Part shown: positions 1 to 38,910 of the stretch, in pieces
Layout: each line of letters starts with the position of its first letter
Numbering within the stretch: the stretch's first letter is position 1
Assembly: GCA_937873275.1 (NCBI GenBank)
Contig: CALMRC010000171.1
Span: 1 to 38,910 of the forward strand
Direction of reading: 5' to 3'
From: an uncultured Spirochaetota bacterium
Lineage (GTDB): Bacteria; Spirochaetota; Spirochaetia; Treponematales; UBA12059
Length of the DNA stretch: 38,910 bases
Program-made: the position numbers and the translations under genes
Notes under the pieces: model-generated
Seen by the model: only the letters and a program-made list of their open reading frames with translations
Databases searched by the model: none
Told to the model about the DNA's origin: nothing

Positions 1-20
1 GCCTCCCCCCGCGGACTATA
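1..20 (-). promoter_or_regulatory. Possible start region of a divergent gene left of the window
   Basis: On the minus strand the first ten bases read GGGGGGAGGC, which looks like a Shine-Dalgarno sequence, and 15-20 reads TATAGT, a good -10 hexamer. Together they suggest that a minus-strand gene starts just outside the left edge, divergent from the ParB-domain gene. No coding sequence of it is inside the window, so this is a weak inference. Confidence 0.3.
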
Positions 21-35
21 CCGCCCCCCCCGTGC

Positions 36-64
36 TTGAATAGCCCGGGGTCGCGAGCTAGACT
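36..64 (+). promoter_or_regulatory. Promoter TTGAAT-N17-TAGACT for the ParB-domain gene
   Basis: The -35 TTGAAT lies at 36-41 and the -10 TAGACT at 59-64, separated by 17 bp, in an AT-rich island of otherwise very GC-rich DNA. Transcription would start near 71, giving a leader of about 26 nt before the GTG at 97. The same -10 hexamer recurs in the 1063-1091 promoter. Confidence 0.6.
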
Positions 65-96
65 TATCGGTATAAAAAGCGGGAGTGGAGGGAGTC

Positions 97-483
97 GTGC
101 AGGTCCCCATCGATCGCATTAAGGTCAGACGCAGGGTCCGCAAGGACCCCGGGGACATCGAGGCCCTGGCCGCCAGCATGAGCGCCCACGGCCTCTTGCA
201 TCCCATCGTCCTGGATCGACGCAACGAACTCATAGCGGGCGGCCGGAGGCTTGCCGCGGCCAAGCGGCTCGGCTGGAAGACCATCAACGCCCTGATCGTG
301 GATGTGGACCGCAAGGCCGACCGCCTGGAGCTGGAACTGGAGGAGAACGTACAGCGATCCGGCCTCTCCTACCTTGAGCTGGAGGAGGGGTACGCGCGGC
401 TGGAGCGGATGCGGCGTCCGAGTTTTCTACGCAGGATCTGGGAGGCCTTGAAAGCCCTGTTCCGGCGGCTCTTCCGCCGGTGA
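97..483 (+). CDS. Short ParB/Srx N-terminal-domain protein
   Basis: A 128-aa protein made almost entirely of a ParB N-terminal (ParB/Srx-like) domain. It has the opening VPIDRIKVRRRVR, the middle GLLHPIVL and the box AGGRRLAAAKRLGW, corresponding to the GERRxRAA region of ParB. ELEENVQRSGLSYLELEEGY matches the conserved 'ENxQRxxLxxxEEA' helix. The helix-turn-helix and dimerisation parts of true ParB are missing. Instead the protein ends in a strongly basic amphipathic tail (FLRRIWEALKALFRRLFRR) that could bind DNA or membrane. I chose GTG 97 over GTG 85 because GGAGGGAG at 87-94 is an ideal ribosome binding site for 97 and overlaps the other start. Chromosomal ParB domains use CTP; whether this one does cannot be seen. 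The 3' end forms a hairpin and meets the convergent DivIC gene 4 nt later. Confidence 0.75.
   Translation: MQVPIDRIKVRRRVRKDPGDIEALAASMSAHGLLHPIVLDRRNELIAGGRRLAAAKRLGWKTINALIVDVDRKADRLELELEENVQRSGLSYLELEEGYARLERMRRPSFLRRIWEALKALFRRLFRR
462..480. terminator. Perfect 7-bp GC hairpin between convergent genes
   Basis: CCGGCGG (462-468), a 5-nt loop CTCTT and CCGCCGG (474-480) form a perfect stem that abuts the stop codon at 481-483. It sits exactly where two convergent genes end, so a bidirectional terminator is plausible. There is no U-tract on the plus side, so it may not act as a classical intrinsic terminator. Confidence 0.4.
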
Positions 484-487
484 GGGG

Positions 488-979
488 CTAGGTAGCGCTC
501 GACCGGGAGTCACCCTCCCGGATAGCCGGCCGGTCCGGCTCCGTGAATCTCCGGCCCCTTCCCCGGGCGGGGCGGATCAGGAATCCCGCGAAGGCCGCGC
601 AGAGCGCCGCGGCCAGGGACACGGCCTTGAGCTGAGCGTCCGCCATTCCCCGGGGGTGGGCGTAGGGTACCAGGGTGCCCGCATCCCGGGGGGTCCGGGA
701 TGCGGCCGGAAAGCCCAGGCGCACCACGACCTGGTCCGGCTCCACGTATCCCAGGCTTCGGGCTTCCAAGGCCAGGGCCTCGGGGTCGGAAAGCGCCGCG
801 TCCCGCCGTGCGACGGCCTCGGCGTTCACGGATTCCAGGACTTGCAGGTTTTCCCGCATGCGGTGGACCTGCCGCTCCAGGTCCCGATAGGACGCGGTTC
901 CCATGGGACCGAGTACCAGGGACAATAGACAATACACGGCGATGCCGATATAGGCGCCGGCGGCCAATCGAGTACCCAT
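488..979 (-). CDS. DivIC/FtsB-like septum formation initiator protein
   Basis: 163 aa. A transmembrane helix at about 7-27 is followed by a coiled coil at about 30-60 (SYRDLERQVHRMRENLQVLESV). Next comes the short extracytoplasmic motif typical of FtsB/DivIC proteins: SLGYVEPDQVVVRLGF, compare 'xxGYxxPGExVVRL'. These small bitopic proteins join FtsL and FtsQ/DivIB in the divisome and activate septal peptidoglycan synthesis. Unlike E. coli FtsB, this one has a second hydrophobic segment at about 117-136 and a basic C-terminal tail, so its C-terminus may return to the cytoplasm. The ATG at 979 is the only sensible start. It is divergent from the acidic protein at 1166. Family assignment rests on architecture and the PDQVVVRLG motif, not on a strong signature. 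Confidence 0.7.
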   Translation of the reverse strand: MGTRLAAGAYIGIAVYCLLSLVLGPMGTASYRDLERQVHRMRENLQVLESVNAEAVARRDAALSDPEALALEARSLGYVEPDQVVVRLGFPAASRTPRDAGTLVPYAHPRGMADAQLKAVSLAAALCAAFAGFLIRPARGRGRRFTEPDRPAIREGDSRSSAT

Positions 980-1062
980 CGATTCATTTACGGCGGGAAG
1001 ACCCCCCGGCTTTATGCCTTTACGGCCCCGGCCGCGATTCCGCCGACCCGGAATATCCTACA

Positions 1063-1091
1063 TTGACAACGATATACACCCTGATTAGACT
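1063..1091 (+). promoter_or_regulatory. Promoter TTGACA-N17-TAGACT for the acidic-protein/Maf operon
   Basis: A perfect -35 TTGACA at 1063-1068 is followed after 17 bp by TAGACT at 1086-1091. The start point would be near 1098, about 68 nt before the ATG at 1166. It is the strongest plus-strand promoter in the window and would drive four genes to 7332. Confidence 0.75.
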
Positions 1092-1165
1092 TTAAAACGG
1101 TCGTTTAATCGGAGACGAACTTTGCCGATACAGTATCAGAACGACCCTCGTAAAACGGAGCGACC

Positions 1166-3226
1166 ATGGCGACCTTTGAGCGGCACGAAGGACGGAACCT
1201 TAAGGGAATCGACCCCGACGCCAAGGATCGGGACCTCGAGCAGTACGGAGTGTGGGTGAAAGCGGAACCCCAGGATGTCCTCGAAGAGCCCGATACCGAG
1301 GACGCCTCGCTCCTTTCGGAGCCGACGGAAGGGGCCGCCGTACTCGACGAATCCTTCCTGACCGACGAGGAGGAGGACTTCCTGGGCGCCGGCGGGTCCG
1401 CCGCCGGTACCGGGGAAGAGACGGACGACGTCTTCCTTTCCACCTCGGAGACGCCTTCCCTCCTAGAGGAAGAGCTCGCCGTTCCGGACCTGGACTCGGC
1501 GGACGCGGAGGATCTACCCCGGATTCCCGATATGGCGGAATTCGAGTCCCTCGAGGACCTGGGAGTTCCGATCGAGGAGTTCACCCCCGACGAAGCGTCG
1601 ATCAGCACCGCACGCGGTCCCTCCGTGGAAGAACCGGTGGATGTCTCCGAGTTCAGCCTGGACGAGGCCGAACCCGTGTTGGACGCGGGCACGGAGACGG
1701 ACTTCGAATCCCTCGACATCGATCTGAAGTTCGACGATACCCTCCCCCCCCGTCCCGAGGCTTCGGGCGGATCCGTCGGACGCTCCGCCCCGCCCGTGGA
1801 GGACGGATTCGAGACCGTGACGGATTTCGACGATTTCCTGTCCGGATCGGAGCCGGGCCCCTCGGCCGCGGAATTCGAGGCGCCCCGCCCCGCGTCTCCC
1901 CCTCCGCCCCGCGCGGAGTCCCTCTCGGATGCGGAGGAGTTCAGCCTGGATGACATCCCGGAGCTTCCGCCGGAAGCCCCCGTCGACGACCTCGCGGAGC
2001 TCGAGCGGGATCTCTCCGCCGGCGCCGCACGCACCCCCGCCCCCCGCCCCTCCCCCGACGCGTCCTCGGACATCCTCCTCAAGATCGCCGGCGAACTGTC
2101 CTCCATCAAGGAGGAGCTGGTTTCCCTGAAATCCCAGATCGCCGCCATGAAGTCCGCCGCCGGTTCCGAAGCCTCCGCGGAAACCCGGGAGCCCGAAAGC
2201 GGCAAGGCGGGCGGATTCTTCGACGAGGAGGAGGACGAGACGATCGCCCTTACCGGGGACGAACTGGACAACATCCTCAACACCGCGGAATTCTCCGAGG
2301 AAAGCGCGGAACCCGCCGCCGAGGTATCCGAGTCCCTGGAGGGACTGGAGGACCTGCTCCCGGAATCCGGGGACTATGCCGTCGAAGTCCCCGCGGAATC
2401 CGCCGCCGAAACCGGAATCGAGGAGCTTCGCCTTTCCGAAGGAGAGACGGAGGACGCGATGATCCCCGGGGACGAGTCGATATCGGCCCTGGCGGAGGAA
2501 GGCGTGGCTCCCCTGACGGAACCCCCCGAGGACACCTCCTATCTCGAGGAGGCCGAGGAGCTCCAGCTCGCCGGAGAGGAGGAGCTCCCGGAGGCTCCCC
2601 TCCTGGAACCCTCCCCGGAGGAACTGGACATCGAGGACCTCGTGGAAGAGCGTTTCGAGGAAGCCGAGGAACTCCCCCTCGCCGAGTTCGAGTCCGCCGA
2701 GGATCTCGAGTCCGCCGCGGATCTCGAGGAGGAGTCCGAGGAGCTGGAGGAGCTGACCCTGGAGCTGGACAGCGAGGAGCCTCCCATCGTCCTGGAAAAC
2801 CCGGAGAACATCAGTGTGCCCATCCCCGAGATCGAGGGGGAGGACTTCGGCGCCGAGGACACCGTCCCGGAATTCGTCGAGACCCTTCCCGAGGTCGAGG
2901 AGGTCGATGAAGCCGAGGAGGCCGCGGGTCTCGGGGAGATAACCCTGCACCACGAGGAAACCCCCGCGGCCGGCCGGGAGCCGCCCGCGGCTGCCCGGGA
3001 ACCGGAGCCGTCGGAGCCCGAGTCCCTCCTGGTCGAGGACCTCGATCCGGGAGAGGCCCGGAAGCCGGAACCGATCCCGAACCGCATCAAGGACGAGGTC
3101 CGCAGCGTCCTGGTCTACCTCGACAAGCTCCTGGAATCCCTTCCGGAGGAAAAGATCGAGGAATTCGCAAAATCCGATCATTTCGAGACGTACAAGAGGC
3201 TCTTCGAAGAGCTGGGGTTGGTGTAA
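1166..3226 (+). CDS. Large acidic, low-complexity protein, scaffold-like, function unknown
   Basis: 686 aa, extremely rich in Glu and Asp (roughly 30% by eye), with many Ala, Pro, Ser and Leu. No signal peptide or membrane helix is visible, so it should be cytoplasmic. Two short regions are not low-complexity. One is the N-terminus with EQYGVWVKAEPQDV at about 26-39. The other is the last 45 or so residues (from IKDEVRSVLVYLDKLL to the end), predicted helical. A helical stretch near 310-330 (ILLKIAGELSSIKEELVSLKSQI) could be a coiled coil. The architecture of folded ends joined by a long acidic linker suggests a scaffold or docking protein. ATG 1166 has a CGGAG ribosome site 5 nt upstream. 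It heads the operon with the frameshifted gene (3 nt downstream) and the two DUF115/Maf proteins. I do not recognise a named family. Confidence 0.75.
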   Translation: MATFERHEGRNLKGIDPDAKDRDLEQYGVWVKAEPQDVLEEPDTEDASLLSEPTEGAAVLDESFLTDEEEDFLGAGGSAAGTGEETDDVFLSTSETPSLLEEELAVPDLDSADAEDLPRIPDMAEFESLEDLGVPIEEFTPDEASISTARGPSVEEPVDVSEFSLDEAEPVLDAGTETDFESLDIDLKFDDTLPPRPEASGGSVGRSAPPVEDGFETVTDFDDFLSGSEPGPSAAEFEAPRPASPPPPRAESLSDAEEFSLDDIPELPPEAPVDDLAELERDLSAGAARTPAPRPSPDASSDILLKIAGELSSIKEELVSLKSQIAAMKSAAGSEASAETREPESGKAGGFFDEEEDETIALTGDELDNILNTAEFSEESAEPAAEVSESLEGLEDLLPESGDYAVEVPAESAAETGIEELRLSEGETEDAMIPGDESISALAEEGVAPLTEPPEDTSYLEEAEELQLAGEEELPEAPLLEPSPEELDIEDLVEERFEEAEELPLAEFESAEDLESAADLEEESEELEELTLELDSEEPPIVLENPENISVPIPEIEGEDFGAEDTVPEFVETLPEVEEVDEAEEAAGLGEITLHHEETPAAGREPPAAAREPEPSEPESLLVEDLDPGEARKPEPIPNRIKDEVRSVLVYLDKLLESLPEEKIEEFAKSDHFETYKRLFEELGLV

Positions 3227-3229
3227 GGT

Positions 3230-4113
3230 ATGGGTCTACTGGATAAGGCATCCCGCGGGCGCTCGACGCCCGCCCCCGTCCGGGGCGGCGGCCTGCTTAG
3301 CAAGGCCGCCCGGACCCGGCAGACTTCGGAGGAAAAAAAAAACTAGTCAGCCCGGATCTCGATGAGGTCCTGGGCGAAGTCCTGTCGGAAAGTCTGTCCG
3401 TTCCCTCGGACTATTTCCTTCCCGCCCGCCTGATCGCACTGCTCCGGGACCGGGCCGGGCTTCCGAACCTTCGCATCTTCCTGGAGGAACCCTCCGGTAC
3501 GGAACCGAGGGTGTTCGCGTCCATCCTGGATTCCCCGGACGAATCCTGCCGGAGCGGCTGCCTGCTGGGGCCGTATCGCCTGGAGGTTCCGGGACTCTCC
3601 GGCGCGGACCGCCTGCTCTCCCTCCTGGGGGCCTCCCTGGGAGCCCGGATGACCGCCTCCCGGCCGCCCTGCATGCACCGCGACCTTCCCCGGGAACGCA
3701 CGCCCGCGGAACTCGCGGAGGCCGTCTCCATCCGGTTCGAGGATTCCCAGGCCGGCTTCGCATCCCTCTGCGTCCTGGATCTCCGGCCGTTCCAGGACTC
3801 CGCCCTGGCCGCCTTCCCGTCCGTCCAGGCAGAATGCCTCCAGGAGGACCTCGCCCGGTGCCTGACCGCCTTCTTCGAAGCCGCGGGCGGATTGTTCCTC
3901 TGCGACTCCGGGGAATTGGTGGCCCTCATATGCGGTTCCCGCCCCGCGGATACCGGCCTTCTCCAGAGCCAGCTATCTAAATACATCCGGAAATTCGTAT
4001 CCCCCGCCGTGGACGCCACCGTCCGGATCCTCCGGTCCCGGGTCTTCGAGACCCCCCGGCCCGAGGACATGGAAACCTTCCTGGCGGATTGTTCATCCGG
4101 CCCGGCGGCGTGA
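3230..4113 (+). CDS. Uncharacterised protein split by an A10 frameshift site
   Basis: The zero-frame ORF from ATG 3230 encodes only 38 aa and stops at TAG 3344-3346. The stop follows directly on an A10 run at 3333-3342. Moving one base back inside this run opens a frame to 4113, giving a joined product of about 294 aa. The N-terminus carries two copies of a motif, GLLDKASRG (2-10) and GLLSKAART (21-29). The rest looks like a globular cytoplasmic protein with no recognisable domain. The gene starts 3 nt after the acidic protein stop, with no good ribosome site, implying translational coupling. The break could be a sequencing deletion (11 As restore the frame), real phase variation, or programmed -1 slippage on A AAA AAC. 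No gene name can be given. Coordinates span both frames. Confidence 0.65.
3333..3343 (+). other. A10 homopolymer with an A AAA AAC slippery heptamer before a stop codon
   Basis: In the zero frame the codons are GAG GAA AAA AAA AAC TAG. The last two sense codons with the preceding A form the canonical -1 heptamer A AAA AAC, followed at once by the stop. After a -1 shift reading resumes at CTA 3343 and stays open for 256 codons. Runs of this length also cause polymerase slippage and sequencing indels. Confidence 0.6.
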
Positions 4114-4144
4114 AGGCGTACCGCCGGGAGGTTCGGTAATTCTG

Positions 4145-5662
4145 GTGACGAACCGTCGACTCCACTCCCGCTTCGACCCAGCCGGAGAGGCGGACCGATA
4201 TCTGGCCGCCTGCCTGGAAACCCGCCGGCCTTCCTGTCTCCTGGTGGTCGGCGGCGGCGAAGATTGGCTCTCGGAGGCCGCCCGGAAACGCCTTCCGGGC
4301 TCCTGGATCGTGTCCATCCAGCTGGATACCGCCTTCCGTGGAACCGAGCGCCCCGGGTCGGACCGACGGTGGTACCCGGATTCGGGGATCGGGCTGCGCG
4401 ACTACCTGGCCCGGGAGGCGTCCGGTAAGCTGGACGGAGGCGTCGCCGTCGTGTCCTGGCGACCTGCGGAATCGCTTTTCCCGGACGCCGCATCGAAGGC
4501 CCTCCGGGAGATCCGCGAAGCCCTGGAGGAGTTGACCTCCGACGCGGCCACGTCCCGGTACTGGGCCCGCCGCTGGATGGTCAACGCCCTGCGCAATTTC
4601 TTGTCCTCCGGGACCTACGTCCGTCTCGGGCCGGGTACGAGTCCCCTGGTCGTCGCCGCCGCCGGCCCAAGCCTGGAATCGTCCTTGGAAGCCCTGGAAT
4701 CCGTTCGAGGCTGGTTTCGGCTCTGGGCCCTCGCCTCGGCGGCGGGCGCCTGCCTTCGGCGAGGCTGGACGCCGGACCTGATCGTGTCCACGGATCCGGG
4801 AGCCTGGGCGGACCGTCATTTCGACGCGCTTCTCCGATCCCGGGAACCGCTTCCCTGCCCCGTGGCATTCCCGATCACAGCCCGGATCCCCCCGGCTGTC
4901 CGGGGCCGGCATCCCGTCCTCCTCCTTTCCCCGGGACAGGCCCCCGAGGAGGACTTGCCCGCCGCCGCGGGCCTTCCGGCCTGCTCCGTGCCATCCCGGG
5001 GTACCTCCTCCGCGGACGCCCTGGCCTTTGCCCGAACCACCACGTCCGGCCCCGTTCTAGCGGCCGGACTCGACATGGCCGCCCGGGACCTCCGGTCCCA
5101 TTGCCGTCCCTACGGCCTGGATCCCCGGATCCTGGCTCCGGAGCGAAGACTCAAGCCCGGCCTAACCCTGGTTTGGGACCGGGAAGTGCCCGGGTTCCCA
5201 GAACGACGGGGGGATTGGAGGCGGGGGCGGTCCTTCGACCTGTACGCGGGGGGACTCCTCCCGGAAGGGAGGCCTCCGATCCATCGCCTTCTGGCCTCCC
5301 CCGTTCCCGTGGCGGGCACGATCCCCGTGAATCCGGAGGAATTGCCCTCTCTGCTGCCCGATCCGTCCCCGGCCTTGCCCTTCGACCTGGAGGCGTTTCC
5401 GGCGCCCGAGGCTCCCCGAAGGTCATCCCTGGCGAGGGAAGCCCTGGATGCCTGGGAGTCCGAGGCCGCCGAGGCCGCGTCCGGCCGGACCGGACTCCCG
5501 ATCCCGTCCCGTGCCCGACGCCTGCTGTACGCCCTGGGCGGAGCCGAGGCGGCCGCCTTTCTCGCGGAAGCCGCCCGGGGCGTCCGGGAGGAATCCCTCG
5601 CCCTCCGCGCCCTCAAGGCCCTCCGGATCTCCGCCGCACACCTTCGGGAGCTGGTCCCATGA
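4145..5662 (+). CDS. DUF115/MptE-like motility-associated (Maf) protein, first copy
   Basis: 505 aa with the DUF115 (MptE-like, Maf) core: a Rossmann-like segment VVAAAGPSLESS with GPSL at 174-177. This is followed by the aspartate-containing strand GWTPDLIVSTDPGAW. Proteins of this family transfer nonulosonic-acid-type sugars to flagellins in several motile bacteria, or resemble the archaeal pterin pyrophosphokinase MptE. A flagellin-glycosylation role is inferred from the family. This copy is more divergent than the next: the usual GxDLAF-type strand reads AGLDMAARDL. GTG 4145 is taken as start, but the only good ribosome site (GGGAGG, 4126-4131) lies 13 nt away. It would fit an ATT at 4139 or CTG at 4142 better. 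It overlaps the second copy by ATGA. Confidence 0.7.
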   Translation: MTNRRLHSRFDPAGEADRYLAACLETRRPSCLLVVGGGEDWLSEAARKRLPGSWIVSIQLDTAFRGTERPGSDRRWYPDSGIGLRDYLAREASGKLDGGVAVVSWRPAESLFPDAASKALREIREALEELTSDAATSRYWARRWMVNALRNFLSSGTYVRLGPGTSPLVVAAAGPSLESSLEALESVRGWFRLWALASAAGACLRRGWTPDLIVSTDPGAWADRHFDALLRSREPLPCPVAFPITARIPPAVRGRHPVLLLSPGQAPEEDLPAAAGLPACSVPSRGTSSADALAFARTTTSGPVLAAGLDMAARDLRSHCRPYGLDPRILAPERRLKPGLTLVWDREVPGFPERRGDWRRGRSFDLYAGGLLPEGRPPIHRLLASPVPVAGTIPVNPEELPSLLPDPSPALPFDLEAFPAPEAPRRSSLAREALDAWESEAAEAASGRTGLPIPSRARRLLYALGGAEAAAFLAEAARGVREESLALRALKALRISAAHLRELVP

Positions 5663-7332
5663 ACGGCATACTCCAACGCAACCTGCTGGCCCTGTCCGCC
5701 TCGGATCCGGACCTGGCGGACCGCGTTTCCAAGGCGCGTCCGGACCCGGCGGTCCTCCTGGAAACCGCCCGAAGCGGGGCCCCCGTCCCGGTCCTCCGCC
5801 GGGAGTCCGGGGCCCTGGCCCTCCATTCCCGGATGGACCCGGAGAGGGAGGCCGACCGCCTCGCGGAAGCCTATCCCGGTGGAGGTTTCATCGTGTTCCT
5901 GGGACTGGGCGCGGGCTACGGTATCCGACCCTTCCTGGAACGTCCGGCGACGGGAGGAGTGCTCGTCGTCGAATACTCCCTGGGGCTCCTGCGGGCCGTC
6001 CTGGAGCTGTTCGACCTGGCGCCCGTGCTCTCGGACCGCAGGGTGCGCCTCCTGGCGGATCCGGACGAGGCCACCCTGGAGCGAGCCATCTTCGAGGCCT
6101 ACATACCGATCCTGACCGGGGATCTGGCGACGGTCCCCCTCCGGGCCCGGGTGGACGCCGATCCGGACCTTTTTTCCGAGGCCGTGGAGGCGGTGCGCCG
6201 GGTGATCTCCCGGGTGTCCGACGACTACAGCGTCCAGGCCTTCTTCGGCCGGAGGTGGTTCTCCAACACCGTCCGGAACCTCTACGCCGCGGAAAAGCCC
6301 GTCCGGCCGATGCCTCCCATCCGGGAGGCGGTCGTCACCGCGGCGGGCCCCTCCCTGGACGACCTCATTCCGGATCTGGAAAGGATGCGGAGGGACCGTT
6401 TCCTGATCGCCACGGACACCAGTCTGGGCGCCCTGCTGGCCCGAGACATCCGGCCGGACGCCGTGGTTTCCATCGACTGCCAGCACATATCCTATTATCA
6501 TTTCCTCACGCCGGTGCCCGGGGAGGTTCCCCTGGTCCTGGACCTGGCCTCCCCCCCCTCGGTGGCCCGGCGGGCCCGGCGTATCCACTTCTTCTCCTCC
6601 GGGCATCCCTTCTGCCGCTTCGTGTCCGCCCACTTCCGGCCCTTCCCCTCCCTGGACACCTCCGGGGGGAACGTGACCCACGCCGCCGTATCCCTGGCCG
6701 AGACCCTCGGGGCGCGGCGGATCTTTCTGTACGGGGCAGATTTTTCCTATCCTCAGGGGGCGAGCTACGCCCGGGGAACCTACATCCACCGGTACTTCCG
6801 GATCCGCTCGAGCCGGAAGACCCCCCAGGAGGGGCTGTTCGCGTCCTTCCTGTACCGCAACCTCCAGGTGGACCGGGAGCGGGATCCCGACGGGACCTTC
6901 CGGTACGTCACCAAGCCCCTCCAGGCCTACCGGCAGAGGCTGGAAGGCTTCGCGGCAACGTTGTCCGCGGAACTGGTGCCCGTACGGGGACGGGGCGTGG
7001 AAATACGGGTACCCGCCGCCTATTCCGGAGTCCGGCCGGAACCCTCCCGCTTGAGCCTCTTCGCCCCGGGCAGGGCTTCCTGCTCGGCTCGGGAATTCCT
7101 GGAAACCTACCGGGACGGATTGGCCGGACTGCCGGAGCTGGCGCCGCCCTCGATCCTGACCCTGCGGGGACTCCCTCCGGAGCGGCAGGACCTTTGGACG
7201 ACCCTCCTGCCCGCCGCGGCGGCCCTGCGGCGCGGACTGGGGGAAACCCAGATTCCGGCGCGGGAACTCATGGAGAGGACCCGGACCTGGGCCCTGGAGA
7301 TCGTATCCGCCGAACTGGAAGCCGGCCGCTGA
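5659..7332 (+). CDS. DUF115/MptE-like motility-associated (Maf) protein, second copy
   Basis: 557 aa. An N-terminal domain (about 1-170) has a second nucleotide-binding-like strand, FIVFLGLGAGYGIRPFL, as in many Maf proteins. The DUF115 core begins near 225 with VVTAAGPSLDDLIPDL (GPSL at 230-233) and continues with DIRPDAVVSIDCQHISYYHF and the conserved RIFLYGADFSYPQG. Family knowledge points to sugar transfer onto flagellin in the cytoplasm; the donor cannot be told from sequence. The start ATG overlaps the stop of the first copy (ATGA) and has GGGAG 9 nt upstream. The frame extends upstream to 5101, but that part is a shadow of the first Maf gene. It is the last gene of the operon and is convergent with the lipoprotein at 7335. 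It is more complete than its neighbour, so it is the likelier active enzyme. Confidence 0.8.
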   Translation: MNGILQRNLLALSASDPDLADRVSKARPDPAVLLETARSGAPVPVLRRESGALALHSRMDPEREADRLAEAYPGGGFIVFLGLGAGYGIRPFLERPATGGVLVVEYSLGLLRAVLELFDLAPVLSDRRVRLLADPDEATLERAIFEAYIPILTGDLATVPLRARVDADPDLFSEAVEAVRRVISRVSDDYSVQAFFGRRWFSNTVRNLYAAEKPVRPMPPIREAVVTAAGPSLDDLIPDLERMRRDRFLIATDTSLGALLARDIRPDAVVSIDCQHISYYHFLTPVPGEVPLVLDLASPPSVARRARRIHFFSSGHPFCRFVSAHFRPFPSLDTSGGNVTHAAVSLAETLGARRIFLYGADFSYPQGASYARGTYIHRYFRIRSSRKTPQEGLFASFLYRNLQVDRERDPDGTFRYVTKPLQAYRQRLEGFAATLSAELVPVRGRGVEIRVPAAYSGVRPEPSRLSLFAPGRASCSAREFLETYRDGLAGLPELAPPSILTLRGLPPERQDLWTTLLPAAAALRRGLGETQIPARELMERTRTWALEIVSAELEAGR

Positions 7333-7334
7333 TC

Positions 7335-8960
7335 CTACTCGAACCGTACCCTCATGAAGGAGCCGCCCCGGAACCCGTAGGTCTTCCGGAGGTACGCGTC
7401 CAGGGCATCCGCCTTTGCCCGAAAGGCCGGCAGGGCAGCTTCCAGGTCCGCGAGGATGCCGGCGGTCCGGTCCGGGTAGGACTTCGCGAGCCGGGCATAG
7501 GCCACGTCCTTGAGCCAGGATTCCAGCCGGGACGGGGACTGCTGGACCAGATAGGCCTGGAGCTCGTTGTAGGAGAGATAGGCGTCGCCGGGATCGTAGT
7601 CCCGGTTGGACAGGAAGACGTTCCAGAACCTTCGTTCCTCCGGTCCTTGGGACCGCCATAGGGTCCGGGCGAGGTTCCGGTATGACTCGTCCAGAAAGAA
7701 GAGGGCGTGGGATGCCTCGTGGTTCAGGAAAAGATCTCGCAGGTACGAGGTGGACTCCCGGGCTATGGAGATGATCGCCCCGGTCCCCGGCCGGATCCGA
7801 CCGCCCTCCCGGACCAGGATTCCCCGGCGCTCCAAGATGCCGAGCAGTTCGGTCTCCGGAACCGAAAGGGGGAAGGAGGTCCTCTCAGCCTTGTCGAAAA
7901 AGGCCGCCAGGTCCTCCGCCCGGTAATCGTGGGCGTTCCAGCCGTGGAGCCGAACGATCTCCGTATCCGGAGCGAGCCGACCCCGGAAGCCCTCCTTCTC
8001 CACGAAAAACGCCAGGCGCTTGAGGTAGGCGTCCTGGACCGCGTAGTCCCGGAAGTCGAACACCAGGCAGTTTGGGAAGGCGTCCCACCGATAGAGGGCG
8101 TAGGGTCGGGAAGGATCCTCGGGGGGGGGCAGGGCCAGGACGACGGCAAGATCCACCGGCAGGGGATCCGGCGTCTCCGGGGCCGGCAGGACGGCGACGG
8201 AACGGACCGCGTCCGGCTCCGATTCCACGATCACCGCGGAATGCCCGCCCAGGGCCCCCAGGGGCACATAGGCCGGGCCCGCCGGAGCGGGATCCAGGAC
8301 GGCGGATCGTCCGCCTTCCGTCCGTACCCGGAGGCGGACGCCGTCCGACTCTATCCGGACTACGGGACGGTCCCCGGGTCCGTAGGGATGCTCCACCCGG
8401 ATGGAATCGATTCCGGCTCCCGAGTCCCGGGCCAGGGAGGCTCCCCGGGAAAGGCGGACCCCGTCCTCCAGCCGTTCGAACCCGAACGCCGCGGTCCGGA
8501 TCTCCAGCCCTAGGACGCGCAGGGAGGACGAGCCGGAGCCGGATCCGTCCGGGAGCGCAGAAAAGCGCAGGGAGGCCACGGCGATCCCGTCCGGAAGGGG
8601 AACGACCCACCGGAGCCGGCCCGGTCCCCGGGCCAGATCCGCGGAAAGGACGGGGGCCGCACCTCGTCCCTCCGGAAGGACCTCCAACCGGGCGGATCCC
8701 GAAAGCTCGTACCGGATCTCCAGGGCGGGCCGGATCCCCGGGACCGGGACGGGCGCATCCGGAGTGTACCGCACGGAATCCCGCCCACCCCCGCCTACGG
8801 CATCCTCCCGTCCCGGTGGCAGCCGATGGTCGGGGACCAGGTCGTGTTCGAATCCGTCCCCGTCCCGAAGGGTGAACGGCGCGGGGGGGATCGGGGAGCA
8901 GGAGGCCAGGGCCGCCCCCAGAAGGACCGCGAGGGACGCCCGGAACGGGGTCCGGCTCAT
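7335..8960 (-). CDS. Lipoprotein with an HExxH metallopeptidase signature
   Basis: 541 aa. The N-terminus MSRTPFRASLAVLLGAALASC is a lipoprotein signal peptide with lipobox LASC, so Cys21 should be lipidated. Residues about 60-260 look like beta-rich, secreted domain sequence. The C-terminal part contains FLNHEASHALFFLDESYRN, an HExxH zinc motif with H414, E415 and H418. A candidate third ligand is E466 in SYNELQAYLVQQ, as in gluzincin peptidases. I infer a surface or periplasmic zinc peptidase. The family is not one I can name, and its substrate is unknown. Start ATG 8960 overlaps the stop of the upstream gene by ATGA, so the two are co-translated. A longer frame upstream to 11267 is spurious because it runs through other genes. 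Confidence 0.65.
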   Translation of the reverse strand: MSRTPFRASLAVLLGAALASCSPIPPAPFTLRDGDGFEHDLVPDHRLPPGREDAVGGGGRDSVRYTPDAPVPVPGIRPALEIRYELSGSARLEVLPEGRGAAPVLSADLARGPGRLRWVVPLPDGIAVASLRFSALPDGSGSGSSSLRVLGLEIRTAAFGFERLEDGVRLSRGASLARDSGAGIDSIRVEHPYGPGDRPVVRIESDGVRLRVRTEGGRSAVLDPAPAGPAYVPLGALGGHSAVIVESEPDAVRSVAVLPAPETPDPLPVDLAVVLALPPPEDPSRPYALYRWDAFPNCLVFDFRDYAVQDAYLKRLAFFVEKEGFRGRLAPDTEIVRLHGWNAHDYRAEDLAAFFDKAERTSFPLSVPETELLGILERRGILVREGGRIRPGTGAIISIARESTSYLRDLFLNHEASHALFFLDESYRNLARTLWRSQGPEERRFWNVFLSNRDYDPGDAYLSYNELQAYLVQQSPSRLESWLKDVAYARLAKSYPDRTAGILADLEAALPAFRAKADALDAYLRKTYGFRGGSFMRVRFE

Positions 8961-9730
8961 CGGTCCAGGGAAAATATGCTGAGAGTCAGAAGTTGGGCGA
9001 TCTGGAATTTTCGGGACGGGGACATCTCGCCGTCGACCCGGAGCAAGGATTCCCAGCGGCCCCAGAAATCCTCCGGAAGGACGGGCAGGTCCCGTAGCTG
9101 GTCCGAAATGTTCCGGTGGGAGGGCTCGAAGCGCCGGTTGATCATGAACAGGGCGGCGGCGGCGTATTTCATGAATCCGCCCAGGGAGATGGTGTAGAAA
9201 AAACCGTCCTCCCGGAGGGCCGCGGCCCCCAGGTCGGAGAGATAATGCTCCATCTTGGACTGGAAGGTGGCCCGCAGGCCGTTCCAGAAGGTGTCCGGGA
9301 ATTCTCGGATCCGGCGCCGCACGTCCGCGATCCATCCGGACTTGTCGTATAGGACCGTCCCGCGCTCGAGGCGGTAGAACATGTAGGTGCCCGAACCCTT
9401 GAAGACCCACAGGAGGTCGTACTTTCTCTGGAGGACCTCCTCCAGGGATTCCAGGCTCTTGTACTCCACCCGAACGGGAAGCTCCTCCAGGAAGAAGCGG
9501 TCCTTCAGCTGGGAATCCGCGGTCTCGAAGGCGCCCGGTTCCCCGAATGCCGCTCGGCGTTCCTGGGACCCGGGGATCTCCCCCTTGTAGTAAACGTCCA
9601 CGACCAGGGCGAAGTAGGGATCCAGGATCTCCTGTTCCGAGGCCTCTCCCAGGACGACCGTCTCCACTCCCTGCCATTCCTTGATCGCGGAAACCAGGGT
9701 GTCCGCCAGGCGCTCCACTTTTCGGCGCAT
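8957..9730 (-). CDS. Nucleotidyltransferase-like protein (DUF4037-like), function unknown
   Basis: 257 aa, no signal peptide or membrane helix. The N-terminal segment VETVVLGEASEQEILDPYFALVVDVYYKGEIP has the layout of a nucleotidyltransferase-fold entry: Gly/Ser turn, then an acidic strand. The remaining part is helical (FPDTFWNGLRATFQSKMEHYL, FMKYAAAALFMINRRFEPSHRNI), like the helical half of aminoglycoside-type nucleotidyltransferases. The classical GSxxxGxxxxxSDxD motif is degenerate, so an active enzyme is uncertain. It is the first gene of a two-gene operon with the HExxH lipoprotein (4-nt overlap) and is divergent from the gene at 9777. I rate the fold as likely and the function as unknown. 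Confidence 0.5.
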   Translation of the reverse strand: MRRKVERLADTLVSAIKEWQGVETVVLGEASEQEILDPYFALVVDVYYKGEIPGSQERRAAFGEPGAFETADSQLKDRFFLEELPVRVEYKSLESLEEVLQRKYDLLWVFKGSGTYMFYRLERGTVLYDKSGWIADVRRRIREFPDTFWNGLRATFQSKMEHYLSDLGAAALREDGFFYTISLGGFMKYAAAALFMINRRFEPSHRNISDQLRDLPVLPEDFWGRWESLLRVDGEMSPSRKFQIAQLLTLSIFSLDR

Positions 9731-9761
9731 CTTCCCTTCCTTTACCGGTAGCCTGACTCGA

Positions 9762-9767
9762 TACTAT
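9762..9767 (+). promoter_or_regulatory. -10 box TACTAT just upstream of the 9777 gene
   Basis: TACTAT at 9762-9767 is a good -10 hexamer in an AT island. A weak -35 candidate TTTACC at 9741-9746 lies 15 bp upstream. The start point would fall around 9774-9777, at or within 3 nt of the ATG, implying a leaderless or nearly leaderless mRNA. Confidence 0.45.
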
Positions 9768-9776
9768 CATGGATCC

Positions 9777-10325
9777 ATGCCTTTGGAAATATCGCCGGCC
9801 CCCGGCTTCCTGGCGGTCCTCGTTCCCCCGGGCAACCTGGCTGCGGAGATCGTGGATCTCCGCCGCCGGATCCTCGGGGCCCGGAACGGGGCTTCCGCCC
9901 TGCCCTTCCCCGCCGCCGCCCCCCTCGCCTGGCTGCCGGTTCCCCCGGATATCCGGGTGCTGGAAGCCCTTGCCGCCGGGGCTCCCCGGATCTACGACCG
10001 GTACCGGGTGGAAGAGGGCATCCTCTTCCTGGGCCCCGGGGAATCCGCCGGACCGGAGGATTCCGACGAATCCGGGCGAGACGCCGACGGCGTAAACGGT
10101 TCCATCCCCTTGCCGGCGGGGTCCGGGTTTCCCCTGGCCCGTCTCTCCCCGGAGGGCGAAACGGCCGCCGACCCGGACGGACTCCCTGCCCCTCCCCGGA
10201 TCGCCTTCCGGACCTTCCAGGCGGTCCTTCTCCGCCTTTCCTGGGGCGATCCCCGGCTTTCCGCGATGACCTGGGAACCCATGGCCGCGGCGCGGTATCC
10301 TTTCCGGCGGGGGACCCGGACCTGA
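9777..10325 (+). CDS. Uncharacterised protein
   Basis: 182 aa from ATG 9777. The frame is open from 9681, but that extension overlaps the divergent gene start and the -10 box, so 9777 is preferred. The N-terminus (MPLEISPAPGFLAVLVPPGNL, then AEIVDLRRRI) and the C-terminal block (PPRIAFRTFQAVLLRLSW) look folded. A Gly/Asp/Ser-rich linker separates them (about 105-135). The N-terminus faintly resembles 2'-5' RNA ligase-like proteins, but no HxT motif is present, so I make no functional claim. It stands alone between a divergent operon and the barrel protein, which has its own promoter. Confidence 0.6.
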   Translation: MPLEISPAPGFLAVLVPPGNLAAEIVDLRRRILGARNGASALPFPAAAPLAWLPVPPDIRVLEALAAGAPRIYDRYRVEEGILFLGPGESAGPEDSDESGRDADGVNGSIPLPAGSGFPLARLSPEGETAADPDGLPAPPRIAFRTFQAVLLRLSWGDPRLSAMTWEPMAAARYPFRRGTRT

Positions 10326-10431
10326 AGGTGTATCCCCGAACGGATCCGGATGTTTTGATAGGATAGGAGCGCCGGGCATTCCGGATCGGCGGAACCGGAC
10401 AATCCTGCTCGAATCGCGCGGCGGCCTCGTC

Positions 10432-10460
10432 TTTTCACGGGGCGGCTCCTGTGATACTAT
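10432..10460 (+). promoter_or_regulatory. Promoter TTTTCA-N17-TACTAT with extended -10
   Basis: The -35 TTTTCA at 10432-10437 and the -10 TACTAT at 10455-10460 are 17 bp apart, and TGA just before the -10 gives an extended -10 (TGN). The -35 context CTTTTCACGG is identical to that of the MerR promoter at 30456-30465. It would drive the barrel protein, the lipoprotein and possibly rarA. The rest of the 10326-10478 gap holds nothing else I can identify. Confidence 0.7.
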
Positions 10461-10478
10461 CCCGCAATCGGAGGAACA

Positions 10479-11096
10479 ATGCGAACGCCTCGATTCATCC
10501 TCGCGGTACTGCTCGTTTCGATCCTGTCGCAGGGCGCCTTCGCCCAGGCGGAGCCCCCCGCACCGGAGACTCCCCCGACGGACTTCAACGCCAATCCCTA
10601 CGTCCGGGGCGAACAGACCCTGTCCTTCAACCTGGGCGCCTTCTTCCCGGTCACGTTCGTAAACCTGTACGCCGGCGGGACGGCGGACACCAACCTCAAG
10701 ATCGGAGCCGGTTTCGGGATCTCCTACAGCTACGTCGTTGCCCCGGGCTTTTCCGTCGGCGGAGAGATCGAGGGAGCGACCTGCGGAACCACCGCGGAGT
10801 CCTCGTTCTTCATGGTGCCCTTCACCGCCAAAGCCTCCTGGTACTTCGTGAAGATGCCATTCGAGATCGTGCCCTCCGTGTCCGCGGGCCTGGCCATCGT
10901 CCGGTACCAGGGCTACACGAACTTCAACCCCATCCTCAAGGGCGGGGCCGCCTTCCTCTGGCGCCAGAGCTCCTCCTGGAGCTTCGGTCTGGACGCCCAG
11001 GCCTGGACCGTCTGGCAGTTCTACGGGGACATCCCCCAGGACAACCGACTGGGGATCTTCCTGGATACCCGCCTGACCGCGGTCTACCACCTCTAG
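10479..11096 (+). CDS. Outer-membrane beta-barrel protein, Tp0733/OmpW-like
   Basis: 205 aa with a signal peptide MRTPRFILAVLLVSILSQGAFA, probably cleaved after AFA. The mature part shows alternating hydrophobic and polar beta-strands with aromatic girdles. Examples are EQTLSFNLGAFFPVTFVNLY, LKIGAGFGISYSYVVAPGFSVGGEIEG, ASWYFVKMPFEIVPSVSAGLAI and LDTRLTAVYHL. It ends in a hydrophobic strand, as expected of an eight-stranded barrel. The opening YVRGEQTLSFNLG is what I recall from treponemal Tp0733-type OmpW-like proteins. It should sit in the outer membrane; transport of small hydrophobic molecules is the family guess. GGAGG lies 4 nt before the ATG. The next gene, a lipoprotein, starts 10 nt later with its ribosome site overlapping this stop codon. 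Confidence 0.75.
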   Translation: MRTPRFILAVLLVSILSQGAFAQAEPPAPETPPTDFNANPYVRGEQTLSFNLGAFFPVTFVNLYAGGTADTNLKIGAGFGISYSYVVAPGFSVGGEIEGATCGTTAESSFFMVPFTAKASWYFVKMPFEIVPSVSAGLAIVRYQGYTNFNPILKGGAAFLWRQSSSWSFGLDAQAWTVWQFYGDIPQDNRLGIFLDTRLTAVYHL

Positions 11097-11106
11097 GAGC
11101 CGAGCC

Positions 11107-12273
11107 ATGAAGCGAATCCTGAACCTGGCCGCCGCCGTACTTTTGGCCGCCGCCGTACTCGTATCCTGCGACCCCGGGCCCGCGGGCCTCTTCGCCCTGC
11201 TGGAGCAGGAACAGCCCCTGGACAAGGGGACCGCGGCCTTCAACGCGAACACCGCGGCCTTCGTCACGAGGCTGGGGACGGATTACTACGCGGGGGTCGG
11301 GGCTACCCTCCTGCGAAGGCCCGCGGCGGGGGGCGCGTGGGAGACGGTCACGGACGCCGGCGCGCCGGCCGGATCCATCATCACCGCGGGGGTCTCGGAC
11401 GGGACGAACCTGTACGTATCCTATTCACCGGCCGCCGAATCCATCCGGTACACGAGCGACGGAACGACTTGGAACGACTATGTGGTTTCCGGCCTTCCCG
11501 CCGGCGAGCCCGTGCAGAACCTTCTCTACATGGAAGGTGACAACCGACTATTAGCGGCAACCCAACACTCGACCGGGACCTCTTCGAGTGATTACACGAC
11601 GTATTATACGTTGGCTTCGGACGATGGAGCCGGGGTGTTCACCGCCGAAGCCACTGCTACCGATCAGGTCTGTGGTTATCCCTCGTCCATTGCATGGGAC
11701 GGTACAAATTATTGGATCTCTGCCGGGAATACTGTATTCAAAGGGACGGGTCCGGGAACCTTTGATGCAGATGACACTAATGTCACCACCGCCGGATTCA
11801 GCTCCACGAATCCCGTCCTGGGAGTCTGGTACGATCTCGCGAATACCGCCGTGATCGCGGCCGCCACCGGCAAGCTCTGGAAGCTCAACACCGGCGGAGC
11901 CTACGCCGCCTCGGGCACCTTCGGAAGTTCGACGCGCCGCCTATCCTCCGCGATCGTCGTTCCCGCAAACGGCGGACTCACGGACGCCGTGGTCGTCGGC
12001 GTCAAGTCCTGGGCTTCCGACAGCTACACCGGTTACTACGAGTACGACGCCGCGGACAATACGCCCTTCGACTCCACGGTGGTGCCCAATTCGGTGTGGA
12101 GCATGGTCGCCGACGACTCCAACTACGTCACCACCCTGGACGACCTTTCAATCGAAGGCTTCTACTACGACGATACTCCGGGCGACGAGACTCTCTTCGC
12201 CCGGACGGTCGGGGGCGGCCTCTGGTCGAACTCCTGGAACGGCACCGCCTGGTCCGGCTGGGACCGCGAGTGA
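11107..12273 (+). CDS. Lipoprotein with beta-propeller-like repeats
   Basis: 388 aa. The signal MKRILNLAAAVLLAAAVLVSC has lipobox LVSC with lipidated Cys21. The mature part has repeated segments of beta-propeller style: YYAGVGATLLRRPAAGGAWETV, LYVSYSPAAESIRYTSDGTTWNDY, IAWDGTNYWISAGNTVFKG and VIAAATGKLWKLNTGGA. The Asp-Gly-Thr-Trp turns resemble BNR/sialidase-like or sortilin-type repeats. No catalytic motif is seen, so a binding or surface role is more likely. AGGAG at 11095-11099 lies 7 nt before the ATG. The central part (about 11521-11820) is noticeably poorer in GC (about 54% by count) than its surroundings, suggesting recent exchange or relaxed selection. The RarA gene starts 1 nt after its stop. 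Confidence 0.7.
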   Translation: MKRILNLAAAVLLAAAVLVSCDPGPAGLFALLEQEQPLDKGTAAFNANTAAFVTRLGTDYYAGVGATLLRRPAAGGAWETVTDAGAPAGSIITAGVSDGTNLYVSYSPAAESIRYTSDGTTWNDYVVSGLPAGEPVQNLLYMEGDNRLLAATQHSTGTSSSDYTTYYTLASDDGAGVFTAEATATDQVCGYPSSIAWDGTNYWISAGNTVFKGTGPGTFDADDTNVTTAGFSSTNPVLGVWYDLANTAVIAAATGKLWKLNTGGAYAASGTFGSSTRRLSSAIVVPANGGLTDAVVVGVKSWASDSYTGYYEYDAADNTPFDSTVVPNSVWSMVADDSNYVTTLDDLSIEGFYYDDTPGDETLFARTVGGGLWSNSWNGTAWSGWDRE

Positions 12274-12274
12274 G

Positions 12275-14527
12275 GTGAGCTCCGACTCCCCGCTCTTCGC
12301 GGGATCGCCGGGCGGCCGGGAACCCCTGGCCGCCCGGATGCGGCCCCGGACCCTGGATGAGTTCGTGGGCCAGGACCACATCGTGGGGCCGGGCCGGCTC
12401 CTGCGCAGGGCCATCCAGAAGGACCAGCTTTCCAGCGTGATCTTTTCCGGCCCCCCGGGCACGGGCAAGACCACCCTGGCCCGGGTCATCGCCAATACCA
12501 CCTCCAGCCGTTTCGTCACCCTGAACGCCGTCCTGGACGGAGTCGCCTCCGTGCGGGCCGCGGTGGAGGAAGCCTCGAAGAACCGGGACCTCTACGGCCG
12601 CCGCACGATCCTCTTCGTGGACGAGGTCCACCGCTGGAACAAGGCCCAGCAGGACGCCCTCCTGCCCTGGGTGGAGAACGGGACCCTGGTCCTGATCGGC
12701 GCCACCACGGAGAATCCCTTCTTCGAGGTGAACCGCGCCCTGGTCTCCCGTTCCCGGGTCTTCCAGCTGTGCGCCCTGACCGAGGCGGACCTGACCGAGG
12801 CGGCCCGGCGCGCCCTGGCGGACCCGGAGCGGGGCTACGGCCGCTGGAAAGTCTCCTTCGAGGACGGAGCCCTGGAGCACCTGGTGGACACCGCGGACGG
12901 GGACGCCCGGAGCCTCCTCAACGCCCTGGAACTGGCGGTGGAGACCGGGGTCGAGTCCTGGCCGCCCCCGGAGGGCTCGGCGATCCTCGTGACCAAGGAA
13001 GCCGCCCAGGAGAGCATCCAGAGGCGGGCGGTCCTGTACGACAAGGACGGGGATTACCACTACGATTCCATCTCGGCCTTCATCAAGAGCCTCCGGGGGA
13101 GCGACCCCGACGCGGCCCTCTACTGGCTGGCCCGGATGGTCTACGCGGGGGAGGACCCGGCCTTCCTCCTGCGCCGGATGCTCATCTCCGCCTCCGAGGA
13201 CGTGGGCCTCGCGGATCCCGCGGCCCTCGGGATCGTGGAGTCCTGCGCCCGGGCCTTCGACCGGGTGGGCCTTCCGGAGGGACAGTTCCACCTCGCCCAG
13301 GCCGCCCTCTACCTGGCCACGGCCCCCAAGTCCAACAGCGCACTGGGCTACTTCGATGCCCGCTCGGAGATCGAGAAGGAACGGGCCGAGGTCCCCTCCC
13401 ACCTCAAGGACGCGAGCCGGGACGGACCGGGCTTCGGCCACGGCGAGGGTTACCTCTATCCCCACGCCTACCGGGACCACTGGGTAGCCCAGGCCTACCT
13501 TCCGGACACCCTGTCCGGAAGGATCTTCTATCAGCCCGCCGCCACGGGCTACGAGGGCCGGATCCGGGAAGAAGTCCTCCGCCGCCGGGAGGCCCTGGTG
13601 GCGGCCGCCCTGGACGCCGCCCGGTCGTCCGGGGACGCTGGTTCGGGCGGTCGTCCCGCCGGGGAGAACCTGACCTACTCCGAGGCCGCGGACCGCCGGG
13701 CCGAGTGGATGTCCCGGTCCGAGGCCCGGACGACGGAGCGCCTGGCCGCGATCCGGGACGGAATCTTTTCCCGGGCGGCTCCCCGGCGCCACGAGCGGAT
13801 TCTGGTGGCCGACGCCCGGGAGGGCTTCCTGGTCTGGGAGGCCCTGCGGCGGACCCCCGAGGGGGCGGTGTGCGCCCTGGTCCGTACGGAACGGGAGCGC
13901 GGTCTGATCGAGGGCTACGCCCGGGGACTCGAGGAGCTCTGCCGTCCCTCGGTCGTCCTCCATCCCGGCCGCGAGCCGGACACGACGGCGATCGCGGCCG
14001 CGGGTCTTTCGGAGTTCGACGTCCTGGTCGGCCGGGACCTTCTGTCCCCGGCGCCCGACAAGGCCGCCCTCCTGTCCGCCTGGTCGGCGGCCTTCCCCGC
14101 CGCACGGATCGTCCTGGCGGAGTCCCCGGCCTCCGATGGGGGCCGGCTCTCCCGGATCCCGGGGCTCCGGGAGGATGCGGGAGCGGACCTGGCGGCGAAG
14201 TTCGAGGAATTCGAGGAGACCTTCTACGGGTCCCCGGAGCGTCCCGAGCTGGCCTGGAAAAGCCCGGACGCCGGGTCCTGGCTCGAGGCCGCGGGCCTCC
14301 GGGACGGCGGGATCGAGATCGAGCGGGGAGAGTTCGGCCGTGTCCTGGGCGACCGGGAACTGGACGCATGGCTGTCCCCGGCGTCCGCCTACGGCGGCGC
14401 CCTGGCCTCGGCTCTCGGGGAGGATTCCGTCCGCGCCCTGCGGGATGCCCTGGTCCGGATAGCCCGGGGCCGGCCGGTGCCCTGGTCCTTCACGGTGGTC
14501 TATATCCGGATCCCGCCCCGAGCTTGA
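12275..14527 (+). CDS. rarA: RarA/MgsA recombination ATPase with a methyltransferase-like C-terminal extension
   Basis: 750 aa, against roughly 450 for ordinary RarA. Residues 1 to about 430 are a complete RarA AAA+ protein. They include [17 protein letters not shown], Walker [10 protein letters not shown] (59-67), Walker B ILFVDE (112-117), sensor GATTEN (142-147) and the tetramerisation region with [11 protein letters not shown]. RarA acts at stalled replication forks, binding DNA ends and SSB. The extra 300 residues contain a Rossmann-like segment, [17 protein letters not shown], then [12 protein letters not shown]. This resembles motif I of SAM-dependent methyltransferases, with an acidic residue at the end of the next strands. 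No catalytic motif is clear. GTG 12275 follows the lipoprotein stop by 1 nt; a weak ribosome site makes coupling likely. Other spirochaetes may carry the same extension. Confidence 0.85.
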
Positions 14528-14552
14528 CAGGGCCCCGGGCCGCGCGAATACT
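14524..14552 (+). promoter_or_regulatory. Promoter TTGACA-N17-AATACT placing the start point at the folC ATG
   Basis: A perfect -35 TTGACA at 14524-14529 overlaps the end of rarA. AATACT at 14547-14552 follows after 17 bp. A start point 7 nt downstream of the -10 is the ATG at 14559 itself, and no Shine-Dalgarno sequence is present, so folC should be read from a leaderless mRNA. Confidence 0.6.
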
Positions 14553-14558
14553 ACCGCC

Positions 14559-15905
14559 ATGACCGATCCGGCCTTCCGCACCGTACAGGACATATACGAG
14601 TACTTTCTCTCCTTCGTGAACGCCGAGAAGGGTCAGGCCGTGGAGTTCAAGCTGGACCGCATGCGGGACCTGGCGGCCCGCCTGGGCCGGCCCGAAGCCG
14701 CCTCGCCCTGCCTCCACGTGGCCGGGTCCAAGGGAAAGGGCTCGGTGTCCACGATGCTGGCGAGCATCCTGGAAGCCTCGGGCCGGAGGACCGGACTGTA
14801 TACCTCGCCCCACATCCTGGACTTCCGGGAGAGAATCACCCGGGCCGGGGAATTCTTTCCCGACGGGGCCTACCTGGCCGCCATGGAGGAACTCGCTCCC
14901 CTCGTCGTCGGCGCCGGTCCCGGGCGGTTCGCCGGGAGCGAGTTGCCTACGTTCTTCGAGCTCGCGACCCTACTGGCTTTCATGGTCTACCGGAACCAGG
15001 GCTGTGACGCGACGGTGTACGAGGTCGGACTGGGGGGACGCCTGGATTCCACGAACATCGTGACCCCCGAGGCCTCGGTGATCACGGTCATCGAACTGGA
15101 GCATACCGAGTTCCTGGGGACCACGATCCCCGCGATCGCGGGGGAGAAGGCGGGGATCCTCAAGCCCGGGGTGCCCGCCTTCACGGGTTCCCGGGACCCC
15201 GCGGCCCTGGAGGTGTTCCGGCGGATCGCCGCGGAGCGGGCCTGCGACCTCCGGGTCCTGGGGGAGGAGTGCGAGATCCGAAACGTCCGCCTGACCCCGT
15301 CGGGAACCGAGGCGATGGTCGCCTACCGGGACCGGGAGGTCTTCCCGGAACCCGTCCTCCTCCGCACCCCGCTGATCGGGGAAGCCCAGGCGGAGAACGC
15401 GGCCCTGGCGGCCCTGACCGCCCGGCTATCCTCCTTCCGCCCTTCCCCGGAAGCGGTCCTCCGGGGTATCGCCCGGGCTTCCCTGCCCGCCCGGTTCCAG
15501 ATCCTCCCCGGGGAGCCGCCGGTGATCCTGGACGGGGCCCATACCCCGGCGAGCATGGCCTACACCGCGGAGGCGTTCCGCCGCCTCTTCCCGGGCCCCG
15601 GGGTCCTCGTGTTCGCCTGCGCCCAGGACAAACGCCCCGTCGACATGGCCCGGGTCCTGTCCGGACGGTTCCGCAGGGCGATCGTCACCCGGCCCGGCAC
15701 GTTCAAAAAGAGCGACCCGGAGACCGCGGCCGAGGCCTTCGAGGCGGAGGGTATCGCGGTGGACCGGATTCCGGATACCGAGGAGGCGTTGAGGACGGGG
15801 CTCGAGAGGGCCGTGGCCGAGGGGGTTCCCCTCCTCGTGACCGGATCCTTCTACCTCTGCGCAGCGGCCCTGGCCGCCTTCCGGGACCGGACCGTCCGGT
15901 CGTAG
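14559..15905 (+). CDS. folC: Folylpolyglutamate synthase / dihydrofolate synthase
   Basis: 448 aa, the usual length for FolC. The Mur-ligase-type P-loop GSKGKGS is at 56-62, followed by the FolC signature LYTSPHILDFRERI. Later come the metal and ligase region (VYEVGLGGRLDSTN, ITVIELEHTEFLGTT, AGEKAGILKPG) and the C-terminal domain with ILDGAHTPASM. The enzyme adds glutamate to dihydropteroate and to reduced folates with ATP, in the cytoplasm. Its own promoter lies in the 31-bp gap after rarA and predicts a leaderless transcript. A hairpin overlaps the stop codon, and the DUF445 gene ends 12 nt further on the other strand. Confidence 0.9.
   Translation: MTDPAFRTVQDIYEYFLSFVNAEKGQAVEFKLDRMRDLAARLGRPEAASPCLHVAGSKGKGSVSTMLASILEASGRRTGLYTSPHILDFRERITRAGEFFPDGAYLAAMEELAPLVVGAGPGRFAGSELPTFFELATLLAFMVYRNQGCDATVYEVGLGGRLDSTNIVTPEASVITVIELEHTEFLGTTIPAIAGEKAGILKPGVPAFTGSRDPAALEVFRRIAAERACDLRVLGEECEIRNVRLTPSGTEAMVAYRDREVFPEPVLLRTPLIGEAQAENAALAALTARLSSFRPSPEAVLRGIARASLPARFQILPGEPPVILDGAHTPASMAYTAEAFRRLFPGPGVLVFACAQDKRPVDMARVLSGRFRRAIVTRPGTFKKSDPETAAEAFEAEGIAVDRIPDTEEALRTGLERAVAEGVPLLVTGSFYLCAAALAAFRDRTVRS
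15885..15901. terminator. GC-rich palindrome at the folC 3' end
   Basis: GACCGGAC and GTCCGGTC flank a single C, so the RNA could fold into a 7-bp stem with a 3-nt loop. It ends 2 nt before the folC stop codon and lies between convergent genes. No U-tract follows, so it may be a weak or factor-assisted terminator. Confidence 0.35.
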
Positions 15906-15917
15906 CGCACCTTTCCT

Positions 15918-17459
15918 TCAGGGACGCAGAAGCGCCAGCAGGGGTTGCAGGACCCCGATCAGGGCTCCCAGGACTCCCCCGAGCACCGTGATCCCCTTGA
16001 ATTCCCGGGACATGACCCGGAGCAGGATGCGCTCGATGGCCAGCATGTCCAGGGCGTCGATCTTCTCCACGACGACCTTCCGGAGGTCGATGCTCGCCAG
16101 GATGCGGCGGGATTCCCGGGCGGCGATGCGGGTGCCCGTTTCCGCGAGCCAGCGGGCCAGGCGGTCCCGGATTTCACCGTCCCAACCCAGGACCTCTCCC
16201 AAGGACCGATCTCCCAGGCCGTCCGCCAGGGTTCCCGCGAAGGCGCGGGCGAAGGCCCCGACCGCCTTCCCGCCCCCTCCGGGGGCGAAGAACCCCGAGA
16301 TCCAGGAGCCCAGGGCTTCGAAGAGTCCGTCCCGTGCCTCGGGACCCAGGGAATCCAGCAGGTCTCCCAGGGTTTCCCCTCCCAGGAAGCCGGGACCCGG
16401 TTCCGCGGCGGCACGACGCTGCCCGAGAGCCCGGACGGACCGGAAGGCCAGTTCCGAGATCCCTCCCGGCGACAGGGGGTGCTCCGGGGACCGGGACGCC
16501 AGGGGGTCCTCCAGGGCTCCCCGGACCTTATCGAGCAGTAGGGACTTGAACCGCTCCCGGGTCTTCTCGTCCGCCAGGAAGGATTCCGCCGCCTCCGCGA
16601 GGTCGGCGACCGTGGCCGGCAGGGACTCCAGGACGGCCCTGTCGTACTGGGCGGCGCTGACGAAGAGGCGCTGGAGGGGAGACAGACGGCCGACGGCCCG
16701 GCGCACTACGGCGCCCCCGTACCGCTCCAGCTCCTTCCGGACGTCCGGCCGGGCCAGGAAGCCCCGGGCCGCGGACACGAAGGCGGGATATGCCGCGTCG
16801 AAGGCGGCACCCGCCGCCCGGGGCAGGTCGGCCAGGGGAAGGATGTCCCCCAGGGACCGGCCCTCCGCGGCCGCCTCGTCCAGGCGTCGCCGGACGGCGT
16901 CCCGGGCCTTTCCGGCGGTGTATTCCGCCCGGCCCGGGGCGCGGAACCATTCGGCGACCACGGACCGGCCGTCCGGGGAGAGGATGTCCCGGAGCCGAAG
17001 GCCTTCCGCGGCCCGGAGCCCCTCCCGAACGGCCTCTCCCGCGGCCCGGCGGAAAGCGTCGGTGCCGGACACGGTGCCGTAGGCCCGACCGACCGCCTCC
17101 GCCAGCACGGGGTCGGTTCCGGAGGCCGCGGACCGGATCCGGGAGACCGGGAAATCCAGGGCCTCGTCCATCCGGGACCGGACCGACCTCGCCACGTTCT
17201 CCCGAAGCTCCTCCGACTCGAACCGGGCCGAAAGGACGTCCTCGGTGAGCAGGTCCCGGGACACCACGTCCCCGAGACTGAGGGCCAGGGTGTGCCGTTC
17301 CCGGGGCAGGATGCCGGGGGTGAAGGGGACCCGGATGCCGAACACGCGCTTCTCCGTCAAGGGACGGAAGAGCATCTTGATGGCGAGCCAGTTGGTGACG
17401 TAGCCGATGACTCCGCCCACCAGGGCGGGAACCAGCCAGCGCAGAATTTCGTCGATCAT
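15918..17459 (-). CDS. DUF445 family membrane protein
   Basis: 513 aa. It opens with a hydrophobic helix and the family hallmark GGVIGYVTNWLAIKMLFRP (about 15-33), followed by VFGIRVPFTPGILPRER. It ends in another hydrophobic segment, ITVLGGVLGALIGVLQPLLALL. The long middle is helical and charged, typical of DUF445 proteins (YheB-like), whose biochemical role is unknown. It should be anchored in the inner membrane at both ends. Start ATG 17459 overlaps the stop of the SH3 lipoprotein (ATGA); the open frame continues upstream to 17873 but only as a shadow of that gene. It is the last gene of a five-gene minus-strand operon starting at 19111. Confidence 0.85.
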   Translation of the reverse strand: MIDEILRWLVPALVGGVIGYVTNWLAIKMLFRPLTEKRVFGIRVPFTPGILPRERHTLALSLGDVVSRDLLTEDVLSARFESEELRENVARSVRSRMDEALDFPVSRIRSAASGTDPVLAEAVGRAYGTVSGTDAFRRAAGEAVREGLRAAEGLRLRDILSPDGRSVVAEWFRAPGRAEYTAGKARDAVRRRLDEAAAEGRSLGDILPLADLPRAAGAAFDAAYPAFVSAARGFLARPDVRKELERYGGAVVRRAVGRLSPLQRLFVSAAQYDRAVLESLPATVADLAEAAESFLADEKTRERFKSLLLDKVRGALEDPLASRSPEHPLSPGGISELAFRSVRALGQRRAAAEPGPGFLGGETLGDLLDSLGPEARDGLFEALGSWISGFFAPGGGGKAVGAFARAFAGTLADGLGDRSLGEVLGWDGEIRDRLARWLAETGTRIAARESRRILASIDLRKVVVEKIDALDMLAIERILLRVMSREFKGITVLGGVLGALIGVLQPLLALLRP

Positions 17460-17836
17460 CGGTATCGGGACGCGGCCCGTTCCGCCGCGGCCCGGCCCTC
17501 GAAGAACACGGCCTGGTCTCCCGGGAGCCAGCCCTCGGAACCGCCGACCTCGACCCGGTACCAGGAATGTCCGGACCTTGGATCCCTCTCCCGTCCCCGG
17601 ACGGCCAGGACGTCCCCGCCCCGGAGGTGCCCGGCGTCGGGCGCTTCGAGTTCGGGCGCCGTCTTCACACGAACGTAGGCCTGGGAGACCACGATCCAAC
17701 CGATCCCTCCGGAGAACACGGGGTTCTGGTCCATGGGTAGACTGTCCGGCATTCGTCCGCCGCAGGACGATGCGGCCAAGGCCGCCAGGAAGGCGGCGGC
17801 GCCGAAAACCGCGTTGCGCAACCGAGTCGATCTCAT
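17456..17836 (-). CDS. Small SH3-domain lipoprotein
   Basis: 126 aa from ATG 17836. The signal sequence RLRNAVFGAAAFLAALAASSC gives a probable lipidation site at Cys25; the lipobox ASSC is imperfect, but spirochaetal lipoboxes are relaxed. The mature part is a single bacterial SH3 (SH3b) domain. It runs from VSQAYVRVKTAPELEAPDAG through GDVLAVRGR to WYRVEVGGSEGWLPGDQAVF, the typical 'vR.gps....i..l..G..v.v' pattern. SH3b domains usually bind peptidoglycan or peptides in the periplasm. The start overlaps the stop of the Nudix gene, and its own stop overlaps the DUF445 start, both by ATGA, so the order Nudix-SH3-DUF445 is translationally coupled. Confidence 0.75.
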   Translation of the reverse strand: MRSTRLRNAVFGAAAFLAALAASSCGGRMPDSLPMDQNPVFSGGIGWIVVSQAYVRVKTAPELEAPDAGHLRGGDVLAVRGRERDPRSGHSWYRVEVGGSEGWLPGDQAVFFEGRAAAERAASRYR

Positions 17837-18276
17837 CCGTCCTCCCGCGATATACCTGAGGGCGTTCCGGCACCTTCCGCTTCCCGGGCCCATCGCCTCA
17901 GGACGTCCTCGTCCAGGGGCGCCAGGGAGCCGAAGGGGATGTCCCGGGGGTCGAAGTATCCCCACCGGTCGTGGTCCGTCGAGGCCCCGGGATCGCCGTC
18001 CCAGGCCGTCCGGAACACCAGGAACCGGTATCGACCGGATTCCAGCTCCCGGTCATAGAGGTCGTAGGGTACCGGGTCCACCCGGGCCCGCACCCCCAGT
18101 TCTTCCCGAAGTTCCCGGACCAGGGCGGCGGCGGCCATCTCGCCGGCCTCCAGCTTGCCGCCCGGAAGCTCCCAGAGCCCGGAGGATCCTTTGTGACCCG
18201 CCCGCCGGGCCAGGAAGATCCGGCCGCCGCGTTCCGCCAGGGCCGCGACCACGGCCACCACCGGTTCCGGGGACAT
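17833..18276 (-). CDS. Nudix hydrolase, MutT-like
   Basis: 147 aa. The complete Nudix box is present: G40-x5-E46-x7-R54-E55-L56-R57-E58-E59-L60-G61-V62, preceded by GLWELPGG. MutT-type enzymes hydrolyse 8-oxo-dGTP or related nucleoside diphosphate derivatives to protect DNA. The C-terminal WGYFDPRDIPFGSLAPLDEDVLRRW fits the MutT/8-oxo-dGTP diphosphatase subgroup. The exact substrate cannot be deduced from sequence. Start ATG 18276 lies 2 nt after the YdbC/PC4 stop. It overlaps the downstream SH3 lipoprotein gene by ATGA. Confidence 0.85.
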   Translation of the reverse strand: MSPEPVVAVVAALAERGGRIFLARRAGHKGSSGLWELPGGKLEAGEMAAAALVRELREELGVRARVDPVPYDLYDRELESGRYRFLVFRTAWDGDPGASTDHDRWGYFDPRDIPFGSLAPLDEDVLRRWAREAEGAGTPSGISREDG

Positions 18277-18278
18277 GC

Positions 18279-18509
18279 TTATTCGGCCAGGTAGGACTTC
18301 AGCACCTCGACCAGGCGGCCGGCTTCCTCCCGGGTCAGGCCGATTCCCTTGCCCATCTTCTGGTGGTCCGGGCTCCAAGCGCGCAGGTCGATCTTCGGCT
18401 CCCGCCCGTTCCAGGAGACCAGGTTCACCTCCGTGGTCCATCCTCGACCACCCTCGCCGATGATCCCCACGGGGCGGACGATCTCGAAGCGGAATTCCTC
18501 TCGTTCCAT
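18279..18509 (-). CDS. YdbC/PC4-family single-stranded DNA-binding protein
   Basis: 76 aa. The whole protein matches the YdbC family of PC4-like proteins: FRFEIVRPVGIIGEGGRGWTTEVNLVSWN, GREPKIDLRAWSPDHQKMGKG and ITLT-like IGLTREEA. YdbC-like proteins are dimeric and bind single-stranded DNA with the fold of the transcription coactivator PC4. A role in DNA repair or transcription is inferred. An excellent ribosome site, GGAGG, lies about 6 nt before ATG 18509. It is followed after 2 nt by the Nudix gene, so two nucleic-acid-care proteins sit together. Confidence 0.85.
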   Translation of the reverse strand: MEREEFRFEIVRPVGIIGEGGRGWTTEVNLVSWNGREPKIDLRAWSPDHQKMGKGIGLTREEAGRLVEVLKSYLAE

Positions 18510-18595
18510 GGATTACCTCCGTCGATTACCGCGGGTCCGTCGATCCCGCGATTGCGCGGCGGCGAGGATCGTTCTTCCCGCCGTCCGGGGCCGGT

Positions 18596-19111
18596 CTAGA
18601 TGCCGTCCTCGAACTCGGTCTTCCCGTCCTGGAAGAACTCCGGAAAGGCGTAGACGATGACCCCGCTGGTACGGACCCGCATCTGGGCGTATCCCTTGCC
18701 GGCGAGCTTGTCCAGGGCGGTCCGGGCCTGGTCCACCGTCACGTCCCCCTCGATGGCCACCTCGCCCGGGGTGACGTAGCCGCCGTTCTTGCGGGCCGTG
18801 CGCAGGATGATCTTTTCGATGGTCTCCCGCGGACCCGCCGCGGAGCCGGCTCCCACTTGGCGCATGCTCTCCCGGAAGGGCTCCCGGGCCCGCATCTCCA
18901 GGGCTTCCCGCATCCCCGCCCGGATGTTCGCCTCCGAGACCTGCCGCGGCAGGGTGAGGAAATCGTAGACCGCGCCGAACATACCCAGGCCCCCGGTGAC
19001 GAGCCACAGGAAGCCGGTTCCGGTCTTCCGGAGATAGAATCGATGCAATCCCAAGGCGCCGAGGCCGCCCAGGAACCACAGGAGATAGGCCACGGGGACG
19101 CTATAGTACAT
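18596..19111 (-). CDS. TM2-domain membrane protein with a C-terminal winged-helix-like domain
   Basis: 171 aa from ATG 19111, with GGGAG 7 nt upstream. Residues 1-60 form a TM2 domain: VAYLLWFLGGLGALGLHRFYL, then a short charged loop and GFLWLVTGGLGMFGAVYDFLTLP. The remaining part is cytoplasmic. It ends in a winged-helix-like module (TIEKIILRTARKNGGYVTPGEVA, VTVDQARTALDKLAGKGYAQMRV, then a hydrophobic beta wing). A membrane-tethered sensor or DNA-binding role is possible but not shown. The frame upstream to 19216 reads through the repeat region and is not used. The 86-bp gap to the next gene holds a 6-bp GC stem (18530-18535 with 18545-18550) but no other feature. Confidence 0.75.
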   Translation of the reverse strand: MYYSVPVAYLLWFLGGLGALGLHRFYLRKTGTGFLWLVTGGLGMFGAVYDFLTLPRQVSEANIRAGMREALEMRAREPFRESMRQVGAGSAAGPRETIEKIILRTARKNGGYVTPGEVAIEGDVTVDQARTALDKLAGKGYAQMRVRTSGVIVYAFPEFFQDGKTEFEDGI

Positions 19112-19153
19112 CTGGAACTCCCGAGTGAGGATTGTTGAGAATGTACCACATAG

Positions 19154-19287
19154 GACCGCGGACGGTAAACAGCGGACGGTGGACGGAAGGACGAGATGGA
19201 CGCGGTCGAATGCCACGCCGAAGCTTGGGCGCGGCCCCGTTCACAAACCCTTTCCTTTCACTGTCCACAGTCCACTGTCCACGGTCC
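19154..19287. repeat. Inverted pair of GYGGACR-type heptamer arrays
   Basis: On the plus strand 19158-19187 holds heptamers such as GCGGACG, GTAAACA, GCGGACG and GTGGACG. On the minus strand 19259-19286 holds GTGGACA, GTGGACT and GTGGACA. The two arms are complementary over most positions and about 70 bp apart, forming a large imperfect inverted repeat. It fills the gap between the divergent TM2 and asnS genes. Similar degenerate 7-bp repeats are scattered in many bacterial genomes; no transposase is present. Confidence 0.6.
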
Positions 19288-19293
19288 TCCGTA

Positions 19294-19323
19294 TTTACTC
19301 ACCCCGCCGAATCATGGTATCAC
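19294..19323 (+). promoter_or_regulatory. Weak promoter candidate upstream of asnS
   Basis: TTTACT at 19294-19299 and TATCAC at 19318-19323 are 18 bp apart, downstream of the repeat and 20 nt before the asnS ATG. The match to consensus is poor, so this is only a candidate. Confidence 0.3.
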
Positions 19324-19343
19324 GGTGCCTCGAGGAGTACGCC

Positions 19344-20735
19344 ATGACGAGTATCCGGGACCTGCTATCCAGCTCCCCCGACGGCAGGACGCTGACCGTG
19401 AAGGGGTGGATCCGCACCAAACGGGAGGCCAAGAACGCCGTGTTCCTGGAGCTCAACGACGGGTCCTGCATGGCCAACCTCCAGTGCGTCCTCGACGCGG
19501 CGTCGGGCCTGTCCGAGACCCTCCGGGCGGAGCTCGTCCGCTGCGGCACCGGGGCCTCCGCGGCCGTAACGGGCACTCTGGTCGCCAGTCCCGCGGCGGG
19601 GCAGGCGGTGGAGCTCAAGGTCTCGGGGCTCGAGGTCATCGGGGAGGCCCCCGCGGAATCCTACCCCCTCCAGAAGAAGAACCACTCCCTGGAGTTCCTC
19701 CGGGAGATCGCCCACCTTCGGGCCCGGACGAACACCTTCGGCGCCGTCGCCCGGATGCGCAACCAGATGGCCTACGCCATCCACTCCTTCTTCCAGGAGC
19801 GGGGCTTCCAGTGGGTCCACACCCCCGTCATCACCGCCAGCGACTGCGAGGGGGCCGGCGCCATGTTCCAGGTCACGACCCTCGACCTGGACGCCCTGGC
19901 CAGGGCGGGCAAACCCGTGGATTACGCGAAGGATTTCTTCGACAAGAAGGCCTACCTGACCGTGTCCGGCCAGCTCAACGTGGAGACCTACTGCATGGCC
20001 CTGAGCCGGGTCTACACCTTCGGGCCGACCTTCCGGGCGGAAAACTCCAACACCACCCGCCACCTGGCGGAGTTCTGGATGATCGAGCCGGAGCTCGCCT
20101 TCGCGGAGCTGGAGGACAACATCGCCCTGGCCGAGGACTTCCTCAAGCACCTCTTCGCCTGGGCCCTGGACAAATGCGCCGAGGACCTGGCCTTCTTCGA
20201 CAAGCGGATCCAGTCCGGGATCGTCGACACCCTCTCGTCCGTGGTCAAGTCCAAGTTCGCCCGAATGACCTACACGGAGGCCGTGAAGGAGCTGGAGAAG
20301 CACGCCTCCGAGTTCGAATTCAAGCCGTACTGGGGATGCGACCTCCAGAGCGAGCACGAGAAGTACCTGACCGAGAAGGTCGTCGGCGGACCCGTGGCGG
20401 TCACGGACTACCCTAAGGAGATCAAGGCCTTCTACATGCGACTCAACCCGGACGGGAAAACCGTCCGGGCCATGGACGTCCTCGTGCCGCGGCTGGGCGA
20501 GATCATCGGGGGCTCCGAGCGCGAATACCGTCACGACGTCCTCCTGGCCCGGATCCGGGAGCTCGGGCTCCCCGAGGAGGCCTATTCCTGGTACCTGGAC
20601 CTCCGCCGCTTCGGGACCGCGCCCCACTGCGGATTCGGCCTGGGCTTCGAGCGCCTTCTCATGTACGTGACGGGAATGCAGAACATCCGGGACGTGATCC
20701 CCTTCCCCCGGGCCGTGCACCAGGCGGATTTCTAG
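19344..20735 (+). CDS. asnS: Asparaginyl-tRNA synthetase
   Basis: 463 aa, close to E. coli AsnRS (466). An N-terminal OB-fold anticodon-binding domain (about 15-105; [25 protein letters not shown]) is followed by the class II catalytic core. This has motif 2 [21 protein letters not shown] and motif 3 [16 protein letters not shown]. The combination of [16 protein letters not shown] with the C-terminal [10 protein letters not shown] identifies AsnRS rather than AspRS. It charges tRNA-Asn in the cytoplasm. ATG 19344 has GAGGAG 6 nt upstream; the open frame from 19125 reads through the repeat and is not coding. The carboxypeptidase gene starts 3 nt downstream. Confidence 0.95.
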
Positions 20736-20738
20736 GGA

Positions 20739-22019
20739 ATGTCCTCGATCCAGCGCCTCCGGGAACGCCTTGCCGCCCTCCCCGCCCGCTCGGTCCTCGC
20801 CCTGGCCGTCCTTCTCCCGGCCGCCCTGCCGGCGGCCGGGGCCGACATCCGTACGGTCCCGGGGGTGCCGCCCCCCCCGGGGGTCAACGCCCGGTCGGTG
20901 GTGGTGATGGAGGCGGCCCGGGGGGAGATCCTCTACGAGAGGGACGCGGACATCCCCATCCCCCCCGCCAGCCTGACCAAGTTGATGACCCTCCGGGTCC
21001 TCTACAAGGAGTTCGCGGCGGGCCGAATGTCCCCGGACGACCTGGTGACCGTCCTGCCCGAGGACTGCGCCCTGCCCTACAACTCCAGCCTCATGTACCT
21101 CCAACCCTACATGAAGGTGCCCGTCCGGGTGCTGATGCAGGGACTGGCGGTGGTGTCCGGCAACGACGCGGCCCGGGCCCTGGCACGGGCCGCGGCCGGG
21201 AGCGTCGAGGCGTTCGCGGCCCGGATGAACGAGGAAGCCGCCGCGATGGGCCTGGAAACCACACGCTTCGTGGAACCCTCGGGCCTCTCGGAATACAATC
21301 TCACGACGGCCCGGGAGATGGCCCTCTTCGCCCACCGCTACCTCGAGGACAACCCCGAATCCCTGCGGGATCTCCACTCCCTGCGGTGGATCGAGTTCCC
21401 CACCGCGGAGTACATGCCCCCCGGGGTGCCGCCCCCGAAGGGACGCATGGTCCAGTACAACAACAACAAGCTGATCCGGAGCTACGAGGGTGCGGACGGC
21501 CTGAAGACCGGATTCATCCGGGAGAGCGGGTTCAACCTGGTGGCCACCGCGGAACGCGGGGGCACCCGGTTCCTGATCGTCACCCTCGGAGGGACGGGTT
21601 CCTCCTCCCGTGTGGGCGGGGACGTGCGAGAACGGGACGGCCGGGAACTCCTGGACTGGGCCTTCCGGAACTTCGTCACGGTCCGGCCCCGGGTCGAGGG
21701 CATCCCGGCGATCCGGATCTGGAAGACCGCCGAGGGATCCCTGGTTCCGGTGCCCGCGGAGGACCTCGAGTTCACGGTCCGGACCGCGGACGCTCCGGGG
21801 ATTCGGGGTCGGGTGGAGGTCCCTGCGGAGCTCGTCGGCCCCGTGCCGAAGGGCGGCCGGGTCGGACGCGTCGTCTTCGAGGCGGGGGGCCGGGAAATCC
21901 GCTCGGTGGACCTGGTATCGCCGTCGGACCACCCCCTAGGCGGCTTCTGGATCCGCCTCCGGGACGGGATCGTACTATTCTTCCGGAGACTCTTCGGCCG
22001 GGGTCCCGCCGCGGCCTGA
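20739..22019 (+). CDS. dacA: D-alanyl-D-alanine carboxypeptidase, PBP5/DacA type
   Basis: 426 aa with all penicillin-binding motifs: S78-L-T-K81, S140-G-N142 and K256-T-G258. A signal peptide (about 1-35, ending PAAGA) exports it. The C-terminal stretch FWIRLRDGIVLFFRRLFGRG is an amphipathic helix that anchors PBP5-type enzymes to the periplasmic face of the inner membrane. The enzyme removes the terminal D-Ala from pentapeptide stems of peptidoglycan. Residues about 280-400 form the beta-rich PBP5 C-terminal domain. The start lies 3 nt after the asnS stop, so the two genes are probably co-transcribed. It is convergent with mutY, 15 nt away. Confidence 0.9.
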   Translation: MSSIQRLRERLAALPARSVLALAVLLPAALPAAGADIRTVPGVPPPPGVNARSVVVMEAARGEILYERDADIPIPPASLTKLMTLRVLYKEFAAGRMSPDDLVTVLPEDCALPYNSSLMYLQPYMKVPVRVLMQGLAVVSGNDAARALARAAAGSVEAFAARMNEEAAAMGLETTRFVEPSGLSEYNLTTAREMALFAHRYLEDNPESLRDLHSLRWIEFPTAEYMPPGVPPPKGRMVQYNNNKLIRSYEGADGLKTGFIRESGFNLVATAERGGTRFLIVTLGGTGSSSRVGGDVRERDGRELLDWAFRNFVTVRPRVEGIPAIRIWKTAEGSLVPVPAEDLEFTVRTADAPGIRGRVEVPAELVGPVPKGGRVGRVVFEAGGREIRSVDLVSPSDHPLGGFWIRLRDGIVLFFRRLFGRGPAAA

Positions 22020-22034
22020 GCCCCGTTCCATTCC

Positions 22035-22901
22035 TCAATCCTTCAGGCGCACCGCCCCGTCCCGGACCTCCAGGAACCCCTCCGCCGAAAGCTCCGACAG
22101 GGCACGGGCCACCCGGGTGTTGAGGTCCGGTTTCCGGCCCCGGGGGCCGAGCTCCTCCGCGACGGCGGAGAGCAGGGCGTCCGGGGACAGCTCGCCCCGG
22201 GCGGCCAGGGAGTGCAGGACCGCGGCCCGGACCTGGCGATGGGATCCTTCGAAGGGGGACTGACGGGAATAGGCGGAGGATCGGCGGCCGGGATTGGGTT
22301 CCCGTTTCTTGAGGGCCGATCCGTAGTCCATGAGGGCGTAGTACCAGGATCGCGGATCCTCCCGGTCCAGGGTCGCCTCGACCAGGGGCTCTAGCTCCCG
22401 GTCCGGCACCTTCTGGCGGTCCGGGAAGAAATAGAAGAGGAACACGGCCCGAACGTTGGTCTCCAGGACGATTCCCGGCAGGCCGAAGGCGAAGGCCCGG
22501 ACCGCCCGGGCCGTGTAGGGCCCCACCCCCGACAGGGACCTCAGGTCCGGCTCCGAGACCGGCACCTCCCCCGCGTACTCCGAGGAAATCCGGGACGCCG
22601 CCGCCCGCAGGGCCAGGGCCCGCCTGTTGTAGCCCAGGCCCTTCCAGCGGAGCAGGACCTCCGCGAGGGGCGCCGCCGCCAGGGCTTCCGGAGACGGGTA
22701 GGCCGAGACCCAGGGATCCCATTTGGCCGCCACCGTCTCCGTCCGGGTCTGCTGGAGCATGATCTCCGAGGTAAGGATGAGCCAGGGGTCCCGGGTCCGG
22801 CGCCAGGGGAAGTCCCGGCCCTCCTCCCGATAATGCCGGTAGACCCCGGCCCGGAATTGGGCGATCTCCGGTTCCGGGAGGGTCATGCGGACAGATCCCA
22901 T
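22035..22901 (-). CDS. mutY: Adenine DNA glycosylase, MutY-like, without Fe-S cluster
   Basis: 288 aa, shorter than E. coli MutY (350). The N-terminal HhH-GPD core is complete: catalytic Glu46 in TSEIMLQQT, and the helix-hairpin-helix LSGVGPYTARAV (123-134). The second catalytic position, Asp138 in E. coli (LDGNVKR), is Glu148 here (LETNVRA). The four-cysteine loop that binds 4Fe-4S is absent; the segment reads MDYGSALKKREPNPGRRSSAYSRQSPFEGSHRQ with no cysteines. Such cluster-less MutY-like enzymes are known in several lineages. They excise adenine opposite 8-oxoG. The MutT-like 8-oxoG recognition domain is replaced by a short winged-helix-like tail. ATG 22901 or ATG 22886 could be the start; the latter has a better-placed GGGA. 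It is the last gene of the Fe-S operon. Confidence 0.8.
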   Translation of the reverse strand: MGSVRMTLPEPEIAQFRAGVYRHYREEGRDFPWRRTRDPWLILTSEIMLQQTRTETVAAKWDPWVSAYPSPEALAAAPLAEVLLRWKGLGYNRRALALRAAASRISSEYAGEVPVSEPDLRSLSGVGPYTARAVRAFAFGLPGIVLETNVRAVFLFYFFPDRQKVPDRELEPLVEATLDREDPRSWYYALMDYGSALKKREPNPGRRSSAYSRQSPFEGSHRQVRAAVLHSLAARGELSPDALLSAVAEELGPRGRKPDLNTRVARALSELSAEGFLEVRDGAVRLKD

Positions 22902-22916
22902 CGAAAGGCCGGGGGG

Positions 22917-23525
22917 TTACTCGTCGTGTCCGAAGACGTGGACGTACTCGACCAGGAGATCCTCCGCCCGGCCCTTGCAGCCCCCGCAGACGGTGCCGAT
23001 CTTCGTGCGCTCCTGGAGATCCTCCCAGGAGCGGGCCCCGTCCTTCACGGCCTGCTCGATGTCCCGGTCCGTGATGTTGAGGCAGGTGCAGACCACCGTG
23101 GCGCCCACGTCCTTGAAGGCCCCCTCCCGGCCGGTCTTGGCCAGCCAGGAGTCGATGGCCGCCCGCAGGGCCTTGTCCCCCAGGACGGAGCAGTGGATCT
23201 TGTTGTCCGGCAGCCCCCCCAGGCGCTTGGAGACGTCCTCCGGCTTGAGCTGGTAGGCTTCCAGGATGGGCAGGCCTTTCACGATCTCGCTGAGCATCGA
23301 GGTCGAAGCGATGGCGCTCGCGCAGCCGTAGGTCTTCCACCGGACGTCCCTAATCACGTCCTTCTCGTCCACCTGGAGGAAGAACTGCATCTGGTCCCCG
23401 CACTTCACGTTCCCCACGATGCCGTCCGCGTCGGCCTCGAACTTCTCGTCCGGATCGTAGACGTTCCGGGGATTCATGAAATGGTCCTTGACGATATCGG
23501 AGTACAGCCAGGCGAAGGCTTCCAT
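22917..23525 (-). CDS. nifU: NifU-type Fe-S scaffold (IscU domain plus Bfd-like domain)
   Basis: 202 aa. Residues 1-130 are an IscU-like scaffold with the three cluster ligands C42 (VKCGDQ), C68 (YGCASA) and C112 (HCSVLG). Residues about 140-190 form a Bfd-like [2Fe-2S] domain with C146, C148, C180 and C183 (CTC ... CGGC). The C-terminal Nfu domain of nitrogenase-type NifU is absent. The protein assembles Fe-S clusters from sulfide supplied by the cysteine desulfurase encoded just upstream. AGGAG lies about 6 nt before ATG 23525. A 21-bp gap separates it from nifS. It is the general Fe-S assembly scaffold here; nothing in the window suggests nitrogen fixation. Confidence 0.9.
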   Translation of the reverse strand: MEAFAWLYSDIVKDHFMNPRNVYDPDEKFEADADGIVGNVKCGDQMQFFLQVDEKDVIRDVRWKTYGCASAIASTSMLSEIVKGLPILEAYQLKPEDVSKRLGGLPDNKIHCSVLGDKALRAAIDSWLAKTGREGAFKDVGATVVCTCLNITDRDIEQAVKDGARSWEDLQERTKIGTVCGGCKGRAEDLLVEYVHVFGHDE

Positions 23526-23546
23526 GTTCTCTCCTTCCTCGGCGCC

Positions 23547-24710
23547 CTAGGCGACCGTCGACATGCGCCGGAGGCGCTCGATGATGGGGGGCAGCTTCTC
23601 GACGACGTACTCCACGTCCGCCTCCGTCGAATCCCGTCCCAGGCTCATCCGGATCGAACCGTGGGCCAGCTCCGGCCCCAGGCCGGTGGCAAGGAGGACA
23701 TGGCTGGGCTCCAGGCTCCCGGACGCGCAGGCGGAGCCCGTGGATACCTGGATCCCCTCCAGGTCGAGGTAGAGCAGGATGCTCTCCCCCTCCGCCCCCG
23801 GGAAGGAGACGTTCAGGGTATTCGGCAGGACTTCGGTCTCGTGGCCGTTGACGTGGGCGTAGGGCAGCTTCCGGGTCAAGCCGTCCCGGAGACGTTCCCG
23901 GAGCCGGCGCACCCGGCCGGAGTACTCCGGAAGCTCCCGGAGGGCGAGGTCCGCGGCGGCGCCGAAGCCCAGGATGCCCAGGTTGTTGTAGGTGCCCGCC
24001 CGGTGTCCGTGCTCCTGGTGCCCCCCCCGGATGAGGGGGACGACGGGGGCGCCCTTCCGGACGTACAGGGCCCCGATCCCCTTGGGACCGTAGATCTTGT
24101 GGCACGACAGGGTGAGGTAGTCCGGGTTCCAGGCCTCCACGTCCACGGGAATCTTGCCGGCGCACTGGGTGGCGTCGGTGTGGAAGAAGGCTCCCGCGGC
24201 CTTCGCGATCCCCGAGGCCGCCGCAACCTCCTGGATGGTCCCGATCTCGTTGTTCGCGGCCATCACGGACACCAATAGCGTCTCCGGGCCGACGGAGGAA
24301 CGGAGCTCCTCGAGGTCGATGCGGCCCTTGGAATCGACGCCCAGGAAGCGGACCGGGAAGCCCTCCTCCTCGAGCCACTTGGCCGCGTTGAGGACGCAGG
24401 GATGCTCGATGGCGGTGGTGACGATCCCCCGCCGGGGCCCCTTGCGCCCCAGGTGGAACATGGTGGCGAAGACGGTGTTGTTCGATTCCGACCCGCCGCT
24501 GGTGAAGATGATCGAGGAGGGGTCCCGGGCATGGATCAGGCGGGCCACGGAGGCTCGGGCCTCCTCGACCCGGGCGTGGGCGGCCCGGCCCGATTCGTGC
24601 AGGCTGGACGCGTTGGCGTACACCTCCAGGTCCTCGATCATCCTCGCCTTGACCTCGGGATGCAGGGGGGTCGTCGCGTTGTAATCCATGTAGACGAATC
24701 GCCGGTCCAT
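23547..24710 (-). CDS. nifS: Cysteine desulfurase, NifS/IscS type
   Basis: 387 aa, a complete class V aminotransferase-fold enzyme. Visible residues are H103 (TTAIEHPC), the PLP aspartate in FHTDATQ, the PLP lysine K205 in SCHKIYGPKG, and the catalytic C328 on the flexible loop STGSACASGS. It takes sulfur from L-cysteine as a persulfide and hands it to NifU. The loop length fits group I (NifS/IscS) desulfurases. The ATG at 24710 has GGAG 4 nt upstream. It is preceded by the Rrf2 regulator (54-bp gap, no other feature seen) and followed by nifU. Confidence 0.93.
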   Translation of the reverse strand: MDRRFVYMDYNATTPLHPEVKARMIEDLEVYANASSLHESGRAAHARVEEARASVARLIHARDPSSIIFTSGGSESNNTVFATMFHLGRKGPRRGIVTTAIEHPCVLNAAKWLEEEGFPVRFLGVDSKGRIDLEELRSSVGPETLLVSVMAANNEIGTIQEVAAASGIAKAAGAFFHTDATQCAGKIPVDVEAWNPDYLTLSCHKIYGPKGIGALYVRKGAPVVPLIRGGHQEHGHRAGTYNNLGILGFGAAADLALRELPEYSGRVRRLRERLRDGLTRKLPYAHVNGHETEVLPNTLNVSFPGAEGESILLYLDLEGIQVSTGSACASGSLEPSHVLLATGLGPELAHGSIRMSLGRDSTEADVEYVVEKLPPIIERLRRMSTVA

Positions 24711-24764
24711 TCAGCTCCGCCTTCCAGGCATGCCCTCGGCCGATGCCGGCCGGGACGCCTCTTC

Positions 24765-25190
24765 CTAGTTCGCGGACCCGGGGTCCGCGCCGTTCTCGAT
24801 GATATCCGCGAGGGTCCGGTTGCCCAGATACTCGTCGATCGCCGTCTTGAGACCGATCCAGAATTTCCGGGAGCTGCAGGATGTGTCGTGTCCGCAGATC
24901 CCCAGGGAGTCCACGCAGTCCACCGGCCGGACCTCCCCGTCCAGGGCGGCCACCACGTCCGCCATCACCACTCCGTCCGGGGCTCGGGCCAATCGGTATC
25001 CGCCGTTCTTGCCACGTTCGCTCCGTACCAGGCCGGCCGCGGCCAGGCGGGTCAGGATCCCTTCCAGGTACTTCGGGGAGATGTCCTCCGCCTCCGCGAT
25101 CTCCGCCCCCACGGCTTCCCACCCGGGCTTTCGTGCCAGGTAGGCCAGGGCGCGGATTCCGTATTGTGTTCGGGCGGAAACGGAGAACAC
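24765..25190 (-). CDS. Rrf2-family transcriptional regulator, IscR-like
   Basis: 141 aa. A winged helix-turn-helix (FSVSARTQYGIRALAYLA, ISPKYLEGILTRLAAAGLV, KNGGYRLARAP) is followed by three cysteines, C92, C99 and C105. These occupy the place of the [2Fe-2S] ligands in IscR. Such regulators sense Fe-S supply and usually repress the iron-sulfur operon that follows them, here nifS-nifU-mutY. The spacing C-x6-C-x5-C differs by one residue from E. coli IscR. GTG 25190 is the start, with AGAGG 5 nt upstream. It has a strong promoter of its own with an overlapping dyad, suggesting autoregulation. Confidence 0.85.
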   Translation of the reverse strand: MFSVSARTQYGIRALAYLARKPGWEAVGAEIAEAEDISPKYLEGILTRLAAAGLVRSERGKNGGYRLARAPDGVVMADVVAALDGEVRPVDCVDSLGICGHDTSCSSRKFWIGLKTAIDEYLGNRTLADIIENGADPGSAN

Positions 25191-25199
25191 GTAAGCCTC

Positions 25200-25250
25200 T
25201 TTTTCCTATCGGTATAGTAGGATTATACACAGGATAGAACCCTCCGTCAA
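25200..25250 (-). promoter_or_regulatory. Near-consensus promoter TTGACG-N17-TATAAT with a TCCTA-N9-TAGGA dyad
   Basis: On the minus strand the -35 TTGACG is at 25245-25250 and the perfect -10 TATAAT at 25222-25227, with a 17-bp spacer. An imperfect dyad TCCTA-N9-TAGGA overlaps the expected start point at about 25215 and continues into the leader. The dyad is a good operator candidate for the encoded Rrf2 regulator. The leader is about 25 nt. Confidence 0.7.
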
Positions 25251-25300
25251 GCGGACGGGGTCCTGCGGGTCCGGAATCGGGGATTCCGTGCGAGACGTCC

Positions 25301-25900
25301 TCAATCTCCGAAGGTTATCCTTCGCATCCGGGAAAGCAGGGAAAGCCGGTGCTCCTTCACCTCGCACCAGTCCTTGAACCGCTCCCAGTCGGCGGCGGTT
25401 TCCGTGGCCGCTCCGGAGACCCGGAGCAGATCCCGATCCCAGCGGAACCAGAGGTAGTGTTTGCCGCGGATCGGGGTGGTCCGGGTCGAATGGATCCGGC
25501 TCTCCAGCCGGTCGTGGAGTTCCGCGTGGTTGGCCTCCCCCGCCAGGCACCAGAGGGTACGGTCGCCCAGGAAGATCACGGCCCGCCGGAAGCCCTCCGA
25601 CAGGGCGGAATCGTTCCGGAAGCCCTGGAGAGCCAGGTCCAGGTTTCCCAGGGACAGGTCGTACCCGGATACCCGGAGGGTCCGCCGTATCTCGATCAGC
25701 TCCCGCCGGACATCCTCCGCCGCCGCGTCGTCCCCCCGGGACTTGCCGAGCCGGGCGTTCATCTCCCGGAGGCGGCCTTCGTACTGGGGGAAGAGGCTGG
25801 TCCGTCCCAGGAAATCCGTCGTCTTGGCCAGGAGGACCCGGACGGGCACGATCCGCTCGCCGATGGCCTGGGCGGCCCGGGGCACGATACCGCGGTCCAC
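25301..25900 (-). CDS. Uncharacterised protein at the end of the nucleoside transporter operon
   Basis: 199 aa, soluble, Arg-rich, with no signal peptide or recognisable motif. Helical segments (LREMNARLGKSR, EDVRRELIEIRRTLRVSGYDL) alternate with strands such as RRAVIFLGDRTLWCLAG and KHYLWFRWDRDLLRVSG. GTG 25900 lies 3 nt after the stop of the second permease, so it belongs to the transporter operon. An unusual ribosome site is provided by a G-rich run. Function is unknown. The gap to the Rrf2 gene (25191-25300) holds only the Rrf2 promoter. Confidence 0.6.
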   Translation of the reverse strand: MDRGIVPRAAQAIGERIVPVRVLLAKTTDFLGRTSLFPQYEGRLREMNARLGKSRGDDAAAEDVRRELIEIRRTLRVSGYDLSLGNLDLALQGFRNDSALSEGFRRAVIFLGDRTLWCLAGEANHAELHDRLESRIHSTRTTPIRGKHYLWFRWDRDLLRVSGAATETAADWERFKDWCEVKEHRLSLLSRMRRITFGD

Positions 25901-25903
25901 TCC

Positions 25904-26797
25904 CTACCCCCGGGAACCCCGCGCGCCTCCCGTCCCCTCCAGGAGGGCCGCCGCGGCGGTGACCACGTAGGGCAGGACGAGGATCAGTTCCGGGGGGACG
26001 GACAGGACGGCCTGGGCGGCGTTGGACAGGGCGAACAGGAACCCGAAGGCCAGGGACGCCAGGGCCAGGCCCGCCGGACGTTTTCGGCCTAGGTAGACGA
26101 CCACCAGGGCGATCCAGCCCCGTCCCGAGGCGATGTTCGGCACCCAGGCCCCTACGGAGCGGGCCAGGGCGACCCCAGCCAGGGCGCAGGCCGCGCCGGA
26201 CGCCGCGAAGGCCCAGTACCGGACCGTCCGGGGATCGACGCCCGCGATACGCAGGGAGCCCTCCCGCATGCCCAGGGCCCGGACACGGAGTCCGAAGGGG
26301 GTCGACGAGTAGGAGGCGGCCGCCGCGGCGCAGGCCCCGGCCACGAGGTAGCTGATCCCCCTCTGCCGGAACAGGAGGGGCCCCAGGAGGGGAATCCGGG
26401 AGAAGGCTCCCAGGTCCACCCGGGGCGAGAGGAGGTCCGCCAGGGGCACGACCCCCTTCGTGCCGAACACGTGCTCCGACGCGATCCCCACGGCGCCCGC
26501 CACCAGGAGATTGACCGCCAGGGCGGCCACGAAGGGATTCGCGGAAAGCCGGTCCGCCGCGGCCGCGGCCAGGATGGCGAAGGCGGCGGAGCAGGCCAGG
26601 GCGGCCGCGATCCCGATCCCGATGCTCCCGGTGGCTTCCGCGGCGGCGGCGAAGGAGAAGGCTCCGGCGACGATCAAGCCTTCCAAGGCCACGTTGAGGG
26701 TCCCCGCGGCCTCGGTGAAGAGCCCTCCCAGGGCGGCCAGGAGAATGGGAAGCGCGATCGCCAGGGAGTCGGACAGCAGGGTGTCCGCGAAGGTCAT
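25904..26797 (-). CDS. Nucleoside ABC transporter permease, second subunit
   Basis: 297 aa, almost entirely hydrophobic, with about eight to ten membrane helices. The opening ALPILLAALGGLFTEAAGTLNVALEGLIVAGAF is the BPD_transp_2 hallmark of the nucleoside/BMP branch. Further marks are SANPFVAALAVNLLVAG and GWIALVVVYLGRKRP. It forms the heterodimeric channel with the next permease for purine nucleoside uptake. ATG 26797 overlaps the stop of the first permease by ATGA. It resembles the second permease of the T. pallidum Pnr system (tp0319-0323). The identity of the ligand is inferred from the lipoprotein of the operon. Confidence 0.88.
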   Translation of the reverse strand: MTFADTLLSDSLAIALPILLAALGGLFTEAAGTLNVALEGLIVAGAFSFAAAAEATGSIGIGIAAALACSAAFAILAAAAADRLSANPFVAALAVNLLVAGAVGIASEHVFGTKGVVPLADLLSPRVDLGAFSRIPLLGPLLFRQRGISYLVAGACAAAAASYSSTPFGLRVRALGMREGSLRIAGVDPRTVRYWAFAASGAACALAGVALARSVGAWVPNIASGRGWIALVVVYLGRKRPAGLALASLAFGFLFALSNAAQAVLSVPPELILVLPYVVTAAAALLEGTGGARGSRG

Positions 26798-27837
26798 TTC
26801 CGTGCCTCCCTCCGGCGGCTTCCCAGGAAGCGGGCGGTCGCCAGCAGCAGGACCAGGGCCTTGGCCACGGTGCCCACGTCCGCGGAAATTCCCGCCAGGA
26901 TGGAAACCTGTCGGGAACCGACCTCGAGCCAGGCGAAGAACAGGGCCGCCGGGAGCACCCAGCGGGGATCGTTTCCCGCCAGGAGGGCGATGGAGATGCC
27001 GTTCCAGCCGATCCCCCCGGTCATCCCCCGGACCGCCCGGCCGTTGCTGCCCAGGGCCAGGAGGGCGCCGGCCGCCCCGTTCAGGGCGCCCGACACCAGG
27101 AGGGGCCAGAAAGCGTAGGCCCGGACCCGGAACCCCACGGAGGCCGCGAAGGCGGGGTTCCGGCCGTAGAGGTTCAGTTCCAGCCCCCTCCGGGACGTCC
27201 GAAGGAATCGGTCCAGGCAGAACGCCGCCGCCGCGGCCAGGAGGGGGGCGAAGCTCAGCCCGGAGGGCGGGAAGAGCCGGGGCAGGCGGTAGGCGTCGGA
27301 AACGACGGGAGTCGCGATCAGGTTGCTGGAGGGATCCCGGAGGGGACCCGCGATGGCCCAATCCAGGGCCAGTACGACAGCCTGGGAGACCAGGAAGGTC
27401 GACAGAAGCACGTCCGCCCCCCGGGTCCGGCGGCTCAGGGCGGACGGGAGGGACGTGGCGGCCCCCGCCGCCGCTCCCGCCAGGAACCCCCCGGCCAGGC
27501 CCGCGGGGCCGGGCAGGGAGGGGACGGCCAGCAGGATCAGCACCGCCGCCGTTCCCCCCGCGTAGGCCTGCCCTTCGCCGCCCAGGTTGAAGTCCCCGGA
27601 CCGGAAGACCAGGGCCGTCCCGAGGGCGCACAGGCAGGGCGCCGCGGCCAATTCCACCAGGTTGGCCAGGACGACGGGACGCGTGAAGGGAGAAAGGAAG
27701 AAGGCCCGGAAGGCGGAAGCCGGATCCTCCGAGGCCGCCAGGATGTAGATCGCCGCGGCGGCGAGGGCGGCGGCCAGGGCGGGAAGGGCCCCGAGGCCCG
27801 AGAACGCGGGTTTCCGCGGATCCGGCCGGGGCGTCAC
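26794..27837 (-). CDS. Nucleoside ABC transporter permease, first subunit
   Basis: 347 aa with about ten membrane helices. It carries the family segment TALVFRSGDFNLGGEGQAYAGGTAAV, which resembles the RAGxFNIGxEGQ motif of the BMP/nucleoside permeases. NLYGRNPAFAASVGF matches the cytoplasmic coupling loop that contacts the ATPase. The start GTG 27837 overlaps the ATPase stop (GTGA), as usual in this operon. Together with the next permease it forms the membrane channel. A longer frame to 28365 is a shadow of the ATPase gene. Confidence 0.85.
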   Translation of the reverse strand: MTPRPDPRKPAFSGLGALPALAAALAAAAIYILAASEDPASAFRAFFLSPFTRPVVLANLVELAAAPCLCALGTALVFRSGDFNLGGEGQAYAGGTAAVLILLAVPSLPGPAGLAGGFLAGAAAGAATSLPSALSRRTRGADVLLSTFLVSQAVVLALDWAIAGPLRDPSSNLIATPVVSDAYRLPRLFPPSGLSFAPLLAAAAAFCLDRFLRTSRRGLELNLYGRNPAFAASVGFRVRAYAFWPLLVSGALNGAAGALLALGSNGRAVRGMTGGIGWNGISIALLAGNDPRWVLPAALFFAWLEVGSRQVSILAGISADVGTVAKALVLLLATARFLGSRRREARK

Positions 27838-29345
27838 GCGGCGGCCCCCGTGAGGAGCCGCGTAACCCGGTCGGCCGTGACTTCGCCGCTCCGGACACCC
27901 AGCTCCGTCAGACGGCCCCGGTAGAGAACCGCCACCCGATCCGCCACGGCGAAGAGCTCGTCGACGCTGGAGGTCAGGAGCAGGATCCCGGCTCCCTCCC
28001 GGGCCAGGGACCGGAGGCGGTTCCAGGTCTCCTCCTGGGCCCGGGGGTCCAGACCCTGGGTGGGGTTGGCCGCGAGGACCGCCGGCGCGAAGGAGCCCAG
28101 CTCCCGGGCGCTCAGGACCCGTTGCCGGTTGCCCCCGGAAAGGACGTCGACGGAGGCGTCGAGACGGGCCCGCACCCCCGCGGCTTCCAGGAGGCGCGCG
28201 GCCTCCGCCCTCTGGGCTGCCCGGCCGCTCCGGCTCCAGTCCCGAAGGGACGCTCCCCGGGCTACGAGGTTTTCCAGGATCGTCGCGCCCAGGCAGAGTC
28301 CCCGCCCGTCCCGGTCCGTGGGCAGGTACGAAAGGATGGAGGATCGGAGTTCGTCCCGCGGCCACGCCGACAGGTCCCGCCCCAGGAGTTCCACGACTCC
28401 CTGGTCGCAGGTCCGTTCACCCCCCGCCAGGTCCTCCAGGGCTCCCAGGCCGTTTCCCGCCAGGGCCGCCACCCCGTAGACTTCGCCCCGGCGTACCTCG
28501 AAGTCCAGGTCCCTCAGGGTCACCCGATCGGAGTCCCGGAGGGACGCTCCCCGGAACCGGAACACCGCCTGTCCCCGGGTCACGGCGGGACCGTCCGCGG
28601 TGAAGCAGGAGGAGGAACTGGCCATGCGGAGGGCCAGGTCGCACTCGTCCGTGTCCGCGGGCCGCAGGGTATCGACCACCGAGCCGTTCCGCAGGATCGT
28701 GATCCGGTCCGCGGAGGAAAGCACCTCCCGTACCCGGTGGCTGATCAGGAGGATCGAGGTCCCGGCGTCCCGGAGGCGCTTCAGGAGGGCGAAGAGGGAC
28801 TCCGCCTCGGACTCGGTCAGGATGCTGGTGGGCTCGTCCAGGATCAGGACGTCCCGGCCCCGGGCGAGGGCCCGAAGGATCTCCGCCTCCCGCCGCTCCG
28901 GGGGGGAGAGGCGGGAGATTACGGCCCCGGGATCCAGGGGGAAGGAGAAATTCGCCGAGGCCAGGGCCGTCTCGTAGTAGGACCGGCGGCGGTCCAGGAA
29001 GATCCCCAGGACCCGGGGCTCTCGGCCCAGGATCAGGTTTTCCGCCACCGTCAGATGCTGGGCCAGGAGGGATTGCTGGGGAACCAGGCCGATTCCGTGA
29101 CGCTCCGCGTCCCGGGGCCGTCGGAACCGGACCTCCCGCCCCCGCACCCGCAGGCTCCCCGAATCGGGCCGGTCCAGGCCGGATAGGATCCGGGCCAGGG
29201 TGCTCTTTCCGGCTCCGTTCTCCCCCACGACGGCGTGGATCTCCCCGGCCTTTAGGACCAGGGAGACCCCGTCCAGGGCGACCGTCCCCGTGGAGGGGAA
29301 GGTCTTCACGAGCCTCCGGACTTCCAGGAGGGGCTGGGGATCCAT
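27834..29345 (-). CDS. Nucleoside ABC transporter ATP-binding protein (two fused NBDs)
   Basis: 503 aa in two nucleotide-binding domains, as in RbsA/NupO-type proteins. NBD1 has Walker A GENGAGKST (41-49), a degenerate signature LSPPERREAEI where LSxGxxQ is usual, and Walker B VLILDEPTS. NBD2 has the degenerate Walker A GVAALAGNGLGAL typical of this branch, signature LSGGNRQRVLSAREL and AANPTQGLD. The loss of catalysis in one half is normal in the family. It energises purine nucleoside import on the cytoplasmic face. ATG 29345 is 2 nt after the lipoprotein stop, and the next gene overlaps it by GTGA. Confidence 0.9.
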   Translation of the reverse strand: MDPQPLLEVRRLVKTFPSTGTVALDGVSLVLKAGEIHAVVGENGAGKSTLARILSGLDRPDSGSLRVRGREVRFRRPRDAERHGIGLVPQQSLLAQHLTVAENLILGREPRVLGIFLDRRRSYYETALASANFSFPLDPGAVISRLSPPERREAEILRALARGRDVLILDEPTSILTESEAESLFALLKRLRDAGTSILLISHRVREVLSSADRITILRNGSVVDTLRPADTDECDLALRMASSSSCFTADGPAVTRGQAVFRFRGASLRDSDRVTLRDLDFEVRRGEVYGVAALAGNGLGALEDLAGGERTCDQGVVELLGRDLSAWPRDELRSSILSYLPTDRDGRGLCLGATILENLVARGASLRDWSRSGRAAQRAEAARLLEAAGVRARLDASVDVLSGGNRQRVLSARELGSFAPAVLAANPTQGLDPRAQEETWNRLRSLAREGAGILLLTSSVDELFAVADRVAVLYRGRLTELGVRSGEVTADRVTRLLTGAAA

Positions 29346-29347
29346 GC

Positions 29348-30403
29348 CTACAGGCTGTCGATGGGGAAGGCCGGGGAGCCCGAGCGCAGGTCCCCCAGGG
29401 CTTTCTCGAACCGCTCCCGGAGATCCGCGGGAAGGGCCCGGTAGGCGTCCCCGTCCGGATCGAATCCGATGTACCCGCCCGCGGCTCCCACGACGTCCGC
29501 CCGTCCGAACCCGGAGGCGTCGCCGGCCAGGAGGGCCCCCACCCTCTCGCGGACCAGGCGTTCCTGGTCGAGCACGGTGCAGCCCAGGATCGTACCCGGG
29601 GCCAGACCGTAGCCCTTGCCCTCGAACCAGACCGCGTAGGTGCCCCGCTCCCGGGACGCGGACAGGACTCCCTGACCGGCGCCCCCCGCGATGGGCAGGA
29701 TCACGTCCACGCCGCCCTCGATCAGGGAAGCCGCGAGCTCGGCGCTCCGGTTGGCGTCGTACCAGTTCCCGACGACCCGGACTTCCAGGGAGATGCCGGG
29801 ATCGACGGCCTTGAGGCCCGCCTCGAATCCGGGGCGGATCAGTTTGTCCAGGGTCGGGTAGGTCTGAGCGATGACCATGCCGACCTTCTTGGCCCCGTTG
29901 GCTCCCGGAAGGGAGGACGTGGTGACCAGCCCCGCCAAGTACCCGGCGATGTATCCCTGTTCCAGCTGGTTGTACAGGACCGTGTGGATCGCCGGATTGC
30001 CCGGCAGGAAGGCGTCGGCCACGAAGAACCGGAGGGCGGGATACGACTCCGCCACCTTGGCGCAGAGCTCCGGGAGGGCCGGGTTCGAGGTGACGACCAG
30101 GTCGAACTCCCCGGACGCCGCCAGGGAAGCGAGCTTGTCCTGCCATTCCGCCTGGTTGAAGCCGGCTTCTACGACCCGGAAGGTCGTGCCGGGGACCGCC
30201 TCCGCGGCCTGCCGGGCCCCGGAAACCAGCATCTCGTAGATGGGGCTTCCGGAAACGACCCCGGGGACGAACACGGCAACTCCCTTGAACGCGGGCCGGG
30301 AAGCATCCCTTGAGACGGGGACACCCCCCCCCTTCGAGCAGGACGCGAAAACCGCAAGGATCGCGGCCGCGACGGCGACCCACGATCGGATTCTTCTGTT
30401 CAT
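29348..30403 (-). CDS. pnrA: Purine nucleoside receptor lipoprotein, BMP/PnrA family
   Basis: 351 aa. The signal ILAVFASC gives a lipidated Cys22. The rest is a periplasmic binding protein of the BMP family: FKGVAVFVPGVVSGSPIYEMLVSGARQAAE, GEFDLVVTSNPALPELCAKVAESYPALRF and DVILPIAGGAGQGVLSASRERGTYAVWFEGKGYG. In T. pallidum the homologue PnrA (TmpC, Tp0319) binds purine nucleosides, and purine auxotrophy makes it important there. AGGAG 8 nt before ATG 30403 is a good ribosome site. It leads a five-gene operon ending at 25301. The leader contains a stem-loop. The nucleoside ligand is inferred by family, not shown. Confidence 0.85.
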   Translation of the reverse strand: MNRRIRSWVAVAAAILAVFASCSKGGGVPVSRDASRPAFKGVAVFVPGVVSGSPIYEMLVSGARQAAEAVPGTTFRVVEAGFNQAEWQDKLASLAASGEFDLVVTSNPALPELCAKVAESYPALRFFVADAFLPGNPAIHTVLYNQLEQGYIAGYLAGLVTTSSLPGANGAKKVGMVIAQTYPTLDKLIRPGFEAGLKAVDPGISLEVRVVGNWYDANRSAELAASLIEGGVDVILPIAGGAGQGVLSASRERGTYAVWFEGKGYGLAPGTILGCTVLDQERLVRERVGALLAGDASGFGRADVVGAAGGYIGFDPDGDAYRALPADLRERFEKALGDLRSGSPAFPIDSL

Positions 30404-30426
30404 CTCTCACTCCTGATGACAAGTCG

Positions 30427-30455
30427 CCGGGACCGGGAACTCCCTTCCCGTCCGG
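30427..30455. repeat. Stem-loop in the pnrA leader and upstream of the merR promoter
   Basis: An imperfect 11-bp stem, with bulges at 30429 and 30434, runs from CCGGGACCGGGAA (30427-30439) to TTCCCGTCCGG (30445-30455) around the loop CTCCC. In the minus direction it lies in the 5' leader of pnrA. In the plus direction it is followed by CTTTT, which overlaps the merR -35. It could be a leader structure, an operator or a plus-strand terminator. Confidence 0.45.
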
Positions 30456-30456
30456 C

Positions 30457-30485
30457 TTTTCACGGGCTGTCGGTCGGAGTATACT
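30457..30485 (+). promoter_or_regulatory. merR promoter TTTTCA-N17-TATACT, with a palindromic shared -10
   Basis: The -35 TTTTCA is at 30457-30462 and the -10 TATACT at 30480-30485, 17 bp apart. The -10 lies in AGTATACT (30478-30485), a perfect palindrome, so the minus strand also reads TATACT (30483-30478). It could serve the divergent pnrA operon, with a leader of about 68 nt. The minus-strand -35 is weak. Confidence 0.65.
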
Positions 30486-30555
30486 GGGACCCCGCGGAAC
30501 GGGTACAGGACCGGCATCCTGACGCGCCGCCAAGTTTACGTTAAGGGTACGATTC

Positions 30556-31023
30556 ATGTCCTCGGACCATTCGCTTCGAATCGGAGACCTCGCCCGAATG
30601 TTCGGCATCACCTCCCGCACGGTCCGGTACTACGAGGAGCTGGGGCTCATCGAACCGGAAAACCGCGAGGAGGGGGAGCACCGTCGGTACTCGAACCGCG
30701 ACGTGATCCGTCTGAAACGGGTCCAGCAGCTCAAGGACTACGGCCTGACCCTGGCGGAGATCTCGGAACTCTTCGACCTCGCCCGCAAGGACCGGAGCGG
30801 GGATTCCGCCCGGAAGGGACTGGCGGGCAAGTATCGGGAGCGCCTGGATGAGGCTCTCCGGCGGAAGGAAGCCCTGGACAAGTATATCGAGGACCTCTCC
30901 TGGCACATCGACCAGCTCGAGCGGACCCCGGATTTCTTCGAATGCCCCGGGGCTTCCTGCACGTCCTGCCGATGGGCGGACCGGTGCGACGTCCGATCCC
31001 TCCTGGACCGGGAAAGGGCCTAG
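30556..31023 (+). CDS. MerR-family regulator with a C-terminal cysteine cluster
   Basis: 155 aa. The N-terminal MerR winged helix is clear: LRIGDLARMFGITSRTVRYYEELGLIEP (7-34) and HRRYSNRDVIRLKRVQQLKDYGL. A coiled coil follows (about 85-122), then the tail FFECPGASCTSCRWADRCDV with cysteines at 130, 135, 138 and 144. This spacing suggests binding of a metal ion or Fe-S cluster. MerR proteins twist promoters with long spacers; the ligand here is unknown. AAGGG lies 8 nt before ATG 30556. The FGGY kinase gene begins 5 nt after its stop, implying co-transcription; the pnr operon is divergent and may also be a target. Confidence 0.85.
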   Translation: MSSDHSLRIGDLARMFGITSRTVRYYEELGLIEPENREEGEHRRYSNRDVIRLKRVQQLKDYGLTLAEISELFDLARKDRSGDSARKGLAGKYRERLDEALRRKEALDKYIEDLSWHIDQLERTPDFFECPGASCTSCRWADRCDVRSLLDRERA

Positions 31024-31028
31024 ACCCC

Positions 31029-32495
31029 GTGTACCTCACCTTCGATATCGGCACGTCCTCCGTCAAGGGAGCCCTGGTCCGGGAGGACGGCCGGGCCCTC
31101 CGGGTCGAACGGTCTCCCGTGGGCCTCCACCGGGGCGAGGGGGAGTCGGCCTGGGAGGCGGATCCCGGGGAGTGGTGGTCGGCCCTGGCCGAGTGCTCCC
31201 GGCGCCTGGTACGGGACGCAGCCGGTCCGATCCGCGCCGCGGCGGTCAGCGGAAACGGCCCCACCCTGGTCCCCGTGGACGGAACGGGTCTTCCCGTGGG
31301 ACCGGCGATTTCCTGGATGGACCGGCGGGCCCGGGACCAGGCAGACCGGATCTCCGCCCTCCTGGGGTTCCCCCTGGACCCCTCCTTCTATCTTCCCAAG
31401 GTGCTCTGGTTCCGGGAAAACCGGCACGAGGAATTCTCCCGGACCTCTCGATTTTTCTCCTGTCCCGAATGGGCGGCCTTCCGCCTCTGCGGGGAGGCCT
31501 GCACCTACCTGGCGGATCCGTATTACGAGCGGTACACCTGGGGGGGGCCGGCCGCCGGGGAGCTCGGCCTGGAGGCCTCCCTCTTCCCGCCCTACGCCGA
31601 GCCCGGGCGCCTCCTGAGCGGCATCCTGCCCGAAGCCGCCCGGGAGACGGGGATCCCCGCGGGTACCCCCGTGGTGACCGCCTTTCCGGACTTCCTGGCC
31701 TCCCTTTTGGGCTCCGGGGCCGCGGAACCCGGCATCGCCTGCGACCGGGCGGGCACCAGCGAGGCCTTCAACCTCTGCGCCACCGCCCCCTGCGCGGACT
31801 GGAGCTTCCTCTCCCTTCCCCACGCCGTTCCGGGGCTCTGGAACATTTCCGGGGGCCTTTCCACCAGCGGCAAGGCCCTGGAATGGTACGCCCGGGCGGC
31901 CGGTTTTCCGGAGGACGGCGAGCCCGGAGCCCGAAAAGTCTTCCGCGCCGCCGAGGCCTCCGTACCCGGAGCCCGGAACCTCCTGTTCCTGCCCTTCCTG
32001 GCCGGAGAACGGGCCCCCCTGTGGCGCCGGGACCTCCGGGGCGCCTTCGTGGGACTCTCCGTCGACCACGGACCGGCGGACCTCGCCCGGGCGGTCGCGG
32101 AATCCTTGGGCTTCGGACTCCGGCTGACCTCCCGGGGCCTGGCCGACCGCGGCCACCCGACCCGACTGGTCCGGGTGAGCGGGAACCCCGCACGGAACGC
32201 CTTCCTGTCCCGGCTCAAGGCGGACATCCTGGACCTTCCCGTGGAGGTTCCCGAGCTGCCGGACTGCGAGCTCACGGGGAACGCCGCCGCCTGCGCGGTC
32301 GCCCTGGGGGACGGATCGAGCCTCGCGGAGGCGGCCGCGGCTTTGGTGCGGGTGGAGGCCCGGTTCGAGCCGGATCCCCGGCTCCGGGGAGAATACGACC
32401 GGCTCTACGGAATCTTCGCGGACGCCGTCGAGGTCCTCGTCCCGCTCTCGGAGCGGCTGACCGCGGATCCCGGCGCCGGGTCGCCGGGTCCGTAG
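31029..32495 (+). CDS. FGGY-family carbohydrate kinase (xylulokinase-like)
   Basis: 488 aa. The N-terminal ATPase domain opens with YLTFDIGTSSVKGALV, the FGGY phosphate-1 motif. Later come ISWMDRRARDQAD, the catalytic aspartate in TAFPDFLASLLGSGA, CDRAGTSEAFN, the ATP-binding ESLGFGLRLT and VRVSGNPARNAFLSRLKADIL. The family phosphorylates sugars or polyols such as xylulose, ribulose, gluconate or erythritol; the substrate cannot be read from sequence. GTG 31029 starts 5 nt after merR, with AAGGG about 9 nt upstream. The upstream open frame to 30942 is a shadow of merR. It is followed by the AEC transporter after 65 bp. Confidence 0.88.
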   Translation: MYLTFDIGTSSVKGALVREDGRALRVERSPVGLHRGEGESAWEADPGEWWSALAECSRRLVRDAAGPIRAAAVSGNGPTLVPVDGTGLPVGPAISWMDRRARDQADRISALLGFPLDPSFYLPKVLWFRENRHEEFSRTSRFFSCPEWAAFRLCGEACTYLADPYYERYTWGGPAAGELGLEASLFPPYAEPGRLLSGILPEAARETGIPAGTPVVTAFPDFLASLLGSGAAEPGIACDRAGTSEAFNLCATAPCADWSFLSLPHAVPGLWNISGGLSTSGKALEWYARAAGFPEDGEPGARKVFRAAEASVPGARNLLFLPFLAGERAPLWRRDLRGAFVGLSVDHGPADLARAVAESLGFGLRLTSRGLADRGHPTRLVRVSGNPARNAFLSRLKADILDLPVEVPELPDCELTGNAAACAVALGDGSSLAEAAAALVRVEARFEPDPRLRGEYDRLYGIFADAVEVLVPLSERLTADPGAGSPGP

Positions 32496-32560
32496 ATCGA
32501 TCTTCCCGGAACCAGTACACTTCAACCCGGCCCGGAATCCCCGGAGCCTTCGGAGGTCGG

Positions 32561-33484
32561 ATGCCCCAGTCCGTGTATCAGAGCCTCGTCCTGTTCCTTC
32601 TCCTGGCCGCGGGATACGGCGCCGGGAAGTTGAAAGTCCTGGGACCCGATACAGTCCGGGGGATGTCGCGGTTCATCGTGGACTTCACCCTGCCGGCCCT
32701 GGTCCTCGTGTCCATGCAGAAGCCCTTTTCGCCGGAGCTCCGGGACGAGGCGCTTCGAATGCTGGGAATTTCCTTCGCGATCTACCTGTCCGCCCTTCCG
32801 CTCTCCGCCCTCTGGGCCCGGGTCATCCGGTCGAGGGGCCCGGAGCGGGGGGTGCACGAGTTCGGGGGAACCTTCGCCAACGTGGCCTTCATGGGGTTCC
32901 CCATCATGGGGGCCTACTTCGGCAAGGACATCCTCTTCGACGTCTCCATCTACAACATGCCCTTCCAGCTGCTGGCCTTTTCCGTGGGCGTCATCCTGCT
33001 GACCCGGGGACGGGCCGGCACCCCCCGGCTCACCCTTCGGCAATGGATCAACCCCGCGATCCTGTCCACCACCTTGGGCTTCCTCTTCTTCCTCGGATCC
33101 GTCCGGATCTCGGGGCCCCTCCTGTCGGGGCTCACCCTGCTGGGGGACATGACGACTCCCCTGTCCATGGCGGTGATCGGCGCCATCCTCTCCCGGATGA
33201 AGGTCAAGGGAGTACTGGGGAACCCCCGGGTCTACCTGACCACGGCGTACCGGCTGGTCCTGCACCCCCTGGCGGTCTGGCTGGCCCTATCGGCCCTGGG
33301 CTTGCGGGGACAGGCGCTGGCCGTCCCCGTCGTCCTGGCGACCATGCCGGTGGCGGCGAACGCGTCCATCCTGGCGGACGCCTACGGGGGGGATTCGGAG
33401 ACGGCCAGCGCCCTGGTGTTCGTGTCCACCGCGGTCTCCCTGATCACGATTCCCTTCCTGTCCTGGACCCTCTTCGGGCTCTAG
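32561..33484 (+). CDS. AEC-family membrane transporter
   Basis: 307 aa with about ten hydrophobic helices in the two-repeat AEC (auxin efflux carrier) arrangement. FIVDFTLPALVLVSM and GTFANVAFMGFPIMGAYFG are the N-terminal hallmark motifs. VVLATMPVAANASILADAYGGD is the C-terminal hallmark with the conserved asparagine. Members export or import small organic acids, amino acids or sugar acids. Whether it serves the upstream kinase is only inferred from order. GGAGG lies 4 nt before ATG 32561. The 65-bp gap after the kinase contains TACACT at 32516-32521 as a possible -10, with no convincing -35. Confidence 0.85.
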   Translation: MPQSVYQSLVLFLLLAAGYGAGKLKVLGPDTVRGMSRFIVDFTLPALVLVSMQKPFSPELRDEALRMLGISFAIYLSALPLSALWARVIRSRGPERGVHEFGGTFANVAFMGFPIMGAYFGKDILFDVSIYNMPFQLLAFSVGVILLTRGRAGTPRLTLRQWINPAILSTTLGFLFFLGSVRISGPLLSGLTLLGDMTTPLSMAVIGAILSRMKVKGVLGNPRVYLTTAYRLVLHPLAVWLALSALGLRGQALAVPVVLATMPVAANASILADAYGGDSETASALVFVSTAVSLITIPFLSWTLFGL

Positions 33485-33497
33485 GCCCGGGTCATCC

Positions 33498-34421
33498 TCA
33501 GGGTTCCGCCAGGACGGGATTCGTGGACAGGCCGAAGACCAGGACCGGCAGGGACAGGATGCTCAGGAAGGCTCCCCCCGCGACCGCGTTGAGCCCGAGC
33601 ACGGGATCCCCGGCGGAGTAGGCGTAGGCGCCCACACCCTGGAGCACCGATCCGAGGCCGACCAGAACGACCCCCCCGAAGATAGCCGCGTTCTTCACCT
33701 TGAGGTTCGCCTGGACCCGGGCGTAGGTGGGCAGGTCGATGACCCCCGAAGGCTTAACGTCCTCGGAAAACTCGTTCTGGGACCAGAAGGTCCGGATGTC
33801 CTCCGACAGGGGGACCAGGGACGGCTGCAGGACGCCGTCCGTCGGCTCCACCGCCACCATGCTGCCGGCCTTGACCTTCAGCTCCGTCGGCGGCACGTCC
33901 GGCGCGGAAACGACGGTCACGATGACGGAGCCGTCGAAGCAGTAGACCCGGGTGACCGGCACCTGGGCTCCGGATCCCTCGGCCCGAGCCGTGAGTACGT
34001 CGTATCCGAAGTCCGTGCCCCGCACCCCGGCGGCCACGGAATCGCTGGCGATGTTGAAGGTGGATCCCCGGGCCAGCTTGTCCACCTTGGCCCGCACCCG
34101 CCCGTACACGAGCTGGAAGCCCCGGTCCGAGGGCTGGGACAAGGCCTTCAAAACGAAAACCGTGTTCTCCGACAGCTTGAGGATGCCCCCGGAGGGTTTC
34201 ATCCGGATTTCCAGGAAGGTGTTCTCACCCGTCTGGACCTGGTCCCCCTCTTCCAGGCGGAATCCCAGGAGCTCGTCCACCCGGAGGGGCTTGTTCTCCC
34301 GCAGGATGGTCACGTCCTGACCGTCCGCGAACTCGATCTCGGCCCAGGCCGAGGCGCCTTGCCCCCATGCAGTAGCGACGACCGCCAGCAGGGCGGCCGC
34401 GACGATCCATGTCCGCTTCAT
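33498..34421 (-). CDS. FecR-domain protein with C-terminal membrane helices
   Basis: 307 aa from ATG 34421. A signal or anchor sequence (1 to about 20-27) precedes a FecR domain (about 28-190) with ENTFLEIRMKPSGGILKLSENTVFVL. It also has the repeat-like VYGRVRAKVDKLARGSTFNIASDSVAAGVRGTDFGYDV, in which VRGTDF is the domain signature. The C-terminal end has two hydrophobic segments (about 247-267 and 276-298). Spirochaetal FecR proteins of this type are predicted periplasmic/membrane proteins of unknown role, unlike the iron-signalling FecR of enterics. No sigma factor is adjacent. The -10 box (34434-34429) lies at the ATG, predicting a leaderless mRNA. The open frame to 34730 crosses the divergent gene and is not used. 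Confidence 0.82.
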   Translation of the reverse strand: MKRTWIVAAALLAVVATAWGQGASAWAEIEFADGQDVTILRENKPLRVDELLGFRLEEGDQVQTGENTFLEIRMKPSGGILKLSENTVFVLKALSQPSDRGFQLVYGRVRAKVDKLARGSTFNIASDSVAAGVRGTDFGYDVLTARAEGSGAQVPVTRVYCFDGSVIVTVVSAPDVPPTELKVKAGSMVAVEPTDGVLQPSLVPLSEDIRTFWSQNEFSEDVKPSGVIDLPTYARVQANLKVKNAAIFGGVVLVGLGSVLQGVGAYAYSAGDPVLGLNAVAGGAFLSILSLPVLVFGLSTNPVLAEP

Positions 34422-34428
34422 GTCCGTA

Positions 34429-34434
34429 AGTATA
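34429..34434 (-). promoter_or_regulatory. -10 box TATACT directly before the fecR-like ATG
   Basis: On the minus strand TATACT (34434-34429) ends 7 nt before the ATG at 34421, so the transcript would begin within a base or two of the start codon. The -35 region (TGGCGC with 17-bp spacing) is poor, so an activator may be needed. Confidence 0.5.
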
Positions 34435-34465
34435 GCATGTTCCCGGGCCCGGCGCCATGTCGCGA

Positions 34466-34504
34466 CACGCCGCGTCTCGAGAAGGCGAGTCGAGACACGG
34501 CGTG
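34466..34504. repeat. 15-bp inverted repeat centred between divergent promoters
   Basis: CACGCCGCGTCTCGA (34466-34480) pairs with TCGAGACACGGCGTG (34490-34504) at 14 of 15 positions around a 9-nt loop. Its centre at 34485 is about 30 bp from the plus-strand -35 (34515) and about 28 bp from the minus-strand -35 position. It therefore looks like a shared operator. The arms could also fold into a strong hairpin. Confidence 0.65.
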
Positions 34505-34514
34505 ACGACGCGGA

Positions 34515-34543
34515 TTGCATCGGGCCCGGGGCCGGGCTATACT
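34515..34543 (+). promoter_or_regulatory. Promoter TTGCAT-N17-TATACT at a leaderless start
   Basis: TTGCAT (34515-34520) and TATACT (34538-34543) are 17 bp apart. The start point 7 to 8 nt after the -10 is the ATG at 34551, and no ribosome binding site is present. The promoter also lies just downstream of the inverted repeat. Confidence 0.6.
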
Positions 34544-34550
34544 TCCCCCG

Positions 34551-35510
34551 ATGGAAGCCGTGCTCAACGAGATCCGCCTCGGATACTCGGATCCCCAGAT
34601 CAACGCGCTGGCCGCCTCGGCCGCCGAGGAGGCCCGGGACTCCCTGTACGGCATGAAATTCGGCCAGAACGAGGAGTACTTCCTGGAGCTTCCCCGGGAC
34701 ATCGAGGTGCCCCGCTTCCCCATCCATCATGACGTCCGGATCCGGGAACCCTCGGAGGCCTACCTTTCGGCCCTGCGGACCACCCTTCGCCAGCTCGCGA
34801 TCCTTCTACCCGGGACGTTCCGGGACCTCACCCACCTGTTCGACCCCGCGGATATCCTGAAGCCCGCCTTCTTCCACCTATACAAGGTCCAGGAATCGAT
34901 CTACCTCTACGTCCTCCGGATCGACCTCCTGAACCGTCCCCTGGATACGGAGCTCGTGGAGCCGGGCACGAACGAGGAGACCCCCGCGTACCGCACCCGG
35001 AGGCTCTACCTGGAAAGCGAACTGATCCCCCTGGAGGGGATCGACCGGGAGGAAGGGCGGATCCGGTCCTTCCGGATCCACCAGATGGTATCCAACACCT
35101 GGATCGGGGAAACCGGCAAGGGTTACCAGCTACGGGGCATCTGGATGGACGCCGACCTGTCCAAGTTCTTCTCCAAGCTCTTCCTGCCCGAGGACAAGCG
35201 GGTCTATCCCTTCCTGCCCTTTTTCTGCAAATACAAGACCGTCTGCTCCTTCGTGCCCGTGCCGGAAGGGGCCGCCCGGAAAAAGGCCCTCCCGATCTAC
35301 CACCGAGCCTTGAACTTCCTGGGACCCGAGATGGATCGTATCCAGGGCATCCTGAAGGGCGCCTCCTTCTCGGAATCCAACGAGGAATTCCGGGAGCTCC
35401 GCGGGCGCATTCCTACGGCCTGGAAGGAATTGTACAGAGAGGTCTCGGTCCGGCCGTACCTGAACGCCCGGGACCAGAAGGAGTTCGAGCTTGAGTATCC
35501 CAGATCCTGA
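34551..35510 (+). CDS. Uncharacterised soluble protein upstream of murD
   Basis: 319 aa with no signal peptide or membrane helix, so probably cytoplasmic. It is rich in aromatic and charged residues and looks well folded. Examples are EEYFLELPRDIEVPRFPIHHDVRI, KPAFFHLYKVQESIYLYVLRIDLL, KFFSKLFLPEDKRVYPFLPFFCKYKTVCSFVPV and WKELYREVSVRPYLNARDQKEFELE. I recognise no domain; there is no catalytic-looking motif. ATG 34551 is preferred over the in-frame TTG at 34515, because 34515 is the -35 box and the promoter geometry places the transcript start at 34551. The gene overlaps murD by 20 nt and may be co-regulated with it. Only its neighbourhood hints at a cell-envelope context. Confidence 0.7.
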   Translation: MEAVLNEIRLGYSDPQINALAASAAEEARDSLYGMKFGQNEEYFLELPRDIEVPRFPIHHDVRIREPSEAYLSALRTTLRQLAILLPGTFRDLTHLFDPADILKPAFFHLYKVQESIYLYVLRIDLLNRPLDTELVEPGTNEETPAYRTRRLYLESELIPLEGIDREEGRIRSFRIHQMVSNTWIGETGKGYQLRGIWMDADLSKFFSKLFLPEDKRVYPFLPFFCKYKTVCSFVPVPEGAARKKALPIYHRALNFLGPEMDRIQGILKGASFSESNEEFRELRGRIPTAWKELYREVSVRPYLNARDQKEFELEYPRS

Positions 35511-36912
35511 AACCCCCAACCCGTCGGACCTCCGCGTCACCGTCATGGGCCTGGGGCTCAACGGCGGGGGCCTGGCGTCGGCCCGGTTTTTCGCTTCCCG
35601 GGGGGCCTCCGTCACGGTCACGGACATGAAGGACGAGAAGGCCCTGGCCGAATCCCTGGCCGCCCTGGAGGGGCTGCCCATCCGGTTCGTCCTGGGACGC
35701 CACGAGATGGAGGATTTCTCCGGGGCGGACCTGGTCATCAAGAATCCCGCCGTCCGGGCCGACTCCCCCTACCTGGCAGCGGCCAAGGCCGTGGAGACGG
35801 ACATCTCCACTTTCCTCCGGTATTGCCCGGCCCCCGTGGCCGCGGTCACCGGTTCCAAGGGAAAATCCACCACCGCCAGCGCCCTGGCCCACGCCCTCTC
35901 CTCCGGGGGCACGACCTTCCTGGGGGGGAACATCACGGTCTCCCCCCTCACCTTCCTGGACCGGGTCCGGGCCGACACCCCCGTCGTCCTGGAGCTTTCC
36001 AGCTGGCAGCTGGGGGACCTCCGGGGCCGCCGCCTGCTGAAACCCCGGGTCGCCGTCCTGACCCGCATCGTACCGGACCACCTGGACCGGTATCCTTCCA
36101 TGGAAGCCTACGTCGCGGACAAGCGCCTCCTCTACGCGGACCAGGATCGGTCCTGCTTCACCGTCTGCGACCGGGACGACCCCTACGGCCGGTCCTTCGG
36201 GGAGGAGACCCCGGGATCCCCCCGATGGTACGGCGACTCCCTGGAACCGGGTCTGCCCGGGGCCTGGTTCTCGGGTCCCGTCGGGGTCTGCCGGGATCCC
36301 TCCGGACGAGTGGAGGAGATCCTCCCGGAGCGGCTTCGGGTGCCCGGTCCCCACGCCCGACGCAACCTCCTGGCCGCCGCCCTGGGCGCGCGCCTGATGG
36401 GTGGGGAAGCGTCCGGGATCTACCGAGCCCTGGGGGACTTCCCCGGGGTGGAGCACCGGCTGGAGATGTTCCTGGAATCTGGCGGGGTGCGGTTCTGCAA
36501 CGACTCCGCGGCCACGGTGCCCCAGGCCGTGGAGGCGGCCTTGCTGGCCTTCGACACTCCCACGGTCCTGATCACCGGGGGGACCGACAAGAACCTGGAT
36601 TTCGTCCCGGTCCGGGCCGCCTACCGGAGGGCGAAGGCCGTGGTCCTACTCGCGGGGACGGGGTCCGAGAAGCTCAGGGCCCTCCTGGACGAGGACGGAG
36701 TCCCCTACGAAGGCCCCTACGACGACCTGGAGAAGGCCGTCCGGAAGGCACGGGAGAAGGCCGTCCCGGGGGACACGGTCCTCCTGTCCCCGGGCTGCAC
36801 ATCCTTCGGCATGTTCCGGAACGAGTTCGACCGGGGCCGGAAGTTCAAGGAATGCGCGACCCGGCTGACCGGGGAGACCGCCCCGGGGATCGGACTTCGG
36901 GAGGCCGAATGA
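35491..36912 (+). CDS. murD: UDP-N-acetylmuramoylalanine--D-glutamate ligase
   Basis: 473 aa, a complete Mur ligase. N-terminal Rossmann domain (VTVMGLGLNGGGLASARFFASRG), ATP P-loop GSKGKST (121-127), the central-domain motif VVLELSSWQL and VAVLTRIVPDHLDRY. The C-terminal domain has VEHRLEMF, CNDSAATVPQAVEAAL and ITGGTDKNLDF. MurD adds D-glutamate to UDP-MurNAc-L-Ala in the cytoplasm. The D-Glu ligand features (NDSAATVP, GGxDK) separate it from MurC, MurE and MurF. The start is TTG 35491, supported by AAGGAG (35478-35483) 7 nt upstream. It overlaps the upstream gene by 20 nt and the ACT gene by ATGA. No other mur gene is in the window. Confidence 0.9.
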   Translation: MSIPDPETPNPSDLRVTVMGLGLNGGGLASARFFASRGASVTVTDMKDEKALAESLAALEGLPIRFVLGRHEMEDFSGADLVIKNPAVRADSPYLAAAKAVETDISTFLRYCPAPVAAVTGSKGKSTTASALAHALSSGGTTFLGGNITVSPLTFLDRVRADTPVVLELSSWQLGDLRGRRLLKPRVAVLTRIVPDHLDRYPSMEAYVADKRLLYADQDRSCFTVCDRDDPYGRSFGEETPGSPRWYGDSLEPGLPGAWFSGPVGVCRDPSGRVEEILPERLRVPGPHARRNLLAAALGARLMGGEASGIYRALGDFPGVEHRLEMFLESGGVRFCNDSAATVPQAVEAALLAFDTPTVLITGGTDKNLDFVPVRAAYRRAKAVVLLAGTGSEKLRALLDEDGVPYEGPYDDLEKAVRKAREKAVPGDTVLLSPGCTSFGMFRNEFDRGRKFKECATRLTGETAPGIGLREAE

Positions 36913-37301
36913 GGATATTCGCGCAGGAAGGGGACTATTCCGTCTACCGTTTCGCTCCGGGGGAGGAGCCGCCCGAGGCGTTCCGGACGGGAACGGGCTT
37001 TTGGAGCGTCACCCGGACCGATCAGGAATTGTCGATCCTCTGTCCCACCGGCACCCTCCGGGGGGCGTCCCGGGAGGAGGACGGATGGACGCTCTGGAAA
37101 GTCCAGGGTCCCTTGGATTTCGGTATGCTGGGCGTCCTGAGTTCCATCACCTCGCCCCTGGCGGCCTCGGGAGTGAGCGTCTTCGCGGTCTCCACCTTCG
37201 ATACGGACTACATTCTCTGGAAGAAGGACAAGGCCGCCGCCGCGGTCCGAGCCCTCCGGGCCGCCGGCTTCGAGGTCGAGGGGTCCGCTCGGTTTCCCTG
37301 A
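36909..37301 (+). CDS. Small ACT-domain protein (two ACT-like modules)
   Basis: 130 aa with tandem ACT/CASTOR-like modules. The first half contains GTGFWSVTRTDQELSILCP. The second contains KVQGPLDFGMLGVLSSITSPLAASGVSVFAVSTFDTDYILWKKD, matching the LxxIxxxLxxxxIxxxxxSTxxTDYILV pattern of ACT_7 proteins. Such proteins bind amino acids and may act as sensors or regulatory subunits; the ligand is unknown. It starts at ATG 36909, overlapping murD by ATGA. A role linked to the amino acid supply of cell wall synthesis is only a guess from position. It is convergent with the Memo gene after 12 nt. Confidence 0.8.
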   Translation: MRIFAQEGDYSVYRFAPGEEPPEAFRTGTGFWSVTRTDQELSILCPTGTLRGASREEDGWTLWKVQGPLDFGMLGVLSSITSPLAASGVSVFAVSTFDTDYILWKKDKAAAAVRALRAAGFEVEGSARFP

Positions 37302-37313
37302 GGCTACCGGGGA

Positions 37314-38144
37314 TCACTCGAAGACCACGGAACAATATCCCACGAAACTGTCCGCCGGATGGACGTCGCGGCTCGTGTAGTACCCGCAGAGCCTCGGGGC
37401 GGTGAACCCCAGGGCCCGGGCGAAGCCGATCGCCGCGGCCGCGGCCCCCGGGGAACAGGCGGCCCGATCCTCGTTGCCCCTCCGGATGACCTCCCATGCG
37501 TCCAGGGCCAGGAAGGCCCCGATGATCCCCGCGTCGTTCACCTCCCGGACCCAGTCCAGGGCCTCCGGGCCCCGGCCCTTCGGGGAGAACCCGTAGTTCG
37601 GGCCGTAGTGGGTCAGGTCCGTGGAGGCCAGGAAGAATACCCGGCGCCCCAGGTCCGCGGCGGCCCGGGCGACGGCTGCGCCGATGCCTTCCGAGGATTC
37701 GTCGTTGGGCACCCGGAGCCACAGGACCCGGGCCTCCGGAAACCGGAGCTTCACCAGCGGTAGGAGTATCTCCACGGTGTTGTCCGCCCCGGAGTCCTCC
37801 TCGAGCCGAACGTAGGAACCCAGGGCTTCCGCGAGTTCGCGGTCCGAGGTGAGGGGGCCCAGGGGGGTCTGGAAGGCGTCCTCCCGGGCGGCGAGGGGAG
37901 CCGCCCCGGGGGGGCGGTGGCCCCCGACGACGACGATCGTCCCGGCTTCCGCCCGCGCCCGCCTCAGGGTATCCCAGGCCAGGCGACCGGAAAAGAACCA
38001 ACCCGCGTGGGGCGCGATCCCGGCTCCCGCCGTCCGTCCCGGTTCCGCCTCCAGGGTCCGTTCCCATTCCAGGACGGCCGTCCGGACGCCCTCCGGGTTC
38101 GAGGGATACCAGCCTTCTTCCAGGGCCCTGCTTCGGATTCGCAT
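37314..38144 (-). CDS. Memo-like protein (AmmeMemoRadiSam system protein B)
   Basis: 276 aa, the normal length of bacterial Memo (MEMO1-type) proteins. The family motifs are PHAGWFFSG (H46), GGHRPPG (H76), DNTVEILLPLVKLRFP, STDLTHYGPNYGF (H179) and the cysteine C230 in AACSPG. These fit the human Memo metal site with three histidines and a cysteine. The second motif reads DNTVE where many relatives have EHSIE. Bacterial members often sit with AMMECR1 and a radical SAM protein. Neither is seen in this window, though the plus-strand gene beyond the edge is unknown. Function is unproven; a redox-type, copper- or iron-binding role is reported for the human protein. ATG 38144 has a G-rich ribosome site 6 nt upstream. 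Confidence 0.85.
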   Translation of the reverse strand: MRIRSRALEEGWYPSNPEGVRTAVLEWERTLEAEPGRTAGAGIAPHAGWFFSGRLAWDTLRRARAEAGTIVVVGGHRPPGAAPLAAREDAFQTPLGPLTSDRELAEALGSYVRLEEDSGADNTVEILLPLVKLRFPEARVLWLRVPNDESSEGIGAAVARAAADLGRRVFFLASTDLTHYGPNYGFSPKGRGPEALDWVREVNDAGIIGAFLALDAWEVIRRGNEDRAACSPGAAAAAIGFARALGFTAPRLCGYYTSRDVHPADSFVGYCSVVFE

Positions 38145-38191
38145 GTCCGCCCCCTTTTCCGCAACTGCGGTTCCGTTTTCCGCCCTAGTAC

Positions 38192-38199
38192 AGTATACT
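38192..38199. promoter_or_regulatory. Palindromic AGTATACT, shared -10 of two divergent genes
   Basis: AGTATACT reads the same on both strands, so TATACT is present as a -10 for the plus-strand gene (38194-38199, 11 nt before the ATG at 38211) and for the minus-strand Memo gene (38197-38192, about 48 nt before its ATG). Convincing -35 boxes are absent on both sides. The same palindrome occurs at 30478-30485. Confidence 0.5.
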
Positions 38200-38210
38200 C
38201 GGAATCCATC

Positions 38211-38910
38211 ATGGATGGAGCAAAACGCACGCTGTTTCTCGTAGCCAGCTTGGGAGTGTTCCTGGCCGCCCTCGGCCTGTCCTCCGTCCGCCTGGCGGTC
38301 CGGTACTCGGAGAACCTGCGCAAGTCCCAGTCCGTCTTCCAGACCCTCCGGTCCGCGGCGGCCCGGTCCCTGCCCCAGGCGGGTCCGTCCGACGAGGCCT
38401 GGCGGAGCGCGGCCCGTGCCGCGTACCGGGACGACGAATCCGTCCTCCTCATCGTACTCCACTCCCCGGTCTCGGGCATCCTTCACATGGTTCCCCGGTC
38501 GGCCCCCTACCTGGGCGGATCCCCCCGGACCGCGTCGGTTCCCCCGGAGCTGTACTATCCCCCCCAGACGGTTTCCCGTCTGAGCGCCCTGGTCGGCTCC
38601 TCCGGCGGGGTTCCCGTGACCCTGGAGGTCCTGTATTCCCTCGTCCGCCAGCGGGACGTGTACGAGGCGGCCCGGCTGGGCCTGATCCTGGCCTCCGCCT
38701 GGACCGCCCTCTCCCTCCTCCTCGTGACGGCGGCGGCCCTCCGGACCCCGGCCCCGGCGAAGGCCCCGGTAGCCGACCGTGCGCCATCCGTCGATCCGGC
38801 CGAACCCGCGCCCCGGGACTCCGGGCCGACCTTCCCGGACGAGGACTTCCGGCTGCCGGAAATTCCGCCGGATACGGATGCCGGCCGGCCGTCACCCGGG
38901 ACGGAAGCGT
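38211..38910 (+). CDS. Membrane protein with an extracytoplasmic domain, 3' end cut by the window
   Basis: An open frame of 233 codons from ATG 38211 with no stop before the window end. It has a membrane helix at about 7-27, an extracytoplasmic segment (about 28-152; VLLIVLHSPVSGILHMVPRSAPYL) and a second helix at about 154-176. A long Pro/Asp-rich cytoplasmic linker leads off the end. This layout is typical of sensory membrane proteins (for example diguanylate cyclase or PAS/GAF signalling proteins), but no output domain is visible, so no function is claimed. The -10 box at 38194-38199 predicts only a few nucleotides of leader, and no Shine-Dalgarno is visible. Confidence 0.65.
   Translation, partial: MDGAKRTLFLVASLGVFLAALGLSSVRLAVRYSENLRKSQSVFQTLRSAAARSLPQAGPSDEAWRSAARAAYRDDESVLLIVLHSPVSGILHMVPRSAPYLGGSPRTASVPPELYYPPQTVSRLSALVGSSGGVPVTLEVLYSLVRQRDVYEAARLGLILASAWTALSLLLVTAAALRTPAPAKAPVADRAPSVDPAEPAPRDSGPTFPDEDFRLPEIPPDTDAGRPSPGTEA

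Follow-up and report, generated by a model that had tools for sequence, protein, structure and literature searches.

In Escherichia coli, dnaX undergoes a -1 ribosomal frameshift with an upstream Shine-Dalgarno sequence and a downstream stem-loop. Beyond dnaX and some secretion genes, we know of few examples of conserved programmed slippage in ordinary bacterial cellular genes. In Thermus thermophilus dnaX, slippage takes place at an A-run and the other frames are shut by nearby stops (PMC5009743); dnaX genes made of two ORFs were also found by GeneTack (PMC3711429). Frameshifting is known as well in chlD, including that of Spirochaeta thermophila, where it was described as ribosomal, with a stimulatory structure (PMC9227772). 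Here, we describe a spirochaete gene whose reading frame is broken at a run of ten A's (A10). From comparative sequence evidence, the break is probably a case of programmed transcriptional slippage, which would yield a 38-aa peptide and a 294-aa protein.

The gene lies in the window, the whole 38.9 kb stretch of DNA analysed here, which comes from a 3.6 Mb draft genome in 200 contigs; among named relatives, the closest are two MAG contigs, JAKLDN010000009.1 and JAAYUR010000178.1. The features of the locus are as follows.

1166..3226, + strand: upstream gene X, encoding an acidic protein of 686 aa that matches no Pfam or NCBIfam family
3230..3346, + strand: zero-frame ORF of 38 aa containing two GLLxKA motifs
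3328..3332, + strand: GGAGG, Shine-Dalgarno-like, abutting the run on its 5' side; relatives lack a conserved copy
3333..3342, + strand: A10 run, proposed slippage site
3337..3343, + strand: A_AAA_AAC heptamer inside the run, the rival ribosomal site in the zero frame
3344..3346, + strand: TAG stop of the zero frame
3343..4113, + strand: ORF of the -1 frame, with 256 codons and a stop, evolving under purifying selection
3343..3684, + strand: GAF-like domain (boundary approximate; from models and fold comparison)
3685..4110, + strand: degenerate GGDEF-like domain without the GGDEF motif (boundary approximate; from models and fold comparison)
4145..5662, + strand: Maf-type gene 1, MptE-like, PF01973
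5659..7332, + strand: Maf-type gene 2, PF01973 and weak PF20157, a paralogue of Maf-type gene 1

The zero frame starts at ATG 3230-3232, three bases past the stop of gene X, and ends at TAG 3344-3346 after 38 aa (MGLLDKASRGRSTPAPVRGGGLLSKAARTRQTSEEKKN, C-terminus EEKKN). Positions 3333-3342 are exactly ten A's followed by a C, and the zero frame reads GAA AAA AAA AAC TAG from the run to the stop. The -1 frame is open for 256 codons, the first being CTA 3343, until a stop at 4111-4113, and the two frames joined encode 294 aa. The initial annotation had reported these coordinates, the A10 run, TAG 3344, the 256-codon frame and the joined length, all of them exact on re-reading. Both coding frames are under purifying selection: estimates of dN and dS among the three species of the genus give dN/dS ratios of about 0.21-0.27 in the -1 ORF and about 0.34-0.46 in the 34 codons 5' of the run.

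Because the -1 product diverges fast, the conserved end of gene X was used as the anchor to locate the locus in other genomes. The C-terminal ~50 residues of X (window 3056-3223) are strongly conserved across the class, and the remainder is acidic and of low complexity. Of the 394 genomes of the order, 352 contain the anchor, as do 228 of the 395 sampled from the class. Searching with the -1 product itself retrieved two other species of the genus, with an identical break, and, more distantly, a member of a different genus within the family-level clade. Within this clade the frame is broken at an A9-A10 run in 18 of the 19 readable members, representing 9 of 10 genera. Sixteen loci carry A10 and need a -1 shift, two carry A9 and need +1, and one (G008) carries A10 in frame; the +1 cases (G002 and G020) are A9 runs in draft MAGs and could be one-base assembly errors. 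It had been suggested that close relatives be searched for the same run, and its recurrence in the clade supports a programmed frame change.

Across the class, a run of A9-A13 occurs early in the gene at 66 of the 184 loci read. It breaks the frame at 47 loci from 17 family codes, with -1 needed in 45 and +1 in two, and a further 19 loci are in frame; most of these genomes are draft MAGs, and the counts take related species separately. In-frame loci comprise G008, seven members of one f3 genus, f10, two of f12, f16, f27 and one of f5. No run was scored in f2, f4, f33, f35, f36, f38, f40, f42 and most of f3, f5 and f41, where the gene is mostly uninterrupted; some loci with runs (e.g., L257, L265 and L279) went unscored for want of a start fitting the start pattern used. 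The frame phase changes between lineages (G425, G415 and G008 are in frame) while the run persists. In iterated profile searches, 145 of 149 products, interrupted and uninterrupted, join one protein family, and the -1 products are homologous to uninterrupted proteins from families without a run. Since the products form one family across broken and unbroken genes, the long product is the normal one, and the break is a recurrent and selected feature. Brucepastera parasyntrophica (G379; complete genome NZ_CP084606.1, locus L030) has an A9 break and an apparent second break further on, because of which it is not a clean case and may be decaying or mis-sequenced. In genus g74 of f3 (L014, L023, L080, L087, L091 and L095), in-frame runs of A10-A12 directly precede a second GLL motif. 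Their position differs somewhat from that of the window's run, and these genomes are richer in A10 sites generally.

The -1 ORF matched nothing in Pfam or NCBIfam; its relatives gave a few weak GAF and GGDEF matches, and a sequence-profile search against the PDB also gave weak matches. AlphaFold2 models built on an alignment of 42 relatives have mean pLDDT values of 93.5 (for the relative L311) and 93.0 (for the -1 ORF of the window), and in both a GAF domain comes first and a GGDEF-like domain second. The GAF part of L311 aligns with solved GAF domains with Z up to 13.6 (3ci6, 152 residues, rmsd 3.9). The second half of the window's protein aligns with the GGDEF domains of diguanylate cyclases with Z of about 9 over 130-138 residues (rmsd 4.2-5.2), as with 4yme (136 residues, rmsd 4.7). 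The top Foldseek match spanning both domains was PelD, a c-di-GMP receptor. None of the 42 aligned sequences has the GG(D/E)EF active-site motif in the hairpin, so diguanylate cyclase activity is unlikely. The RxxD motif, the inhibitory site that binds c-di-GMP, was not seen conserved in the aligned region, where mean column identity is only 18%. The run precedes the globular part and follows a linker in which the motif MGLLxKA occurs, often more than once; the length of this linker 5' of the run varies from about 10 to 65 codons.

The initial annotation had placed the gene in an operon with Maf proteins. The Maf neighbours are real, with PF01973 scores of 38.7 and 97.8 bits for the two downstream genes (cut-off 34.6), but the gene is not itself a Maf gene, as it encodes a GAF and a degenerate GGDEF domain. 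An ORF at 5448-7661 was considered as the second Maf gene and discarded as a spurious frame, the real gene being 5659-7332. Some Treponema and termite-gut relatives lack the GAF-GGDEF gene and have a Maf-like gene, judged by eye, directly after X. Given the Maf neighbours and this X-Maf arrangement, the protein may be loosely tied to flagellin modification, and it might, more tentatively, serve as a ligand-sensing or scaffold partner of the X and Maf genes of the cluster. Elsewhere in the window, positions 10479-11096 encode an outer-membrane beta-barrel protein of the TP0733 family (NCBIfam NF047328, E 1.1e-44).

The run is rare in its genomic setting. A pattern search found two A10 sites on both strands of the 3.6 Mb genome, one in the present gene and one in dnaX, against about 0.06-0.17 expected from the composition of the window, and in the window the A10 is the sole run of A or T of at least seven; on these counts it exceeds chance. 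The same census in 20 relatives found few A10 sites, the present gene being regularly among them. GC-rich relatives mostly have one to three, including the present gene where its run is A10, and four genomes (G007, G018, G613 and G631) have none outside it. In G425 and G415 the single A10 of the genome lies in the present gene, in frame, and G008 has two, in dnaX and in the present gene, the latter in frame. In the source genome, the dnaX A10 (L120:1203-1212, contig C14) leaves tau in frame, with stops following KKKP in the -1 frame and VIPG in the +1 frame. Among the dnaX genes of the clade, the A10 has close stops in both other frames in 9 of the 10 genomes having the run; G003 dnaX has an A10 without them. 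This is the arrangement known from Thermus dnaX (PMC5009743; PMC3711429), and it speaks for polymerase slippage.

The run is also constrained in length and codon content. Its length is exactly A10 in 40 of the 47 out-of-frame cases and at least nine in all 47, and no break at an A7 or A8 run was found in the gene set. All 88 whole Lys codons within these runs are AAA, unlike the many genomes of the set in which AAG is the dominant Lys codon. The probability of this by chance, computed from local usage, is log10 P = -30.7 with relatedness ignored; as these are related species, the resulting ~10^-31 makes the case look stronger than it is. Mapped onto a gene tree, the presence or absence of the run requires 12 changes, compared to 41-50 in 20 shuffles; the tree (FastTree) has many weak and long branches, and is used for this contrast and not for its topology. 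By several sequence measures, the run itself is under selection.

Slippage of RNA polymerase on the A10 (transcriptional realignment) would produce mRNAs that differ in their number of A's. Those with the templated ten A's would encode the 38-aa N-terminal peptide, and those with one extra A, or two fewer, would join the frames into the 294-aa protein, consisting of the N-terminal GLLxKA region, the GAF-like domain and the degenerate GGDEF-like domain. Translation in the third frame would stop six codons 3' of the run. Early closure of that frame would be expected if mRNAs of variable length are made, and it is of consequence only in that case. Beyond the run, the median distance to a stop is 5 codons in the zero frame, against 16 under the null, and 8 in the third frame, against 20. 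We infer that polymerase, rather than the ribosome, is the shifter, that both products are made and that their ratio matters.

The main competing explanation is -1 programmed ribosomal frameshifting on A_AAA_AAC or A_AAA_AAG within the run, perhaps with some polymerase slippage, which we regard as unlikely but serious. The window does have a heptamer of the X_XXY_YYZ type in the zero frame at 3337-3343, with GGAGG just 5' of the run, the base after the run is G in 33 of the 47 broken genes, and 45 of the 47 require the same -1 direction. The last point tells against slippage, as a single direction of shift among homologues was proposed as a sign of ribosomal frameshifting (PMC3711429). A further point against slippage is the inevitable presence of A_AAA_AAN heptamers. 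However, such a heptamer takes six or seven A's, which explains neither the missing A7-A8 breaks nor the 40 runs of exactly ten. The run begins in all three codon phases across loci, and the third frame closes early too. No stimulator is common to the broken loci: a shared downstream hairpin was not found (mean z -0.22, SE 0.19), and upstream Shine-Dalgarno-like sites occur at only 9 of 47 broken loci, with 4.7 expected. Strong hairpins, a point in favor of the ribosome, do occur in the 60 bases 3' of the run in 7 of the 18 clade members tested (G004, G005, G009, G010, G015, G016 and G017; loci L035, L019, L034, L047, L037, L048 and L041), where these segments, with z of -2.2 to -3.5, are much more stable than the rest of the gene, and in these members they could stimulate slippage or frameshifting. 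Two further observations count against slippage. The run was lost or never present in many families, and the in-frame genes of G425 and G400 hold one other frame open for 126 codons, so that a useful short product is not evident there. Of the slippery-site options raised initially, a programmed frame change is thus supported, and polymerase slippage is favored over the A_AAA_AAC heptamer because the run is long, conserved in length and rare, because both other frames close soon after it and because no ribosomal stimulators are shared.

Other explanations fit the comparative data poorly. It was initially suggested that the gene might be phase variable, with replication slippage altering the length of the run and turning the gene on or off within a population. 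Homopolymer runs are mutable, the Maf neighbours make switching plausible, and relatives do show lengths of 9-13. Random switching predicts about one third of genes in frame, yet only one of the clade's 19 members is in frame, 16 being out of frame with a run of exactly A10. The run has also persisted across deep branches, its phase being specific to each clade. Phase variation is therefore disfavored, and we consider it very improbable. Still less credible are an assembly error, a decayed gene, or two ORFs with re-initiation at the second. In their favor, the genome is a draft in 200 contigs, homopolymers are prone to errors, and the zero-frame stop sits at the start of the -1 ORF. Against error and decay, the identical break is found in many independent genomes, and dN/dS is well under 1 on either side of the run; this recurrence and these ratios rule out both an assembly error and a pseudogene. 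In particular, the earlier proposal that one A is missing from the assembly is rejected because independent assemblies from many genera share the break. As for re-initiation, the -1 frame of the window offers no possible start codon until 56 codons downstream, a position inside the folded domain, and among the 47 homologues 34 lack a start codon less than about 30 nt from the stop of the zero frame.

Programmed slippage is already known, and the present gene is apparently a new case of it: no earlier description of it as recoded was found in the literature searched. The case is unusual in its breadth across a class and in the phase flips around a preserved run: the run is kept in one gene across a divergence to below 20% protein identity, and the frame phase flips between lineages. 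Gene callers are likely to split or truncate the out-of-frame versions. Together, the out-of-frame, in-frame and run-less genes form a natural series with which to ask why a signalling protein should be routed through slippage. In GC-rich spirochaete genomes, where A10 sites number only one to three, slippage genes should be easy to spot. It is conceivable, if doubtful, that the A10 is an ancient, class-wide slippage switch that sets the ratio of a free GLLxKA peptide to the GAF-GGDEF protein, each with a function of its own; this ratio would respond to conditions affecting polymerase slippage and thereby tune the X-Maf (flagellin-modification) cluster.

Other broken genes with an A10 were seen in the spirochaete genomes. 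A chlD-like gene (an AAA+ half and a VWA half, by eye) has a -1 break at A10 near base 1501 of L335, L356 and L358 (genomes G622, G574 and G607, respectively). At L332:1501-1510 (G431) a -1 break occurs at A10 followed by CTGA, with the zero frame ending EKKN*, and the long 3' part of that gene resembles an LCP (LytR-CpsA-Psr) domain, judged by eye.

As to its product, the present gene resembles PelD in domain order and fold, and differs from it in its low sequence identity, in the lack of a visible conserved RxxD and in its gene neighbourhood. chlD, too, is a gene known to be frameshifted in a spirochaete, and its junction in f43 also has an A10, although the protein is a different one. It shares with E. 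coli dnaX the A_AAA_AAG/C heptamer and the -1 direction, but has no conserved Shine-Dalgarno sequence or stem-loop, and its run extends beyond the heptamer and is kept at ten. The closest resemblance in layout is to the dnaX genes of Thermus and of the GeneTack set: an A9-A10 run in coding sequence, nearby stops, and a short and a long product, here proposed from sequence. As in dnaX across species, in-frame and out-of-frame layouts both exist. Unlike Thermus dnaX, however, this is another gene, and its run sits at the start, near codons 10-65, instead of far into the coding sequence.
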